This document shows, piece by piece, positions 1 to 58,608 of a stretch of DNA of 58,608 nucleotides. The notes under the pieces are model-generated. The model was not told the origin of the DNA and did not search any database. It worked only from the letters and a program-made list of their open reading frames with translations. The stretch covers positions 1 through 58,608 of the forward strand of contig NZ_BOOA01000054.1 in NCBI RefSeq assembly GCF_016862995.1, in the 5' to 3' direction. The position numbers and the translations under genes were made by a program. The number at the start of each line of letters is the position of its first letter. Position 1 is the stretch's first letter. This DNA comes from Acrocarpospora phusangensis. GTDB lineage: Bacteria > Actinomycetota > Actinomycetes > Streptosporangiales > Streptosporangiaceae.

Positions 1-108
1 GGGACGTTCCCGCAGTAGATAGAGCCTGCGCTCGTCGCTCGACTCCGCCGTCCGGCCTTGCCGGTTTCCGAGCCGCCTCCGAACTAGACGTCCGTCCCGA
101 CCCGTTGA

Positions 109-141
109 GCGATAGGGCCACTTCTCGGCTGCCCCTATCGC
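109..141. other. Inverted repeat upstream of the first gene
   Basis: A perfect 9-bp stem (GCGATAGGG at 109-117 pairing with CCCTATCGC at 133-141) with a 15-nt loop, ending 32 bp before the ATG at 173. It could be a 5' leader hairpin or an operator. The rest of 1-172 shows nothing else that can be assigned. Confidence 0.5.
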
Positions 142-172
142 CGCGTGCGATCTTTGGGCGTAGGTTTGCCCT

Positions 173-1069
173 ATGCGGGAGGCTCACGCGGAGGACGCAC
201 GATCCGAGGCCAAGCGACTGATTCTCGACCTGCTGGGGGAGGAGCGTCCCACCGCCGGGACCCTGCTCAAAGAGGCCCAGGCCGTGCTCGGCAGGGAACG
301 CACCCGGCGGGCCGCCGACCTGGCCAGGGGCGCGCCGCTCACCCGGCGCTCGGCCGAACTGGCCGCCATCGCCGCCCTCTTCGTCGGCACCGGCGAACTC
401 GGCGCGGGCTGGTGGACGGTCAGCCGCGGCGGCTCCCTCCCGCCGCCTGAGGAGGTCCTGGTCAAAGCCCAGCCCCTCGACCCGTGGGCCGACCTGACCG
501 TACTGGAGATGCTGGCCGCCTGGATCTCCGACGACGTCGCCGACGCCATCTGGGGACCGCCCGCCGGGTCCGCCGACCTCAACTCCTGGCAGGCGGAGGA
601 CCGCGTCCAACTGCCCGAAGGCGTACGGGCCGGGACCCGGCTGGTCGTCTCGTTCGACGCCGGCGGTCGCCTGGACGCCGTCGTGGTCACCCGCAAGGAC
701 GACGACCTCGGCTCCAACCTGGACTTCTCGTCCCTGCGCTACTCCCGCCCCGCCGAAGCCCAATGGAGCTGGGGCGTCGCCGCCGGCCTCGGACCCCACC
801 CGCTCCCCGACGAACTCCCCGACCCGTACGCCGACCCCGTGGACCAGCCCGCGGCGACCGTCCTCCGCGAGTGGGCGCTCCAGCACGGCGCGACACCCAG
901 CCTCGCCGGGCCGCCCTGGGCCAACCGGGGCGACGTGATCGCCGCCGTCGAACGGGTCGACTGGATGTGGCGCAGCGCCGAATGGTTCGCCTGGTGGCGC
1001 GCCACCGCCGCCCTCATCGACGCCGAACCCGCCCAACTCGACCGCCGCCTGGAGGACCTCGCCGGCTAA
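173..1069 (+). CDS. Hypothetical protein (298 aa)
   Basis: I do not recognise this family. The frame has typical high-GC actinomycete codon use throughout. The N-terminal third (about 1-90) is charged and helical, with an Ala-rich segment around LTRRSAELAAIAALFVGTGE. The middle is Trp-rich, and the last 60 residues carry several Trp (VDWMWRSAEWFAWWRATAA), suggesting an amphipathic helical domain. No signal peptide is seen. The ATG at 173 has only a poor Shine-Dalgarno (GTAGG about 10 nt upstream). It faces the SARP gene tail to tail across 132 bp. It could be a cytosolic ligand-binding or regulatory protein, but nothing proves this. Confidence 0.6.
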   Translation: MREAHAEDARSEAKRLILDLLGEERPTAGTLLKEAQAVLGRERTRRAADLARGAPLTRRSAELAAIAALFVGTGELGAGWWTVSRGGSLPPPEEVLVKAQPLDPWADLTVLEMLAAWISDDVADAIWGPPAGSADLNSWQAEDRVQLPEGVRAGTRLVVSFDAGGRLDAVVVTRKDDDLGSNLDFSSLRYSRPAEAQWSWGVAAGLGPHPLPDELPDPYADPVDQPAATVLREWALQHGATPSLAGPPWANRGDVIAAVERVDWMWRSAEWFAWWRATAALIDAEPAQLDRRLEDLAG

Positions 1070-1201
1070 CTTGAGGGTGGCCGAGGATCACATCGAAGAC
1101 TTGGTTGCGGTCGACCGGGTCCTTCTTGGAGTTGAACGCGACACGGCAGAATGCGCCTCAGATCATCCTGATCGCGTCATGTCGCGCGGTGGGTATCGCT
1201 T

Positions 1202-4200
1202 TCAGGCGGTCGAGTCGTTCCGGCCGGGCGTTCGTATCCCTTCGAGGCTGGCGCGCAGGTCTTCGGCCTTCGGCACGCCCAACTGGTCGTACAAGGCGAG
1301 CGCCTGGTGCCAGCACTCTTCTGCCCTGGCGACTTCGCCGGTGTTGACCAGGGAGAAACCCATCTGCTCCAGAATGCTGGCCTGCTGGTAGAGCTCGCCG
1401 GTGGTCCGGGCGAGTTCGAGTGCCTGGCCGTAGTTCTCCAGTGCGATGGTGTGGCGTCCGGCCCGCCGATGGACGTCGCCGATATGGCACAGAGCGTGCG
1501 CCTCGATGGATCGTTCCGAGATCGCGATCGCGATATTCCGAGCCTTCTGATAGTGAATAGTGGCCTCGCCGTCGCGGCCCATGCGTGCGTAGCAGCTGCC
1601 GATGTTCGCCAGCGCGTCGGCTTCCCCCCGGCGGTCGCCGATCTCCTGATAAAGCTTCACCGCGTTGCGGAAATACTGATTGGCCTCTGCCAGGTGGCCC
1701 ATGGACTGGCGCACCCTGGCGACATTGTTGAAACATATGGCCCGATGCTGCGGGCCCATATCAGGGTCTGCGGCGGCCGCCTCCTCGTAGTACTGCAGCG
1801 CGGATTCCAACCGGCCGAGCCCAAATTCGACGTCTCCCATGTTGTTCAGGCTGATCTGGAGGCCGCGCGGGTCGTTGATGGCCCGATTGCCTTCGACGGC
1901 CTGCCGAAAGAGGTCCGTGGCCTCCGTGTACTCCCCTAGATACCATCTGGCGATGCCCACGTGAGTAAGGCTTTCCACCTCGCCTGAACGGTCCCCGATG
2001 TCGCGCCGGGTCCGGAGCGCGAGCAGGCAGTATTCCAGGCCGATAGCGTATTCGGAGCTGTGGACGTGGATAACGCCGAGCAGGTCGAGCAGGTCGGCGA
2101 TGGCGTGCTGGTCGTTGAGCGTACGCTGAGTGGTCAGTGCCTGGGTGGCTTGATCGCTGGCTTCTCGCAGGTTGCCGGCTCGCCAGTGAATCCGGGCGAG
2201 ATCCGCCCGCGCGCGGGCTTCGCCCGACCGGTCGCCGAGTTCCTGCCAGGCCTCGATCGCGCGCTGGTGGAGGATGACGGCTTCCTTCCAACGTCCGGAC
2301 GTCTCCAGAAACTCGCCCAGACTGCGGGAGATCAGCCCGGCGTGGCGCGGCCACCGATCATCGGAGGCGTGTTTGGCGAGATGGAGCAGATTGTCCAATT
2401 CCGCGGTGAACCATTGCCGCGCGTCCCCTGCGTTCTCCAGCGTCGGCAGAACCGGCTGCGAATCGCCGATCTCGACCGCTGCTCGGGTGTGCCGCGGATG
2501 AAGCAGCCGGTCGGCACGATCTGCGGTGAGTAGGTAGTAGTCGAGCAACCGGGCACGCGCCGCTCGGCGTTCATGCTCCGGCCGGTGGGCGGAGAGCTGG
2601 CGGGCGTATTCGCGGATGAGATCGTGGAACTGGTACCGGCCACGACGCGGTTCCTCGATGAGGTGATGGTCCTGGAGGTCCTCCAGGATGCGTTCCGTGG
2701 TGTGCCGGTCCTCCTGGAGCAAGGCCGCTGAGCTGTCGACGTCCAATTCGGTGCCGGTGTGGAGCCCAAGTAGCCGGAACGCCTCTTGATGCGAAGGTTC
2801 GAGCCCTTGATATGACAGTTCGAAGGCGGCGGTGATCTCCACATTGGCCGCCCGGATCTCCGCCAGCCTGCGATTACCGTCACTGAGAATGGCGATCATG
2901 TCGGCGACCCGCCAGGAGGGCCGGTGCCGGAATCGGTTCCCGACGAGCTGGACCGCCATCGGAAGGTAGCCGCACAGCCGCATGAGCTCCGCGACCTCGC
3001 CGGGTTCTCTGGCGCGGTGTTGGCCGACGATCCGGCCGAACAGAGCGGCGGCGTCCTCGGGAGGCATCGCGTCGAGTGGCAGTGACTGTACATCGTCGAG
3101 TCCGGCCAGGCGGCGTCGGCTGGTGATCAGGACCAGGCAGCCGGGGGCGCCCGGGAGCAGGTGGCGGATCTGCTCATGGTCGGTGGCGCCGTCCAGGACC
3201 ACCAGCGCTCTGCGGTGAGCCAACTCCGCCCGCCACAACGTCGCACGCTCGTCCAATTCGCCCGGAATATGCGCGGCGGGGATGCCCAGCACGCTCAACA
3301 GCCGGTCCAGCGCGACAAGCGGATCCAGCGGAGCGTGCTCGGCGTCGTGACCATGCAGATCGAGATGGAACTTTCCGTCCGGGTACTGGTCGCCGAGCTG
3401 ATGCGCCAGGTGCAGGGCGAGCGTGCTCTTCCCGGCACCGGGCATCCCGTCTATGGCCAGCACGGTGACCGCCGTCTCATGAGGGGTGGCCATGGCCAGC
3501 AGTTGAGCGAGCTCGACGGTTCGCCCGGTGAAGACGGACGTGTCGCGGGGCAGATTGTTCTTCGCCCGGTCGCCGATGGTCGACTCGGACGCCAGCAGCA
3601 GCGTCGTGTCGCTGTTGAGAATGCGCTGGTGGAGCTCCCGCAGCTGCGGACCGGGCTCCGTGGCGTATTCGGAGACCACGTTGTCCCGTGCCCGTCGGTA
3701 GGCGTCCAAAGCGTCTACCTGGCGGCCACTGCGATAGAGCGCGGTCATCAGTAGTTCGACCAGCTTGTCGTTGTACGGGTAACTGTCGATCAGCTCGGAC
3801 AGCTTGACGACCATGTCGGCGTGCCGGCCCAGCTGGAGTTCGAACTGCACCCGGTCTATCGCCCCACCGAGAAGCTCATCCTCGATGCTCTTTCTGGTGC
3901 TGGTGGCCCACGATCCGGACAGGCCTGCCAATGGTTCTCCGCGCCACAGCTCGCCCGCCTCGTTCAGCAGCCGTACGGCTACTCGCACATCGCCACTTCG
4001 GGCAATGGCCCGCGCTTGCGCGCGCAATTGCCTGAAGCGGATGTAATCCACGTTCTCCGGATCGGTCTCCAGCGTGTACGCTCCGGCGCGATTGCTGATC
4101 TGGGCGTCGGCCCCCAAATTATGGAGACGATTCCTAAGCCGGGTGACTTTCGAGTACAGAGTGCCACGCGGGTTATCTGGTGGATCACCGTCCCATACTC

Positions 4201-4342
4201 GGGCGACGAGAGTCTCGATTGGGACCGGCTGACCAGGAGTGAGCGCGAGTGCAGCCAGTACATGGCGTTCTCCGGCCCACCAGACGGCATGGCGTGTCTG
4301 TTTGTCCCAGAGCTCGATCGGGCCAAGTATCCGGAATTCCAT
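1202..4342 (-). CDS. AfsR/SARP-family regulator with NB-ARC ATPase and TPR repeats
   Basis: A 1046-aa transcription activator. An OmpR-like winged helix (about 1-95, beginning MEFRILGPIELW) is followed by a bacterial transcriptional activation domain (about 96-243). Next is a STAND/NB-ARC ATPase with Walker A GMPGAGKST near residue 300 and Walker B LVVLD. The C-terminal third is tetratricopeptide repeats (for example YLGEYTEATDLFRQAVEGN). Full-length AfsR-like proteins of this layout switch on specialised metabolism when the sensor domains are triggered. The ATG at 4342 is chosen over the upstream in-frame ATG at 4375 because AAAGGGG lies 5-6 nt before it and homologues begin with this motif. 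A small ORF sits 63 bp upstream on the same strand and may be co-transcribed. No biosynthetic cluster is evident in the window. Confidence 0.95.
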   Translation of the reverse strand: MEFRILGPIELWDKQTRHAVWWAGERHVLAALALTPGQPVPIETLVARVWDGDPPDNPRGTLYSKVTRLRNRLHNLGADAQISNRAGAYTLETDPENVDYIRFRQLRAQARAIARSGDVRVAVRLLNEAGELWRGEPLAGLSGSWATSTRKSIEDELLGGAIDRVQFELQLGRHADMVVKLSELIDSYPYNDKLVELLMTALYRSGRQVDALDAYRRARDNVVSEYATEPGPQLRELHQRILNSDTTLLLASESTIGDRAKNNLPRDTSVFTGRTVELAQLLAMATPHETAVTVLAIDGMPGAGKSTLALHLAHQLGDQYPDGKFHLDLHGHDAEHAPLDPLVALDRLLSVLGIPAAHIPGELDERATLWRAELAHRRALVVLDGATDHEQIRHLLPGAPGCLVLITSRRRLAGLDDVQSLPLDAMPPEDAAALFGRIVGQHRAREPGEVAELMRLCGYLPMAVQLVGNRFRHRPSWRVADMIAILSDGNRRLAEIRAANVEITAAFELSYQGLEPSHQEAFRLLGLHTGTELDVDSSAALLQEDRHTTERILEDLQDHHLIEEPRRGRYQFHDLIREYARQLSAHRPEHERRAARARLLDYYLLTADRADRLLHPRHTRAAVEIGDSQPVLPTLENAGDARQWFTAELDNLLHLAKHASDDRWPRHAGLISRSLGEFLETSGRWKEAVILHQRAIEAWQELGDRSGEARARADLARIHWRAGNLREASDQATQALTTQRTLNDQHAIADLLDLLGVIHVHSSEYAIGLEYCLLALRTRRDIGDRSGEVESLTHVGIARWYLGEYTEATDLFRQAVEGNRAINDPRGLQISLNNMGDVEFGLGRLESALQYYEEAAAADPDMGPQHRAICFNNVARVRQSMGHLAEANQYFRNAVKLYQEIGDRRGEADALANIGSCYARMGRDGEATIHYQKARNIAIAISERSIEAHALCHIGDVHRRAGRHTIALENYGQALELARTTGELYQQASILEQMGFSLVNTGEVARAEECWHQALALYDQLGVPKAEDLRASLEGIRTPGRNDSTA

Positions 4343-4405
4343 TGGAGCCCCTTTGTAGGGGACAGGACTTTCCAACGAAAGCTTCTCACCATTGGATAGG
4401 GAAAT

Positions 4406-4657
4406 CTAGAAGTAACCTCCCTGAAGGTGAACTGTAAGGTTTCCGTCTTCGCTGAGCGTCACGCCGGCGATGGGAACGATCCACTGATCGCTGTTCCTGA
4501 TCGAGTTACCTGCCGCCACCGAATGGTATTCACCGGAGTCCTCCTCATGTTCTGCTCCTAGATCGACATAGCGCACCCGAATATGTAACATGTGGTTCTG
4601 TACCAGCGTGATGGGGTATTGTTTCCTGGCCGATAAGATTTGCGGCAAATCGGACAA
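4406..4657 (-). CDS. Small hypothetical protein upstream of the SARP gene
   Basis: Up to 83 aa, same strand as the SARP regulator and ending 63 bp before its start, so probably one transcript. The sequence is rich in beta-type residues (WIVPIAGVTLSEDGNLTVHL) and ends in Gly-Gly-Tyr-Phe; no family is recognised. The longest frame starts at a TTG (4657) with no clear Shine-Dalgarno; an internal ATG at 4591 would give 61 aa and is equally weakly supported. Base composition is well below that of the neighbours, so codon statistics help little. Its position suggests a partner or modulator of the SARP protein, which is inference only. Confidence 0.45.
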   Translation of the reverse strand: MSDLPQILSARKQYPITLVQNHMLHIRVRYVDLGAEHEEDSGEYHSVAAGNSIRNSDQWIVPIAGVTLSEDGNLTVHLQGGYF

Positions 4658-4706
4658 TTGGTTATAGGCAGACCTAAATCATCATAGGAAGATCAAGGTG
4701 CGTGAT

Positions 4707-4802
4707 ATGACGCCGCAAGATGGCGAAGCGACGCCGCTGCCGAACGGGGAGGAAGCTCCCATGTTCATGTTCCACGTGATCTTGATGCTGCTTGTCCGCT
4801 AG
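4707..4802 (+). CDS. Putative 31-aa peptide divergent from the SARP unit
   Basis: An ATG-initiated 31-codon ORF preceded by AAGGTG six nt upstream. It starts 50 bp from the divergent small ORF, and nine nt after its stop comes a very strong hairpin, so it looks like a self-contained transcription unit. The first half is acidic and Pro/Gly-containing (MTPQDGEATPLPNGEEAP); the second is strongly hydrophobic and ends in Arg (MFMFHVILMLLVR). That layout fits a secreted signal, a membrane-active micropeptide or a modified-peptide precursor. No maturation enzyme is seen nearby. It was called on context, not homology. Confidence 0.4.
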   Translation: MTPQDGEATPLPNGEEAPMFMFHVILMLLVR

Positions 4803-4810
4803 GTTCCGTG

Positions 4811-4861
4811 CTCAGGCACAGAAGGTCCCCCACCGTAGGGTCGGGGGACCTTCGTGCTGAG
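4811..4861 (+). terminator. Long stem-loop after the 31-aa ORF
   Basis: The arm at 4811-4831 (CTCAGGCACAGAAGGTCCCCC) pairs with GGGGGACCTTC-GTGC-TGAG at 4843-4861: an uninterrupted 11-bp core plus an outer GCAC/GTGC and CTCA/TGAG extension broken only by small bulges. There is no U-tract, as is common for actinomycete terminators. Confidence 0.7.
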
Positions 4862-5229
4862 GGGGTGGAACCGTTCGGCTCTCCACTGTCTGCTGGGTTC
4901 GTGTCCGGCTCCAGGCGCTGCCCGTGTCGCCCGGAGGCCCTTCGTGTAAGCGACTCGCCCCCGTCCAGACAGGAGGGGTCGTTTGGGGAGGGGAGGTGTA
5001 CATGACGACCTCGCGCAACAAGATCTGCGGAAGTCGAAAGTACGCTCACGTAGAAATATGACCACCTGACGGCAGATTTATATCCCCCATCCGGCCTACC
5101 GCACGTGCTGTACAAAGGGATGATCGTCACATTGGGCCGTTGTCGTGGTGAGTTTCGGGTATCATTTGCGCAATAGGAACAATTTGCTGTTCGGCGTAAT
5201 GGGGCCTTTCCGAAAGTAGTCTTCCGGCC
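4862..5229 (+). other. Gene-poor, lower-GC stretch with one possible 19-codon ORF
   Basis: Between the hairpin and the nuclease gene no sizeable coding frame stands out. A 19-codon ORF at 5002-5061 (MTTSRNKICGSRKYAHVEI) has a near-ideal Shine-Dalgarno (GGGAGG, five nt spacing) but no other support. The part after 5050 is distinctly AT-rich for this genome and probably holds the promoter of the nuclease gene; I could not place a convincing -35/-10 pair. The base composition suggests acquired or decayed DNA. Confidence 0.35.
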
Positions 5230-6141
5230 ATGGTCACTCCCAGGCATGAGGGGCTAACCGGAATAGCCACCCTCGATGCCGGCATCACCGCAGAGGCCCT
5301 GCGCGCGCTTTTCGACCTGTCGATCCCCAACGGTGAGGCGCGCGTTCTGTCCTGCGATCTGTCCGAAGCCGTCCCCGCCGTGTATCGCGCGGACGCCGCC
5401 ATCCTGTACGCCTCCAGGGACACCAGCCTCGGTGTCATCGTCGAAGTGCAGCTTCGACCGGACCACCGCAAACACGACAGCTGGCTGGCCTATATCGCGA
5501 ATCTTCGTGCTCGCGACCACACGCCGACCTGTCTCGTGGTCATCTGCCCCAACCGTCAGACCGCCACGTGGGCGTCTCTTCCGATCGAAACCGGCCATCC
5601 CGGGCTCACTCTGGTACCCCTGGTGATCGGCCCCGACAACACCTCGGTGATCACCGACGTCGCCGAAGCGGTCGGGAACATCGGCCTAGCCGCCATCGCG
5701 GCCATCACCCACAGCGAGAATCCCCAGATCAGGGCCATTCTTGCCGCCCTCACCGAAGCCCTGAACCACATCGACCCGGCCGCCGCCCAAAGGTACGCTG
5801 AATACGTCACCGTGGCTCTGACCGGCACCGCCAAAACCGAAATGGAGCAGCTCATGGCCACCAAGTCGTACCTCTACCAGGGGAAGTACGCCCAGAGCCT
5901 CATCGAGGAGGGCAGGGCGAGCGGTATCGCCGAAGGAAGGGCGAGCGGTATCGCCGAAGGCAGGGCGAGTGGTATCGCTGAAGGCGAGGCGAAGTCGCTG
6001 CTTTTCGTTCTTGAGAAGCGGGGTGTGGAGCTGTCCGAGACCGATCGAAAGAACGTTCTGAGCTGCACCGATCAGGAATTGCTGACCGCCTGGCTGGAGC
6101 GGGCCCTCACGGCGAGGTCGGTCGAGGACGTATTCGGTTGA
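5230..6141 (+). CDS. PD-(D/E)XK nuclease-like protein with Gly-x3 repeat linker
   Basis: A 303-aa protein of a type common in multiple copies in actinomycetes and cyanobacteria. The N-terminal part has Asp55 (RADAAIL) followed by Glu72 and Gln74 in VIVEVQL, the D-(15-20)-ExQ variant of the PD-(D/E)XK nuclease core also seen in Rpn/DUF4351-type proteins. A helical region follows, then three copies of an EGRASGIA unit (about 227-250) with Gly every fourth residue, then a C-terminal helix-hairpin domain (VELSETDRKNVLSCTDQELL). The likely role is DNA cleavage or recombination promotion. The ATG at 5230 has a poor Shine-Dalgarno. A degenerate copy of its C-terminus lies immediately downstream. Confidence 0.65.
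   Translation: MVTPRHEGLTGIATLDAGITAEALRALFDLSIPNGEARVLSCDLSEAVPAVYRADAAILYASRDTSLGVIVEVQLRPDHRKHDSWLAYIANLRARDHTPTCLVVICPNRQTATWASLPIETGHPGLTLVPLVIGPDNTSVITDVAEAVGNIGLAAIAAITHSENPQIRAILAALTEALNHIDPAAAQRYAEYVTVALTGTAKTEMEQLMATKSYLYQGKYAQSLIEEGRASGIAEGRASGIAEGRASGIAEGEAKSLLFVLEKRGVELSETDRKNVLSCTDQELLTAWLERALTARSVEDVFG
5908..5979 (+). repeat. Three in-frame 24-bp tandem repeats
   Basis: Units at 5908-5931, 5932-5955 and 5956-5979 differ by four bases or fewer (unit core GGGCGAGCGGTATCGCC) and encode the EGRASGIA repeats of the nuclease-like protein. Copy number can change without breaking the frame. Confidence 0.9.
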
Positions 6142-6153
6142 AGGGAGACCGGC

Positions 6154-6432
6154 GCAGCCCCTGAAGGGGATTCTGGGCGTAAAACATCCGGTTACCGGAA
6201 AGAGCACGCTCTGAACCTCATGCTGGAAGCCATAGCGAGAGGTAAGGCGCGAGGTACGGCCAACTATCTTCTCCTGTGTCTGTATAAGGCTGGCCTGGAA
6301 TTGTCTGAGGCTGATCGCGAGCGGGTTCTCAGCTGTACAGATCAGGAACAACTGGCTATCTGGGTGAAGCGGGCGCCGTACGTGGACAGGGCAGAGGACA
6401 TGTTCACTGACCCAGATCTTTCGCGATCTTGA
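6154..6432 (+). pseudogene. Degenerate duplicate of the nuclease C-terminal half
   Basis: From an ATG at 6220 the frame reads 70 aa, but similarity to the upstream gene starts earlier, about 6163-6183, where the same frame (KTSGYRKEHALNLMLE) aligns without gaps to KSYLYQGKYAQSLIEE of the intact gene. The Gly-x3 segment is shortened to ARGKARGTA, and the tail is nearly the same motif (LELSEADRERVLSCTDQEQL versus VELSETDRKNVLSCTDQELL). The nuclease core is missing. It is therefore a remnant of a tandem paralogue, unless a short protein is still made from 6220. The 236 bp after it (6433-6668) hold nothing I can assign. Confidence 0.7.
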
Positions 6433-6668
6433 GCGCGGCTCCTCACTGGCCAGTTGGACTTGTGTGGTGGGGGATTTCGGTGTCATGGCCCGGTGGTCGC
6501 CGGGGCGGCCCTTGGTTCCCCGCTGGTGGGCCGGGCCAGCAGGGGAACCCCGGCCGCGCCGATCAACTGGAGCCCGCACCCCGCTCGGATGATCCACCCT
6601 GCCTATTGGCTGGATCCGGCGCTCGTGGGAGATTTCTCCCCTAGGTTTCGAGAGCCCCAGGAGGAACA

Positions 6669-7046
6669 GTGGCCACACCAGGTGAGACCCCCCTTGACTT
6701 GGACGCGATGATGGTGGCCGATGACAGGACCGAGGCCGATGTGGATGCCGCGCGGTGGCGGTACGGGTTCTATGTCGTGCTCACCGGATTGGTTGTGATC
6801 TTGGTCGGGTTCGCGGTGGCCGTGTTGCGGACCGGGGAGGCCGGGACGTTGTTCGCGGGGCTGTCCGGGGTCGTGGGGACGATCATCGGGGCGTACTTCG
6901 GGGTGCAGGCGGGTCAGTCGGGGAAGGACAAGGCCGAACTGGAGTTGCGCCGGGCCAACGACCGGGCGACCCGGATGGCCGCGTACGTGGGGCCGCAGAA
7001 CATCGACCAGATCATGGGGCCGGTGCGCAGGCCGACCCGGGGCTGA
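6669..7046 (+). CDS. Small membrane protein with two TM segments
   Basis: 125 aa, GTG start at 6669 with an excellent Shine-Dalgarno (AGGAGG, four nt spacing). An acidic N-terminus (about 1-30) is followed by two hydrophobic helices (YGFYVVLTGLVVILVGFAVA and a Gly-rich GLSGVVGTIIGAYFGVQAG). A cytoplasmic charged helix follows (GKDKAELELRRANDRATRMA). The second TM with its GAYFG motif resembles small actinomycete proteins of unknown function. It is free-standing: the next gene starts 91 bp later. Confidence 0.75.
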   Translation: MATPGETPLDLDAMMVADDRTEADVDAARWRYGFYVVLTGLVVILVGFAVAVLRTGEAGTLFAGLSGVVGTIIGAYFGVQAGQSGKDKAELELRRANDRATRMAAYVGPQNIDQIMGPVRRPTRG

Positions 7047-7137
7047 CCTCGGCAGGCAGGCTATGACGACTATTTCCAGATTCTTCGGCACACTCCGCTG
7101 ATTTCACGTCTCACAGCCGGTCGGTAGAAACTGGAGC

Positions 7138-9183
7138 ATGCACAGCGTCCGTATCGGGGTCGACACCGGCGGCACGTTCACCGACGTGGTTCTGGTGGAC
7201 GAGGCCTCCGGCCAGATCGTCACGACCAAGACTCCCTCTACTCCTGCCAACCCAGCCGATGGATTTCTGGCAGGCGTGCACAAGGTGCTGGAACTCCACG
7301 GGAACCTGGTCGGCCTCGAGGCGGTGTCCGCGCTCGTGCACGGGACCACAGTGGCCACCAACCAGCTCCTGGAGGACCGGCCGGACGGCACCGCCCACCT
7401 GGGGTTCGTCACCACGGAGGGCTTCGAGTTCATCCTGGAGATCGCCCGCCAGAGCGTGCCGGACGGCTACGGGAACTCCTACTTCTGGGTGAAGCCGCCC
7501 AGGATCGTGCCCGTGCACCGGGTGAAGACGGTCGGCGGCCGGATGGACCATCTCGGCGCGGAGGTGCGGCCGTTCGACGAGGACGCGGCGGCCGAGACGG
7601 CACGGTGGTTCCGGGAGCAGGGGGTCACCGCGATCGGCGTGTGCTTCCTGCACTCGTACGCGAACCCGGAGCACGAGCGGCGCATGCGGGACGTGCTGGC
7701 CCGGGAGCACCCGGACGCGGTCGTCTCGCTCTCCAGCGACGTGCTGCGCGAATACCGCGAGTACGAGCGCTCGATCACCACCCTGGTGGACGCCGCCGTG
7801 AAGCCCGTCATGCGGAGGTACATCGACAACCTCTCGGACCGGCTCGGGCGCGGCTTCTCGGTGATGAAGAGCAACGGCGGAGTGCTGTCGGCCGCCGAGG
7901 TGGTGCACCAGCCGATCACCACCGTGCTGTCCGGCCCGGCGGCGGGCGCGCTCGGCGCCGCCCTGATCGCGAGTACGGCCGGCCACCCCTCCGTGATCAC
8001 GCTGGACGGCGGCGGCACCTCCACCGACGTGGCCGTGGTCGTGGACGGCGAGCCCTCCCAGACCACCGAGGGCAGCATCGGCCGCTACCCGTGCAAGATC
8101 CCCATGATCGACATCGTCACCGTGGGGGCGGGCGGCGGGTCGATCGCCTGGATCTCCCCGGAGGGCACCCTGAAGGTCGGCCCCAAGTCGGCGGGCGCCG
8201 ATCCGGGGCCGATGTGTTACGGCAAGGGCGGCACCGAGGTGACCGTCACCGACGCGCACGTCTTCCTCGGCCGGGTGCCCCCCCACCTGCTCGGCGGCGA
8301 GATCCCGCTGGACGCGGCGGCGGCCCGTGCCGGCATCGAGGCGCTGGCCGCCAAGCTGGGCCTCACCCCGGAGCGCTGCGCCACCGGCATCCTGGAGATC
8401 AGCGCCTTCAACCAGTCCAACGCGATCAGGCAGATCACCGTCAAGCGCGGCCTGGACGTGCGCGACTTCCCGATGGTCGCGTTCGGCGGGTCGGGGCCGC
8501 TGCTGGCCTGCCGCCTGATCGACGTGCTCGGGCTGAAGGCCGCGATCATCCCGCCCGAGCCGGGCAACGTGTCGGCGTTCGGGCTGCTCACGGTGGACGT
8601 CAAGAACGACTACGTCCGTACGCACGTGACCAGGGAGCCCTCCCTGGAGACGATGGCGGGGATCTTCGCCGAGCTGGAGGCGCAGGCCGCCGAGGCCCTG
8701 GACCGCGAGGGCTTCACCGAGCACGTGTACGCGCGCAGCGCCGACCTGCGCTACTACGGCCAGGCCTACGAGGTCCGGGTGCCCGCCTCCGACGGCCCGC
8801 TCACCCCGGCCTGGCAGGACGCCGTCGTGGCCCGCTTCCACGAAGCCCACCAGAAGCTCTACGGGTACGGCTACCGCGACGACCCCCAGCACGCCGTCGA
8901 ATGGGTCAACCTCCGGGTCTCCGGCATCGGCCCGATCACCAGGCCGGCGGTGGCGCGCAAGCCGTACCAGCCGGGGGAGCCGAGCCCGATCTGCACGCGG
9001 GACGTCTTCTACGAGAGCTGGGCCCGCACGGTGATCTACCGCCGCCGCGAGTTGGGCGCGGGCGCGGTCGTGACCGGCCCGGCCGTCATCGAGGAGTACG
9101 GCTCGACGCTCCCGATCCATCCCGGTTTCACGGCGACCATGGACGACTACGGCAACCTGGAGGTCCGGCGTGAGCTCGGCTGA
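7138..9183 (+). CDS. hyuA: Hydantoinase/oxoprolinase family protein, HyuA subunit
   Basis: 681 aa, full length for HyuA. It belongs to the ATP-dependent N-methylhydantoinase / 5-oxoprolinase / acetone-carboxylase superfamily, which uses ATP to open five-membered cyclic amides or activate ketones. The N-terminal actin-like ATPase motif GVDTGGTFTDVVLVDE is at about residues 6-21. LDGGGTSTDVAVVVDGE (about 285-301) and VTVGAGGGSIAW follow, and the C-terminal Ig-like domain ends the protein. GGAG precedes the ATG. It overlaps hyuB by 14 nt, so the subunits are translationally coupled. The true substrate (hydantoin, 5-oxoproline, creatinine-derived N-methylhydantoin or other) cannot be read from the sequence. 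Confidence 0.92.
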   Translation: MHSVRIGVDTGGTFTDVVLVDEASGQIVTTKTPSTPANPADGFLAGVHKVLELHGNLVGLEAVSALVHGTTVATNQLLEDRPDGTAHLGFVTTEGFEFILEIARQSVPDGYGNSYFWVKPPRIVPVHRVKTVGGRMDHLGAEVRPFDEDAAAETARWFREQGVTAIGVCFLHSYANPEHERRMRDVLAREHPDAVVSLSSDVLREYREYERSITTLVDAAVKPVMRRYIDNLSDRLGRGFSVMKSNGGVLSAAEVVHQPITTVLSGPAAGALGAALIASTAGHPSVITLDGGGTSTDVAVVVDGEPSQTTEGSIGRYPCKIPMIDIVTVGAGGGSIAWISPEGTLKVGPKSAGADPGPMCYGKGGTEVTVTDAHVFLGRVPPHLLGGEIPLDAAAARAGIEALAAKLGLTPERCATGILEISAFNQSNAIRQITVKRGLDVRDFPMVAFGGSGPLLACRLIDVLGLKAAIIPPEPGNVSAFGLLTVDVKNDYVRTHVTREPSLETMAGIFAELEAQAAEALDREGFTEHVYARSADLRYYGQAYEVRVPASDGPLTPAWQDAVVARFHEAHQKLYGYGYRDDPQHAVEWVNLRVSGIGPITRPAVARKPYQPGEPSPICTRDVFYESWARTVIYRRRELGAGAVVTGPAVIEEYGSTLPIHPGFTATMDDYGNLEVRRELG

Positions 9184-10987
9184 CCCGATTCTGATCGAGA
9201 TCGTGGAGGGCACGCTGGCCTCGGTCGAGATGGAGGTCGAGACCGCCATCGCCAGGACCGCCCGCTCGCCCATGATCCGGGACGCGCACGACTTCCGCGC
9301 GGGCATCCACGACGTGAAGCTGCGCAAGCTGACCGGCAGGTCGTACTCGGCGCTGGTGCAGCCGATCGTGCGGGACTACCCGATCGAGACCATGCGGCCG
9401 GGGGACGTCTTCTTCCACAACGACGTGTACCTGTCCGAGGGCGGCATCGGGCATCTGCCGGACCTGTGCGTGACCGTCCCGGTCTTCCACGCCGGTGAGG
9501 TGGTCGCGTTCGTGCAGGCTTTCGGGCATCACGACGACATCGGCGGAGCCTGCCCGGGGTCGATGCCGTCGGGAGCGCGCAGCGTCTTCGAGGAAGGGCT
9601 GATGGTCCCGCCGATCCGGCTCTGGGACGAGGGCAGGCCCAACGAGGCCGCGCTGCGCATCATGACCCGCAACACGCGCATGCCCGACTCGCTCGCCGGC
9701 GACCTGGACGCGGAGTGCTCGGCCTGCCTGATGGGCGCCCGCCGCCTCGGCGAACTCTTCGACCGGTACGGCCGGGACGCCGTCGACGCCTGCTTCGACG
9801 CGATCATCTCCAAGACCACCGAGACCTTCCGCCGCGAACTCCTGGCGAAGATCCCGGAGGGCGTGCACGTGTGGGAGGACTACGCCGAGCACGACGGCGT
9901 GGACGAGCCCCGGCTGCACGCGCAGCGCATCACGCTGACCGTCGACCACGCCGCCCCCGAACCTCTGATCATCGACTTCACCGGCACGTCGCCGCAGGCC
10001 AAGGGCCCGATCAACCACGCGGGCGACTACGCCGACGGCGTGTTCCTGAAGAAGTGGCTGGCGCCGATCCTGCGCAACCTGGCCGAGACGCCGGAGCGCA
10101 TGGCCGAACTCGACGTCAACGAGGGCGTGGTCCCGCTCATCAAGATGGTGTTCCCGGAGAAGGGCACCCTGCTGACGCCGATCTTCCCCGCCCCGACCAA
10201 CGCGCGCACCTTCGTGATCCTGCGCCTGCTGGGCGTGCTCGCGGGCGTGCTGGCCAAGGCGACCGGCGGGCGCATGCCCGCCGACCAGGAGACGATCCGC
10301 TACACCGGCGTGTACGGCCACGACCACAACGGCAACGACTACCTGATGCGCGAGGTCCTCGGCGGCGGCTCCGGCGGACGCTGGTACGCCGACGGCGAGG
10401 ACACCATCCACGTGGTGCCCGACTCCCGCAACATCCCGGTGGAGTTCGCCGAGGCCCGCTGGCCGTTCCGGGTCGAACGCCTGGGCCTGGCCGTGGACAG
10501 CGGCGGCCCCGGCAGGTTCCGCGGCGGGCTCGGCTACGACAAGCACATCCGGATGCTGCGCGACGCGTCCTTCATGTCCATCGCGGACCGGTCGATCCTG
10601 AGCTGCTGGGGCGTCAACGGCGGCCGGGCCGGGCGGCCGTTCGTGGTGACCGTGAACGGGGTCGAGATGGAGGGCCTGGTCGACGACTTCCCGGTGCGCG
10701 AAGGGGAGATCGTCCGGGTTCGCACCACCGGGGGCGGCGGCTGGGGTTCGCCGTTCGAGCGGGAGCCGCAGCGGGTGGCGGACGACGTACGGGACGGGAA
10801 GGTGTCGCTGGAGGGCGCGCGGCACGAGTACGGCGTGGTGCTGTCCGACGATCTGGAGGTCGACGAGGCGGCCACCGAGGAACTGCGGGCGAGTCTGGCG
10901 GCGCCGTCGGAGGCGTTCTTCGACCGGGGGCCCGGGTATCCGAAGCTGTCGGGCGGGCAGCCGTACGCGGAGGTGGATGTCCGCTGA
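9170..10987 (+). CDS. hyuB: Hydantoinase B/oxoprolinase family protein, HyuB subunit
   Basis: 605 aa; the beta partner of the upstream ATPase subunit. It opens with the family pattern DPILIEIVEGTLASVEMEVE, then ARTARSPMIRDAHDFRAGIH and the metal-site region FFHNDVYLSEGGIGHLPDL with conserved Asp and His, followed by FGHHDDIGG. The C-terminal RFRGGLGYDK and GGGGWGSP segments are also typical. The GTG at 9170 lies inside the end of hyuA. Together the pair would catalyse ATP-dependent ring opening. Two hairpins follow the gene, ending the transcript. No transporter or amidase is attached to the pair. Confidence 0.92.
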   Translation: MSSADPILIEIVEGTLASVEMEVETAIARTARSPMIRDAHDFRAGIHDVKLRKLTGRSYSALVQPIVRDYPIETMRPGDVFFHNDVYLSEGGIGHLPDLCVTVPVFHAGEVVAFVQAFGHHDDIGGACPGSMPSGARSVFEEGLMVPPIRLWDEGRPNEAALRIMTRNTRMPDSLAGDLDAECSACLMGARRLGELFDRYGRDAVDACFDAIISKTTETFRRELLAKIPEGVHVWEDYAEHDGVDEPRLHAQRITLTVDHAAPEPLIIDFTGTSPQAKGPINHAGDYADGVFLKKWLAPILRNLAETPERMAELDVNEGVVPLIKMVFPEKGTLLTPIFPAPTNARTFVILRLLGVLAGVLAKATGGRMPADQETIRYTGVYGHDHNGNDYLMREVLGGGSGGRWYADGEDTIHVVPDSRNIPVEFAEARWPFRVERLGLAVDSGGPGRFRGGLGYDKHIRMLRDASFMSIADRSILSCWGVNGGRAGRPFVVTVNGVEMEGLVDDFPVREGEIVRVRTTGGGGWGSPFEREPQRVADDVRDGKVSLEGARHEYGVVLSDDLEVDEAATEELRASLAAPSEAFFDRGPGYPKLSGGQPYAEVDVR

Positions 10988-11026
10988 TCGCGGGCGTCGG
11001 GGGATATTTCCGTCACCGGATAGGAG

Positions 11027-11052
11027 CGGAACCCTCTTCCGTGGGGGTTCCG
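11027..11052 (+). terminator. Hairpin after hyuB
   Basis: CGGAACCC at 11027-11034 pairs perfectly with GGGTTCCG at 11045-11052 (10-nt loop), starting 39 bp after the hyuB stop. No U-tract. Confidence 0.55.
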
Positions 11053-11105
11053 TCATCCAAGAGGTCGGTGCTCCCCTAGGTCCTCACTCATATTTCCCGA
11101 TCTTC

Positions 11106-11121
11106 GTGCAACATGTGCAAC
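11106..11121. promoter_or_regulatory. Paired GTGCAAC motif, site 1
   Basis: Two direct copies of GTGCAAC at 11106-11112 and 11115-11121 (9-bp spacing), upstream of the XRE-DUF5753 gene. The same doublet recurs at 12104-12120 before the methyltransferase gene. It is a candidate operator of the XRE regulator; function is inferred. Confidence 0.5.
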
Positions 11122-11128
11122 ACCGGGG

Positions 11129-11153
11129 AAGAGGGCTCCTCGCGAGCCCTCTT
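11129..11153 (+). terminator. Rho-independent terminator
   Basis: AAGAGGGCTC at 11129-11138 and GAGCCCTCTT at 11144-11153 form a perfect 10-bp stem with a 5-nt loop, ending in a short T run. It separates the hyuAB unit from the regulator module. Confidence 0.75.
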
Positions 11154-11275
11154 TCAATGTAGAGGGCTGTCAGCCGTATGGATAGGGGTTCCAGCCCAGA
11201 AGTTCAGGGCCACTCTAGCAACCTAGAGAAGTAGCATGACTCTCTGGAGCGGATAGAGCAATATTGGAGACGCGG

Positions 11276-12127
11276 ATGAGCAGCGGAGTCCAGCAGGCCA
11301 GGGAGTCGCTGGGCGGCCGGCTGCGGGAGATCAGGGCATCGGCTCGGGTGACCGGCAGGGACCTCGCCGCGCGGGCCGGCTGGCACTTCACCAAGGTCTC
11401 CAAGCTGGAGCACGGCCGCATCATGCCCAGCGAGGAGGACCTGCGCCTGTGGTGCTTCCACTGCCACGCCCTGGCCGAACTGGCCGGCCTGCTGGCCATG
11501 CGGGACAACACCGAGAAGATGTACGTGGAGCTGCGCCGCCTGCAGAAGGCCGGCTCGGCCGCGTACCAGCGGGAGCTGCGGGACCGGGAGGCGCGCGCGG
11601 GCTCGATCCGCAGCTTCTCGGCCTTCCTCGTGCCCGCGGTCGCCCAGACCCGCGCGTACGCCACCGTCCGGTTCGCCCAGTTCGCGGAGATGTCGGGCAT
11701 CGAGCCGGACGTGGCGTCGGCCGTGGACGCCCGCATGGAACGCGCGGAGCTCCTGCTCAGCGGCCGGTCCCTGTTCCACCTCGTGCTCTGCGAGACCGCC
11801 CTCACCGCCGCGATGGCGCCCCCGGAGGTGATGCGGGAGCAGCTCCTGCACCTGGCCGGCCTCGCCCGCCTGCGCACCGTCGAGTTCGGGGTGATCCCCC
11901 TGGGCGCGCCGCACTATCCGCCGCTCTGCGACTTCTGGCTGCTGGACGACACCGCCGCCGAGACCGAGACGTACACCGCGTTCCTGCGGGTCACGCAGCC
12001 GGGCGAGGTCGCCGTCTACGCCCGGGTCTTCGACAGCCTGGCCCGCTCGGCCGTACACGGGGAGCAGGCCGTGGAGATCGTCGAGCGTCACGCGGCAGCG
12101 CTCGTGCAACATTGTGCAACAACATAG
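11276..12127 (+). CDS. XRE-family regulator with DUF5753
   Basis: 283 aa. An N-terminal helix-turn-helix (about 8-65: LGGRLREIRASARVTGRDLA, then HFTKVSKLEHGR) is followed by the DUF5753 domain of WhiJ-like actinomycete regulators. That domain has the hallmarks RSFSAFLVPAVAQTRAYA and a late IPLGAPHYPPLCDFWLLDD. In Streptomyces such proteins pair with small DUF397 proteins and control development or antibiotic production. The ATG at 11276 is preferred over an in-frame TTG at 11264 because GGAG lies six nt before it. The gene ends across the second GTGCAAC doublet, and the DUF574-DUF397-HAD operon starts 32 bp later, so the regulator and its partner genes form one module. Confidence 0.9.
   Translation: MSSGVQQARESLGGRLREIRASARVTGRDLAARAGWHFTKVSKLEHGRIMPSEEDLRLWCFHCHALAELAGLLAMRDNTEKMYVELRRLQKAGSAAYQRELRDREARAGSIRSFSAFLVPAVAQTRAYATVRFAQFAEMSGIEPDVASAVDARMERAELLLSGRSLFHLVLCETALTAAMAPPEVMREQLLHLAGLARLRTVEFGVIPLGAPHYPPLCDFWLLDDTAAETETYTAFLRVTQPGEVAVYARVFDSLARSAVHGEQAVEIVERHAAALVQHCATT
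12104..12120. promoter_or_regulatory. Paired GTGCAAC motif, site 2
   Basis: Direct copies at 12104-12110 and 12114-12120 (10-bp spacing), inside the last codons of the XRE gene and 40 bp before the methyltransferase start. It matches site 1 at 11106. Probably the operator/promoter region for the downstream operon. Confidence 0.5.
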
Positions 12128-12159
12128 ACGCAGGTGATCGGGCTTCCTAGCGTGAAGCC

Positions 12160-13002
12160 ATGACCCCTCACGGACTGCCGATGGAGCCGCCCGACGCGGA
12201 CCTCCGCCGGCATCGACGCCCCGAGCCGCACGTCACGATCGACGTGAAGGTCCCGAACGTGGCTCGCATGTACGACTACTACCTGGGCGGTAAGGACAAC
12301 ACCCTCGCGGACCGGGAGTGCGCGGAAGAAGTGATCAGGAAGGTCCCGCAGACCAGGGACATCGCGTGGGCGAACCGGCGCTTCCTCGGCCGGGCGGTCC
12401 GCCACCTCGCCGGCGAGCGGGGCGTCGACCAGTTCATCGACATCGGCGCCGGGCTGCCGACCCGCGAGAACGTGCACCAGGTGGCGCAGCGCGCCAACGC
12501 CGACGCCCGCGTGGTCTACGTGGACAACGACCCCGTGGTCCTCGTGCACGCCCGCGCGTTGCTCGCACGTGACGCGCAGACCCTGGCAATCCCCGGTGAC
12601 GCCCGCCGCCCGCTGGACATCCTGGCCGACGCCGAACTGCGGGCCCTGCTCGACCTGACCCGGCCGGTCGCCGTGCTGCTGGTCGCCGTCCTGCACTTCG
12701 TGACCGACGAGGAGGACCCGTACGGCGCGGTCAGGTCACTCATGGCCGCCCTGCCCTCCGGCTCCTGCCTGGTCGTCTCCCACGTGGAGCGCGTCCGCAG
12801 CCTGGAGGCGGCCGCGAAGGAGTACGCGCGGGCGAGTTCCCCGGCGGTCCTGCGGTCGGCCGCCGAGGTGGCGGCGTTCTTCGAGGGCCTCACCCTGATC
12901 GAGCCCGGCCTGGTACGGCTCAAGCACTGGCGCCCCGACGACCTGGTGTTCCGCTTCGACCCGGATGTCCCCATCTTCGGCGCGATCGGGGTGAAGCCGT
13001 GA
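12160..13002 (+). CDS. SAM-dependent methyltransferase, DUF574 family
   Basis: 280 aa, Methyltransf_19/DUF574 type, an actinomycete-specific expansion of unknown substrate. Family landmarks are VARMYDYYLGGKDN (about 36-49), the SAM-binding loop FIDIGAGLPTRENVHQ, the acidic VVYVDNDPVVLVHARALL after strand 2, and VAVLLVAVLHFVTDEEDP in place of the usual motif IV. The ATG at 12160 follows the XRE gene by 32 bp, and the stop overlaps the GTG of the next gene by four nt. These enzymes often occur next to XRE-DUF5753 regulators, as here. A second member lies at 20780-21568. Confidence 0.92.
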   Translation: MTPHGLPMEPPDADLRRHRRPEPHVTIDVKVPNVARMYDYYLGGKDNTLADRECAEEVIRKVPQTRDIAWANRRFLGRAVRHLAGERGVDQFIDIGAGLPTRENVHQVAQRANADARVVYVDNDPVVLVHARALLARDAQTLAIPGDARRPLDILADAELRALLDLTRPVAVLLVAVLHFVTDEEDPYGAVRSLMAALPSGSCLVVSHVERVRSLEAAAKEYARASSPAVLRSAAEVAAFFEGLTLIEPGLVRLKHWRPDDLVFRFDPDVPIFGAIGVKP

Positions 13003-13184
13003 CCTGGATCAGTGCAAGCGGCGGCTCCGCGGTCGAACTGGCCGCCCTCGGCGACGGCTTCGCCATGCGCAACGCAGGGGAGCCGGACGGCGCGGTGCTG
13101 TGCTTCACGGCCGCCGAGATCAACGCCTTCCTGCTGGGCGTGAAGGACGGCGAGTTCGACGACCTGGTGGCTCCGCCGGAATGA
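12999..13184 (+). CDS. DUF397 domain protein
   Basis: 61 aa. It matches the small DUF397 pattern: Trp near the start (WISASGGSAVELAAL), then FAMRNAGEPDGAVLCFTAAEINAFLLGVKDGEFDDL, corresponding to the usual V-R-D-S-K-x-P-D-G-P-x-L-x-F-T and F-x-x-G-V-K-x-G-E-F-D blocks. DUF397 proteins act as partners of XRE-DUF5753 regulators. Its GTG start overlaps the methyltransferase stop and its TGA overlaps the ATG of the next gene, so three genes are translationally coupled. Confidence 0.85.
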   Translation: MTWISASGGSAVELAALGDGFAMRNAGEPDGAVLCFTAAEINAFLLGVKDGEFDDLVAPPE

Positions 13185-13618
13185 GCGTCTCGTGCCTCGT
13201 GGTCGATGACGGGGTGATCGACCACGGGGTCGCCGAGTCCGGGGAGGTGTTGCGGGCGATCGCCGCCGCGGGTGTGCGGCTGGTGTTCGCCGGCAACACC
13301 GAACCGGGGGACGACCGGCGGGCCCGGCTGCGGACGGCGGGCCTGGCGGACCTGTTCGCCGTCGTCCTGCAGTCGGGGCAGTTGGGCGTGGCCAAACCGG
13401 GGCTGATCTTCTACCGGCTGGTCGTGGCCGCGGCCGGATGCCCGCCGGACCGCGTGCTCTGCGTGGGTCGGGACATGGCGCGGGACGTGGTCGGCCCGCT
13501 CGTCCACGGCATGCGGCCGGTCCTGCTGCGGCCGGACGGGCTCGGGCCGGGGGAGCTTCTGCCGTACGGGACGGGGTTGATCCGGTGTGTCGGCGAACTT
13601 CCGGCATTCCTGGGGTGA
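13181..13618 (+). CDS. Degenerate HAD-like hydrolase
   Basis: 145 aa with a small haloacid-dehalogenase-like core. VAKPGLIFYRLVVAAAGC supplies the motif III lysine, and VLCVGRDMARDVVGPLVHGM the motif IV region. The N-terminal catalytic D-x-D is not intact: the segment reads SCLVVDDGVIDHG, and the motif II Ser/Thr position reads VFAGNT. There is no cap domain. It may be catalytically dead and act as a regulator or scaffold, or have another nucleophile. The ATG at 13181 overlaps the DUF397 stop (ATGA), and the distal position in the operon suggests a role tied to the XRE/DUF397 module. Confidence 0.7.
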   Translation: MSVSCLVVDDGVIDHGVAESGEVLRAIAAAGVRLVFAGNTEPGDDRRARLRTAGLADLFAVVLQSGQLGVAKPGLIFYRLVVAAAGCPPDRVLCVGRDMARDVVGPLVHGMRPVLLRPDGLGPGELLPYGTGLIRCVGELPAFLG

Positions 13619-13697
13619 TATGGCAGGACCTGACGGTGGATCCGCCGCGTCGGCCTGGCAGGCTGACCGGACAGGACCGGAACACGCACCAGGAGTG

Positions 13698-14873
13698 ATG
13701 ACCGTGCAGGGACCTCTCGGCGACGTCGTCGTGCTCGACCTGTCCCGGGCGCTGGCCGGGCCGCACGCGGCCCAGATGCTCGGCGACCTCGGCGCCCACG
13801 TGATCAAGGTGGAGCACCCGGCCGGTGACGAGTCCCGTGGCTGGGGCCCGCCGTTCGCCGGCCCGGACGCCGACATCTCCACCTATTTCCTGGCGGCCAA
13901 CCGCAACAAGCAGTCGATCACCGTGGACCTGAAGACCGACGAGGGCCGGGAGCTGGTCGAACGGCTGGTCCGCCGCAGCGACGTGTTGATCGAGAACTTC
14001 CGTACCGGTGTGCTGGACCGGCTCGGGTTCGGCGTGGACCGGTTGCACGAGCTCAACCCGCGCCTGGTCGTGCTGTCCATCACCGGGTTCGGCCACGACG
14101 GGCCCGAGGGCGGGCGGCCCGGTTACGACCAGATCGCCCAGGGCGAGGCCGGGCTGATGTCGCTCACGGGGCCGCCAGGCGAGCCGTACCGGGTGGGCGC
14201 GTCCATCGCGGACCTGCTGGCCGGCATCCACGGCGCGTACGGCGTGGTGGCCGCACTCTACGAGCGGGAGCGTACCGGCCAGGGCACCGTGGTGCGGACC
14301 TCGCTGCTGGCCTCCGTCGTCGGCGTGCACTCCTACCACGGCACCTCGTGGACGGTCGGCGGCAGGCTGCCCGTCGCCAACGGCAACCACCACAGCTCGA
14401 TCGCGCCGTACGGGGCCTTCCACTGCGCCGACGGCATGATCCAGATCGCGGCCGGCAACGAAGGACAGTGGCGCAAGGTCGCCCAGCTACTAGACATCGA
14501 CCCCGAGATCCCGAAATATGCGACGAACAGGGAAAGATTTGCGCATCGGGATGAGTTGATCTCCGAGATGGAGAAGGCCCTGGCCGCACACGATCGCGCA
14601 CACTGGCTGTCCGCGCTCGACTCCCTCGGCGTTCCCGCCGGAGCCATCCGCTCCCTCGACGAGGTCTACAGCTGGGACCAGGTGCGCTCCCAGGGACTCC
14701 TGGTGGAGGTCGAGCACCCCGTGCTCGGCCGCATCACCCTCCCGGGACCGCCGCTCCGCTTCGACGACCACCCCGCCGCCGCCCACACCCCGCCCCCGGC
14801 GCTCGGTCAGGACAACGACGCCGTCCTCGCCTGGCTGGCGGAACGAGAAGCCTCGGGAGGTACGCCTACGTGA
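13698..14873 (+). CDS. CaiB/BaiF family CoA-transferase
   Basis: 391 aa, class III CoA-transferase, moving CoA between carboxylic acids through an Asp-linked mixed anhydride. The first domain has VVVLDLSRALAGPHAAQMLGDLGAHVIKVEHP and LIENFRTGVLDRLG; the family Asp lies in RPGYDQIAQGEAGLM. The second domain carries APYGAFHCADGMIQIAAGNE, as in formyl-CoA transferase relatives. The ATG at 13698 is supported by CAGGAG two to three nt before it; longer in-frame starts are not conserved. The coding sequence near 14,490-14,560 is locally AT-richer but stays in frame. It precedes a carboxyltransferase, suggesting CoA-ester metabolism of a branched or dicarboxylic acid. Confidence 0.9.
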   Translation: MTVQGPLGDVVVLDLSRALAGPHAAQMLGDLGAHVIKVEHPAGDESRGWGPPFAGPDADISTYFLAANRNKQSITVDLKTDEGRELVERLVRRSDVLIENFRTGVLDRLGFGVDRLHELNPRLVVLSITGFGHDGPEGGRPGYDQIAQGEAGLMSLTGPPGEPYRVGASIADLLAGIHGAYGVVAALYERERTGQGTVVRTSLLASVVGVHSYHGTSWTVGGRLPVANGNHHSSIAPYGAFHCADGMIQIAAGNEGQWRKVAQLLDIDPEIPKYATNRERFAHRDELISEMEKALAAHDRAHWLSALDSLGVPAGAIRSLDEVYSWDQVRSQGLLVEVEHPVLGRITLPGPPLRFDDHPAAAHTPPPALGQDNDAVLAWLAEREASGGTPT

Positions 14874-14938
14874 CCCACCGGCACGCGGACGCGGCGACAC
14901 GGGGCCTGGTGCCCGCCGGATCAGTGAATCTCGGGCAA

Positions 14939-14959
14939 GATTCCGGAGGGATCGGAATC
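14939..14959. promoter_or_regulatory. Perfect inverted repeat before the carboxyltransferase gene
   Basis: GATTCCG (14939-14945), seven-nt spacer, CGGAATC (14953-14959), placed 20 bp before the GTG start. The 7-7-7 geometry fits a dimeric regulator operator. It could instead form a leader hairpin. Confidence 0.45.
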
Positions 14960-14979
14960 AGTCACGGGAGCGAGGCCGG

Positions 14980-16491
14980 GTGGTGAACGAGCCGCGGGCG
15001 CGGCCGGACGCGCGGGCGCTGATCGGGACCGTGCTCGACCCCGGGACCTGGACGTCCTGGGACGAGCCGCCCGTCGACACCGCGCCGCCGGGATCGGAGT
15101 ACGCCGAGGAGCTGGCCGCGGCCAGGGCCAAGACCGGCTACGACGAGGCGGTGATCACCGGCTCGGGGCTGCTGGGCGGGCGCAGGGTCGCCGTGGTGGC
15201 GTGCGAGTTCTCCTTCCTGGCGGGGTCCATCGGGGTCGCGGCGGCGGACCGGCTGGTGCGCGCGATCGAGCGGGCCACGGCGGAGGGCCTGCCGCTGCTG
15301 GCCGCGCCCGCCAGCGGGGGCACCCGGATGCAGGAGGGCGCGCTCGCGTTCATCCAGATGGTCAAGATCACCGCCGCGGTGTCGGCGCATCGTGCGGCGC
15401 GGCTGCCGTATGTCGTCTATCTCCGGCATCCGACGACCGGCGGGGTGTTCGCGTCCTGGGGGTCGCTCGGGCACGTCACCGCCGCCGAGCCGGGCGCGAT
15501 GATCGGCTTCCTGGGGCCGCGCGTCTTCGAGTCGCTGTACGGGTACGCGTTCCCGGAGGGCGTACAGGTCGCGGAGAACCTTTTCGCGCACGGCCTGGTC
15601 GACGCCGTGGTCTCGGCGGAGGACGCCAGGGAGATCGCGATCCGGGCGCTGTCGGTGCTCTGCCCGGCCGAACCCGCGGCCCTCCCGGCGGAACCGGAGG
15701 AGTCACGCGCCGACGTCGGGGCCTGGCAGGCGATCATGAGTTCCCGGCGGGACGACCGGCCCGGCGTGCGCACGCTGCTCAGGTGCGCGGCCTCGGATGT
15801 CACGCCGCTGCACGGCACCGGGGCGGGGGAGAACGACCCCGGGCTGCTGCTCGCGCTGGCCAGGTTCGGCGGCGCGCCCGCCGTGGTGCTCGGCCAGGAC
15901 CGGCGCAGCCAGCGCGCGGGCATGCCGCTCGGGCCGGCCGGGCTGCGGGTGGCGCGCCGGGGCATGCACCTGGCCGCAGAACTCGGCCTGCCATTGGTCA
16001 CCGTGATCGACACCGCCGGGGCCGCGCTGTCCAAGGCGGCCGAGGAGGGCGGCCTGGCCGGGGAGATCGCCCGGTCCCTCGCCGACCTGGTCATGCTGGA
16101 CGCGCCCACGGTCTGCCTGCTGCTGGGGGAGGGCGCGGGCGGGGCCGCGCTGGCGCTGCTCCCGGCCGACCGCGTGCTCTGCGCCCAGCACGCCTGGCTC
16201 TCCCCGCTGCCGCCCGAGGGCGCCTCGGCGATCCTCTACCGTACGGTCGACTTCGCGCCGGAGATCGCCGCGGCCCAGGGCGTGCGCGCGGCCGACCTGA
16301 AACGGGACGGCATCGTGGACCGGGTCATCCCGGAGTCGCCGGACGCCGCGTACGAGCAGGAGGCGTTCTGCGAGCGGGTGGCCAGGGCGCTGGAGTACGA
16401 GATCACCGGCCTGCTCGCGCAGGATCCTGCCGCCCGGCTGGCCACCCGCCTGGCCCGCTACCGGAACCTGGGGTCCGTTCAGCCCGGCTGA
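14980..16491 (+). CDS. Fused acyl-CoA carboxyltransferase (AccD-AccA type)
   Basis: 503 aa containing both crotonase-fold halves of acetyl-CoA carboxylase carboxyltransferase. The first half is AccD-like (PASGGTRMQEGALAFIQMVK; GGVFASWGSLGHVTAAEPGA; MIGFLGPRVFESLYGY). The second is AccA-like (LVTVIDTAGAALSKAAEEGG; LLGEGAGGAALALLPADRVL; SPLPPEGASAILYRTVDFAP). The N-terminal Cys4 zinc ribbon of bacterial AccD is absent, and no biotin carboxylase or carrier is in the window. It would transfer CO2 from carboxybiotin to an acyl-CoA. The start is the GTG at 14980 or the next GTG (14983). Its 3' end overlaps the convergent gene by 13 bp. A dedicated malonyl- or methylmalonyl-CoA supply role is plausible. 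Confidence 0.85.
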   Translation: MVNEPRARPDARALIGTVLDPGTWTSWDEPPVDTAPPGSEYAEELAAARAKTGYDEAVITGSGLLGGRRVAVVACEFSFLAGSIGVAAADRLVRAIERATAEGLPLLAAPASGGTRMQEGALAFIQMVKITAAVSAHRAARLPYVVYLRHPTTGGVFASWGSLGHVTAAEPGAMIGFLGPRVFESLYGYAFPEGVQVAENLFAHGLVDAVVSAEDAREIAIRALSVLCPAEPAALPAEPEESRADVGAWQAIMSSRRDDRPGVRTLLRCAASDVTPLHGTGAGENDPGLLLALARFGGAPAVVLGQDRRSQRAGMPLGPAGLRVARRGMHLAAELGLPLVTVIDTAGAALSKAAEEGGLAGEIARSLADLVMLDAPTVCLLLGEGAGGAALALLPADRVLCAQHAWLSPLPPEGASAILYRTVDFAPEIAAAQGVRAADLKRDGIVDRVIPESPDAAYEQEAFCERVARALEYEITGLLAQDPAARLATRLARYRNLGSVQPG

Positions 16492-16904
16492 CAGGGGATC
16501 GTGATGCGCTCCACCCGGATGGCCTGCACTTCCTCCCGGGGCACGACCACCTCGTACGCGCCGTGGTCGACCAGCCAGTAGCCGAGCGCCTCCGCCTTCA
16601 TCCCGTTGTGACCGGTGTAGGCGATGTGCAGGCCGCCGCTCTCCCCGTTCTCGTCCTCGTCCAGGATCAGGCAGGGCTCGCCGCCGAACGCGCCCACCGT
16701 GCGCAGCAGCGTCAGCTGTTCCAGGTCCTTGATGTTGACGGCCAGCCGCCAGTAGCCGCGCCCCCGCTCGAAGCCCTCGGCGGGCGTCTCGCTGAACAGG
16801 ACCACGTCGTCCCCGCCCGGCCCGATGGCGGCGGGGTAGGTCTGCGTGCGGTACGTGGCCACGAAACCGAGGCCCACGGGTTCGACGTCGCCGGTTTCGC
16901 TCAT
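16479..16904 (-). CDS. Hypothetical protein (141 aa)
   Basis: Not recognised. A soluble mixed alpha/beta protein with a conserved-looking core (DVVLFSETPAEGFERGRGYW, then YTGHNGMKAEALGYWLVDHG) and a C-terminal strand EVQAIRVERITIPC. No signal peptide or TM. It is the last gene of a minus-strand operon: the ATG overlaps the preceding stop (ATGA), so it is coupled to the gene at 16901-17359. It also overlaps the convergent carboxyltransferase by 13 bp, so no room is left for a terminator. Confidence 0.65.
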   Translation of the reverse strand: MSETGDVEPVGLGFVATYRTQTYPAAIGPGGDDVVLFSETPAEGFERGRGYWRLAVNIKDLEQLTLLRTVGAFGGEPCLILDEDENGESGGLHIAYTGHNGMKAEALGYWLVDHGAYEVVVPREEVQAIRVERITIPCQPG

Positions 16905-17359
16905 GCCGCCGGCCGCCAGGACAGGCCGTCGAAGGCGGCGAACGGCCGCTCTCCGGCTCTGGTGATGTGCACGATCTCGGCGCCCGCCGGGATCGGCATC
17001 GGCATGGTGTGGAACTGCGGCACGACATGCTCCCGTGAGGCGGTGAAGCCGTTCCCGGCGAATGGGGGTGAATCGTTCCAGTCACCGCCCATGTGCGGAC
17101 CGTAGGGAACGACGTAGGTGTCGATGTCGCGGGCCACCCAGCGCATGAGGTAGAGCTCCGGCACCGCGGGCGTCAGCTCGGATCCCTCGAAGGACAGGTC
17201 GAGGGCGTCCACGAGGGCGCGCGGGGAGGTCAGCCGGTCGCAGTCCTGGACGCGGTAGACATACCCCGAGATGATCGTCCGCTTGCCCGCCAGGTACGGC
17301 ACGAGCAGACGCGGCGGAATCACCTTCTGCATCCACGTGCTGTTGCCTGGCTCGCTCAT
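16901..17359 (-). CDS. Hypothetical protein (152 aa)
   Basis: Not recognised. Soluble, with aromatic-rich segments (LLVPYLAGKRTIISGYVYRV and YVVPYGPHMGGDWNDSPPFA) and a His-containing region HVVPQFHTMPMPIPAG. The ATG at 17359 is chosen because it starts 10 bp after the nitrilase stop; the longer frame from 17428 would overlap that gene by 59 nt. No strong Shine-Dalgarno is visible. Co-transcribed with the DUF418 and nitrilase genes and coupled by ATGA overlap to the 141-aa gene, which suggests the two unknowns act together. Confidence 0.65.
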   Translation of the reverse strand: MSEPGNSTWMQKVIPPRLLVPYLAGKRTIISGYVYRVQDCDRLTSPRALVDALDLSFEGSELTPAVPELYLMRWVARDIDTYVVPYGPHMGGDWNDSPPFAGNGFTASREHVVPQFHTMPMPIPAGAEIVHITRAGERPFAAFDGLSWRPAA

Positions 17360-17369
17360 GACGACAAGT

Positions 17370-18149
17370 TTACGATCCGGTGACCCCAAGTCTGCGATGT
17401 TCGAGGGACGGAAGGGTCCTGCGCACACTTTCCGTCCGCCGCCCGTCGATCTCCCCGGTGCGTACGGCCGGGCCGGGCCCGAGGTCGTGCACGGTCACGC
17501 CGAGCGGGTCGATGAGCAGGCTGCGGCCGACGCCGTAGCCGTCCTCGTGCGGGGGCTGGCCGACGGCGACGGTCCACATGGTGTTCTCGATCGCGCGGGC
17601 CCGGTTGAGCGTCACCCAGTGCTCCTCCTTGAACGGGCCCCCCGCCCAGGCGGCGATCACCGCGAACGCCTCCGCGCCCTGGTCCACCAGGGCCCTGGCC
17701 AGCTCGGGGAAGCGGATGTCGTAGCAGGTGATGAGCCCCACCCGCAGCCCGGCCAGCTCCGCCACGACCGGCGCGTCGCCGGGCTCGACCAGGTCGGACT
17801 CGCGGGCGCCGAAGGAGTCGAACAGGTGGATCTTCCGGTAGGCGGCCACCAGTTCGCCGTCGGTGTCGATGGCCACCGCCGTGTTGCTCACCCGCTCCCC
17901 GGCCGGGACGAAGGTGCCCGCGATGATCGCGGTCCCGGCCTCCCTGGCGGCCTCCCTGAGCCCGGTCACGAACGGGCCGTCCAGCGGCTCGGCGCGGTCC
18001 AGGATGCCCTTGCCGAAGCGGGTCAGCGTGGACTCGGGGAAGACCGCGAGGTCGGCGTCCGGCGCGGCCGCGAGGGCCTCGCGGACCGACTCAAGATTGG
18101 TCTTGGGGCTGTGGTCGATCGAGATCTGGCAGAGGGATACGCGTGTCAC
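17370..18149 (-). CDS. Carbon-nitrogen hydrolase (nitrilase superfamily)
   Basis: 259 aa with the complete Glu-Lys-Cys triad: Glu39 in AVFPEST, Lys106 in YRKIHLFD and Cys142 in LITCYDIRFPE. The EHWVTLNRARAIENTMWTVA stretch is the usual C-terminal family block. It resembles Nit1/Nit2-like omega-amidases and deaminated-glutathione amidases more than true nitrilases. The GTG start (18149) lies 59 nt inside the upstream DUF418 gene; the N-terminal strand RVSLCQISIDHSPK is needed for the fold, so the overlap seems real. A repair amidase for side products of transamination is an attractive but unproved role given the aminotransferase next door. Confidence 0.88.
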   Translation of the reverse strand: MTRVSLCQISIDHSPKTNLESVREALAAAPDADLAVFPESTLTRFGKGILDRAEPLDGPFVTGLREAAREAGTAIIAGTFVPAGERVSNTAVAIDTDGELVAAYRKIHLFDSFGARESDLVEPGDAPVVAELAGLRVGLITCYDIRFPELARALVDQGAEAFAVIAAWAGGPFKEEHWVTLNRARAIENTMWTVAVGQPPHEDGYGVGRSLLIDPLGVTVHDLGPGPAVRTGEIDGRRTESVRRTLPSLEHRRLGVTGS

Positions 18150-18978
18150 GTGCTTGAGTCTGCCCGTTCGGAACCAGTTCCCACCACGTCAGACACCGCC
18201 AGATCCACTCAAGCGGGCCATATCTATACCGGGCCAGCCACCATCGGGCGAACAGCCACTGCCCGATCAGCGTGATCACGGTCACCCCGATGATCTCGGC
18301 CGTGGTCTGCGGGCGCACCGCCAGGATGATCACCGTGCTGGACAGGTACGCCGACAGCGCCACCTTGCCGAGCGGCTCGAACACCCGGGGGCTGAGCAGC
18401 AGGAACCCGCTCGCGTACACCGCCGCGCCGGCCACGCAGGCGGCCAGGTAGCCCAGGTCCCGCCAGGTCAGCAGCGCGGCCACGGCCACGCTGAGGACGA
18501 AGAGGAGCGGGCTGGGCCGGACCGCGTCGAACGCCACGGCCGCCATGCCCAGCAGGAACAGCCCGGCGATGAGCGTCCACGGGTTCTCCCCGTACATCGC
18601 CGCCAGCGTGACCGCCGTCCCGAGTCCCAGCTGGACCCACTTCGGCAGGTAGCTCGCCGGGACCAGCACCACGGCCCCGAACACCGCGTACGGCACCAGC
18701 ACCTCGCCCGGGTTGACGGCCCAGTGCGCCGCCCCGAACAGCGCCAGCACGGCCAGCCGCCGCAGCATGACCAGCCGGTCCGGATGCGCCCCCATGAACA
18801 GGGCGAAGCTCATCCCGAACAGGAAGGAGAAGATCGGGTAGAAGCGGCCCTGCACGAACGTGGACATCGCCCAGTCGATCTCGGGCGGTTTCGGCGAGTG
18901 CTGCCACGTGTTGACCAGCATGATCCCGCAGATCGCGAAACCGCGGAGCGCGTCGAGCTCACGAATTCGGGTGGCCAC
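18091..18978 (-). CDS. DUF418/YeiB-type membrane protein
   Basis: 295 aa, multi-pass. The N-terminal ELDALRGFAICGIMLVNTW is the acyltransferase-like entry motif of the YeiB/DUF418 family. It is followed by FYPIFSFLFGMSFALFMG and about eight more hydrophobic helices; the C-terminal DUF418 part has the ALSAYLSSTVIILAV and GPLEWIWRCLTWWE motifs. The family is thought to transfer acyl groups across the membrane, but substrates are unknown. It starts at a GTG (18978), 16 bp from the divergent aminotransferase. First gene of a four-gene operon; its end overlaps the nitrilase gene by 59 nt. Confidence 0.85.
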   Translation of the reverse strand: MATRIRELDALRGFAICGIMLVNTWQHSPKPPEIDWAMSTFVQGRFYPIFSFLFGMSFALFMGAHPDRLVMLRRLAVLALFGAAHWAVNPGEVLVPYAVFGAVVLVPASYLPKWVQLGLGTAVTLAAMYGENPWTLIAGLFLLGMAAVAFDAVRPSPLLFVLSVAVAALLTWRDLGYLAACVAGAAVYASGFLLLSPRVFEPLGKVALSAYLSSTVIILAVRPQTTAEIIGVTVITLIGQWLFARWWLARYRYGPLEWIWRCLTWWELVPNGQTQARDTRIPLPDLDRPQPQDQS

Positions 18979-18994
18979 CAGACCAGAGTAGGTT

Positions 18995-20155
18995 GTGATC
19001 GTGCTTGTAGGACGGATGCGGGAATTCGGAACCACGGTTTTCGCCGAGATGACCGCCATGGCGGTGCGCACCGGCTCGATCAACCTGGGCCAGGGATTCC
19101 CGGACGAGGACGGCCCTGCCGCGATGCTCGCCCGCGCGGTCGAGGCGATCCACGGCGGCTTCAACCAGTACCCCCCGGGCCCGGGCGTGTCGGAACTCCG
19201 CCAGGCCGTCGCCGACCACCAGAAACTCCGGTACGGCCTGGCCTACGACCCGGACGGCGAGATCCTGGTGACCGTGGGCGCCACCGAGGCGATCACGGCC
19301 GCCGTGCTGGCGCTCTGCGAGCCCGGCAGCGAAGTGATCGTCTTCGAGCCGTACTACGACTCCTACCCGGCGGCGATCGCGATGGCCGGGGCGGTCCGGC
19401 GGGCGGTGCCGCTGCGAGTGGACGGCGGGCGGTTCGCGTTCGACCCCGCCGAACTGGCCGCCGCGGTGACGCCCAGGACCCGGGCGATCCTGGTCAACTC
19501 GCCGCACAACCCGACCGGGACCGTGTTCACGCCCGCCGAGATGGCGGCCATCGCCGCGCTCTGCCGCGAGCACGACCTGATCGCGATCACCGACGAGGTC
19601 TACGAGCACCTGACCTTCGACGGCGTGCCGCACGTGCCGCTGGCCACGCTGCCCGGCATGCGGGAGCGGACCGTGGCGGTCTCCTCGGCCGGGAAGACCT
19701 TCTCCGTCACCGGCTGGAAGACCGGCTGGATCTGCGCGCCGGCCGAGCTGATCTCCGCCGTCCAGACGGTCAAGCAGTTCCTCACCTTCACCTCGGCCGC
19801 GCCGTTCCAGCTCGCCGTGGCGTACGCGCTCCGGCACGAGTTGGAGTGGGTGGGCGCGCTCCGCGAGACCCTCCAGGGCAAGAGGGACCGGTTGATGGCC
19901 GGGCTCGCCGCAGCCGGGTTCGAGGTGCTGCGGCCGGCGGGGACGTACTTCGTGCAGACCGACATCCGGCCGCTGGGCTTCGCCGACGGCCTCGACCTGG
20001 CCCGCCGCCTGCCCGAGCTGGCGGGCGTGGTCGCCATCCCGACCCAGGTCTTCTACGACGAACCGGAGACCGGCCGCCACTACGTGCGATTCGCCTTCTG
20101 CAAGAAGGATTCGGTCATCGACGAGGCCATCAGCAGGCTCGCCCGGCTCGGCTGA
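18995..20155 (+). CDS. Class I/II PLP-dependent aminotransferase
   Basis: 386 aa from the GTG at 18995; 379 aa from the ATG at 19016, which has AGGA close by and is an equally good start. Fold-type I motifs: SINLGQGFPDEDGP, NQYPPGPGVSELRQAVADH, NSPHNPTGTVF, ITDEVYEHLTFDG and the Schiff-base lysine in SSAGKTFSVTGWKTGW (about residue 235), with the C-terminal Arg in YVRFAFCKKD. Closest to the N-succinyldiaminopimelate / methionine-kynurenine aminotransferase group; actinomycete members are usually labelled DapC or YbdL-like. Divergent from the DUF418-nitrilase operon, with which it shares a 16-bp start-to-start gap. Confidence 0.9.
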   Translation: MIVLVGRMREFGTTVFAEMTAMAVRTGSINLGQGFPDEDGPAAMLARAVEAIHGGFNQYPPGPGVSELRQAVADHQKLRYGLAYDPDGEILVTVGATEAITAAVLALCEPGSEVIVFEPYYDSYPAAIAMAGAVRRAVPLRVDGGRFAFDPAELAAAVTPRTRAILVNSPHNPTGTVFTPAEMAAIAALCREHDLIAITDEVYEHLTFDGVPHVPLATLPGMRERTVAVSSAGKTFSVTGWKTGWICAPAELISAVQTVKQFLTFTSAAPFQLAVAYALRHELEWVGALRETLQGKRDRLMAGLAAAGFEVLRPAGTYFVQTDIRPLGFADGLDLARRLPELAGVVAIPTQVFYDEPETGRHYVRFAFCKKDSVIDEAISRLARLG

Positions 20156-20215
20156 TTACCCGGTTCGGCGGGGAGCGGTCTATGCTCGCTGCGTTTCCTC
20201 ACTAAGGAGAGCGGC

Positions 20216-20773
20216 TTGCTTACCGTCGGTGACCGTTTCCCGGAGTATGAACTGACCGCCTGCGTGGCGCTGGACGCGGACGAGGCGTTCGCCACCATCG
20301 ACCACAAGACCTACGAGGGCATGTGGCGGGTCGTGTTCTTCTGGCCGAAGGACTTCACCTTCGTCTGCCCCACCGAGATCGCCGAGTTCGGCCGCCTGCA
20401 CCGCGAGTTCGCCGACCGGGAGGCGCAGGTGCTCGGTGTCTCCGTGGACTCCGAGTTCGTGCACCACGCCTGGCGCAGGGACCACCCCGACCTGCGGGAT
20501 TTGCCGTTCCCGATGCTCTCCGACATCACCAGGGAGCTGTCGCAGGACCTGGGCGTGCTCGGCCCCGACGGCGTCGCGCAGCGCGCCACGTTCATCGTGG
20601 ACCCGAACCACGAGATCCGCTTCACCATGGTCACCTCCGGCTCGGTCGGCCGGAACGTGCGGGAGGTGCTGCGCGTGCTGGACGCGCTCCAGTCCGAGCA
20701 GCTCTGCCCGTGCAACTGGAACAAGGGTGACGCCGGGCTGGACGCCAGGAAGCTGCTCGCCGGTCAGAACTAG
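20216..20773 (+). CDS. ahpC: Peroxiredoxin (AhpC/TSA family)
   Basis: 185 aa, typical 2-Cys peroxiredoxin reducing H2O2 and organic hydroperoxides. The peroxidatic Cys is in FFWPKDFTFVCPTE (about residue 50) and the resolving Cys in LCPCNW near the C-terminus. It uses a TTG start at 20216, fixed by AAGGAG six nt upstream. The usual actinomycete partner AhpD and the regulator OxyR are not adjacent, so its reductant must be encoded elsewhere. Confidence 0.92.
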   Translation: MLTVGDRFPEYELTACVALDADEAFATIDHKTYEGMWRVVFFWPKDFTFVCPTEIAEFGRLHREFADREAQVLGVSVDSEFVHHAWRRDHPDLRDLPFPMLSDITRELSQDLGVLGPDGVAQRATFIVDPNHEIRFTMVTSGSVGRNVREVLRVLDALQSEQLCPCNWNKGDAGLDARKLLAGQN

Positions 20774-20779
20774 CGCCGG

Positions 20780-21568
20780 TCAGAGCTTCCTGCCGACCGC
20801 GCCGTACGCGCCGCGCACGGCCTCGGCGGGGATCGGCTTGTCCGGGCGCCACGCGGTGGCCCACACCAGGCCGGGCTCCACGAGTTCGAAGCCGTCGAAG
20901 AAGCGGCCGATCTCCTCGGCGGTGCGGTTGGTCATCAGCAGCGGCCCGGTGTTGTAGTTCTTGGCCAGCGTGCCCATCAGCTCGGGCTCGAAGTCGGCCG
21001 TCAGGTGGGTGATCGCGAGGTAGCTGCCCGGGCAGGTGGCGTCGGTGAAGGCCTTGACCGCGCCCCACGGGTCTTCCTCGTCCCTGATGTGCATCAGCGT
21101 GCCGACGATGATGACCGCCACCGGCTTGGAGAAGTCGAGGACCTTGTTCACGTCGGGGTGGTCGATGATCGTGTGCGGTTCGCGCAGGTCCGCCTCGATG
21201 TAGGTGGTCCGGCCCTCCGGCGTGCTGGTCAGCAGCGCCCGCGCGTGCACCATCACGATGGTGTCGTTGTCCACGTACGCCACGCGGGCGGCGGGATTGA
21301 CCGACTGGGCCACCTCGTGCGTGTTCCCGGTCGTGGGGATGCCGGTGCCGATGTCCAGGAACTGGGTGACGCCCTGCTCCGCCAGGTACCGGACGGCCCG
21401 GCCGAGGAAGGCCCGGTTCTCCCTGGCCCCCTGCACCACGCCCGGCGTGGAGGCGATGACGGCCTCGGCGACCGCGCGGTCCGCGGCGTAGTTGTCCTTG
21501 CCGCCGAGCCAGTAGTCGTACACCCGGGCCGGATGGGGAACCGAGGTGTCGATCTTCGGAGTGGTCAT
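20780..21568 (-). CDS. SAM-dependent methyltransferase, DUF574 family (second copy)
   Basis: 262 aa. Same family marks as the gene at 12160: PARVYDYWLGGKDNYAADR, QFLDIGTGIPTTGNTHEVAQ, VAYVDNDTIVMVHARALL, and VAVIIVGTLMHIRDEEDP. The ATG at 21568 is chosen; the open frame reaches 21655 but lacks conservation there. Convergent with ahpC, only six bp between stops. The substrate of this family is unknown. Unlike the first copy it has no XRE or DUF397 neighbour. Confidence 0.9.
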   Translation of the reverse strand: MTTPKIDTSVPHPARVYDYWLGGKDNYAADRAVAEAVIASTPGVVQGARENRAFLGRAVRYLAEQGVTQFLDIGTGIPTTGNTHEVAQSVNPAARVAYVDNDTIVMVHARALLTSTPEGRTTYIEADLREPHTIIDHPDVNKVLDFSKPVAVIIVGTLMHIRDEEDPWGAVKAFTDATCPGSYLAITHLTADFEPELMGTLAKNYNTGPLLMTNRTAEEIGRFFDGFELVEPGLVWATAWRPDKPIPAEAVRGAYGAVGRKL

Positions 21569-21729
21569 GCTCGGAGCCCCCGAATAAGCGGCGATATTTG
21601 CGGAGATCCTAGCCAATATGACGACTGGTGGGAGCGCGCCCACTCCGAAAAACACGGGGGATTCGCCGAGTTGACGTGATTCCGCGATGAAGTCGTGGTG
21701 TAAGCGGGCTGAAAGGTGGAAGGGGCAGG

Positions 21730-22428
21730 GTGAGTGACATGAAGATCTCTGAACGTTTTCGCGGACCCGACGGCATGGCGAACGGCGGCTGGGTGTCCGG
21801 GCTCGCGGCGAGCTACCTGCCGCCCGGCCGCACGGTGGAAGTGACGCTGCGCGCGCCGACCCCCTTGGACGCCGACGTCCGCATCGAGAAGACCCCGTCC
21901 CTGGTGCGCCTGTTCGACGGTGACGCCCTGCTGGTGGAGGCCCGCCCGGTGCCGGACGCCCCGGTCCCGCCGCCGTTCCTCGAACCGGAGCGCATCGGCG
22001 GCGTCTTCGTGGGGGAGACCGCCCACCCGTTCCCGGGGTGTTTCGTCTGCGGCCACCGCGAGCCCGGTGACGGTCTGCGCGTGCATCCGGCCCCCACCGG
22101 CCGCCCCGGCGAGGTGGCGATGCTCTGGCACGTGCACCCCGCCCTGGCCGACTGGTCCGCCACCCTGCCGCTGAGCCACGTCTGGGGCGCCCTGGACTGC
22201 CCGACCGGCTGGGCCCACCTCACCTCCGGCGGCGCCGCCCTGCTCGGCCGCCTCACCGGCCGGGTGTACGGATCGATCTTCCCCGACGCCACGTACGTGA
22301 TCGTGGCCAGGACCGAGGGCAGGGAACGCCGCAAGCTGTACGCCTCCGCCGGGATCTACGAGCTCTCCGGCCGGCTCCTCGCGGCCAGCCGGGCGACCTG
22401 GATCGATTTGGACCGAGAGGCCGGCTGA
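21730..22428 (+). CDS. Hotdog-fold (thioesterase-like) protein
   Basis: 232 aa, GTG start with AAGGGG about eight nt upstream. It looks like a double hotdog: the first half has FRGPDGMANGGWVSGLAASY and RTVEVTLRAPTPLDADVRIE. The second has FPGCFVCGHREPGDGLRVHP, LSHVWGALDCPTGWAHL and LGRLTGRVYGSIFPD. The CxxC pair is typical of a subset of actinomycete acyl-CoA thioesterase-like proteins. Catalytic residues are not certain. It is the first of four same-strand genes leading to the ring-opening amidohydrolase; the gap to the next gene is 55 bp, so co-transcription is possible. Confidence 0.65.
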   Translation: MSDMKISERFRGPDGMANGGWVSGLAASYLPPGRTVEVTLRAPTPLDADVRIEKTPSLVRLFDGDALLVEARPVPDAPVPPPFLEPERIGGVFVGETAHPFPGCFVCGHREPGDGLRVHPAPTGRPGEVAMLWHVHPALADWSATLPLSHVWGALDCPTGWAHLTSGGAALLGRLTGRVYGSIFPDATYVIVARTEGRERRKLYASAGIYELSGRLLAASRATWIDLDREAG

Positions 22429-22437
22429 TCCTGATAC

Positions 22438-22451
22438 GTGATGAGGATCAC
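22438..22451. promoter_or_regulatory. Short palindrome before the C45 amidase gene
   Basis: GTGAT-GAGG-ATCAC (22438-22451), 33 bp before the start at 22484. Size and position fit a GntR-type or similar operator, but the match is short and could be chance. Confidence 0.3.
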
Positions 22452-22483
22452 AATTGGCTGCCGGTGGGGTCTAGCGAGCCGAG

Positions 22484-23569
22484 ATGTGGCGGGATGGGAT
22501 GCTGAGAAATGTGATCCGCGCCTATACCTCCACTGACAGCGACCCTCTCGAACGTGGCCACGAGTTCGGTCGGGTCCACGCCACCCAGGTAGCCCACACC
22601 GTGGCCGTCTACCAGGACATGTTCCAGCAGCACGGCGGGACCAACATCGACCTCGTGGACCTCGGCACCCAGGCGTTGAAGGCGATCGAGGCGTGGGCGC
22701 CCGAACTCGCCGAGGAGATCACCGGTATCGCGGAGGGGGCGCGCCTCCCGGTCACCGACATCGCGGCCATCAACGCGCGGACCGAGATCCTGGCCATGCT
22801 GGACGGGCGCCCGCGCAGCGAGTGCTCGGCCGTCGTGCTGCTCGGCGACGACCCCGACAGTCCGCCGGTGGCCCTGCAGACCTGGGACTGGACCCGGGAG
22901 ATGGCCGAGGGCTGGCTGGTCTGGACGATCGAGCACCCGAACGGCCGTACCGTGCACACGCTCACCGAGTACGGCGTGGTCGGCAAGATCGGCGTCAACT
23001 CGGGCGGGCTCGGCCTGCTGTTCACCCGGCTCCACCACGAGGACGACGGCCAGGACGGCATCGGCCTGCCCGTGCACGTGGCCGCCCGGCGGGTGCTCGA
23101 CGAGTGCGAGAGCGTCACCTCCGCCGCCTACCTGCTGGCCGGCGCCGAGGTGTCGGCCTCGTCCTCGCTCAACCTCGTCTCGTACGGCGAGGAGGAGGGC
23201 AAGGCCGCGATCACCGCCGAACTGCACCCGGGCGGGCCCGGCTGGAGCACGCCGGAGGACAACGGCATGCTCGTGCACACCAACCACTTCCTAGACCCGA
23301 GAGTGGCCCCCTACGACCCTTTTCCGCGTCAGCATCCCGGCACGCTGATCCGGCGCGACCTGCTCCGGCGGGGGCTGCGCCGGCAGGCCGCCAAGCCGCA
23401 CGCGGACGTGGTCCGCGAGGTCATGTCCCGGCACGCCGGCGGCGTCTGCCACCACCGGGCGCCGGGGGCCGACGACGACCACATCACGCTGGCCACCGTG
23501 GAGCTGGACCTGCCCAACGGCGCGCTGATCGCCGAGGAGGGCGGGCCCTGCGGCAGCCGTACTTGGTGA
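22484..23569 (+). CDS. C45-family autoproteolytic acyltransferase/amidase
   Basis: 361 aa, Ntn hydrolase related to acyl-CoA:6-aminopenicillanic acid acyltransferase. The predicted self-cleavage site is before Cys114 in RPRSECSAVV, freeing a catalytic N-terminal Cys. The preceding pro-segment (ITGIAEGARLPVTDIAAINA) and following GVVGKIGVNSGGLGLLFTRL, HVAARRVLDE and HTNHFLDPR blocks are family-typical. These enzymes make or break amide bonds. The first ATG is at 22484; the ATG at 22499, with GGCGGGA before it, is an equal alternative. Located upstream of carbamate kinase and the ring-opening amidohydrolase; a linear amide generated by ring opening would be a logical substrate. Confidence 0.85.
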   Translation: MWRDGMLRNVIRAYTSTDSDPLERGHEFGRVHATQVAHTVAVYQDMFQQHGGTNIDLVDLGTQALKAIEAWAPELAEEITGIAEGARLPVTDIAAINARTEILAMLDGRPRSECSAVVLLGDDPDSPPVALQTWDWTREMAEGWLVWTIEHPNGRTVHTLTEYGVVGKIGVNSGGLGLLFTRLHHEDDGQDGIGLPVHVAARRVLDECESVTSAAYLLAGAEVSASSSLNLVSYGEEEGKAAITAELHPGGPGWSTPEDNGMLVHTNHFLDPRVAPYDPFPRQHPGTLIRRDLLRRGLRRQAAKPHADVVREVMSRHAGGVCHHRAPGADDDHITLATVELDLPNGALIAEEGGPCGSRTW

Positions 23570-23645
23570 ATCTTGCCGAGGGAAATGCCGGTGGTGGGCG
23601 AGAGTCGCCCATGCGGGGTGGTGGGGGCGCGGCTAGTTTCGCCAT

Positions 23646-24560
23646 GTGGGTGAACGCGTACTGATCGCGCTCGGCGGGAACGCGATGACGGCGCCCGACG
23701 GCAGCGCCGCCCCGGCCGACCAGCTGCGGGCGGTCGAACTCGCCATGGGACATGTGGCCGCGCTCATCCAGGCCGGCCACGAGGTGGTGCTCACCCACGG
23801 GAACGGTCCCCAGGTGGGCAACATCCTGCTCAAGAACCAGCTGACCGCGCACGTCGTGCCGCCGGTGCCGCTGGACTGGTGTGGCGCGCAGACGCAGGCC
23901 ACCATCGGCACGATGATCATGAACTCGCTCGATCCGATCAGGACCGCGGTCGTGGTCACCCGTACCCTCGTCGACCCCGCGGACCCCGCGTTCGCGGACC
24001 CGGTCAAGCCGATCGGGCAGTACTTCTCCGAGGAGGAGGCCCGGCGGTTCGAGCAGCTCGGCCAGTCCTGGCGGAAGTTCGACCGCGGCTGGCGGCGGGT
24101 GGTCGCCTCGCCCCGGCCGATCGAGATCCTGGACGCGGGCACCGCGATCACGCTCATGGAGGCGGGCTACACCATCGTCGCCGCCGGGGGCGGGGGCGTG
24201 CCGGTGGCCCGGGGGGCCGACGGGCGGCTGGGCGGGGTCGAGGCGGTCATCGACAAGGACCACGCGGCGGCGGTGCTGGCGGGAGCCGTGGGGGCGGGCG
24301 TGCTGGTGATCGCCACCGACGTGCCCAACGCCATCCTGGGGTACGGCACGCCCGACGCCCGCCCGATCGGGGCCGTCACGCCGGCGAAACTCCGGGAGTA
24401 CCAGGCGGCCGGGCACTTCGCCAGCGGCAGCATGGGCCCCAAAGTGGAAGCGGCGCTGCGTTTCGTCGAGGACGGCGGGCAGCGTGCGGTCATCACCTCG
24501 CTGGACCACATCAGTGACGCTTTGTCAGGAAATATTGGGACAACGGTAACGGAGAGTTAG
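23646..24560 (+). CDS. arcC: Carbamate kinase
   Basis: 304 aa, full length. It interconverts carbamoyl phosphate + ADP and ATP + carbamate. Family motifs: LIALGGNAMT at the N-terminus, VVLTHGNGPQVGNILLKNQL, IVAAGGGGVPVA, VIDKDHAAAVLA, the substrate loop VLVIATDVPNA and the C-terminal ASGSMGPKVEAALRF. The GTG at 23646 is the first in-frame start. No arginine deiminase or ornithine transcarbamylase is nearby. Instead its stop touches the ATG of the ring-opening amidohydrolase (zero gap), so the kinase is likely used to make ATP from a carbamoyl group freed during cyclic amide breakdown. Confidence 0.93.
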   Translation: MGERVLIALGGNAMTAPDGSAAPADQLRAVELAMGHVAALIQAGHEVVLTHGNGPQVGNILLKNQLTAHVVPPVPLDWCGAQTQATIGTMIMNSLDPIRTAVVVTRTLVDPADPAFADPVKPIGQYFSEEEARRFEQLGQSWRKFDRGWRRVVASPRPIEILDAGTAITLMEAGYTIVAAGGGGVPVARGADGRLGGVEAVIDKDHAAAVLAGAVGAGVLVIATDVPNAILGYGTPDARPIGAVTPAKLREYQAAGHFASGSMGPKVEAALRFVEDGGQRAVITSLDHISDALSGNIGTTVTES

Positions 24561-25658
24561 ATGCCGGATCCTATTGAGGTACGCAAGGTCGCCATCGAGA
24601 GTGTCACCGACGCGTCGGGGCTCGCGAAGCTGATCGACGACGGCGTGATCGAGGCGGGCCGCGTGCTCGCGGTGATCGGCAAGACCGAGGGCAACGGCGG
24701 GGTGAACGACTACACGCGGATCATCGCGGACCGGGCGTTCCGCGAGGTGCTCGCGGCCAAGGGGCACCCGTCGCCGGAGAGCGTGCCGCTGGTGTGGTCC
24801 GGGGGGACCGACGGGGTGCTGAGCCCGCATGCCACGATCTTCGCGACCCTCGATCCGGCGAAGGCCGTACAGACGGACGAGCCGCGGGTGAGTGTGGGCA
24901 TCGCGATGAGCGACGTCATCCTGCCCGAGGACATCGGCAGGCCGGCGATGGTGGAGAAGGTCGCGGCCGGGGTGCGCGAGGCCATGAAGATCGCGGGCAT
25001 CGACGACCCGGCGGACGTGCACTACGTGCAGACCAAGACGCCGCTGCTCACCCTCTCCACGATCAACGACGCGAAGTCCCGCGGGCATGAGGTCGTCACC
25101 GAGGAGACCGGCCTGTCCATGGACATCTCCAACTCGACCACCGCACTCGGCATCGCCGTGGCCCTCGGCGAGATCGAGATGCCCACCGCCGAGCAGATCC
25201 ACAAGGACCTCTCGCTGTACTCCTCGGTCGCCTCCTGCTCCAGCGGCGTCGAACTGGACCGGGCGCAGATCGTGGTGGTGGGCAACGTGCGCGGCATCGG
25301 CGGGCGCTACCGCGCGGGGCACTCGGTGATGAAGGACGCCCTCGACGCCGACGGCATCTGGGAGGCCATCCGGGACAGCGGCATCGAACTGCCCGACCGG
25401 CCGCACCCCAGCGACCTGGGGGGCAGGCTGGTCAATCTGTTCATGAAGTGCGAGGCCGACCCCAGCGGCAGCGTGCGCGGCCGGCGCAACATCATGCTGG
25501 ACGACTCCGACGTGCACTGGCACCGCCAGATCAAGGCCACCGTCGGCGGCGTCGCCGCCAGCGTCAGCGGCGACCCGGCCGTCTTCGTCAGCGTCGCCGC
25601 CGTCCACCAGGGCCCCAGCGGCGGCGGACCGGTCATCGCCATCGCCGACCTCGGCTGA
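24561..25658 (+). CDS. Ring-opening amidohydrolase (cyanuric acid hydrolase/barbiturase family)
   Basis: 365 aa, the size of the AtzD/barbiturase family, which has a three-fold repeated fold and Ser-Lys dyads. I can see three Lys/Ser pairs: [13 protein letters not shown] with [22 protein letters not shown] with [10 protein letters not shown], and [11 protein letters not shown] with [10 protein letters not shown]. Known members open cyanuric acid to biuret plus CO2, or barbiturate to ureidomalonate; the sequence alone does not tell which, or whether the substrate is something else. Start ATG immediately follows the carbamate kinase stop, so both are translationally coupled. None of the usual follow-up enzymes (biuret hydrolase, allophanate hydrolase, ureidomalonase) is seen. 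Confidence 0.88.
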
Positions 25659-25705
25659 CCCCGTCGGATCCTGTCCGTCTCCGCCCGGCCCGTGACGACC
25701 ACCGC

Positions 25706-25730
25706 CTGGCCGCCCGACCCGGGTGGCCAG
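25706..25730 (+). terminator. Hairpin after the amidohydrolase gene
   Basis: CTGGCCGCCCG (25706-25716) pairs with the GGGTGGCCAG side (to 25730) with one mismatch and a tight loop. It probably ends the catabolic operon. The rest of 25659-25840 shows no gene. Confidence 0.45.
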
Positions 25731-25840
25731 GTTCCGCAGAGGGCCGGGTTCGACGGCCTGCGATTCGCGGGTGGGCGGTCTTCGCCCGTTGGGTGGTGGC
25801 CCGGCCGGACGAGCGGACCAGGCGGGTAGGCTCCGCAGTC

Positions 25841-26398
25841 GTGCCCAGCATTCCGAATCCACTCGCCCCGAACGACGACGGCAGCGCCGATCCGGCCGTC
25901 GCGGCGGCCCTGTCCGGCTTCGAGTCCGGTACGGCCACCGCCGCCGACGTCCTCACGGCGCTGAGCACGGCCAGGCTGCTGGTCCCCGTCGTCGCCCTGC
26001 TGACCGAGTCGGAGATCGGCGCGCACGGCCTGCGCCAGGAGAAGCAGAGCGAGATGGCCCTGCCCAAGCTGATCGGCAAGGACGGGCGGGCGGCCGTCCT
26101 CGCCTTCACCAGCGTGTCGGCGCTCCAGCTCTGGCGGCCCGACGCCCGCCCCATCCAGGCCACCACCCCCCAGGTCTGCAAGGCGGCCCTGCACGAGGAG
26201 GCCGCCGCCGTGATGATCGACGTCGCCGGCCCGGTCCCCTTCCCCATCGAAGGCCCCCTCCTGCACGCCCTCACAGCCGTGGAGGACCCCGCCTCGCTCG
26301 CCCACCTGTCTTCCGACGTCCCGGACGTCACGGTCGCGACGGTGTCCCATCCCGCCCCGAAACGTCGGCGCGGATGGCTGCGCGGGTTGTTCGGCTGA
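25841..26398 (+). CDS. SseB family protein
   Basis: 185 aa. It matches the SseB N-terminal domain as found in actinomycetes: a DDGSADPAVAAALSGFESGT lead, LLVPVVALLTESEIG, EMALPKLIGKDGRAAVLAFT, LQLWRPDARPI and the final VMIDVAGPVPFPIEGPLLHAL. The function is unknown; the E. coli name comes from serine sensitivity. GTG start at 25841. Its 3' end (codons reading LFG, stop) is the first unit of the tandem repeat that follows. Confidence 0.85.
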   Translation: MPSIPNPLAPNDDGSADPAVAAALSGFESGTATAADVLTALSTARLLVPVVALLTESEIGAHGLRQEKQSEMALPKLIGKDGRAAVLAFTSVSALQLWRPDARPIQATTPQVCKAALHEEAAAVMIDVAGPVPFPIEGPLLHALTAVEDPASLAHLSSDVPDVTVATVSHPAPKRRRGWLRGLFG

Positions 26399-26699
26399 GC
26401 CGGTAGACGCCCGGACTGTTCGGCTGAGCCGGGAGACGCCCGCGACGCGACTCGCCCGGCCGGTTCGGCCGGAGGCCCCCGCAGGGGTGGTTCGGCTGAG
26501 CCGGGAAGTGCGGGATGCGCTCTTTCGGCCGGTTCGGCCGGAGGTGCCTGAGGGGTGGTTCGGCTGAGCCGGGGACGCCCGCGACGCGACTCGCCCGGCC
26601 GGTTCGGCCGGAGGCCCCCGCAGGGGTGGTTCGGCTGAGCCGGGAAGTGCGGGATGCGCTCTCACGGCCGGTTCGGCCCGAGGCGCCCGCGCGGTGGGG
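26390..26699 (+). repeat. Higher-order tandem repeat derived from the sseB 3' end
   Basis: The 14-mer TTCGGCTGAGCCGG occurs at 26390 (the sseB stop), 26419, 26491, 26559 and 26630. After a 29-bp first unit the spacings are 72, 68, 71 and about 70 bp. Units alternate: A (26419, 26559) contains GACGCCCGCGACGCGACTCG; B (26491, 26630) contains AAGTGCGGGATGCGCTCT. Every unit also has a CCGGTTCGGCC palindrome. So the array is (A-B)2 with a period near 140 bp. The whole 26399-26798 stretch has no credible gene. Confidence 0.9.
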
Positions 26700-26798
26700 C
26701 GTGCTGGGTGTGGCCTCCGCATTCGCGCGTTCGCGGCATGTCGGACGTGTCCCTCACTTCGCGGTGTGCCGGACGGCGGAGCGGGTTAGGGTCGCCGG

Positions 26799-27554
26799 GT
26801 GTCGGTGGCTTTGGTGGGCGGGCTGGCGGCGGCCGGGGTCGTCGCGGGGGCGTACGCGCGGGCGCTGGCCGAGGGCTTCGGCCCTGCGGCCGAGGACGTC
26901 CGGACCGAGGACGCCCGGGGCGAGGACGCCCGGGGCGAGGACGCCCGGGGCGAGGACGCCCGGGGCGAGGACGCTCGGACCGGGGACGTCCGGGGCGAGG
27001 CCAAGGCGGCGGTTCTCGGCGCGGTCCGGCGGTGGCCACTGCCCAGGCCGCCCTTTCTGGCCGAGGCGGCGACGGGACTGGCCTTCGCGGTCCTGGCCTG
27101 GCGGTTCGAGGGAAGCCCGCTGCTCGCCGCGATGCTCTACGCGGTGTTCACAGGGGTCGTGCTCGCCCTGGTGGACTGGTGGACCTGGCGGCTGCCGGAT
27201 GTGGTGACCCTGCCGTCGTACCTGATCGTGATCGGGTTGCTCGCCCCGACCGGACGGCTGGGCGTGGGGGTGGTGTGCGGGCTGGCCCTGGGCGGGATCT
27301 ACCTGCTCCTCTGGCTGGTACGGCCCGCCGGGATCGGGCTGGGGGACGTGAAGCTCGCGGGGCTGCTGGGGATGGTGACGGGCGCGGCGAGCGTCAACGC
27401 GGCGATCATCGCGGGCATCGGGGCACACCTGCTCGGCGCCCTGTACGCCGTCGGCCTGCTCGTGACCGGGAAGGGCGACCGCACGAGCGAGTTCCCGTTC
27501 GGTCCTTTCATGCTCCTGGCGGCGTTCGCGGCCGTCGTCGCGGAGGCGCAGTAA
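26799..27554 (+). CDS. Prepilin peptidase (A24 family)
   Basis: 251 aa, multi-pass aspartic peptidase that processes type IV pilin-like signal peptides. The two catalytic Asp are in VLALVDWWTWRLPD and GIGLGDVKLAGLLG. Six to seven hydrophobic helices are visible. A charged insert near residues 32-67 after the first helix contains DARGE repeats encoded by a 15-bp minisatellite; it replaces the usual N-terminal zinc-binding methylase domain. GTG start at 26799. In many actinomycetes this gene sits between aroE and aroC; here aroC follows, but aroE is missing upstream. Confidence 0.9.
   Translation: MSVALVGGLAAAGVVAGAYARALAEGFGPAAEDVRTEDARGEDARGEDARGEDARGEDARTGDVRGEAKAAVLGAVRRWPLPRPPFLAEAATGLAFAVLAWRFEGSPLLAAMLYAVFTGVVLALVDWWTWRLPDVVTLPSYLIVIGLLAPTGRLGVGVVCGLALGGIYLLLWLVRPAGIGLGDVKLAGLLGMVTGAASVNAAIIAGIGAHLLGALYAVGLLVTGKGDRTSEFPFGPFMLLAAFAAVVAEAQ
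26892..26996 (+). repeat. Seven in-frame 15-bp tandem repeats
   Basis: Unit GAGGACGCCCGGGGC: four identical central copies (26907-26966) flanked by diverged ones. It encodes the EDARG repeats in a cytoplasmic loop of the prepilin peptidase; copy changes keep the frame. Confidence 0.9.
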
Positions 27555-27623
27555 GAATTCGACTGTCCTGACTGATGAGAGGTATGGCGGTCGCACTCTG
27601 AGACGCATGGAAGACTTGGTGTC

Positions 27624-28802
27624 ATGCTGCGCTGGTTGACCGCCGGGGAGTCCCATGGCCCCGAACTCGTCGCGATCCTCGAAGGGCTGCCCGCCGGAGT
27701 CGAGGTGACCACCGCCGAACTCGCCGAGGCGCTCCGCCGCCGCCGGCTCGGATACGGGCGCGGAGCCCGGATGAAGTTCGAGCAGGACGAGGTGTCCGTC
27801 GTCGGCGGGCTCCGGCACGGCCGCACCCTCGGCTCGCCCGTCGCCGTGCGGATCGGCAACACCGAATGGCCGAAGTGGGAGGCCGTGATGTCGGCCGACC
27901 CGGTGGACCCGGCCCTGCTGGAGGGCGTCGCCCGTAACGCGCCCCGGTCCCGCCCCCGCCCCGGCCACGCCGACCTGGCCGGCATGCAGAAATACGGCTT
28001 CGACGACGCCCGGCCGGTCCTGGACCGGGCCAGCGCCCGCGAGACGGCCGCCAGGGTCGCGCTCGGCCAGGTCGCCAAGAACTTCCTCAAGCAGGCCCTC
28101 GGCGTGGACATCGTCAGCCACGTGCTGTCCATCGGCGCGGCCGTCAGCCCGTCCGCCGACCTGCCCGGCCCCGCCGACCTGCTCGCCATCGACGAGGACC
28201 CGGTCCGCTGCTTCGACCCGGACGGCAGCGCCGCCATGATCGCCGAGATCGACAAGGCCCACAAGGACGGCGACACCCTCGGCGGCGTCGTCGAGGTCGT
28301 GGCGTACGGGCTGCCGCCGGGCCTGGGGAGCTACACGCACTGGGACCGCCGCCTCGACTCGCGGCTGGCCGGCGCGCTCATGGGCATCCAGGCGATCAAG
28401 GGCGTGGCGCTCGGCGACGGCTTCGAGACCGCCCGGCGTCCCGGCTCGCGCGCCCACGACGAGATCGAGAACACCGCCGCCGGCGTGCGGCGCGTCACCA
28501 ACCGGGCCGGCGGCGTCGAGGGCGGCATGACCAACGGCGAGCCGCTCCGGGTCAGCGCCGCGATGAAGCCCATCTCCACCGTGCCCCGGGCGCTGGCCAC
28601 CATCGACGTGCTGACCGGCGAGGCCGCCAAGGCCCACCACGAACGTTCCGACGTGTGCGCCGTCCCGGCCGCGGCCATCGTGGCCGAGGCCATGGTCGCC
28701 CTGGTCCTCGCCGACGCGGCCGTGGAGAAGTTCGGCGCCGACTCCGTCGAGGAGGTCGCCCGCAACCTGTCCGGCTACCTCTCCTCGATGGTCATCAAGT
28801 AA
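27624..28802 (+). CDS. aroC: Chorismate synthase
   Basis: 392 aa; converts EPSP to chorismate using reduced FMN, the last step of the shikimate pathway. Signature segments: [20 protein letters not shown] at the N-terminus, [50 protein letters not shown] and the C-terminal [20 protein letters not shown]. Full length with no gaps. First of four tightly spaced aro genes (5-bp gap to aroK). Confidence 0.97.
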
Positions 28803-28807
28803 GGTAA

Positions 28808-29347
28808 ATGATCATGAATTCGGTTCGGCCCGTGGCCGTGCTCATCGGCCCGCCCGGCTCCGGCAAGACCACCGTCGGCGCCTTCCTCGCCGAACGGCTC
28901 GGCGTGCCCTTCCGCGACACCGACGCCGACGTGGAGGCCACCGCGGCCAAGCCCATCGGCGACATCTTCATCGAGGACGACGGCGAGACCCGCTTCCGCA
29001 AGCTGGAGGCCGCCGCCGTGCGGGCCGCCCTGGAGGAGCACGAGGGCGTCGTCTCGGTCGGCGGCGGGGCCGTGCTCAACCCCGCCACCCAGGAGCTCCT
29101 GGCCGCGCACACCGTCGTCTACCTTCAGGTGGCCCTGGACCAGGCGGTCAAGCGCGTCGGCCTCGCCTCCGCCCGGCCTCTCCTGGTCCTCAACCCGCGC
29201 AGCCAGCTGCGCAAGCTCATGGAGGAGCGCCGCCCCCTCTACGAGCGGCTGGCCACCCACACCTTCAGCACCGACGACCGCGACCCCGAGGAGCTCGCCG
29301 GGGAGATCGCCGCCGCGCTGCCCGGCACGGCGGAGTGGCGGCCATGA
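28808..29347 (+). CDS. aroK: Shikimate kinase
   Basis: 179 aa; phosphorylates shikimate at O3. P-loop GPPGSGKTTVG (about 13-23), shikimate-binding DTDADVE, and VVSVGGGAVLN. The lid region has LASARPLLVLNPRSQLRKL, with the conserved RPLL Arg. The start is the ATG at 28808; a second ATG at 28814 is possible, with AAGG close before either. Its TGA overlaps the aroB ATG. Confidence 0.95.
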   Translation: MIMNSVRPVAVLIGPPGSGKTTVGAFLAERLGVPFRDTDADVEATAAKPIGDIFIEDDGETRFRKLEAAAVRAALEEHEGVVSVGGGAVLNPATQELLAAHTVVYLQVALDQAVKRVGLASARPLLVLNPRSQLRKLMEERRPLYERLATHTFSTDDRDPEELAGEIAAALPGTAEWRP

Positions 29348-30420
29348 CGGTCACCCGCATCCGGGTCCACGGCGACGCGCCGTACGACGTGGTCGTGGGG
29401 ACCGGGGTGCTGGCCGAGCTGCCCGCCCTGGTCGGCGAGGGGGTCAGGACCGTCGCGGTGGTCTCGCCCGCCAGCCTGCCCGAGATCTCCCGGCCGGTCT
29501 GCGAGTCGCTGCGCGCGGCCGGCTACGAGGTCGTGTCCCTGCCGGTGCCCGACGGTGAGCAGGCCAAGACCGTCGGGGTCGCCGCCGAACTCTGGTCCGC
29601 CTTCGGGAGGTACGGGATCACCCGGACCGACGCGGTGGTCGGCGTCGGCGGCGGCGCCACGACCGACCTGGCCGGGTTCGTGGCGGCCACCTGGCTGCGC
29701 GGCGTCAAGGTCATCCAGGTCCCGACCACGCTGCTGGCCATGGTGGACGCGGCCGTGGGCGGCAAGACGGGCATCAACACGCCCGAGGGCAAGAACCTGG
29801 TCGGGGCGTTCTACCCGCCCAAGGGCGTGCTCTGCGACCTGGCCACGCTGGTGAGCGTGCCGCGCGAGGACTACGTGGCCGGCCTCGCCGAGATCATCAA
29901 GGGCGGCTTCATCGCGGACCCGACGATCCTCATGCTGGTCGAGGACGACCCCGCCGGGGCCCGGGTGCCCGAGGGCGACCACACCCGGGCGCTGATCGAG
30001 CGGAAGATCCAGGTCAAGGCCGACGTCGTGGGCGCCGACCTCAAGGAGAGCGGCCTGCGGGAGATCCTCAACTACGGGCACACGCTGGCGCACGCCATCG
30101 AGCGGGTCGAGGACTACCGCATCCGGCACGGCGAGGCCGTCGCGATCGGCCTGGTCTACGCCGCCGAGGTGGCCCGCCTGGACGGCAGGCTCGCCGACGC
30201 CGTGGTGGACCGCACCCGGTCGATCCTGACCTCGGTCGGCCTGCCCACCTCCTACCGCAAGGACGCGTGGCCCCGGCTGCGCGAGCACATGCGCGTCGAC
30301 AAGAAGAGCCGCGGCGCCAAGCTGCGCCTGGTCGTCCTGGACGACATCGCCCGGGTGTCACGCCTGGAGGACCCGTCCGAGGAGCTGCTGGAGTCGGCCT
30401 TCTACGAAATCTCCAGATGA
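29344..30420 (+). CDS. aroB: 3-Dehydroquinate synthase
   Basis: 358 aa; NAD- and metal-dependent conversion of DAHP to 3-dehydroquinate. Motifs: VVGVGGGATTDLAGFVAATW (NAD site), the metal/substrate region VDAAVGGKTGINTPEGKNLV, AEIIKGGFIAD, and NYGHTLAHAIE with RHGEAVAIGL supplying the metal His residues. The ATG at 29344 overlaps the aroK stop (ATGA); a start nine nt upstream is possible but less likely. Confidence 0.97.
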   Translation: MTVTRIRVHGDAPYDVVVGTGVLAELPALVGEGVRTVAVVSPASLPEISRPVCESLRAAGYEVVSLPVPDGEQAKTVGVAAELWSAFGRYGITRTDAVVGVGGGATTDLAGFVAATWLRGVKVIQVPTTLLAMVDAAVGGKTGINTPEGKNLVGAFYPPKGVLCDLATLVSVPREDYVAGLAEIIKGGFIADPTILMLVEDDPAGARVPEGDHTRALIERKIQVKADVVGADLKESGLREILNYGHTLAHAIERVEDYRIRHGEAVAIGLVYAAEVARLDGRLADAVVDRTRSILTSVGLPTSYRKDAWPRLREHMRVDKKSRGAKLRLVVLDDIARVSRLEDPSEELLESAFYEISR

Positions 30421-30441
30421 TCCCCGCACAGGAGTGAACAC

Positions 30442-30876
30442 ATGAGATCGGTACTCGTGCTCAACGGGCCGAACCTGGGCCGGCTCGGCAGCCGGGAGCC
30501 CGACGTCTACGGCGCGCTCAGCTTCAAGGACCTGGTGGCGCTCTGCGAGGAGACCGGGCGCGGGCTCGGCCTGGCGGTCGAGGTCCGGCAGACCGACGAC
30601 GAGGCCGAACTGGTGAAGTGGATCCACGAGGCGGCCGACGGGCGCGTCCCCGTGGTGCTCAACCCCGCCGCCTTCACGCACTACTCCTACGCCCTCAGGG
30701 ACGCCATCTCGCAGCGCACGGCGCCCCTGGTGGAGGTGCACATCTCCAACCCGAGCGCCCGCGAGGAGTTCCGCCACACCTCGGTGGTGGCGGCCGTCGC
30801 CACCGGCACCATCGCCGGCTTCGGCTTCCAGTCGTACGTGCTGGCCCTGCGGGCCATCGCGGAGGCCGACAGCTGA
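30442..30876 (+). CDS. aroQ: 3-Dehydroquinate dehydratase, type II
   Basis: 144 aa dodecameric-type dehydroquinase making 3-dehydroshikimate. [19 protein letters not shown] carries the catalytic Arg and Tyr, [16 protein letters not shown] the Asn/His region, and [18 protein letters not shown] the anion site. Preceded by an AGGAG Shine-Dalgarno, 21 bp after aroB, and the last gene of the aro operon. The usual actinomycete followers (a proline peptidase and efp) are absent. Confidence 0.96.
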
Positions 30877-30924
30877 CGCCTCGCCGTCCCCCGCTAAGTT
30901 GTCAGGCGAACTGGGGATGGTGAC

Positions 30925-31698
30925 ATGACGCGATATCGGTCGTTCGTTGCGGTGGGGGACAGCTTCACCGAAGGGCTCAACGATCCCGGGACGGACGGGC
31001 ACTTCCGGGGCTGGGCCGACCGGGTGGCCGAACGCCTCGCCACGCTGGAGCCGGAGTTCCGGTACGCGAACCTGGCCGTACGGGGGAAGGTCATCGACCA
31101 GATCGTCGCCGACCAGGTGCCGGTGGCGATGGCGATGCGGCCGGACCTGGTCAGCTTCTGCGCGGGGGGCAACGACCTGCTCCGGCCGGGCAGCGATCCC
31201 GACCGGATGGCCAAGAAGGTGGCGGCGGCCGTACGGGAGCTGCGGGGGGCCGGGGCGGACGTGCTGATGTTCACCGGTGTCGATCCGCGGGACACGCCCA
31301 TCATGCGGCGGGCCCGGGGCAAGTTCGCGACCTTCTACCTGCATCTGCGGTCGATCGCGGATCTGAGCGGGTCCCTGCTGGTGGACCAGTGGTCGATGCA
31401 GGGGCTGCGGGACTGGCGGGCCTGGAGCGACGACCGCCTCCACATGAACGAGCACGGCCACCGGATGGTCGCGGCCAAGGTGCTGGACGTGCTGGGGGTC
31501 CCGCCCGAGGACGACTGGCGCAAGGTGTGGCCGCCCCGGGAGCGCGTGGACCCCTCGGCGAAACGCCGGGAGGACGCGCAGTGGCTGCGTGAACATTTCA
31601 CTCCGTGGCTCGGGCGGCGGCTGCGGGGGACCTCCTCCGGCGACAACGTCACCGCCAAACGCCCGGACCTCATCCCGTTCGAGGCGGAAGACCTCTGA
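30925..31698 (+). CDS. SGNH/GDSL-type esterase or lipase
   Basis: 257 aa, no signal peptide. Block I is VAVGDSFTEGLND with the nucleophile Ser; block III is FCAGGNDLLRPG. The catalytic Asp/His pair is in WSDDRLHMNEHGHRMVAAKV. The oxyanion Gly lies in NLAVRGKVIDQIV. The C-terminal extension after residue 195 is basic and Trp-containing. Likely a cytosolic carboxyl- or acetyl-esterase. It follows aroQ by 48 bp but is unrelated in function. Confidence 0.9.
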   Translation: MTRYRSFVAVGDSFTEGLNDPGTDGHFRGWADRVAERLATLEPEFRYANLAVRGKVIDQIVADQVPVAMAMRPDLVSFCAGGNDLLRPGSDPDRMAKKVAAAVRELRGAGADVLMFTGVDPRDTPIMRRARGKFATFYLHLRSIADLSGSLLVDQWSMQGLRDWRAWSDDRLHMNEHGHRMVAAKVLDVLGVPPEDDWRKVWPPRERVDPSAKRREDAQWLREHFTPWLGRRLRGTSSGDNVTAKRPDLIPFEAEDL

Positions 31699-31855
31699 AC
31701 AGGCGACATCTGGCCGGATGACGGCCCTGGGGGACCTGCTGCGATTCGCCGTCACCCGCGAAGCGGCCGTACGAGGCGGACGGCCTCGGGACGGATCACG
31801 CCGGGACGGGCGGCAGCCCCTCGTGAAAGCGCTCTCTCCGTCGTACGGTGTCGGG

Positions 31856-32680
31856 ATGGAGCTAGCTGAAATCCGGAAATATCCGGTTAAGTCGGTTTCA
31901 GGGCGGGCGGTGGATTCGGCCGTCGTCGAGCCGTGGGGGCTGGCGGGGGACCGCCGCTGGGCCGTGGTGGACGAGATCGGGGACCTGCACTGGGTCGGGG
32001 AGCACCCCCGGCTGCTGTCCGTCGTCGCGAGCGCCACGGCCGAGGACGGGCTGCTGCTCGACGCGCCGGGACTACCTCAGCTGAAGATCCCCCCGGCCAC
32101 CGGAGAGAGCGTTCCCGTGGGTGGGTTCGTCGAACTGGACACCGCCGTGCTCGCCGACTCCGACGCGCACGCCTGGTTCTCCCGGCTGCTCGGCAAACCG
32201 GCCCGCCTGGTCTGGCTCGACGACCCCGGCCGCTGCGCCGTCCCGGCCGCCAACGGCGGCCTGCCCGGTGACGTCGTCAGCTTCGCCGGGACCGCCCCCA
32301 TCCTGCTCACCTCCCGCTCCTCGCTGCGGCGGCTGGACGACTGGATCCTCGAAGGCGCGCTGGAACGCCAGGAGGACCCGCCCGGCCCGCTGGACATGAG
32401 CCGCTTCCGCCCCAACCTCGTGATCGACGGCGCCCCGCCGTACGCGGAGGACGACTGGCGTGAGATCCGCATCGGCTCGCTCGCCTTCCGCTTCACGGAA
32501 CACTGCGACCGCTGCGCCACCACCACCTACGACCCGGTCACCATCGAGAAGGGCAGGGAACCCCTCCGCACGCTCGCCCGCCACCGCCGCTGGAACGGCC
32601 TGACCTGGTTCGGCATCCGCCTGGTCCCCCGAGGCCGGGGCGAACTGAGGGTCGGCGACCCGGTCACCGTCCTCGCCTGA
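31856..32680 (+). CDS. MOSC domain protein
   Basis: 274 aa. The N-terminal MOSC beta-barrel (MELAEIRKYPVKSVSG, then GLAGDRRWAVVDEIG) and the C-terminal MOSC domain are both present; the molybdenum-cofactor-sulfurase-type Cys is in FTEHCDRCATTTYDP. Such proteins handle the molybdenum cofactor, often reducing N-hydroxylated compounds (YcbX/mARC group). The ATG at 31856 is chosen since the family begins here; the frame is open upstream but not conserved. Confidence 0.9.
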   Translation: MELAEIRKYPVKSVSGRAVDSAVVEPWGLAGDRRWAVVDEIGDLHWVGEHPRLLSVVASATAEDGLLLDAPGLPQLKIPPATGESVPVGGFVELDTAVLADSDAHAWFSRLLGKPARLVWLDDPGRCAVPAANGGLPGDVVSFAGTAPILLTSRSSLRRLDDWILEGALERQEDPPGPLDMSRFRPNLVIDGAPPYAEDDWREIRIGSLAFRFTEHCDRCATTTYDPVTIEKGREPLRTLARHRRWNGLTWFGIRLVPRGRGELRVGDPVTVLA

Positions 32681-32714
32681 CGGCAGGAGGCGGCGTTCCA
32701 GCGGGCCCCGCCGT

Positions 32715-32818
32715 CACCGCCCGCCGTCACCGCCCGCAATCACCGCCCGCAATCACCGCCCGCAATGATCGCCCGCAATGATCGCCCGCAATGATCGCCC
32801 GTCGTCATCGCCCGTTTC
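32715..32818 (+). repeat. Eight 13-bp tandem repeats between convergent genes
   Basis: Units of CACCGCCCGCAAT type: one variant, three identical, then two GATCGCCCGCAAT, one GATCGCCCGTCGT and a last partial unit. The array runs up to the stop codon of the convergent dinG gene at 32818. It may also act as a transcription buffer between mosC and dinG. Confidence 0.9.
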
Positions 32819-34824
32819 TAACCTGCCGACAGCCTCCGCAGGGCCTGCCGCACCTTCTCCGGGTCCGAGGTCCGCCAGTACGGCGGCAGCGAGTCCAGCA
32901 GGAACGAGCTGTAACGCGCGGTCGCCAGCCGGGGGTCGAGCACGGCGATGACGCCCCGGTCGGTGGTGGAGCGGAGCAGCCGCCCGGCGCCCTGGGCCAG
33001 CAGGAGGGCGGCATGCGTGGCGGCCACCGCCATGAAGCCGTTGCCGCCCTTGGCGGCGATGTGCCGCTGCCGGGAGGACGACAGGGGATCGTCCGGGCGC
33101 GGGAACGGGATGCGGTCGATGATGACCAGCGTGAGGGAGGGGCCGGGCACGTCCACGCCCTGCCAGAGCGACAGGGTGCCGAACAGGCAGGTGGCCGGGT
33201 CCTCGGCGAACTTCTTGACCAGCTGCGAGGTGGAGTCGTCGCCCTGGCAGAGCAGCGGCACCTCCAGCCGGTCGCGCAGCGCCTCGGTGGCGGCCTTGGC
33301 GGCCCGGGTGGAGGAGAACAGGCCGAGCGTGCGCCCCCCGGCGGCCTCGATCAGCTCGGCGATCTCATCCACGTACGCCTCGGGAAGCCCGTCGCGGCCC
33401 GGCTGGGGGAGGTGCTTGGCCACGTAGAGGATGCCGCTGCGGGGATGGTCGAACGGCGAGCCGACGTCCAGGCCGGTCCAGCCGTCCTTGCCGAGCCCCC
33501 ACTGGGCGGCCATGCCGTCGAAGGTGCCGCCGAGCGCGAGCGTGGCCGAGGTGAGGATGACCGTACGGTCGCCGAAGAGCTTGTCGCGGAGCATGCCGCC
33601 GACCGACAGCGGGGCGACGCGCAGCGTGGGCGGCACCCGGCCGTGCCCGGCCTCCAGCCAGACCACCTCGGCGCGGTCCACCTCCGAGTCGCCGCCGAAC
33701 GCGTCCAGCATGCGCTGCGCGGTGTCGTGCACCTCGTCCAGCATGGTGAACGCGGCCTTGCGCAGGCTCACGTTCTCCGGGTTGTCCTTGTCGCCGGACC
33801 GGTCGCCCCCGCGCGGCCCGAGCGCGGTCAGGCAGCCGAACGCCGAGTCCCTGACCAGCGCCAGCGACATGCCGAGCGACTGCGGCAGTTCGTCCACCCG
33901 CCCGGCGGGGGCGGCGGCCAGCAGCGCCTGCAGATCCTCGCCGGCCGCCTGGAGCCGGTCGGCGACGCCCTGCTCGATCAGCCGGCCGGCCCGCCGGGCG
34001 GCGATGGACACGCCCGCGTCGGAGAGCTCGCCGGTCACGACCGAGGTCACCCGGTCCACCAGCTCGTGCGCCTCGTCCACCACGACCACGTCGTGCTCCG
34101 GCAGGACGGCGAAGTCCTCCATCGCGTCGATGGCCAGCAGCGCGTGGTTGGTCACCACCACGTCCACCAGGCCCGCGCGTTCCCGCGCCAGTTCGGCGAA
34201 GCACTCCGAGCCGCTCGGGCAGCGCTGCGCGCCCAGGCACTCCCGGGCGGTCACCGAGAACTGCCGCCAGGCCTGCTCGTTTACCCCGGGCACCAGTTCG
34301 TCCCGGTCGCCGGTCTCGGTCTCGTCCGCCCACTCCTGGATGCGCTGGACCATGCGCCCGGTCGCGCTCACCTCGCGCGGGTCGAAGAGCTGGTCGCCCT
34401 CGTCGTCGGGCATGCCCACGGTGGCCTTGTAGCGGCACAGGTAGTTGCGCCGGCCCTTCAGGATGGCGAACTCCGGCCGCTTCGGCAGTTCGGACGCCAG
34501 CGCCTCGGCCAGCCGGGGCAGGTCCCGGTCCACCAGCTGCCGCTGGAGCGCGATCGTGGCCGTGGACACCACCACGGCGTGCTGGGAGGCGGCGGCGTGC
34601 CGGATCGCGGGCACCAGGTAGGCCAGCGACTTCCCGGTGCCGGTCCCGGCCTGCACGGCCAGGTGCTCCTCTTTCTCCAGAGCGTCCTGCACGGCCCTGG
34701 CCATCCTCACCTGACCTGGCCTTTCGGCGCCGCCGAGCTCCTTGACGGCGGTCGTGAGCAGGTCTTCCACAGGTGGCAGGTCGGGTGTCGGCACGGGGAG
34801 AACCGTACCGGCTGGCACTGACAT
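32818..34824 (-). CDS. dinG: DinG-family ATP-dependent DNA helicase
   Basis: 668 aa, superfamily 2 iron-sulfur helicase related to XPD. Walker A is in VQAGTGTGKSLAYLVPAI; four Cys (YLCRYKATVG, then ARECLGAQRCPSGSECF) fit the 4Fe-4S cluster; the DEAH box is VVVDEAHELVDRV. Helicase C-terminal motifs include FGTLSLWQGVDVPGPSL and QGAGRLLRSTTDRGVIAV. The ATG at 34824 is chosen because the conserved part starts soon after (VEDLLTTAVKELGGAERPGQ); the frame is open to an ATG at 34896. Role in repair and R-loop/replication conflict handling by family knowledge. Confidence 0.92.
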   Translation of the reverse strand: MSVPAGTVLPVPTPDLPPVEDLLTTAVKELGGAERPGQVRMARAVQDALEKEEHLAVQAGTGTGKSLAYLVPAIRHAAASQHAVVVSTATIALQRQLVDRDLPRLAEALASELPKRPEFAILKGRRNYLCRYKATVGMPDDEGDQLFDPREVSATGRMVQRIQEWADETETGDRDELVPGVNEQAWRQFSVTARECLGAQRCPSGSECFAELARERAGLVDVVVTNHALLAIDAMEDFAVLPEHDVVVVDEAHELVDRVTSVVTGELSDAGVSIAARRAGRLIEQGVADRLQAAGEDLQALLAAAPAGRVDELPQSLGMSLALVRDSAFGCLTALGPRGGDRSGDKDNPENVSLRKAAFTMLDEVHDTAQRMLDAFGGDSEVDRAEVVWLEAGHGRVPPTLRVAPLSVGGMLRDKLFGDRTVILTSATLALGGTFDGMAAQWGLGKDGWTGLDVGSPFDHPRSGILYVAKHLPQPGRDGLPEAYVDEIAELIEAAGGRTLGLFSSTRAAKAATEALRDRLEVPLLCQGDDSTSQLVKKFAEDPATCLFGTLSLWQGVDVPGPSLTLVIIDRIPFPRPDDPLSSSRQRHIAAKGGNGFMAVAATHAALLLAQGAGRLLRSTTDRGVIAVLDPRLATARYSSFLLDSLPPYWRTSDPEKVRQALRRLSAG

Positions 34825-34922
34825 CCCGGGTGTGTTATCGGTCTGTGACCGTTGGACCACATCCCGGAGTTCGGGGGTCCGGGCGGGAGATCGCATGGCA
34901 CACTGGCCCCACGAGCCCTAGG

Positions 34923-34944
34923 TCAAAGACGATCAAAGACGATC
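34923..34944 (+). repeat. 10-bp tandem duplication
   Basis: TCAAAGACGA occurs twice (34923-34932, 34933-34942) followed by TC, in the divergent region between dinG and the Pro/Gln-rich protein gene. Possibly a regulator half-site pair; low support. Confidence 0.4.
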
Positions 34945-35043
34945 TACCTTGGGTGATCTGGCGGTGGTCCGGCAAGGCCGGAATAGGCGTTTCGGTAGTG
35001 TTTCTAGAGGTCGAGTGGACGGATAAGGGCAGGTAAAGGCACT

Positions 35044-35955
35044 ATGTCTGTCATGTCGGAAGTCGTCCCGCTGCCGTCGTTCGGCGAAGTTTTCTTTGAC
35101 GCTAGAGGTCAGGACCGTGTTCTGCGCGTCACCTGGCACGAGGGAACGCTCGTGCTGAGCCTCTGGCGCGGCGAGATGTGCACGGCCAGTTTCCGCATGC
35201 CCATGGACGATGTCGGCCGTCTCCTGGAGACCCTCGACGTGGGTTTCGCGGAGGCCGGCGGCACCCTGGAGGCGCCGCAGGCCGTCGTGGACGGGACCGG
35301 CCCCTTCCCGCAGCCCGAGTTCGAGGACTACCCGGGGACCGGGCAGTACACGCGGCCCCCGGCGCCGGTGGGCTACGAGCAGGGTTACCCCGACACCCCC
35401 GCCTACGCCCCGCCCCCGCAGCCCGCCCCCGCGCCCGCCGCGGCGGCGCTCGGGCCCAACGACGTCCTGGTCGCCCGCGGCACCCCGAACCGGGACCGCC
35501 TGGTGGCCGTCGACTCCGGGCCCCAGCGGGTGCCCGTGCCGCGTGAGCGCGAGGCCCCCCGGGAGCAGCCGCCGTACGAGCCGGCGGGCCCCGCCGAGCC
35601 GGTGTACCAGTTCCCCTCGCCGATCCCCGGCCGGCCGGCCTACCGCTTCGACCCCGAACCCCAGCCGGAACCCCAGTACGCCGAGCCGCACTACCAGGGC
35701 CACCAGCCCGACCCCCGGTACGCCCAGCCCCAGCCGCAGTACCAGCAGGACTACCACTACCAGCCGGAACCGCAGCAGTACCCGGACCCGAGGGACCCCC
35801 GCTACCAGCAGCAGCAACCGCAGCAGCCGCAGGTCGACCCCGCGGACCCGCTCGGCCTCGGCCCGGTGGCCAGGCCGTACGTGCCGCAGGAGCAGATGTA
35901 CGCGACCGGGGAGCGCCTGCGCCCGCCGGACCGCGACGACCAGCGGGACTGGTGA
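35044..35955 (+). CDS. Two-part protein: conserved N-terminal domain and Pro/Gln/Tyr-rich tail
   Basis: 303 aa. Residues 1-75 form a compact domain (FGEVFFDARGQDRVLRVTWH; FRMPMDDVGRLLETLDVGF) that I recognise only as a recurring actinomycete unknown. The rest is low complexity and probably disordered, with proline-rich blocks (YAPPPQPAPAPAAAALG) and Tyr-Gln-Pro repeats (QPQYQQDYHYQPEPQQYPD). No signal peptide or TM. The disordered tail could bind cell-division, condensate or membrane partners, but this is a guess. It starts 220 bp from dinG and lies 63 bp before the antiporter. Confidence 0.7.
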   Translation: MSVMSEVVPLPSFGEVFFDARGQDRVLRVTWHEGTLVLSLWRGEMCTASFRMPMDDVGRLLETLDVGFAEAGGTLEAPQAVVDGTGPFPQPEFEDYPGTGQYTRPPAPVGYEQGYPDTPAYAPPPQPAPAPAAAALGPNDVLVARGTPNRDRLVAVDSGPQRVPVPREREAPREQPPYEPAGPAEPVYQFPSPIPGRPAYRFDPEPQPEPQYAEPHYQGHQPDPRYAQPQPQYQQDYHYQPEPQQYPDPRDPRYQQQQPQQPQVDPADPLGLGPVARPYVPQEQMYATGERLRPPDRDDQRDW

Positions 35956-36018
35956 GCTCCGCCTGACCCCCTCCCGCCTGTCCGAAACACCGGGAATGGC
36001 GGCTAGGCTCTGCGTCTG

Positions 36019-37611
36019 ATGGACGCGATCTCGGCAGTGCAGCTCCTCCTGCTTCCCGCCGGTGCGCTCGCGGTCGCCGGGCTGGCCCGCCGGCTGAACC
36101 TGAGCGCCCCCCTGCTCCTGGTGCTCGCCGGTCTGGTCGTCTCGGTCATCCCGGGCGTCCCCGAGTACAGTCTCAGCCCGGAAATCGTGCTGTTCGTCTT
36201 CCTGCCGCCGCTGCTCTACTCGGCCGCGCTGGACAGTTCCTACCTGCGGCTGCGCGACGTGAAGCGCCCGGTCATGCTGCTGTCGGTGGGCCTGGTGCTG
36301 TTCAGCATGCTGGCCATCGGCCTCACCGCGTACGCGCTGATCCCCGGCCTGGCGCTGGCCGCGGCGCTGGCGCTGGGCGCGATCGTGGCCCCGCCGGACG
36401 CGGTGGCGGCGGCGGCCATCGGCCGCAAGCTGGGACTGCCCCGGCGCCCGATGACCGTGCTCATCGGGGAGAGCCTGTTCAACGACGCGACCGCGCTGAC
36501 CGCCTACCGGGTCGCCGTGGGCGCCCTCGCGGGCGTGAGCGCCGGCTTTCTCAGCGCGGCCGGCCAGTTCGCGTACGCGGCGGGGGTCGGCCTGCTGATC
36601 GGCATGGTCCTCGCCTACCTGGCCAGCCGCCTGCTCACCAGGATCGGCGACGCGCTGGTGGCCAACGCGTTCTCGCTGATGATTCCGTACGCGGCGTATC
36701 TGGCCGCCGAGGTGGTGCACGCCTCCGGCGTGATCTCCGTGGTGGTCGTCGGGATCTACCTCGGCCACCAGATGAGCAACACCTCCTACGGCACCCGCCT
36801 GCTCTCCCGGGCCGTCTGGCAGGTGGTCGACTTCCTGCTGGAGTCGATCGTGTTCGCGCTGATCGGCCTGCAGTTGCTGGTGGTCGTGCGGGGGCTGCAC
36901 GGCCAGAACCCCTGGCAGGTGGCCGGATACGCGATCGCCCTGTTCGCGGTGACCGTGCTTTCGCGGCTGGCCTGGCTGGTCCCGGGGACGTACCTGCCCC
37001 GGGTGGTGTCCAAGAAGATCCGGTCGAGCGAGACGCAGGTGCCGTGGCAGCACGTCGCGGTGGTGGGCTGGGCCGGGATGCGCGGCGTGGTCTCGCTGGC
37101 GGCGGCGTTCGCGCTGCCCAAGGAGAATCTGCCCCAGCGCGACCTGCTGCTCTTCCTCACCTTCGCGGTGGTCATCGGCACCCTGGTCGTGCAGGGCCTG
37201 TCGTTCCCGTGGCTGATCAGGAAGCTGGGCGTCAGCAACGAGCAGGAGCGGTTCCAGGACGACCTCACCGAGGCCGCCGCCCAGCAGGCCGCCGCGGCGG
37301 CGGGCCTGGCCAGGCTGGAGGAGCTGGTGGCCGAGGAGGGCGTGCTGGAGGTGCACCAGCAGGTGGTCGACCAGCTCAGGACCCGGTCGGAGCGCGCCGC
37401 GCTGCAGGCATGGGAAAGGCTCGGCGGCGGCACCGGGCCGGAGGGCGAGGAGACCCCCGCCACCGTCTACCGGCGGCTGCGCCGGGAGATGCTCGCCGCC
37501 GAGCGGCAGGTCTTCATCCGGCTGCGCGACCAGCGCCGCATCGACGACGAGGTGCTGCGCCGGGTCATGGCCGACATGGACTTCGAAGAGGCCACCCTGG
37601 AGCGGGACTAG
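36019..37611 (+). CDS. Na+/H+ antiporter, CPA1 family
   Basis: 530 aa. About 12 TM helices over residues 1-400, then a cytosolic tail of about 130 residues predicted as coiled coil (QQAAAAAGLARLEELVAEEG). Key motifs: FLPPLLYSAALDSSY, ALGAIVAPPDAVAAAAI, the ND ion-binding motif in IGESLFNDATALTAYR, and GWAGMRGVVSLAAAFALP. It exchanges Na+ or K+ for H+ at the plasma membrane. A UBP zinc-finger gene converges on it with nine bp between stops; the two domains are often linked in actinobacteria. Confidence 0.93.
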   Translation: MDAISAVQLLLLPAGALAVAGLARRLNLSAPLLLVLAGLVVSVIPGVPEYSLSPEIVLFVFLPPLLYSAALDSSYLRLRDVKRPVMLLSVGLVLFSMLAIGLTAYALIPGLALAAALALGAIVAPPDAVAAAAIGRKLGLPRRPMTVLIGESLFNDATALTAYRVAVGALAGVSAGFLSAAGQFAYAAGVGLLIGMVLAYLASRLLTRIGDALVANAFSLMIPYAAYLAAEVVHASGVISVVVVGIYLGHQMSNTSYGTRLLSRAVWQVVDFLLESIVFALIGLQLLVVVRGLHGQNPWQVAGYAIALFAVTVLSRLAWLVPGTYLPRVVSKKIRSSETQVPWQHVAVVGWAGMRGVVSLAAAFALPKENLPQRDLLLFLTFAVVIGTLVVQGLSFPWLIRKLGVSNEQERFQDDLTEAAAQQAAAAAGLARLEELVAEEGVLEVHQQVVDQLRTRSERAALQAWERLGGGTGPEGEETPATVYRRLRREMLAAERQVFIRLRDQRRIDDEVLRRVMADMDFEEATLERD

Positions 37612-37620
37612 CGGCGGCCG

Positions 37621-37878
37621 TCAGCCCATCACGTTGTCGAGGTAGCACCAGCGCCAGGTCTCGCCCGGCTCGAACGAGGCGATCACCGGGTGCTCGGTCT
37701 CCTTGTAGTGCGCCGTGGCGTGCCGGCCCGGCGAGGAGTCGCAGCAGCCGATGTGCCCGCAGCTCAGGCATCGGCGCAGATGAACCCAGCGACGGCCCTC
37801 CTTGAGACACTCCTCGCAGCCTTCGGGTGTGTTGGCCGGGGTGTCTCCGGCCTTGATCAGATGCTCACAGGTCCCCAT
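37621..37878 (-). CDS. UBP-type zinc finger protein
   Basis: 85 aa consisting of one ZnF-UBP domain: Cys4, His6, Cys21, Cys24, Cys37, Cys40, Cys45/46, His53, His57 and His63 supply three zinc sites, as in RCLSCGHIGCCDSSPGRHAT. In eukaryotes the fold binds the ubiquitin C-terminus; in bacteria it occurs alone or joined to antiporters and its ligand is unknown. Convergent with the antiporter gene, so it is not co-transcribed here. Confidence 0.9.
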   Translation of the reverse strand: MGTCEHLIKAGDTPANTPEGCEECLKEGRRWVHLRRCLSCGHIGCCDSSPGRHATAHYKETEHPVIASFEPGETWRWCYLDNVMG

Positions 37879-37979
37879 GGCCCCAATCTTATGTCCAGAG
37901 CATTATTCCGATTTGGCAACCACCCCTTGATCAGGCGTGATCCCCGGGGGACTCTCACTTCACAGGGTGAGGAGCCTCC

Positions 37980-38765
37980 ATGTTGGAAGTCCGCAACCTC
38001 GAAGTGGTGTACGACGACGTGATGCTGGTGCTGCGCGGGGTGAGCCTGCGCGTGCCGGAGGGCTCCGTGGTGGCGCTGCTGGGCGCGAACGGCGCCGGGA
38101 AGACCACGCTGCTGCGGGCGCTGTCGGGGCTGCTGGACGTGCACGACGGCGTCGTCACGAAGGGCTCGGTGACGCTGGACGGCGAGCCCATCCACGGGCT
38201 GCGCCCGGCGCAGGTGGTCCGGCGCGGGATCAGCCAGGTGATGGAGGGCCGGCGCATCCTGGCCGAGCTGACCGTCGAGGAGAACCTGCGGGTCGGCGCG
38301 CACACCGCGCCGCGCGCCCTGGCCGCCAACCTGGACCGGGTCTACGGGCTGTTCCCGGTGCTCAGGAGCCGCCGCAGGAGCGTCTCCGGCTACCTGTCCG
38401 GGGGCGAGCAGCAGATGCTGGCGCTGGGCAGGGCGCTGATGGCGGGCCCCCGCTACCTGCTGCTGGACGAGCCCAGCCTGGGTCTGGCCCCCGCGCTGGT
38501 ACGGCAGATCAAGGACCTCGTCGTCGAGATCAACAAGCAGGGCGTCACGGTGCTGCTGGTGGAGCAGAACGCCCGGATGGCGCTGTCCATCGCGGCCCAC
38601 GGCTACGTGCTGGAGACCGGCAAGGTGGTCATGGACCGCCCGGCCGCCGAACTGCTCTCCGACGAGGACATCAGGGAGTTCTACCTGGGCCTGGGCGCGG
38701 AGGGCGCGGCCAAGTCGTTCCGCGAGGTCAAGCACTACAAGCGGCGGAAGCGATGGCTCTCATGA
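37980..38765 (+). CDS. Branched-chain-type ABC transporter ATPase (LivF-like)
   Basis: 261 aa. Walker A LLGANGAGKTTLLRALSG, signature YLSGGEQQMLALGRALM, Walker B YLLLDEPSLGLAP and the LivF-type H-loop region VLLVEQNARMALSIA. First gene of an ATPase-ATPase-CoA ligase-permease-permease-binding protein cluster. The ATG at 37980 has GAGGAG seven nt upstream. It is somewhat longer than LivF (about 235 aa), through a basic C-terminal tail. Substrate inferred from the cluster, not from this subunit. Confidence 0.93.
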   Translation: MLEVRNLEVVYDDVMLVLRGVSLRVPEGSVVALLGANGAGKTTLLRALSGLLDVHDGVVTKGSVTLDGEPIHGLRPAQVVRRGISQVMEGRRILAELTVEENLRVGAHTAPRALAANLDRVYGLFPVLRSRRRSVSGYLSGGEQQMLALGRALMAGPRYLLLDEPSLGLAPALVRQIKDLVVEINKQGVTVLLVEQNARMALSIAAHGYVLETGKVVMDRPAAELLSDEDIREFYLGLGAEGAAKSFREVKHYKRRKRWLS

Positions 38766-39535
38766 CGGCTCTCACGAACGTGCTCTCGGTACGCGACGTC
38801 GGGCTCTCCTTCGCCGGGGTGACCGCCATCGACGGCGTCTCCTTCGACGTCGGCCCGGCCGAGCTGCTGGCCGTGATCGGTCCGAACGGGGCGGGCAAGA
38901 CCTCCGTCTTCAACGTGCTGTCCGGCGTCTACCGGCCGCAGCGGGGCGCGGTGCGCTTCCTCGGCGAGCCGATCCTGGGCCTGCGCCCGCACCGCATCGC
39001 CGCCATGGGCCTGGCCAGGACCTTCCAGAACGTCGAGCTGTTCCACAACCTGACCGTCCTGGACAACCTCATGCTCGGCCGCCACCACCACTTCCGGTAC
39101 GGCACGCTCGCCGCCGCGGCCTGGCTGGGCCGGGCCCGCCGGGAGGAGCTGGCCGCCCGCGCCCAGGTGGAGGAGATCATCGACTTCCTGGACCTGGCCG
39201 CCTGGCGCCGCCACCCGGTCCGGCTCCTGCCGTACGGGATCCAGAAGCGGGTGGAGCTGGGGCGGGCGCTGGCGATGGAGCCGAAGCTGCTCCTGCTGGA
39301 CGAGCCGGTGGCCGGCATGAACCTGGAGGAGACCGAGGACATGGCCAGGTTCGTCCTGGACATCCGGGACGACCTGGGCATCCCGCTGGTGCTGGTGGAC
39401 CACGACATGGGCCTGGTCATGGACCTGGCCGACCGGGTGCTGGTGCTGGACTTCGGCCGGCAGGTGGCGCTGGGCACGCCGGCCGAGGTGCAGCGCGATC
39501 CCAAGGTCATCGAGGCGTATCTGGGGGAGTCATGA
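38753..39535 (+). CDS. Branched-chain-type ABC transporter ATPase (LivG-like)
   Basis: 260 aa. Walker A VIGPNGAGKTSVFNVLSG, LivG-typical GLARTFQNVELFHNLTVLDN, degenerate signature LLPYGIQKRVELGRALAM, Walker B LLLLDEPVAGMN and H-loop LVLVDHDMGLVMDLADR. Starts at ATG 38753, or at ATG 38762 which overlaps the previous stop as ATGA. Its TGA in turn overlaps the start of the acyl-CoA synthetase gene. Confidence 0.93.
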   Translation: MALMTALTNVLSVRDVGLSFAGVTAIDGVSFDVGPAELLAVIGPNGAGKTSVFNVLSGVYRPQRGAVRFLGEPILGLRPHRIAAMGLARTFQNVELFHNLTVLDNLMLGRHHHFRYGTLAAAAWLGRARREELAARAQVEEIIDFLDLAAWRRHPVRLLPYGIQKRVELGRALAMEPKLLLLDEPVAGMNLEETEDMARFVLDIRDDLGIPLVLVDHDMGLVMDLADRVLVLDFGRQVALGTPAEVQRDPKVIEAYLGES

Positions 39536-41364
39536 CCGTCGTCACGCAGTCCGTCACCACCTCGGTGGTGACCAGGGTCCGGGACCGCGCGCTGGCCACG
39601 CCCGGCCGGGTGGCGCTGCGGGAGAAGGCGTTCGGCATCTGGCAGGAGGTCGGCTGGGGGCAGTACTGGGAGCAGGTGGAGCTGGTCGGCCACGCGCTGC
39701 TGGCGCTGGGCGTGGAGCCGGGCGACCGGGTCGCGGTGCATGCGGAGAACCGGCGCGAATGGCTCTACTCCGACCTCGGCATCGTCGCCGTGCGTGGCGT
39801 GACCGTCGGCCTGTACCCGACCAACCCCGCCGCGGAGGTGTCCTACCTGCTCGCGCACTCGGGGGCGCGCATCCTGATCGCCGAGGACCAGGAGCAGGTG
39901 GACAAGGCCCTCGCCGTCCTCGACGAGTGCCCGGAGCTCGAACACATCGTGTACATCGAGCCGAGGGGCATCACCGGCTACGCCGACCCCCGGCTGATCT
40001 TCTGGCGGGACTTCCTCGAACTCGGGCGGACCCACCGCGACGAGAATCCCGGCGCGGTGGCCCGCCGGATGGCCGGATCGGAGCCCGGCGACCTGATGAC
40101 CCTGATCTACACCTCCGGCACCACCGGGCCGCCCAAGGGCGCGATGCTCACCATCGCCAACGTCGAGTTCGCCGTGAACACGCTGACCACCGTGGCCGTG
40201 CCGCCGCCTGCCCCGCGCGACCTGGTCCTGTCCTACCTGCCGCTCTGCCACGTGGCCGAACGCGCGTTCACCGTCTGGTTCAACGCCGCCGCCGGAGTGC
40301 AGGTCAACTTCGCCGAGTCGATCGAGACCGTGCCGGCCAACCTGCGCGAGGTCCAGCCCACGATCCTGTTCGGCGTGCCCAGGATCTGGGAGAAGGTCCT
40401 GGCCGGGGTGAACACCCGGCTGGACTCGGCCTCGCCGCTGAAACGCCTCACCCTGCGCTTCTGGCTGCGGGTCGCCGACCGCATCGGGGACGCCCTGGTC
40501 CGCGCCGGCGGCCGGCACACCGTCGGCACCCGCGCGGCGTACGCGGTCGGCTGGCTGTTCTGCTACCGGGCGCTGCGCGAGCGGCTCGGCCTGCGCCGGG
40601 TCCGCTACGCCGCCTCCGGCGCCGCGCCCATCGCCGCCGACGTGCTCAAGTTCTTCATGGGCATCGGCCTGCCCATGCACGAGGTGTACGGCATGACCGA
40701 GAACTCCGCCGTGGCCACCGGCAACCGCCCCGGCCGGGTCCGCCTGGGCACGGTCGGCGAGCCGCACGACGGGGTGGAGCTGCGCCTGGACGAGGCCACC
40801 GGCGAGATCCTGACCCGGCATCCCGGCAACTTCGCGGGCTACTGGCGCGACCCGCGGGCCACGGCCGCCGTGCTGGACGAGGACGGCTGGCTGCACACCG
40901 GCGACGTCGGGGCCTGGGTGGACGGCACCCACATCAAGATCACCGATCGGATGAAGGACATCCTGATCACGGCCGGAGGCAAGAACGTCGCGCCGTCGGA
41001 GCTGGAGAACGCGCTGAAGGCGTCGCCGTACGTCAAGGAGGCGGTGGTCGTCGGGGATCGGCGGCCGTACCTGGCGGCGCTGATCGGGATCGAGCTGGAG
41101 ACGGTGGGGGAGTGGGCGCGGCGGCGCGGCCTGCCGTACACGACCTATCGGGATCTGTCGGAGAAGGCGGAGGTGCGGGAGCTGGTGCAGGGCATCGTGG
41201 ACGGCGTCAACGAGCGGTTCGCGCGGGTCGAGCAGGTCCGGCGGTTCGCCTTCCTGCCCAAGGAACTGGACCACGAGGACGGCGAGCTGACCGCCACCCA
41301 GAAGGTCAAGCGCGGCGCGGTGGCCCGGCTCTTCGAGGACCTCGTCGAAGGGCTGTACCGATGA
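39532..41364 (+). CDS. AMP-forming long-chain acyl-CoA synthetase
   Basis: 610 aa, FadD15-like ANL enzyme. AMP/ATP loop LIYTSGTTGPPKGAML (about 192), PTILFGVPRIWEKV, the A5 motif YGMTENSAVA, A7 WLHTGDVGAWVDG, A8 hinge ITDRMKDILITAGGKNVAP and a C-terminal Lys in ATQKVKRGAV. It activates a carboxylic acid as CoA thioester. It is translationally coupled to LivG upstream and to the first permease downstream (ATGA overlaps), so uptake and CoA trapping of one acid substrate are likely linked. Confidence 0.93.
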   Translation: MTVVTQSVTTSVVTRVRDRALATPGRVALREKAFGIWQEVGWGQYWEQVELVGHALLALGVEPGDRVAVHAENRREWLYSDLGIVAVRGVTVGLYPTNPAAEVSYLLAHSGARILIAEDQEQVDKALAVLDECPELEHIVYIEPRGITGYADPRLIFWRDFLELGRTHRDENPGAVARRMAGSEPGDLMTLIYTSGTTGPPKGAMLTIANVEFAVNTLTTVAVPPPAPRDLVLSYLPLCHVAERAFTVWFNAAAGVQVNFAESIETVPANLREVQPTILFGVPRIWEKVLAGVNTRLDSASPLKRLTLRFWLRVADRIGDALVRAGGRHTVGTRAAYAVGWLFCYRALRERLGLRRVRYAASGAAPIAADVLKFFMGIGLPMHEVYGMTENSAVATGNRPGRVRLGTVGEPHDGVELRLDEATGEILTRHPGNFAGYWRDPRATAAVLDEDGWLHTGDVGAWVDGTHIKITDRMKDILITAGGKNVAPSELENALKASPYVKEAVVVGDRRPYLAALIGIELETVGEWARRRGLPYTTYRDLSEKAEVRELVQGIVDGVNERFARVEQVRRFAFLPKELDHEDGELTATQKVKRGAVARLFEDLVEGLYR

Positions 41365-42239
41365 TCGAGACGCTGATCCGCGGGCTGGGCAACGGTTCCG
41401 TCTACGCGCTGCTGGCGCTCGGATTCGTGATCATCTACAAGGCCACCCGCGTGATCAGCTTCGCCCAGCCGTCCTTCATGATCGCCGGTGCGGTGGCGGT
41501 CAGCTACCTGGCCGAGATCACCGGCTTCTACCTCGCGGTGGTCCTGGCCGCGCTGCTGGTGGCCGGCGTCGCCCTGGTCATCGAGCGCATCGCGATCCGC
41601 CCGATGATCGGCCGCCCGGTGTTCGTGATCGCGATCATCAGCCTGGGCGTGGACGTGGTGGTCCGCGTCGTCGCCAACGGCTTCATCGGCACCGACGTGC
41701 GCCAGGTCGGCGACCCCTGGGGCTTCTCGCTGGTCACCCTCGGCGGCGTCACCATCCAGCAGCGCTGGATCGCCATGTTCGTGGCCGCCGCCGTCCTGGT
41801 CGGCCTGCTCTTCCTGTTCTTCCGCCACACCCGGTACGGCCTGGCCATGCGCGCCGCCGCCTTCGACCAGGAGACCGCGCTCGCCCAGGGCGTCTCGGTC
41901 GGCATGGTGTTCGCGCTCTCCTGGGGGCTGGCCGGCGGGCTGGCCGCCATCGCCGGCACCTTCGTCGGCACCGGCCAGGGCGTCGACCAGCTGACCTGGA
42001 TCATCGCGCTGAAGGCGCTGCCCGCGATCATCGTGGGCGGGCTCGACTCGCTCGGCGGGGCCGTGATCGGCGGCCTGGCCATCGGGGTGGTGGAGTCGCT
42101 GGCCCAGTCCTACCAGGGTGACGTGGCGCCCTGGCTGGGGCAGAACTTCGCGGTCGTCACGCCGTACGTGGTGATGCTGGTGGTTCTGCTCGTCCGGCCG
42201 TACGGACTGTTCGGCACCCCGGAGGTTGAGCGGGTATGA
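41361..42239 (+). CDS. Branched-chain-type ABC permease (LivH-like)
   Basis: 292 aa with eight or so TM helices. Start motif LIRGLGNGSVYALLALGFVIIYKATRVISFAQPSF is the standard LivH entry (split over residues 5-39), and RAAAFDQETALAQGVSVGMV is the ATPase-coupling loop. The ATG overlaps the synthetase stop, and the end overlaps the next permease by four nt. Confidence 0.92.
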   Translation: MIETLIRGLGNGSVYALLALGFVIIYKATRVISFAQPSFMIAGAVAVSYLAEITGFYLAVVLAALLVAGVALVIERIAIRPMIGRPVFVIAIISLGVDVVVRVVANGFIGTDVRQVGDPWGFSLVTLGGVTIQQRWIAMFVAAAVLVGLLFLFFRHTRYGLAMRAAAFDQETALAQGVSVGMVFALSWGLAGGLAAIAGTFVGTGQGVDQLTWIIALKALPAIIVGGLDSLGGAVIGGLAIGVVESLAQSYQGDVAPWLGQNFAVVTPYVVMLVVLLVRPYGLFGTPEVERV

Positions 42240-43366
42240 CACATACCGACCGGAAGGTACGGACCTGGGGAAGGCCGCTGCTCTACACCTCCTACACGCA
42301 GGACATGGCCCTGCTCGACACCTGGGCCAAGAAGCTGTGGTGCGGCGGCCTGATCCTGTTCGGGCTGGCGCTCTCCCAGGTCCTGGTGGACCACACGCTG
42401 GAGCTGCTGGCCACCGCCTTCGTGGCCGCGATCGGGGCGATCGGCCTCAACATCGTCACCGGCTACGCGGGGCAGGTCTCGCTCGGGCACGCGTTCTTCC
42501 TGGCCATCGGCGCGTACACGGCGGCGGCCCTGTCCGGCGACCCGGCCGGCCGCACGCTGGGCTTCGGCGTGACGAACCTGCTGGTCTGGCTGCCGGCCGC
42601 CGGTCTGGTGGCCGCGCTGGCCGGGGTGCTGGTCGCGCCGCTGGCCACCCGGCTGCGCGGGCTCTACCTGGCGATCGTCACGCTCGGGCTGGTCTTCCTG
42701 GGCGAGCACATCTTCAAGGAGTGGGACGACCTGACCGGCGGGCCCGGCGTCGGCCGCCCGGCGGCGGTGCCCGACCTGTTCGGCTGGCGGCTGGACCAGC
42801 CGGGACCGCTCGGCTCCCCGGAGCAGCAGCTCTACCTGCTCGTCCTGGTCCTCCTGGTGCTCTTCGCCATCGGCGCCAGGAACCTGGCCAGGTCCAGGAT
42901 CGGCCGCGGGTTCGCCGCCATCCGCGACAGGGACATCGCCGCCGAGGTCATGGGCGTGCCGCTGACCAGGTACAAGGTCCTCGCGTTCGGCGTCTCCTCG
43001 TTCTACGCCGGCTGCGCCGGAGCCCTGCTCTACTCCGTCAGCGGCGGCTACTTCGAGGCCGGCTCCTTCAGCCTGCTGCTGTCGGTGCAGTACATCGCCA
43101 TGGTGCTGATCGGCGGCGTGGCCACCGTCTCCGGGTCCATCGCCGGCGCGCTGTTCATCACGCTGCTGTCGCCGGTCACCCGGGAACTGCCCGCGCTGCT
43201 GCCGTTCATCAGCGCCGACACCACCCAGACCCCCAACGTCTTCCAGGTCGAGACCGTGCTCTACGGCCTGCTGATCATCGTCTTCCTGGTCTTCGAGCCG
43301 CGCGGCCTGTACGGCCTCTGGCTCCGGGTCCGCACCTACTGGAAATCGTGGCCGTTCTCCTACTGA
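42236..43366 (+). CDS. Branched-chain-type ABC permease (LivM-like)
   Basis: 376 aa. LivM motifs GLNIVTGYAGQVSLGHAFF, LRGLYLAIVTLGLVFLGEHI, and coupling loop AIRDRDIAAEVMGVPLTRYK followed by FGVSSFYAGCAGALLYS. It carries an extra cytosolic N-terminus of about 30 residues and ends with a short basic tail. Pairs with the LivH-like subunit. Confidence 0.92.
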   Translation: MTHTDRKVRTWGRPLLYTSYTQDMALLDTWAKKLWCGGLILFGLALSQVLVDHTLELLATAFVAAIGAIGLNIVTGYAGQVSLGHAFFLAIGAYTAAALSGDPAGRTLGFGVTNLLVWLPAAGLVAALAGVLVAPLATRLRGLYLAIVTLGLVFLGEHIFKEWDDLTGGPGVGRPAAVPDLFGWRLDQPGPLGSPEQQLYLLVLVLLVLFAIGARNLARSRIGRGFAAIRDRDIAAEVMGVPLTRYKVLAFGVSSFYAGCAGALLYSVSGGYFEAGSFSLLLSVQYIAMVLIGGVATVSGSIAGALFITLLSPVTRELPALLPFISADTTQTPNVFQVETVLYGLLIIVFLVFEPRGLYGLWLRVRTYWKSWPFSY

Positions 43367-43376
43367 AAGGGGCGAC

Positions 43377-44666
43377 ATGAATAGGAATATCGTCATCGTG
43401 GTGGCGGCGGTGCTGCTGCTGTCCTCGTGTGGGGTCGTCCGGGGGAACGAGGAGGAGCAGGCCACCGGCGGCCCGCTCGCGGCGGGCGTCACCCGCGAGC
43501 CCTGCCCGAAGGCCGTCGACCAGGCCAAGGGCTGCATCTACCTGGGCACGATCTCCGACCTGACGGCCGGTCCCTTCGCGGCCCAGGCCGTACCGATCAC
43601 CAAGGCGCAGTCGGTCTTCTGGGCGCGCGTCAACAAGGCCGGCGGCGTCGGCGGCAAGTACGAGGTGGACGTGGACACCTACGTCCGCGACAACAAGTAC
43701 AACCCGGAGACGCACCGGCAGGTCTACAACGAGATCAAGGACAAGGTGCTGGGCATCGTGCAGACGCTCGGCTCGCCGACCACGGCCGCGATCCTGGACG
43801 ACCTCAAGGCCAACAGCATCGTGGCCGCCCCCGCCTCGTGGACCTCGGCCTGGGAGTTCGAGGACGTGATCCTGGAGAGCGGCGCGCCGTACTGCATCGA
43901 GGCCATGAACGCGGTGGACTACGCGGTGGAGACGTACCAGCCGGACTCGGTCATGGCCGTGTACTACCCGGGCGACTACGGCGCCGACGCCGCCGCGGGC
44001 GCGAAGATCGCGGCCGAGAAGAACGGCGTGAAGTTCACCGCGGTCGAGACGCCGTCCGGGGCCACCGCGCAGGGCGGCGCGATCACCGCGATCACCAAGG
44101 AGAAGCCGGACGTGGTGATCGTCACCACCGGTCCGGCCGACCTGGCCGCGATCGTCGGGCAGAGCGCCGCCGCCGGGTTCGAGGGCCGGTTCATCGGCAC
44201 CGGGCCGACCTGGAACGTGGCGCTGGTGCAGAGCCCGGCCGGGCCGGCGCTCAAGGCGCTCTACGAGCAGTCCGCCCCCGGCATGCCCTGGGCCGCCGAC
44301 ACCCCGGGACACCAGGCGATGCGGGAGGCGCTGGGCAGCGTGACGCCCAACGACGGGTACACCTCGGGCTGGGCATGGGCGTACCCGATGAAGGCCGCGC
44401 TGGAGAAGATGGTGGCGGGCGGGGACATCAGCCGGGCCGGGCTGCTGGCCGCCGTCAAGTCGCTGACCACGGTGGACTACGAGGGCATGCTGCCGCCGGA
44501 GGCCGGGAACTACTCCGGCGACCCCAACTCGGCGGTGTTCCGGCAGACCCTGATCAACAAGGTGGACGAGGCCGCCCCGACCGGCGTCACCACCACCAAG
44601 GGTTTCTACACCGGACCCACCGCCCAGGCGTACACGCTGGACGGACCCTGCTTCACCAAGCTGTGA
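43377..44666 (+). CDS. ABC transporter substrate-binding lipoprotein (periplasmic type I)
   Basis: 429 aa. Lipobox LLLSSC places the lipidated Cys at residue 18. The Leu/Ile/Val-BP-like fold begins at GCIYLGTISDLTAGPFAAQA and includes VLGIVQTLGSPTTAAILDDL, MAVYYPGDYGADAAAGAKIA and VIVTTGPADLAAIVGQSAAA. Acidic substrates rather than amino acids are suggested by the CoA ligase in the operon. Ten bp after the permease; a strong terminator follows. Confidence 0.92.
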   Translation: MNRNIVIVVAAVLLLSSCGVVRGNEEEQATGGPLAAGVTREPCPKAVDQAKGCIYLGTISDLTAGPFAAQAVPITKAQSVFWARVNKAGGVGGKYEVDVDTYVRDNKYNPETHRQVYNEIKDKVLGIVQTLGSPTTAAILDDLKANSIVAAPASWTSAWEFEDVILESGAPYCIEAMNAVDYAVETYQPDSVMAVYYPGDYGADAAAGAKIAAEKNGVKFTAVETPSGATAQGGAITAITKEKPDVVIVTTGPADLAAIVGQSAAAGFEGRFIGTGPTWNVALVQSPAGPALKALYEQSAPGMPWAADTPGHQAMREALGSVTPNDGYTSGWAWAYPMKAALEKMVAGGDISRAGLLAAVKSLTTVDYEGMLPPEAGNYSGDPNSAVFRQTLINKVDEAAPTGVTTTKGFYTGPTAQAYTLDGPCFTKL

Positions 44667-44672
44667 ACACGT

Positions 44673-44701
44673 GCGGCGGGTCCTTTCGCAGGGCCCGCCG
44701 C
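44673..44701 (+). terminator. Terminator of the ABC transporter operon
   Basis: GCGGCGGG (44673-44680) pairs with CCCGCCGC (44694-44701), extended inside by CC/GG; it lies six bp after the stop. Confidence 0.7.
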
Positions 44702-44731
44702 CGCCGGGATCCGTGCATTAGAGTCGCGGGC

Positions 44732-45115
44732 ATGCGACTTCTCCCCGTAATTACTCTTTCGATGGCAGCGGTTCTGGTCACGGGATGTGGCGCGATCGAA
44801 GAGGTGTCCGGAGCCGCCCAGAAGACCCAGCAGTGCATCGAGGCCGCCGGCATCGTCACCGAGACAGTGTCCAAGATCACCAGCCTGGCGAGCGATCCCG
44901 CCGCGGTGGAGAAGGCCCTCAACGAGGGCGCGAACAAGCTGACCACGCTGGCCGACGACGCGGCCAACACCTCCCTCAAGGAGGCCGCCGACGGCGTGGC
45001 CGCCAAGCTCGACGGATACAACGTGCAGGACGCCAACGACGCGGTGGACGCGCTGCAGAAGATCGCCACCGACTCGGTCGCGTGGGTGGAGACGCTCACG
45101 AAGGCGTGCGCCTGA
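44732..45115 (+). CDS. Small lipoprotein with helical domain (copy 1)
   Basis: 127 aa. Signal peptide with lipobox LVTGC (Cys19). The mature part is a predicted helical bundle (KTQQCIEAAGIVTETVSKIT; NEGANKLTTLADDAANTSLK) and ends LTKACA. Its two non-lipidated Cys may bond. Length, plan and ending resemble the lipoprotein at 45901-46305 (ends VADACA), which lies on the other side of two DUF202 genes. No known family; probably faces outward on the membrane. Confidence 0.75.
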   Translation: MRLLPVITLSMAAVLVTGCGAIEEVSGAAQKTQQCIEAAGIVTETVSKITSLASDPAAVEKALNEGANKLTTLADDAANTSLKEAADGVAAKLDGYNVQDANDAVDALQKIATDSVAWVETLTKACA

Positions 45116-45152
45116 ATCCCTAGGGGAAATGCGGTGAAATATCCTATTTTTC

Positions 45153-45488
45153 ATGGAAGGGAACGAGCCCGATCCCCGCTTCACGCTCGCCAATGAACGC
45201 ACGTTTCTGACGTGGCTGAGCACCTCGCTCGCGCTGTGCGCGGGCGGGGTCGCCATGGCCGCCCTGCCGGAGAACCTCTTCGTGCCCTGGGTGCGCACGC
45301 TCCTGGCGGTGGTCCTGGTCGCGCTCGCCGCGTTCGCGGCCCTGCTCGCCTATCCCCGCTGGCGCCAGGTGCAGCGCGCCCTGCGCCGCGCGGAGCCCCT
45401 GCCGCCGCCCCGCCTCGCCCCGATCTTCGGGTACGGCGTCGCTCTGGTCGCCCTCCTCGCCCTGGTGCTGATCGTCGTCAGCGCATGA
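45153..45488 (+). CDS. DUF202 membrane protein (copy 1)
   Basis: 111 aa, three TM helices. The family motif DPRFTLANERTFLTWLSTSL at residues 7-26 matches YidH/DUF202 proteins, whose function is unknown. GGVAMAALPENL follows. The last codons and stop form the first half of a 14-bp direct repeat; the second half contains the ATG of the next gene. Confidence 0.88.
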   Translation: MEGNEPDPRFTLANERTFLTWLSTSLALCAGGVAMAALPENLFVPWVRTLLAVVLVALAAFAALLAYPRWRQVQRALRRAEPLPPPRLAPIFGYGVALVALLALVLIVVSA

Positions 45489-45498
45489 TCGTCAGCGC

Positions 45499-45825
45499 AT
45501 GATTCCGGGCGCCGGGCTGCAGAGCGAGCGCACCCGCCTGGCCTGGGTCCGCACCGCCGCCGCGCTGGCCACCATCGGCCTGGGCGCGGGCGGCGCCGCC
45601 CTCCGGCACGGCGGGGGGCCGGTCACCGGGGCCTTCTTCCTGGCGGCCGCGCTGGCCGGCGCGGTGCTGCTGGCCAGGACCGGCCTCCGGTACCAGCGGG
45701 TGCAGCGGGCGCTCAGGGACGGGCTGCCGCTGCGCGACAGCTTCGACGCCGTACTCGCCTGGGCGGGCACCCTCGCGGTGATCGCCGGTTCGCTCTCCTT
45801 CGTGCTCGGCAGGGCGCTCTTCTGA
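45499..45825 (+). CDS. DUF202 membrane protein (copy 2)
   Basis: 108 aa, three TM helices. Shorter lead but the same motif, GLQSERTRLAWVRTAAALA, then GLRYQRVQRALRDGLPL, which parallels PRWRQVQRALRRAEPLP of the preceding protein, so the two are diverged paralogues likely to form a heteromer. The ATG lies 10 bp after the first copy's stop, in a tandem duplication of CGTCAGCGCATGAT (45476-45503) that may have created this start. Confidence 0.85.
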   Translation: MIPGAGLQSERTRLAWVRTAAALATIGLGAGGAALRHGGGPVTGAFFLAAALAGAVLLARTGLRYQRVQRALRDGLPLRDSFDAVLAWAGTLAVIAGSLSFVLGRALF

Positions 45826-45900
45826 ATATTTCAGGCCCTGTCCTGGGCGGATGCGCCGCGGACGTGTCGGTTCCGGCGGGCGTCGCTAGGGTTTCCCGTC

Positions 45901-46305
45901 ATGCGTACCCTCCCGCCGGCCCTTCCGGCGCTCCTGCTGGCCCTGCTGCTCGCGGGCTGCAGCACGCCGGTCACCGGGCCGCCGGCCGCCGCTCCCTCGG
46001 CGCCCCGCACCGACCTGCCCGCGGAGTGCTCGGAGGTGCCGATGCTCATCGGCGCGAAGCTGACGGAGTTCAGTTCGCTGGCCGGCAAGGCCAAGGAGCT
46101 GAAGACCAGCATCGGCGCGGCGGCCACCGACGTCGAGGCGAAGGCCGCGACCATCGGCGACGCCACCGTCAAGCAGGCCGTGCAGGACTACGCCGGAGAG
46201 CTGAAGAAGATCGAGGTGACCGGCTCGACTGCCGTGGACGCCGCCCAGATCGCGATCAAGGGCGGCACCGACACCATGCAGAAGGTCGCCGACGCCTGCG
46301 CCTGA
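45901..46305 (+). CDS. Small lipoprotein with helical domain (copy 2)
   Basis: 134 aa. Lipobox LLAGC (Cys20), then a Pro/Ala linker and a helical domain (FSSLAGKAKELKTSIGAAAT; VKQAVQDYAGELKKIEVTGS) ending TMQKVADACA. Two mature Cys (in PAECSEV and DACA) match the pattern of the lipoprotein at 44732. Identity is low, so common origin is a reading of architecture, not proven. 75 bp after the second DUF202 gene and on the same strand. Confidence 0.75.
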   Translation: MRTLPPALPALLLALLLAGCSTPVTGPPAAAPSAPRTDLPAECSEVPMLIGAKLTEFSSLAGKAKELKTSIGAAATDVEAKAATIGDATVKQAVQDYAGELKKIEVTGSTAVDAAQIAIKGGTDTMQKVADACA

Positions 46306-46336
46306 CGTGCGCGGGGGACGCCACCGGGGTGTCGCG

Positions 46337-47452
46337 TCAATCGGCTGAGGCCATCTCGATGGTCTCGGCGACCTCCCGGTGGCGTTCGGCCTCCTCCTCG
46401 GCGAACCGGAGGGCGTCCAGCTTCTCGGCGATCTCCTCGTCCTGCCGCATCAGCGTGTCCAGGTTCTGCCCGGCCATGTCCAGCACGCCCATGTCCAGGT
46501 ACGCCTGCTGGAGCCGCGGGCTCCACAGCCCGATGTCCTTCACGCACGGCACGATCCGGCTGAACAGCAGCGACCGGAACATCTGCAGGTAGCGGGACTC
46601 GTCCACGCACCGCATCGCCTCGTCGGTCTCCGCCCTGGACAGGCCCTGCGCCTCCCACTGCTCCCGGCCGCGCAGCCGGTCCCGCATCAGCCAGCAGCCC
46701 TCGATGACGAAGTCCTCCCGCTCCCGCCGCTCGGCGTCGGTCAGGCCGCGGTAGTAGTCCCGCAGCGCCATCCGGCCGAAGGCGACGTGCCTGGCCTCGT
46801 CCTGCATCACGTACGCGAGGATCTGCTTGGGCAGCGGCTTGGTGGTGATGTCGCGCATCACCCCGAACGCGGCCAGCGCGAGCCCTTCGATCAGCACCTG
46901 CATGCCCAGGTACGGCATGTCCCACCGCGAGTCGGTGAGCGTGGCGTCCAGCAGCGACTTCAGGTGCTCGTTGATCGGGTAGGCCATGCCCACCTTCTCC
47001 TGGAGGAACCGGGCGTAGGTCTCGGCGTGCCGGGCCTCGTCCATGGTCTGGGTGGCCGCGTAGAACTTGGAGTCCAGGTCCGGGACCGACTCCACGATCC
47101 GGGCCGAGCAGATCATCGCGCCCTGCTCACCGTGGAGGAACTGGGAGAACTGCCAGGCCGCGCCGTGCAGCCTGACGTCCTTCCTGGCCTTCTCGTCCAT
47201 CCTGTGCCAGAGCGGCGAGTCGTAGATGGCGATCGTCTCGTCGGGGATGCCGAGCACGTCGTACGGGTCGACCTCGAGCCCCCAGTCGATCCGCTTCGCC
47301 GAGTCCCACTGCTTGTCCTTGCCCTTCTGGTAGAGGGCCAGCATGCGGTCCCGCCCGTCGTCGTACTCCCAGGTGAAGCGGGCGTGCCCGGCCATGCCCA
47401 CGTTCCACGTGGAGAGTTCGGCGGGGATGGTGTAGAGCTCGTGAGTCGACAC
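46337..47452 (-). CDS. Ferritin-like diiron protein
   Basis: 371 aa, ferritin-like/ribonucleotide-reductase-R2-like helical bundle well conserved in actinomycetes but uncharacterised. Metal ligands are visible as paired E-x-x-H motifs, MDEARHAETY and MQDEARHVAFG, with further Glu in FLHGEQGAMIC and LIEGLALAAFG. An oxygenase role like AurF or fatty-acid-type oxidases is possible. It starts at a GTG (47452) with a perfect AGGAGG. Divergent from a TetR gene across two identical palindromes, so it is probably the repressor's target. Confidence 0.8.
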   Translation of the reverse strand: MSTHELYTIPAELSTWNVGMAGHARFTWEYDDGRDRMLALYQKGKDKQWDSAKRIDWGLEVDPYDVLGIPDETIAIYDSPLWHRMDEKARKDVRLHGAAWQFSQFLHGEQGAMICSARIVESVPDLDSKFYAATQTMDEARHAETYARFLQEKVGMAYPINEHLKSLLDATLTDSRWDMPYLGMQVLIEGLALAAFGVMRDITTKPLPKQILAYVMQDEARHVAFGRMALRDYYRGLTDAERREREDFVIEGCWLMRDRLRGREQWEAQGLSRAETDEAMRCVDESRYLQMFRSLLFSRIVPCVKDIGLWSPRLQQAYLDMGVLDMAGQNLDTLMRQDEEIAEKLDALRFAEEEAERHREVAETIEMASAD

Positions 47453-47465
47453 GGCGACCTCCTAC

Positions 47466-47480
47466 ACGTACGGCGTACGT
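47466..47480. promoter_or_regulatory. Palindromic operator 1 (TetR)
   Basis: ACGTAC-GGC-GTACGT, a perfect 6-3-6 inverted repeat 14 bp before the ferritin-like gene. It is repeated at 47492-47506 with a center-to-center distance of 26 bp. Confidence 0.8.
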
Positions 47481-47491
47481 ACGACAGTGGC

Positions 47492-47506
47492 ACGTACGGT
47501 GTACGT
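47492..47506. promoter_or_regulatory. Palindromic operator 2 (TetR)
   Basis: ACGTAC-GGT-GTACGT, same arms as operator 1, 19 bp before the tetR start. Both genes start within 75 bp, so one repressor could control both promoters. Confidence 0.8.
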
Positions 47507-47524
47507 CGGTCAATACTAGGAACC

Positions 47525-48160
47525 GTGCCACCGCTCACCCGCGCCAGGATCGTCGCCGCCGCCATCGAGTTGATCGAGCGGGAGGGCGCGGACGCGGTGT
47601 CCATGCGCCGGATCGCGGCCGAGCTCGGCGTGGGCGTGATGTCCCTCTACAACCACGTGCCGAACAAGTCCGCCCTGCTGGACGGCGTGGCCGAGGCGGT
47701 GCTCTCGGAGATCGAGTTCACCGACGACCCGGCCGCGCACTGGACCGAGCGGGTCCGCGTGCAGGCGCGCACGTTCCGGCAGATCGCCCACCACTACCCG
47801 CGCTCCACCATGGTGGTGGTCAGCCGCCAGCTCGCCTCCACGGCCGGCATGCTCCCGGTGGAGCGGGCGCTGGCGACGCTGCGCGGCGCGGGCTTCGACG
47901 GCCGGGAGGCGGTGCAGATCTTCCGGGTCTTCATCGCGTACGTGGTGGGCTCGCTGCTCCGGGAGGTCGGCGTGACGCCCGGCTTCGCGCCGGTCCACCG
48001 CGGCGACATCCGGGTCGCGGACGTGGACGTCCAGCTCTTCCCCGAGATCGGGGCGCTCTCCCCGCACCTGCTGTCCTGCGATCACGACGCCGAGTTCGAC
48101 TTCGGCCTGGACCTGCTGATCGAGGCGATCGCCGTACGCAAGCAGAACGCCCGGGGCTGA
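47525..48160 (+). CDS. TetR-family repressor
   Basis: 211 aa. N-terminal helix-turn-helix LTRARIVAAAIELIEREGAD followed by MRRIAAELGVGVMSLYNHVP; a TetR_C-type ligand domain with LLDGVAEAVLSEIEF and the C-terminal FDFGLDLLIEAIAVRK. GTG start at 47525 just after the operators; no strong Shine-Dalgarno. Expected to repress the divergent diiron gene and itself until a small molecule binds. Confidence 0.9.
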   Translation: MPPLTRARIVAAAIELIEREGADAVSMRRIAAELGVGVMSLYNHVPNKSALLDGVAEAVLSEIEFTDDPAAHWTERVRVQARTFRQIAHHYPRSTMVVVSRQLASTAGMLPVERALATLRGAGFDGREAVQIFRVFIAYVVGSLLREVGVTPGFAPVHRGDIRVADVDVQLFPEIGALSPHLLSCDHDAEFDFGLDLLIEAIAVRKQNARG

Positions 48161-48174
48161 TCACCCCGGGCGTT
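48146..48174 (+). terminator. Terminator spanning the tetR stop codon
   Basis: AACGCCCGGGG (48146-48156) and CCCCGGGCGTT (48164-48174) make a perfect 11-bp stem; the 7-nt loop contains the TGA. It lies between convergent genes and may serve both. Confidence 0.85.
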
Positions 48175-48209
48175 CCACCGAAGAGGCACCCCTTCCCCTG
48201 GGTTCTCTT

Positions 48210-48710
48210 CTAATACCAATTGTGCGACCTAAAGTGTCCCCACGCACCACATGGTGACCCATATCGACCCTTGATGTATTTCAGGCCCCAGCGGATCTGG
48301 GTCTGCGGGTTGATCCGCCAGTCCCCGCCCATCCGGGCCATCTTGTCCCCGGGCAGCGCCTGCGGAATGCCGTACGCGCCCGACCAGCGGTTGTACGCCC
48401 GGTGATTCCAGTTGCTCTCCCTGGTCCACAGGCTGTCCAGGCATTGGAACTGCTCGCCCGACCAGAACTTCCTGCTGACCAGCCGCGAGGCGAAGGCCTT
48501 GCTGCGGACCTTCGTCGAGGCCGGGTTGGCGAGCCGCTTGGCGGCCATCCGGGCGGTGGTCCGCCAGGTGCCCTGGTGGATCTGCCACTTGCCGAGGTGC
48601 AGGTCCCCGGCTCTTCCGGCCTTGCTCTCCGCCAAGGCCGGAGCCGAACCGAGAGCCGCCACGGCGAGCACGGCCGCGGCTGTGGTGGTGCGCATGGCGC
48701 GCTGTCTGTC
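48210..48710 (-). CDS. Secreted transglycosylase-like protein
   Basis: 166 aa. Signal peptide AVLAVAALGSAPALA, then a mature domain resembling lytic-transglycosylase/resuscitation-type proteins: the catalytic Glu candidate in LDSLWTRESNWNHRAYN, followed by WSGAYGIPQALPGDKMA and the closing RWGLKYIKGRYGSPCGAWG. It would cleave peptidoglycan outside the cell. I place the start at a TTG (48710) because AAGGAG lies five nt upstream; the ATG at 48695 has no Shine-Dalgarno. The frame is open for another 375 nt upstream without coding character. Confidence 0.85.
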   Translation of the reverse strand, partial: DRQRAMRTTTAAAVLAVAALGSAPALAESKAGRAGDLHLGKWQIHQGTWRTTARMAAKRLANPASTKVRSKAFASRLVSRKFWSGEQFQCLDSLWTRESNWNHRAYNRWSGAYGIPQALPGDKMARMGGDWRINPQTQIRWGLKYIKGRYGSPCGAWGHFRSHNWY

Positions 48711-49105
48711 CAAGACGCTCCTTGTCTCCGGGTCGCGTGCGGAGCCGGGCGCGTGGATGCGCCCGGACGCGGTCCGCGCCCATGGCGTGGGCGGGGTCCG
48801 TCCGCTCGGCCGTGTGCCGGGCTCCCTGGCTTCCCGGCGGCTCCGCGACGTGTCCATAGCGCGGATTGAAGTACGCCGACCCGGCCTGCCGCGCTGACAT
48901 CGACACGCTACGGAGAGATGTTTGCCGATCACCCGCCGAACACCGCACGTCTCGCGGGGCGGAGCTGACCCGGCCCGAAGACGATCATGCCTGCGGCTGC
49001 CCCGGAGATGGCGCGCCCGTGGGGTTTGAGATCCGGGCCCGGGGATGAGCACGGGACACGCCTCCGGAATCGGAGACCGAATCATGTTCTGGGTAGAGTC
49101 GCCTT
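48711..49105 (-). other. Long upstream region of the transglycosylase gene
   Basis: 395 bp without a gene on either strand. A perfect hairpin, CCGGGCGC/GCGCCCGG with a 6-nt loop, lies at 48745-48766, about 35 nt before the TTG start. Actinomycete cell-wall hydrolases often carry c-di-AMP (ydaO) leaders; I see GC-rich pairing here but could not match the ydaO core, so I do not call a riboswitch. The right end contains the promoter of the glutathione peroxidase gene. Confidence 0.35.
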
Positions 49106-49573
49106 ATGAGCATCCTTGACATTCCTGTGACCACGCTCGCCGGTGCGCCCACCACGCTCGGCGAGCTGCTCGGCGGCAAGGCCGCCCTGGTCGTCAACGT
49201 CGCCTCGCGCTGCGGCCTCACCCCGCAGTACGCCGGCCTGGTCCAGCTCCAGAGCAACTACGGCGAGCGCGGCTTCACCGTCGTCGGCGTGCCGTGCAAC
49301 CAGTTCTTCGGCCAGGAGCCCGGCTCGGCGGAGGAGATCCAGGAGTTCTGCTCCACCACCTACGGCGTGGACTTCCCGCTGCTGGCCAAGACCGACGTCA
49401 ACGGCGAGGAGCGCCACCCGCTCTACCGCGAGCTGATCGGCGAGGGCGCCGACATCCAGTGGAACTTCGAGAAGTTCCTGGTGAACGGCTCCGGCGAGGT
49501 CGTCGCGCGGTTCGCGCCCAAGGTCCAGCCGGACGACCCGGAGCTGGTCTCGGCCCTGGAGAAGACCATCTGA
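49106..49573 (+). CDS. Glutathione peroxidase-like thiol peroxidase
   Basis: 155 aa. The Cys-Gln-Trp-Asn tetrad is visible: Cys in NVASRCGLTPQYAGL (about residue 36), Gln in CNQFFGQEPGS, and Trp-Asn in IQWNFEKFLV. A second Cys in EFCSTTYGVDFP may be the resolving residue, as in thioredoxin-dependent members. Actinomycetes lack glutathione, so thioredoxin or a mycothiol system is the likelier reductant. Confidence 0.92.
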   Translation: MSILDIPVTTLAGAPTTLGELLGGKAALVVNVASRCGLTPQYAGLVQLQSNYGERGFTVVGVPCNQFFGQEPGSAEEIQEFCSTTYGVDFPLLAKTDVNGEERHPLYRELIGEGADIQWNFEKFLVNGSGEVVARFAPKVQPDDPELVSALEKTI

Positions 49574-49705
49574 TCCCGGTCAACAAAAGGTGATCTTTCT
49601 CTGAAGTGGGCGCGTCCGCACGGATTCGCGCCGTGATGTCACCGTGGAATAGGGCCATGTGACCCGAATGCGGGGCTCAGCACATCTGGCGCCGGGGAGT
49701 CGGAC

Positions 49706-50791
49706 ATGGCCGCACAAAATAAGATCACCCTTCTGCTCGGGGCAGCCTTTGGCCTTGCCCTGAGCGGAATGACCATTAACGTCGCACACGCGAACAGCGC
49801 GTCGGCGGTTCCTACTAGCACCGGGTACCTCGCGGCGGCGATCGCCGCGCCGTACCCGCCCACGCCGCCGCCTGGCGACGTGAACAACTTCGGCGAGGGG
49901 TACTCGGACGGCTTCGCCGCCGGGTACGCCGCGGGCTTCGCGATCGGCGACGCCATCGGGCAGACGACCGGCGACGCCGCGCCCAACCCGCCCGCCGCTC
50001 CGGTGGGCTGGGCCACCGCCTACCGGGACGGCTGGGTTCTCGGCTGGGCGGCAGGCTACCGGAAGGGTTACCTGGACGGGTCGCGGATGCACCTGCCGTA
50101 CCCGGTCGTCACCACCACGGCGCCCTGTAACCACCAGTGGAAGTGCAAGAAGAAGGTGCACGGCAACTACGGGGGCAACAACCACGGGGGCAACCACGAG
50201 ACCAGCAACGACGTGGACATCCGCGTGAACAACGACCAGCGTCAGGACAACGATCAGCGCCAGTTCAACGACCAGCGCTTCAACGATCGTTTCCGTGGCA
50301 ACGTGGTTCGCGGGAGCACGGTGTTCCACCAGGACCAGGGCGACAGCGGCGAGATCGGTGACCGTGGCCAGTCCGGTGACCGTGGCCAGCTCGGGGACCG
50401 CGGTCAGATCGGGGACCGCGGCGACCGCGGCGGCCACCGTGACCACGCCGACCGTGGGGACTTCGGTCACTTCGAGTTCGGCGACCACCGCGACCACGGG
50501 CACCACGGTCACCACGACGACAGCGACCACGGTCACCGCTGGTCGCACCAGGACATGAGGGAGTTCGGCAACCTGCTCGACGCCGGCGACTTCGCCGACC
50601 CGGGTGACCTCGGCGGCATGTTCGGCCGTCGTGGCCACGCCGTCGGCGCGGGCGGCGGCGGGGCTGCCACCCTGCCGTGGACCGGCGCGCCGGTCGGCGC
50701 CGTGGCCGCGGTCGGCGGTGGCCTGCTCGCCATCGGCCTCACCGGCACCCTGATCGCGGTCCGCCGTCGTCGCGCGGGCGCGGCCGAGTAG
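49706..50791 (+). CDS. LPWTG cell-wall anchored protein with Gly-x3 and His/Asp-rich regions
   Basis: 361 aa. N-terminal signal peptide (LLGAAFGLALSGMTINVAHA). About residues 65-130 have Gly every fourth residue with aromatics (GYSDGFAAGYAAGFAIGDAI; DGWVLGWAAGYRKGYLDG). An Asn/Gln-Asp-rich stretch, GDRGQ repeats, and a His/Asp-rich block (HRDHGHHGHHDDSDHGHRW) follow. The C-terminus is LPWTG, one TM helix and RRRR, a sortase substrate signature. The His/Asp block could bind metal ions. No sortase is in the window. 16 bp before the DUF4012 gene, so probably one operon. Confidence 0.75.
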   Translation: MAAQNKITLLLGAAFGLALSGMTINVAHANSASAVPTSTGYLAAAIAAPYPPTPPPGDVNNFGEGYSDGFAAGYAAGFAIGDAIGQTTGDAAPNPPAAPVGWATAYRDGWVLGWAAGYRKGYLDGSRMHLPYPVVTTTAPCNHQWKCKKKVHGNYGGNNHGGNHETSNDVDIRVNNDQRQDNDQRQFNDQRFNDRFRGNVVRGSTVFHQDQGDSGEIGDRGQSGDRGQLGDRGQIGDRGDRGGHRDHADRGDFGHFEFGDHRDHGHHGHHDDSDHGHRWSHQDMREFGNLLDAGDFADPGDLGGMFGRRGHAVGAGGGGAATLPWTGAPVGAVAAVGGGLLAIGLTGTLIAVRRRRAGAAE

Positions 50792-50807
50792 CCAGAGCCG
50801 AGTAACA

Positions 50808-52622
50808 GTGGACAAGCGCCGCCTCCTGGCGGGTCTCGCGCTCATCGGCGTGCTGCCCGCCATGGCCGTCGGGTGGTCGGCCTACCTGGTCCTGACCACC
50901 TGGCACCACCTCTCCGCGACCCGATCGGCCCTGGCCGAGGCACAGGGCGATCTGTCGTCGGCGTTGTCCGCCGCCCGGTCCAGCACCGGGCGCGCGGGCC
51001 CGCCGGAAACCGGGAAGCCGCTGCTGAACTCCCTGCCCGACTTCGTCATCGCGTTGACGCAGGCACGGGAGCACGCGGCGGCGGCCCGGCGGTTCACCGG
51101 CGGCGCGGACTGGGACCTGCTGTCCCGGCTCCCGCTGCTGGGGGAGGAGGCGGTGGCTGTCCGCGGCATCGCGCGGGCGGCCGACGAGCTCACCGCCGCG
51201 CTCGACGAACTCAGGTCCGTCGTCGCGGTGCTGCGCACGCCGGTCGCCGGCGGGATGCCCGGCCTGACCGGGCTGCTGGCCAAGCTCGCCGACGCCGGTC
51301 TGGCCGACTCGGTGCAGCGGGCGCGGCTCCGGCTCGCCCGGGCGCGCGCCGAGCTGATCGTCGTGCCGGGGGACACCGGGACCGGCACCATCGACGTCGC
51401 GCGGGCGACCGCGCTCAAGGAGATCGACCGGCTGCGCGGCTGGGTGGACAAACTAGCCCAGATCGTCGTGTTGCCCTCGTTGTTCGGCCGGGAGGAGCCC
51501 ACCCGCTACTTCCTGGCCTTCCAGACCAACGCCGAGGCCCGCGGCACGGGCGGGCTGGTGGGGGCGTTCGGCATCCTGTCCGCCGGCGGCGGGAAGTTCC
51601 GGATCAGGCACCTGGCCGCGAACACCGGCCTGGAGAACGCCACCACGTCCGTGGTCGACCACGGACCCGCGTTCCTGTCCCGCTACGGGCCGAGCGCGAC
51701 CCAGCTGCTCTCCAACTCCAACCTCTCGCCGCACTTCCCGTACGCGGCGCGGACGTGGACCCGGCTCTGGGAACGGCAGACCGGCAGCCGCCTGGACGGC
51801 GCCATCGCGACCGACCCGGTCGGCCTGGCCCGGCTGCTCGCCCTCGTCGGGGCGGTCACGCTGCCCGGCGGCGAGCAGGTCACGGCCGCCAACGTCGTCG
51901 ACCTGACCGAGCGCGCGGCCTACGCCCGCTACCAGGACCCGGTCGAACGCAAACGTTTCCTCGTCACCATCGCCCGCTCGGTCGGCGCGGCGCTGACCGA
52001 ACGCCTGCCCGGCCCCGCGGCCCTGCCGGTCTTCTTCCAGCTGGTCGAGGAGGGCAGGCTGCGCGTCTGGAGCCGGCACGAACGCGACCAGGCCAGACTC
52101 GCCGTGACCGCGCTGGGCGGGGCGCTGCCCACCGGGCGGGGGCCGTACGCGGGCCTGGTGGTCAACAACTCGGGCGGCACCAAGCTCGACTACTACCTGG
52201 ACCGGGAGCTCCACTACGACCTCGGCGTCCGCGAGGGCGACTGGCGGCGCAGCCGGATCCGGCTCCGCCTGACCAACGGCGTGCCCGAGGGCGACCTCCC
52301 CAAGTACGTGACCTACCGGATGGACCGGCCGCACGACCAGCCCGCCATCGGCACGAACCGGCTCTGGATCTCCCTGTACGCCCCCGTCGGCGCCAGCCTC
52401 CAGGCGGCCAGGATCGACGGCAAGCCCACCAGCATGATCCTTGAGACGGAACGGCTCCACCCCGTCTACTCCAAGCTGGTGGAACTCGGGCCGCGGCGGA
52501 GCGTGTCCATTGAGCTGGACCTGCGCGAGCCGTACAGCGCGGCGAAGCCGTACGTTCCGGTTCAGCCGCTGGTGCGGCCGCAGCGCACCACCGTCACCTG
52601 CGCGGGCCGCAGCTGCCCCTGA
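50808..52622 (+). CDS. DUF4012 domain membrane-anchored protein
   Basis: 604 aa. One N-terminal TM helix (LLAGLALIGVLPAMAVGWSA), a helical region with possible coiled coil (about 40-210), then the DUF4012 core beginning RYFLAFQTNAEARGTGGLVG with FPYAARTWTRLWERQTGSRL and TDPVGLARLLALVGAVTLPG. It closes with LVVNNSGGTKLDYYLDRELHY. Function unknown; DUF4012 genes are often near surface-polymer genes. GTG start at 50808. The 3' end overlaps the convergent lacI gene by 29 bp. Confidence 0.88.
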   Translation: MDKRRLLAGLALIGVLPAMAVGWSAYLVLTTWHHLSATRSALAEAQGDLSSALSAARSSTGRAGPPETGKPLLNSLPDFVIALTQAREHAAAARRFTGGADWDLLSRLPLLGEEAVAVRGIARAADELTAALDELRSVVAVLRTPVAGGMPGLTGLLAKLADAGLADSVQRARLRLARARAELIVVPGDTGTGTIDVARATALKEIDRLRGWVDKLAQIVVLPSLFGREEPTRYFLAFQTNAEARGTGGLVGAFGILSAGGGKFRIRHLAANTGLENATTSVVDHGPAFLSRYGPSATQLLSNSNLSPHFPYAARTWTRLWERQTGSRLDGAIATDPVGLARLLALVGAVTLPGGEQVTAANVVDLTERAAYARYQDPVERKRFLVTIARSVGAALTERLPGPAALPVFFQLVEEGRLRVWSRHERDQARLAVTALGGALPTGRGPYAGLVVNNSGGTKLDYYLDRELHYDLGVREGDWRRSRIRLRLTNGVPEGDLPKYVTYRMDRPHDQPAIGTNRLWISLYAPVGASLQAARIDGKPTSMILETERLHPVYSKLVELGPRRSVSIELDLREPYSAAKPYVPVQPLVRPQRTTVTCAGRSCP

Positions 52623-53598
52623 CGATCAGCTGGGTGGGCAGGGTCACCGTGCGCGGGCGGCGGCCCTGGCGCATCACCAGCTCGGCCGCGCGGTAGCCGA
52701 TGTCCTGCGCCGGCTGGGCGACCACCGTGAGCGGGGGAGCGCAGAGCTCGGCCCACGGCACGTCGTCGAACATGACCAGGGAAAGATCGCGCGGGATGCG
52801 CACGTCCAGTTCCCTGGCGGCCAGCACCGCCGCCTCGCCCAGCATGTTGTCGCCGGTCAGCACGGCCGTGACGTCGGGCCGCCGCTGGAGCAGCCCGGCC
52901 GCCGCCGCGTACGCGGAGTCCCGGCTGGCCCGCGCGGGCACCACCAGTTCCTCGTCCAGCGCGTCCCCGACGGCGTCGCGGAAGGCCTGCATACGGTGCG
53001 ACTGGCCGTGCCGGGCCAGGAAGCCGATCTTGCGGTGGCCGAGGCCGGTCAGGTACTCCACGGCCGTACGGACCCCGGCGCGGTCGTCGGCGAGCACGGC
53101 GGGCACCTCGGCCAGCACCCGCTGCTGGCCGGGGGCGCGCCACACCCGCCGGTCGGCGAAGACCACGCTCAGCCCGGCCCGGAGCGCGGGCGCCCACATC
53201 TCGCCGTCCCCGGAGGGCACCGCGACCACCCGGTCCATGCTCTGCTCCAGCAGCGAGCCGACCAGGTCGGCCTCCTGCTCGGGGTCGTCGCCGGTGACGC
53301 CGATGGTGACCGGCTCGCCGTACGAGCGGGCGCAGGAGAGCACCCCGTCGGCCAGGCGTGCGTAGAAGTTGTCCGTGATGTCCGGCACCAGCAGCGCGAT
53401 CCCGCCGCTGCGCTGCTGCCGCAGGTTCCGGCCCAGCGCGCTCGGCCGGTAGTCCAGCTTGGTCGCCGCGTCCAGCACCCGCTCCCGCGTCTCCGCGCTC
53501 GCCGAGCCGCCGGACAGCACCCGCGACACGGTCGCGACGCCCACCCCGGCCAGCTCGGCCACATCCTTGATCGTGGTACGGCGCTGCGGACTGCTCAT
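52594..53598 (-). CDS. LacI-family transcription regulator
   Basis: 334 aa. N-terminal HTH and hinge (TIKDVAELAGVGVATVSRVL; LDYRPSALGRNLRQQRSGGI), then a periplasmic-binding-protein-like sugar domain (ALLVPDITDNFYARLADGVL; VLTGDNMLGEAAVLAARELD; LVMFDDVPWAELCAPPLTVV). ATG at 53598, which is itself the first base of a LacI-type palindrome, implying autoregulation. Divergent from msiK, so it likely controls carbohydrate import. Confidence 0.93.
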   Translation of the reverse strand: MSSPQRRTTIKDVAELAGVGVATVSRVLSGGSASAETRERVLDAATKLDYRPSALGRNLRQQRSGGIALLVPDITDNFYARLADGVLSCARSYGEPVTIGVTGDDPEQEADLVGSLLEQSMDRVVAVPSGDGEMWAPALRAGLSVVFADRRVWRAPGQQRVLAEVPAVLADDRAGVRTAVEYLTGLGHRKIGFLARHGQSHRMQAFRDAVGDALDEELVVPARASRDSAYAAAAGLLQRRPDVTAVLTGDNMLGEAAVLAARELDVRIPRDLSLVMFDDVPWAELCAPPLTVVAQPAQDIGYRAAELVMRQGRRPRTVTLPTQLIVRGSCGPRR

Positions 53599-53611
53599 GG
53601 AAACGATTCCA
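53598..53611. promoter_or_regulatory. LacI-type operator at the lacI start
   Basis: TGGAA-ACGA-TTCCA on the plus strand, the usual center of LacI-family sites, overlapping the lacI start codon. Confidence 0.7.
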
Positions 53612-53686
53612 TCAAAGTTCCATCGTCACCGCCAGTCTCGATCCGATAACGGGAATGTCATGACAGGCGCAAACTAAGGGAATCGC

Positions 53687-53715
53687 TTGACAGTCATGTC
53701 CGGTTCGGGTGAGAT
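53687..53715 (+). promoter_or_regulatory. Promoter of msiK
   Basis: TTGACA at 53687-53692, 17-nt spacer, TGAGAT at 53710-53715. Transcription would start near 53722, 80 bp before the msiK ATG. Confidence 0.6.
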
Positions 53716-53718
53716 GCA

Positions 53719-53732
53719 TGAAAACGTATCCA
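53719..53732. promoter_or_regulatory. Second LacI-type operator, at the msiK transcription start
   Basis: TGAAAACGTATCCA matches 11 of 14 bases of the palindrome at 53598 and overlaps the predicted +1, so bound LacI would block the promoter. Confidence 0.55.
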
Positions 53733-53801
53733 CTTTTCCCCTAGTGGAGACCGGCGACGGGGGATTCCGTGCCGGTCCTCGGGCAGCGTTTAAGGACTGG
53801 C

Positions 53802-55025
<1,224 letters not shown>

Positions 55026-55031
55026 GAACGT

Positions 55032-55062
55032 CCGCCCCCCGTCGGTCAACGGCGGGGGGCGG
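55032..55062 (+). terminator. Terminator after msiK
   Basis: CCGCCCCCC (55032-55040) pairs with GGGGGGCGG (55054-55062), seven bp after the stop. Confidence 0.7.
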
Positions 55063-55100
55063 CCACCAACCGGCCTCCCCGGCAGCCTCCACCTCAGAAC

Positions 55101-55138
55101 GAACCCTCGCCGTCTCCCCCCTCCGACGGCGAGGGTTC
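55101..55138. terminator. Bidirectional terminator between msiK and the ROK gene
   Basis: A perfect 14-bp stem, GAACCCTCGCCGTC (55101-55114) with GACGGCGAGGGTTC (55125-55138), 10-nt loop, between convergent genes. Confidence 0.85.
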
Positions 55139-55161
55139 TGTGCTTTCCTTCCCGGGCGCCC

Positions 55162-56385
55162 TCAGGACGAGTAGACGTGGTCGCTGACGAGCCGGGCCGC
55201 CCCCACGACCCCCGCGGTGTCGCCCAGCTCCGACAGCACGATGGGCAGGTTCCCGGTCGCCAGCGGCAGCGACCGGCGGTACACGACGCTCCTGATCTCG
55301 GCGAGCAGGACGTGGCCCAGCCGGGCCACCCCGCCCGTGATGATCACGAGTCCCGGGTTGAAGAAGCTGACCAGCCCCGCCAGGATCTGGCCCACGTGCC
55401 GCCCGCCGTCCCGGATGAGCTGGATCGCCGCCGGGTCGCCCTGGGTGGCGGCGACGGCGACGTCCTCGGCCGACAGCGTCCCCGCGGCGGCCAGCCGTCC
55501 CCCCAGGTACGGCGACGCCCCCGACCGCGCCGCGTCCCGCGCCTGCCGGGCCAGCGCGCCGCCGCCGAAGTACGCCTCCAGGCAGCCGGTGTTGCCGCAC
55601 GCGCACACCGGGCCCTGCTCGTCCACCCGGATGTGGCCGATGTCGCCGGCGCTGCCCGAGACGCCCCGGTAGATCTTGCCGTCCACGACGATGCCGCAGC
55701 CGATCCCGGTGCCGATCTTGACGAGCAGGAAGTCGTCGACCTGGCGCGCCACCCCGGCGTGCAGTTCGCCGAGCGCCATGATGTTCACGTCGTTGTCCAC
55801 CACGGCCGGGCAGCCCAGCTCCTGGCTGAGGGTGTCGCGCATCGGGTACCGGTCCCAGCCGGGCATGATCGGCGGGAGGACCGGGATGCCTTCGGCGAAG
55901 CTGACCGGGCCGGGGATGCCCACGCCGGCGCCGTGGAGATGGGTGAAGAGCCCTGGTTCGCGGAGTTTCCCGGTGAGGGCCAGCACGCGTTCGAACACGT
56001 GGGCCGGGCCGAGCCTGATGTCGCAGGGCTCGTTGACGTGGCCGAGGACGGTCAGCTCGCCGTCGGTGACGGCCACGTCGATCGAGGTCGCGCCGATGTG
56101 GATGCCCGCGAAGCGGGTGTCGCGCGAGAGCCGTACCAGATCGGAACGGCGGCCGCCGCGGGAGGCGGCGAGGCCGTCGAGCTCGGCCAGGCGCAGGTCG
56201 AGGATCCGGTCCAGTTCGGCGTTGAGCTTCGAGCGGGACATGCGCCACGGGTTGGGCGACCCCGCGGGGGCGCCCGGATCAGCCGTGAGGTCCGCGAGCG
56301 CGGCCCGTGACCGGGGTCCGTCCCGGAGAAGTTGGAGCAGCGCCGCCTGGTACGGATTCTCCGGCCGGTTCGTCGTCACCACCAC
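55162..56385 (-). CDS. ROK-family transcription regulator
   Basis: 407 aa. N-terminal winged helix (NPYQAALLQLLRDGPRSRAA) then the sugar-kinase-like ROK fold: GIHIGATSIDVAVTD, GVGIPGPVSF, VVDNDVNIMALGELHAG, KIGTGIGCGIVVDG and the ROK zinc motif CACGNTGCLEAYFGG. Several consecutive GTG codons at the start; AAAAGG precedes them. A perfect palindrome 24-47 bp upstream suggests autoregulation. Divergent from the ThuA-dehydrogenase gene. Confidence 0.93.
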   Translation of the reverse strand: MVVTTNRPENPYQAALLQLLRDGPRSRAALADLTADPGAPAGSPNPWRMSRSKLNAELDRILDLRLAELDGLAASRGGRRSDLVRLSRDTRFAGIHIGATSIDVAVTDGELTVLGHVNEPCDIRLGPAHVFERVLALTGKLREPGLFTHLHGAGVGIPGPVSFAEGIPVLPPIMPGWDRYPMRDTLSQELGCPAVVDNDVNIMALGELHAGVARQVDDFLLVKIGTGIGCGIVVDGKIYRGVSGSAGDIGHIRVDEQGPVCACGNTGCLEAYFGGGALARQARDAARSGASPYLGGRLAAAGTLSAEDVAVAATQGDPAAIQLIRDGGRHVGQILAGLVSFFNPGLVIITGGVARLGHVLLAEIRSVVYRRSLPLATGNLPIVLSELGDTAGVVGAARLVSDHVYSS

Positions 56386-56408
56386 CTTTTGATGCGGCTG
56401 GGCCCGCG

Positions 56409-56432
56409 ACTTTCGTTTGATTGGACGAAAGT
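56409..56432. promoter_or_regulatory. ROK operator palindrome
   Basis: ACTTTCGT-8 nt-ACGAAAGT, perfect arms, followed by TTTAGTTAA; the sequence type matches known ROK (XylR-like) sites in actinomycetes. It lies 24 bp upstream of the ROK start and 251 bp from the thuA start. Confidence 0.75.
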
Positions 56433-56572
56433 TTAGTTAAGACGACCGTAACATCTAGACACTCTCTGCGAAACGATCTAGTCTGCGGAGCATAAAAGAA
56501 CCACATTAGACACATCCGTGTCATAGCTGGCAATCATCTGCCGGCCCCTCCCAGAGCCTGGAGTCGGCACCT

Positions 56573-56602
56573 CCAGTCCCTGCGGCACCAGTCCCTGCGG
56601 CA
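56573..56602 (+). repeat. Two 15-bp tandem repeats
   Basis: CCAGTCCCTGCGGCA at 56573-56587 and 56588-56602, in the ROK-thuA intergenic region. A small palindrome GACAC-ATCC-GTGTC is at 56509-56522. Nothing else is evident in 56433-56682. Confidence 0.6.
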
Positions 56603-56682
56603 CCGACCCCCGGTAACACCAGTGGCACCAGCGCGGCGGCGCGCGCTTGCCTGACGTACTCCCAGTCAGGAAAGGGACATCC

Positions 56683-58608
56683 ATGTCACCACGTTCTCGA
56701 ACGTGGGCCAGGTTCGCGAAGATCCTGCCATCCCCCCGAAAGTTCTCCCTGCGCCGTACGGCGGTGGCCACGGCCGCCGCCCTCGTGCTGCCCCTGATAC
56801 CCGTCCTCACCCTCCTGCCGGCCCAGGCGAACGCCGCCGCGGCCGCGGACCCCGAGTTCAAGGTGCTGGTCTTCTCCAAGACCACCGGCTTCCGGCACGA
56901 CTCCATCCCGGACGGCATCGCGGCCATCCAGAAGCTCGGCACCGAGAACAACTTCGCGGTCGACGCGACCGAGAACAGCGCCCTGTTCACCGACGCCAAC
57001 CTGGCGCAGTACTCGGCCGTGGTCTTCATGTCCACCACCGGCGACCCGCTGAGCTCGCAGGCCGAACGGGACGCCTTCCAGCGCTACATCCAGGCCGGCG
57101 GCGGCTTCGCCGGCGTGCACGCCGCCTCCGACGGCGGCTACAACTGGGAGTGGTACGGCAAGCTCGTCGGCGGCTACTTCAAGGCCCACCCGGCCACCCA
57201 GCAGGCCACCGTCAAGGTCGAGGACCCCGCCCACCCCTCCACGGCGCACCTGCCCACCTCGTGGACCCGGGTCGACGAGTGGTACGACTTCCAGACCAAC
57301 CCGCGCGCCACCACGCACGTCCTGGCCTCGCTGGACGAGAAGTCCTACACCGGCGGCACGATGGGGATCGACCACCCCATCACGTGGTGTCAGGACTACG
57401 ACGGCGGACGCTCCTGGTACACCGGCCTCGGCCACACCAAGGAGAGCTTCACCGAGCCGAACTTCGTGAAGATGCTGCTGGGCGGCATCCGGACCGCCGC
57501 CGGCGTGGAGAAGGCCGACTGCGCCGCCTCGCAGAGCGGCAGCTTCGAGAAGGTCACGCTCGACGACAACACCTCCAACCCGATGATGCTGGACGTCGCC
57601 AAGGACGGGCGGGTCTTCTACGCCGACCGCCTGGGCGACCTGAAGATCATCAAGCCGACGGGCGCGACGGTCACCGCCGCGCGCTTCAACGTGTTCACCG
57701 CCAACGAGAGCGGCCTGATGGGCCTGGCCCTGGACACGGACTTCGACACCAACGGCTGGCTGTACGTCTTCTACTCGCCCTCGGGCGCCAACGCCGACCG
57801 GCTGAGCCGGTTCACCGTCGTGGGCGACACGCTCGACATGGCGAGCGAGAAGGTCGTCCTCAACGTGCCGACCCAGCGCGCCGAGTGCTGCCACCACGGC
57901 GGCGGCCTGGTGCTGGACCACAAGACCGGCGACCTGTGGCTGGCCACCGGTGACAACACCAACCCGTTCGCCTCGGACGGCTACACGCCGATCGACGAGC
58001 AGGCGGGCCGCGCCTCCTGGGACGCGCAGCGCACCGCCGGCAGCACCAACGACCTGAGCGGCAAGATCCTGCGCATCACCCCGCAGGACGACGCCACCTA
58101 CACCATCCCCGCGGGCAACCTCTTCGCGCCCGGGACGGAGAAGACCCGGCCCGAGATCTACGCGATGGGCTTCCGCAACCCGTTCCGGATGGGCCTGGAC
58201 GCCAAGACCGGCCTGCTCATGGTGGCCGACTACGGTCCCGACGCTGGCGCCACGAACCCCAGCCGGGGTCCGCTGGGCACCGTGGAGTGGAACCTGGTCA
58301 GCAAGCCGGGCAACTACGGCTGGCCGTACTGCGTGGGCAACAACACGCCGTACATCGACTACGACTTCGCGACGAAGGTGTCCGGGTCGGCGTTCAACTG
58401 CGCCGCGCCGGTCAACAACTCGCCGAACAACACCGGTCTGACCAACATCCCGGCCGCCATCCCGGCGACCATCCACTACACCGGTGGCACCAACCCGAAC
58501 AGCTTCCCCGAGCTCAACGGCGGCGCGCCGATGGCCGGTCCGGTCTACCGCTTCGACGCGGCGCTGGAGTCGGCCGTGAAGTGGCCGGCGTACTGGGACG
58601 GCAAGGCG
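56683..58608 (+). CDS. ThuA domain fused to glucose/sorbosone dehydrogenase (partial, runs off the window)
   Basis: 642 codons, open to the window end. A long signal peptide ends near residue 50 (LPAQANAAAA). Residues about 55-270 are a ThuA-like domain (trehalose-utilisation type: FKVLVFSKTTGFRHDSIPDG, GGGFAGVHAASDGGYNWEW, WYTGLGHTKESFTEPNFV). A PQQ-type glucose/sorbosone dehydrogenase beta propeller follows from about 290 (LDVAKDGRVFYADRLGDLKI, LMGLALDTDF, GGLVLDHKTGDLWLATGDN, YAMGFRNPFRMGLDAKTG). Preceded by GAAAGGGA. Likely an extracellular sugar oxidoreductase, perhaps with more C-terminal domains beyond the edge. Confidence 0.9.
   Translation, partial: MSPRSRTWARFAKILPSPRKFSLRRTAVATAAALVLPLIPVLTLLPAQANAAAAADPEFKVLVFSKTTGFRHDSIPDGIAAIQKLGTENNFAVDATENSALFTDANLAQYSAVVFMSTTGDPLSSQAERDAFQRYIQAGGGFAGVHAASDGGYNWEWYGKLVGGYFKAHPATQQATVKVEDPAHPSTAHLPTSWTRVDEWYDFQTNPRATTHVLASLDEKSYTGGTMGIDHPITWCQDYDGGRSWYTGLGHTKESFTEPNFVKMLLGGIRTAAGVEKADCAASQSGSFEKVTLDDNTSNPMMLDVAKDGRVFYADRLGDLKIIKPTGATVTAARFNVFTANESGLMGLALDTDFDTNGWLYVFYSPSGANADRLSRFTVVGDTLDMASEKVVLNVPTQRAECCHHGGGLVLDHKTGDLWLATGDNTNPFASDGYTPIDEQAGRASWDAQRTAGSTNDLSGKILRITPQDDATYTIPAGNLFAPGTEKTRPEIYAMGFRNPFRMGLDAKTGLLMVADYGPDAGATNPSRGPLGTVEWNLVSKPGNYGWPYCVGNNTPYIDYDFATKVSGSAFNCAAPVNNSPNNTGLTNIPAAIPATIHYTGGTNPNSFPELNGGAPMAGPVYRFDAALESAVKWPAYWDGKA

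Follow-up and report, generated by a model that had tools for sequence, protein, structure and literature searches.

A hydrophobic Met/Phe-rich short frame divergent from a large SARP regulator in Acrocarpospora: a candidate micropeptide gene

The window, i.e., the whole 58,608-nucleotide stretch of Acrocarpospora phusangensis DNA that was analysed (contig NZ_BOOA01000054.1), contains a large SARP regulator and, divergent from it, a short hydrophobic frame at a place where a gene is very probably present. The features discussed here are listed below.

173..1069, + strand: left flank, 298-aa protein, family unassigned (no Pfam, NCBIfam or PADLOC match at E 0.01)
1202..4345, - strand: SARP regulator, 1047 aa (DNA-binding domain, BTAD, NB-ARC, TPR)
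4359..4445, - strand: conserved SARP upstream region, carrying a single AACCTTACAG copy about 96 nt ahead of the SARP start
4406..4657, - strand: 83-aa ORF, judged not a gene (TTG start; nearest AGG 15 nt away)
4651..4680, + strand: possible promoter of the peptide gene (-35-like CGGACA 4651-4656; -10-like TAAATC 4675-4680)
4707-4802, + strand: 31-codon ORF, MTPQDGEATPLPNGEEAPMFMFHVILMLLVR (AAGG at 4695-4698, 8 nt before the ATG)
4707..4760, + strand: acidic N-terminal extension of the 31-aa reading, MTPQDGEATPLPNGEEAP (same AAGG)
4761..4802, + strand: 13-codon hydrophobic frame, the best-supported coding part, MFMFHVILMLLVR (GGGGAGG 4746-4752, 8 nt before the ATG at 4761)
4811..4861, + strand: hairpin behind the stop codon, probably a terminator (11-bp perfect stem 4821-4831/4843-4853)
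6669..7046, + strand: right flank, 125-aa protein (TM gene; probable TM helices, read from sequence)

The regulator combines DNA-binding, BTAD, NB-ARC and TPR domains in one chain, as large (AfsR-like) SARPs do, and its nearest solved chain is AfsR (8k60/8jke, E about 1e-122). It scored 591.8 bits against the NCBIfam AfsR model NF053617, below the cut-off of 1430, and is thus not assigned to AfsR proper. Among the four other Acrocarpospora genomes compared, A. corrugata (G002), A. macrocephala (G003) and A. pleiomorpha (G004) carry an orthologue (identities of 72, 71 and 69% over the three), and the remaining one (G001) has only a 51% SARP paralogue. When the N-terminal 348 aa were searched across the order, matches at E 1e-110 came from 12 of 297 genomes, with at most 57% identity outside the genus. 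The plasmid search returned 105 records, all below 60% identity (36.9% for the best-ranked one).

An earlier note on this DNA had described a short ORF at 4707-4802 with a Shine-Dalgarno sequence and a hydrophobic tail, directly followed by a long hairpin and unlike the rest of the window in base composition. Our analysis bears out this description, with the ORF back to back with the SARP gene and a G+C content of 51.8% at 4351-4802 versus 70.3% across the whole window. In 2000 dinucleotide shuffles of 4642-4870, the full combination (a Shine-Dalgarno sequence, an ORF of 12-40 aa, a tail at least 75% hydrophobic and a hairpin below -30 kcal/mol, all thresholds chosen after the case was known) never occurred; it was found 9 times when the hairpin was left aside, and 1064 shuffles had a Shine-Dalgarno sequence and an ORF alone. 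The ribosome site is stronger at the 13-codon start (4761) than at 4707, and a frame of 13-14 codons with a good Shine-Dalgarno sequence (in A. phusangensis and A. pleiomorpha) fits at least as well as the 31-codon reading. Transcription of the unit is likely and its translation probable. Since no Sec-type signal or basic N-terminus could be read from the peptide sequence, its export is doubtful.

The 83-aa ORF, which had been proposed as a small gene preceding the SARP, did not hold up. Indeed, it overlaps the conserved SARP upstream DNA, and tblastn against the three orthologous loci only returned scraps of 4-57 residues (best E 1.1), of which those at the matching place (7-20 residues) reflect this conserved upstream DNA. 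Two scraps in A. macrocephala lie in different frames and 74 nt apart, versus 81 nt in the window, so the frame is broken there. This ORF was rejected as a gene because it has no coherent homologue in the three loci and its TTG start has no usable Shine-Dalgarno sequence. Any protein product is neither the 83-aa one nor firmly the 31-aa one.

The hairpin, which extends from about 4811 to 4858, is a probable terminator. The fold of the 92 nt past the stop codon gave z values of -3.9 in A. phusangensis, -4.1 in A. pleiomorpha, -4.75 in A. macrocephala and -0.8 in A. corrugata, i.e., it is significant in three of the four genomes and not in the last. No U-tract follows the hairpin of the window (0 terminator-like sites by the T-run rule), and short T-runs were seen after it only in A. 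macrocephala and A. pleiomorpha. Note that folds of -30 to -42 kcal/mol past short frames are also present at 9 of 26 control loci in G+C-rich DNA, and being that frequent elsewhere, such folds alone say little. As for the possible promoter, GGACA/GACA and TAAAT-like bases 17-19 nt apart were recognised by eye in the orthologues, most weakly in A. macrocephala, and the consensus scan did not pick positions 4651..4680. In the peptide promoter of A. corrugata, a GGACATG-8nt-CATGTCC palindrome lies between the -35-like and -10-like elements; judged by eye, it is imperfect in A. pleiomorpha and decayed in A. phusangensis, and it may be a possible operator of another regulator.

The earlier note had proposed to look for the same layout beside related SARPs. 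At all three orthologues, a divergent short frame with ATG-TTY-ATS-TTY (Met-Phe-Met/Ile-Phe) was found upstream of the SARP gene, on the opposite strand, with a hydrophobic stretch and then a hairpin. The counterpart frame is MLTLILLGPWMFMF in A. pleiomorpha (AGGAGG 10 nt ahead), MRKEEPGQDGTEDPMFIFYLFGFGLLP in A. macrocephala (13-codon counterpart MFIFYLFGFGLLP) and ...LMTVWMFMF in A. corrugata. Its start codons differ among genomes, the ribosome sites are weak in A. macrocephala and A. corrugata, and the Met/Phe core opens the short frame in A. phusangensis and A. macrocephala but closes it in the two others. The same note had named a lack of conservation of the 31-codon frame as refuting its proposal; the first 18 codons fail this test, A. 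macrocephala alone having some resemblance to the acidic extension (MRKEEPGQDGTEDP). In alignment A2, the core has 9 of 12 columns invariant, compared with 2 of 54 for the extension and 3 of 30 for the part past the core; when MAFFT was given just the gene body, it left the cores unaligned (4 of 12 invariant, versus 1-6 in 300 shuffles). Hence, the conserved part is the short hydrophobic stretch alone and not the 31-codon frame itself, and this recurrence concerns four genomes only.

The recurrence was also quantified with the 12-mer ATGTTCATGTTC, which was sought in the 700-nt stretches preceding the three orthologous SARP genes. Its best counterparts there add up to 3 mismatches, compared with 4-10 in 300 ORF shuffles (one case of 4) and 6-10 in 300 region shuffles. 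All three differences fall at third codon positions, a weak result by itself because the events are few. This test replaces a previous one on regions cut around the core (3 mismatches versus 8-12 in 150 shuffles), which was too lenient because the regions had been picked by the motif. Each of the four genomes with a SARP orthologue contains the pattern YSSATGTTYATSTTY a single time and, among the matches listed, always at this place; being drawn from the same four genomes, it shows uniqueness and is not an independent discovery. In the family search, the 15-mer pattern was present in at least 189 of 297 genomes. Thirty pattern loci were fetched, of which four are the orthologous places and 26 lie elsewhere in the family; no SARP was detected within the fetched flanks of these 26, which are the control loci mentioned above (tblastn, E 1e-5), and in nine of them the frame ends at most 20 codons from the motif, all nine belonging to two recurrent frame types.

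Searches beyond the orthologues gave little. With the peptide as query, 56 of 149 genomes matched at E <=10, mostly within longer frames (own match 1.4e-16, best other 0.064), and A. phusangensis has no other copy of the region beyond the self-match of the hairpin and 16 short matches at E >=0.26. A screen of 31 SARP upstream regions for a Shine-Dalgarno sequence, a short ORF, a hydrophobic tail and a fold flagged A. phusangensis and A. pleiomorpha (each with an unrelated frame too), as well as L013, L015, L073 and L081 (within long divergent frames) and L086; its filters missed A. corrugata and A. macrocephala. No common short frame was noticed in the upstream alignment of seven SARP relatives at ~40% identity, and the three-frame translation of L036, a 63%-identical truncated paralogue of A. 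pleiomorpha, contains no MF[MI]F frame. Spread of the layout beyond the genus is not supported. Instead, in 23 of the 35 SARP loci compared (a subset of those fetched), which share with ours a related SARP and the divergent arrangement, the place opposite the regulator is taken by a related gene of ~420 aa; the other 12 loci lack this gene, and the micropeptide is known from just four of them, those of Acrocarpospora. The ~420-aa protein (L097:1558-2841, - strand, and its counterparts) has no Pfam or NCBIfam name and forms a conserved pair with the SARP; the ORF after it in L097 is presumably PfkB-kinase-like. So far as searched, the micropeptide is confined to one genus.

The unit diverges fast. 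Between the sisters A. macrocephala and A. pleiomorpha, the SARPs are 86% identical (79% at 4-fold sites in common codon boxes) and the DNA before and within the TM gene keeps 55-59 identical positions per 60-position bin; the figure falls to 15-37 per bin, gaps included, in a stretch of about 600 bp that surrounds the peptide gene. Their relation is near random in the promoter (z 0.1), in the leader and ORF (z 0.6, with 53 of 200 shuffles equal or better) and in the middle part (z 1.2), and it remains in the terminator part (z 3.5) and over the whole -135..+110 stretch (z 3.8, 0 of 200). Despite this near-random promoter and ORF, both sisters have kept the Met/Phe core. Such a divergence of the micropeptide unit between sisters is unusual in itself and points to selection or exchange.

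Pairwise comparisons over the four genomes give a different grouping for each part. The ORF part pairs A. phusangensis with A. macrocephala (z 5.4) and A. pleiomorpha with A. corrugata (z 4.0), the four other pairs having z values of 0.6-2.0, and this pairing runs against the SARP identities; the same two pairs lead over the whole stretch (7.8 and 8.0 versus 3.8-4.9). The promoter part groups A. phusangensis with A. pleiomorpha (z 6.8) and the latter with A. corrugata (z 6.1), the four other pairs ranging from -0.4 to 2.0 (only 1.2 for A. phusangensis with A. corrugata), and the terminator part links A. macrocephala to all three others (3.3-4.1). The grouping of the ORF part would fit old allelic types, but those of the promoter and terminator parts depart from it, and over these four genomes the peptide region is a mosaic. 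In the SARP itself, 34 residue sites agree with the expected tree, 8 with the grouping of the ORF and 3 with the alternative one; no co-variation with the peptide type is visible, as only two of the 8 sites are in the TPR part and the 8 form no cluster.

The genes on both sides indicate how the unit may have arrived. The 298-aa gene and the TM gene adjoin in G001, with about 0.1 kb between them. Among 15 TM-gene loci of other genera (L159-L173), the 298-aa gene lies 148 and 254 bp away in G067 and G029, with no SARP between, and about 1.1 kb away in G009; the 12 others have no 298-aa gene within the fetched flanks. Because the flanks adjoin in G001, G067 and G029, the SARP and peptide genes would most simply be an insert between two genes. 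No other gene was recognised between the flanks in A. pleiomorpha (ORFs >=110 aa), and extra ORFs are present behind the SARP in A. macrocephala and A. corrugata. The window has an extra pair at 5230-6432, composed of an ORF with tandem EGRASGIA repeats (5230-6141) and a 70-aa ORF (6220-6432) that, as judged by eye, is similar to the C-terminal part of the first; the pair was not seen here among the ORFs of the three orthologous loci and gives the impression of a partial duplication next to the SARP unit. In A. corrugata, the SARP and the 298-aa gene are separated by an additional gene for a 646-aa protein with solute-binding and von Willebrand A domains (L096:6217-8157). The insertion spot seems to gather genes.

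Regarding regulation, the word AACCTTACNG (at most one mismatch) is found 96-101 nt before the SARP gene in all four genomes, and the three paralogues at ~51% have two or three such words 11-12 nt apart (at most two mismatches). Upstream of the SARPs of L013, L014 and L015, words similar to GAACCTTGCGG/GAACCTTACTG are repeated every 11-12 nt and would probably be the SARP autoregulatory box of these paralogues. A further exact copy of the SARP box lies inside the hairpin of A. macrocephala, and copies with two mismatches occur at -497, -460, -295 and -78 (other strand) in A. phusangensis, at -278 in A. macrocephala and at -275 in A. corrugata, about as often as expected by chance from a hand estimate. 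According to the available part of PMC10936776, SARP sites consist of direct repeats spaced by 11 or 22 bp, with 8 bp between the final repeat and the -10 element. The four upstream regions and the three paralogues were scanned with this rule (at most one mismatch, spacer 7-9). In none of the four genomes do such repeats face the peptide promoter; facing the SARP gene, the scan found a canonical site in the paralogue G001b and one doubtful 22-bp match in A. phusangensis. This negative outcome weighs little because the scan is insensitive, being also blank in two of the three paralogues. Control of the peptide gene by the SARP is not supported by sequence under the rule as given in that source.

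Our best reading, to which we assign a probability of about 0.36, is that a short gene of its own encodes a hydrophobic Met/Phe-rich micropeptide and forms a two-gene cassette with the divergent SARP-STAND regulator. The short gene (a probable promoter, 8-31 codons and a hairpin) would produce the micropeptide, the cassette would have been inserted between two unrelated genes, and the micropeptide would act as a dedicated small partner of the regulator, most plausibly as a ligand of its TPR/NB-ARC part or as a modulator of that part; the two genes would then constitute a private control loop. That the peptide gene serves the SARP, as suggested by their shared presence and adjacency, has an even chance in our estimate. 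Designating the micropeptide as the ligand of the SARP is a guess and rather unlikely to be right; neither the insensitive search for a SARP site at the peptide promoter nor that for co-varying SARP residues, both of them indirect tests, supports it. Less likely still is a transferable two-gene 'pherotype' cassette of actinobacteria, amounting to a peptide-gated SARP, in which the TPR domain of the SARP-STAND regulator would sense a dedicated, fast-diversifying Met/Phe-rich micropeptide whose specificity types depart from the species tree.

Alternatively, the micropeptide could be an output and not an input, either as a small effector downstream of the SARP or as a membrane-active peptide, a tentative explanation that we nevertheless take seriously. 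In Streptomyces coelicolor, AfsR acts through afsS, which encodes a protein of 63 aa (PMC6988585), and in the available parts of PMC6988585 and PMC10936776 this small-protein gene is a key, direct target of AfsR, itself a large SARP with NB-ARC and TPR domains and the nearest solved relative of ours; a hydrophobic product of 13 residues could also act at the membrane. The Acrocarpospora frame differs from AfsS in having 8-31 codons and in being divergent and hydrophobic. Against this explanation, the peptide promoter of the four genomes has no direct repeats of the SARP type facing it, a weak objection as the scan found a site in only one of the three paralogues. In addition, PADLOC recognised no defence family among five proteins (the SARP hit a generic TPR model with four further weak matches, and the other four proteins had none).

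A small untranslated RNA with its terminator, in which the open frame would be incidental, appears improbable. It would account for a short unit with a hairpin and for translation starts that are not conserved. However, the body of the unit has no unusual fold in any of the four genomes (z values of -1.4, -0.1, 0.35 and 0.33, from single-sequence folds), which favours an mRNA, no Rfam match was found in 4000-5400, and the common word reads as codons, with its three differences at third positions. We consider a chance ORF in fast-drifting intergenic DNA to be equally improbable. The near-random promoter and ORF of the two sisters, the frequency of a Shine-Dalgarno sequence with a small ORF in shuffled DNA and the folds after short frames at the control loci all speak for it, but chance accounts poorly for a full combination absent from every shuffle, for the recurrence at three of three orthologues and for a 12-mer that is closer than in both sets of 300 shuffles (3 mismatches versus at least 4 and at least 6). 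Lastly, a leader peptide with an attenuator of the downstream TM gene, suggested by the short ORF followed by a hairpin and by a TM gene that follows the core after about 180, 230 and 320 nt in A. corrugata, A. macrocephala and A. pleiomorpha, is very improbable, as about 1.9 kb and another ORF intervene in the window, the TM gene exists without a SARP orthologue in G001 and other genera, and the DNA directly before it is conserved between the two sisters although the peptide unit is not.

The cassette reading can be compared with known pairs of regulators and small peptides. Rgg is a TPR protein. Its streptococcal genes offer a similar layout, since a short hydrophobic peptide gene (shp) is adjacent to and divergent from rgg in two of three groups (SHP groups I and II), as described in the available part of PMC3679016, and Acrocarpospora has an open frame in the corresponding position. 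Here, in contrast, the putative receptor would be a SARP-STAND protein and not Rgg, and the peptide has no basic N-terminus. The FxSxx-COOH and HaaA cyclophane RiPP systems likewise combine a short peptide with a TPR protein. The NB-ARC-TPR part of our SARP stays below the NCBIfam cut-offs of both corresponding models (FxSxx_TPR, 110.2 of 300; HaaT, 484.1 of 1125), and the insert differs from these systems in having no recognised modifying-enzyme gene and a peptide without the FxSxx ending. In the literature, the main text of the 2024 AfsR structure paper (PMC10936776), so far as it was available, names ATP binding and phosphorylation as inputs and does not use the word 'ligand', and that of PMC9765709, likewise available in part, treats the RRNPPA systems of Firmicutes without SARP or NB-ARC. 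We found nothing in the open-access literature that pairs a SARP or NB-ARC-TPR protein with a small peptide or pheromone, which is no proof of absence.

Altogether, if the regulator does travel with its own micropeptide, the two would form a clean pair for experiments on what large SARPs sense, and the same pair would provide a handle for switching large SARPs on.
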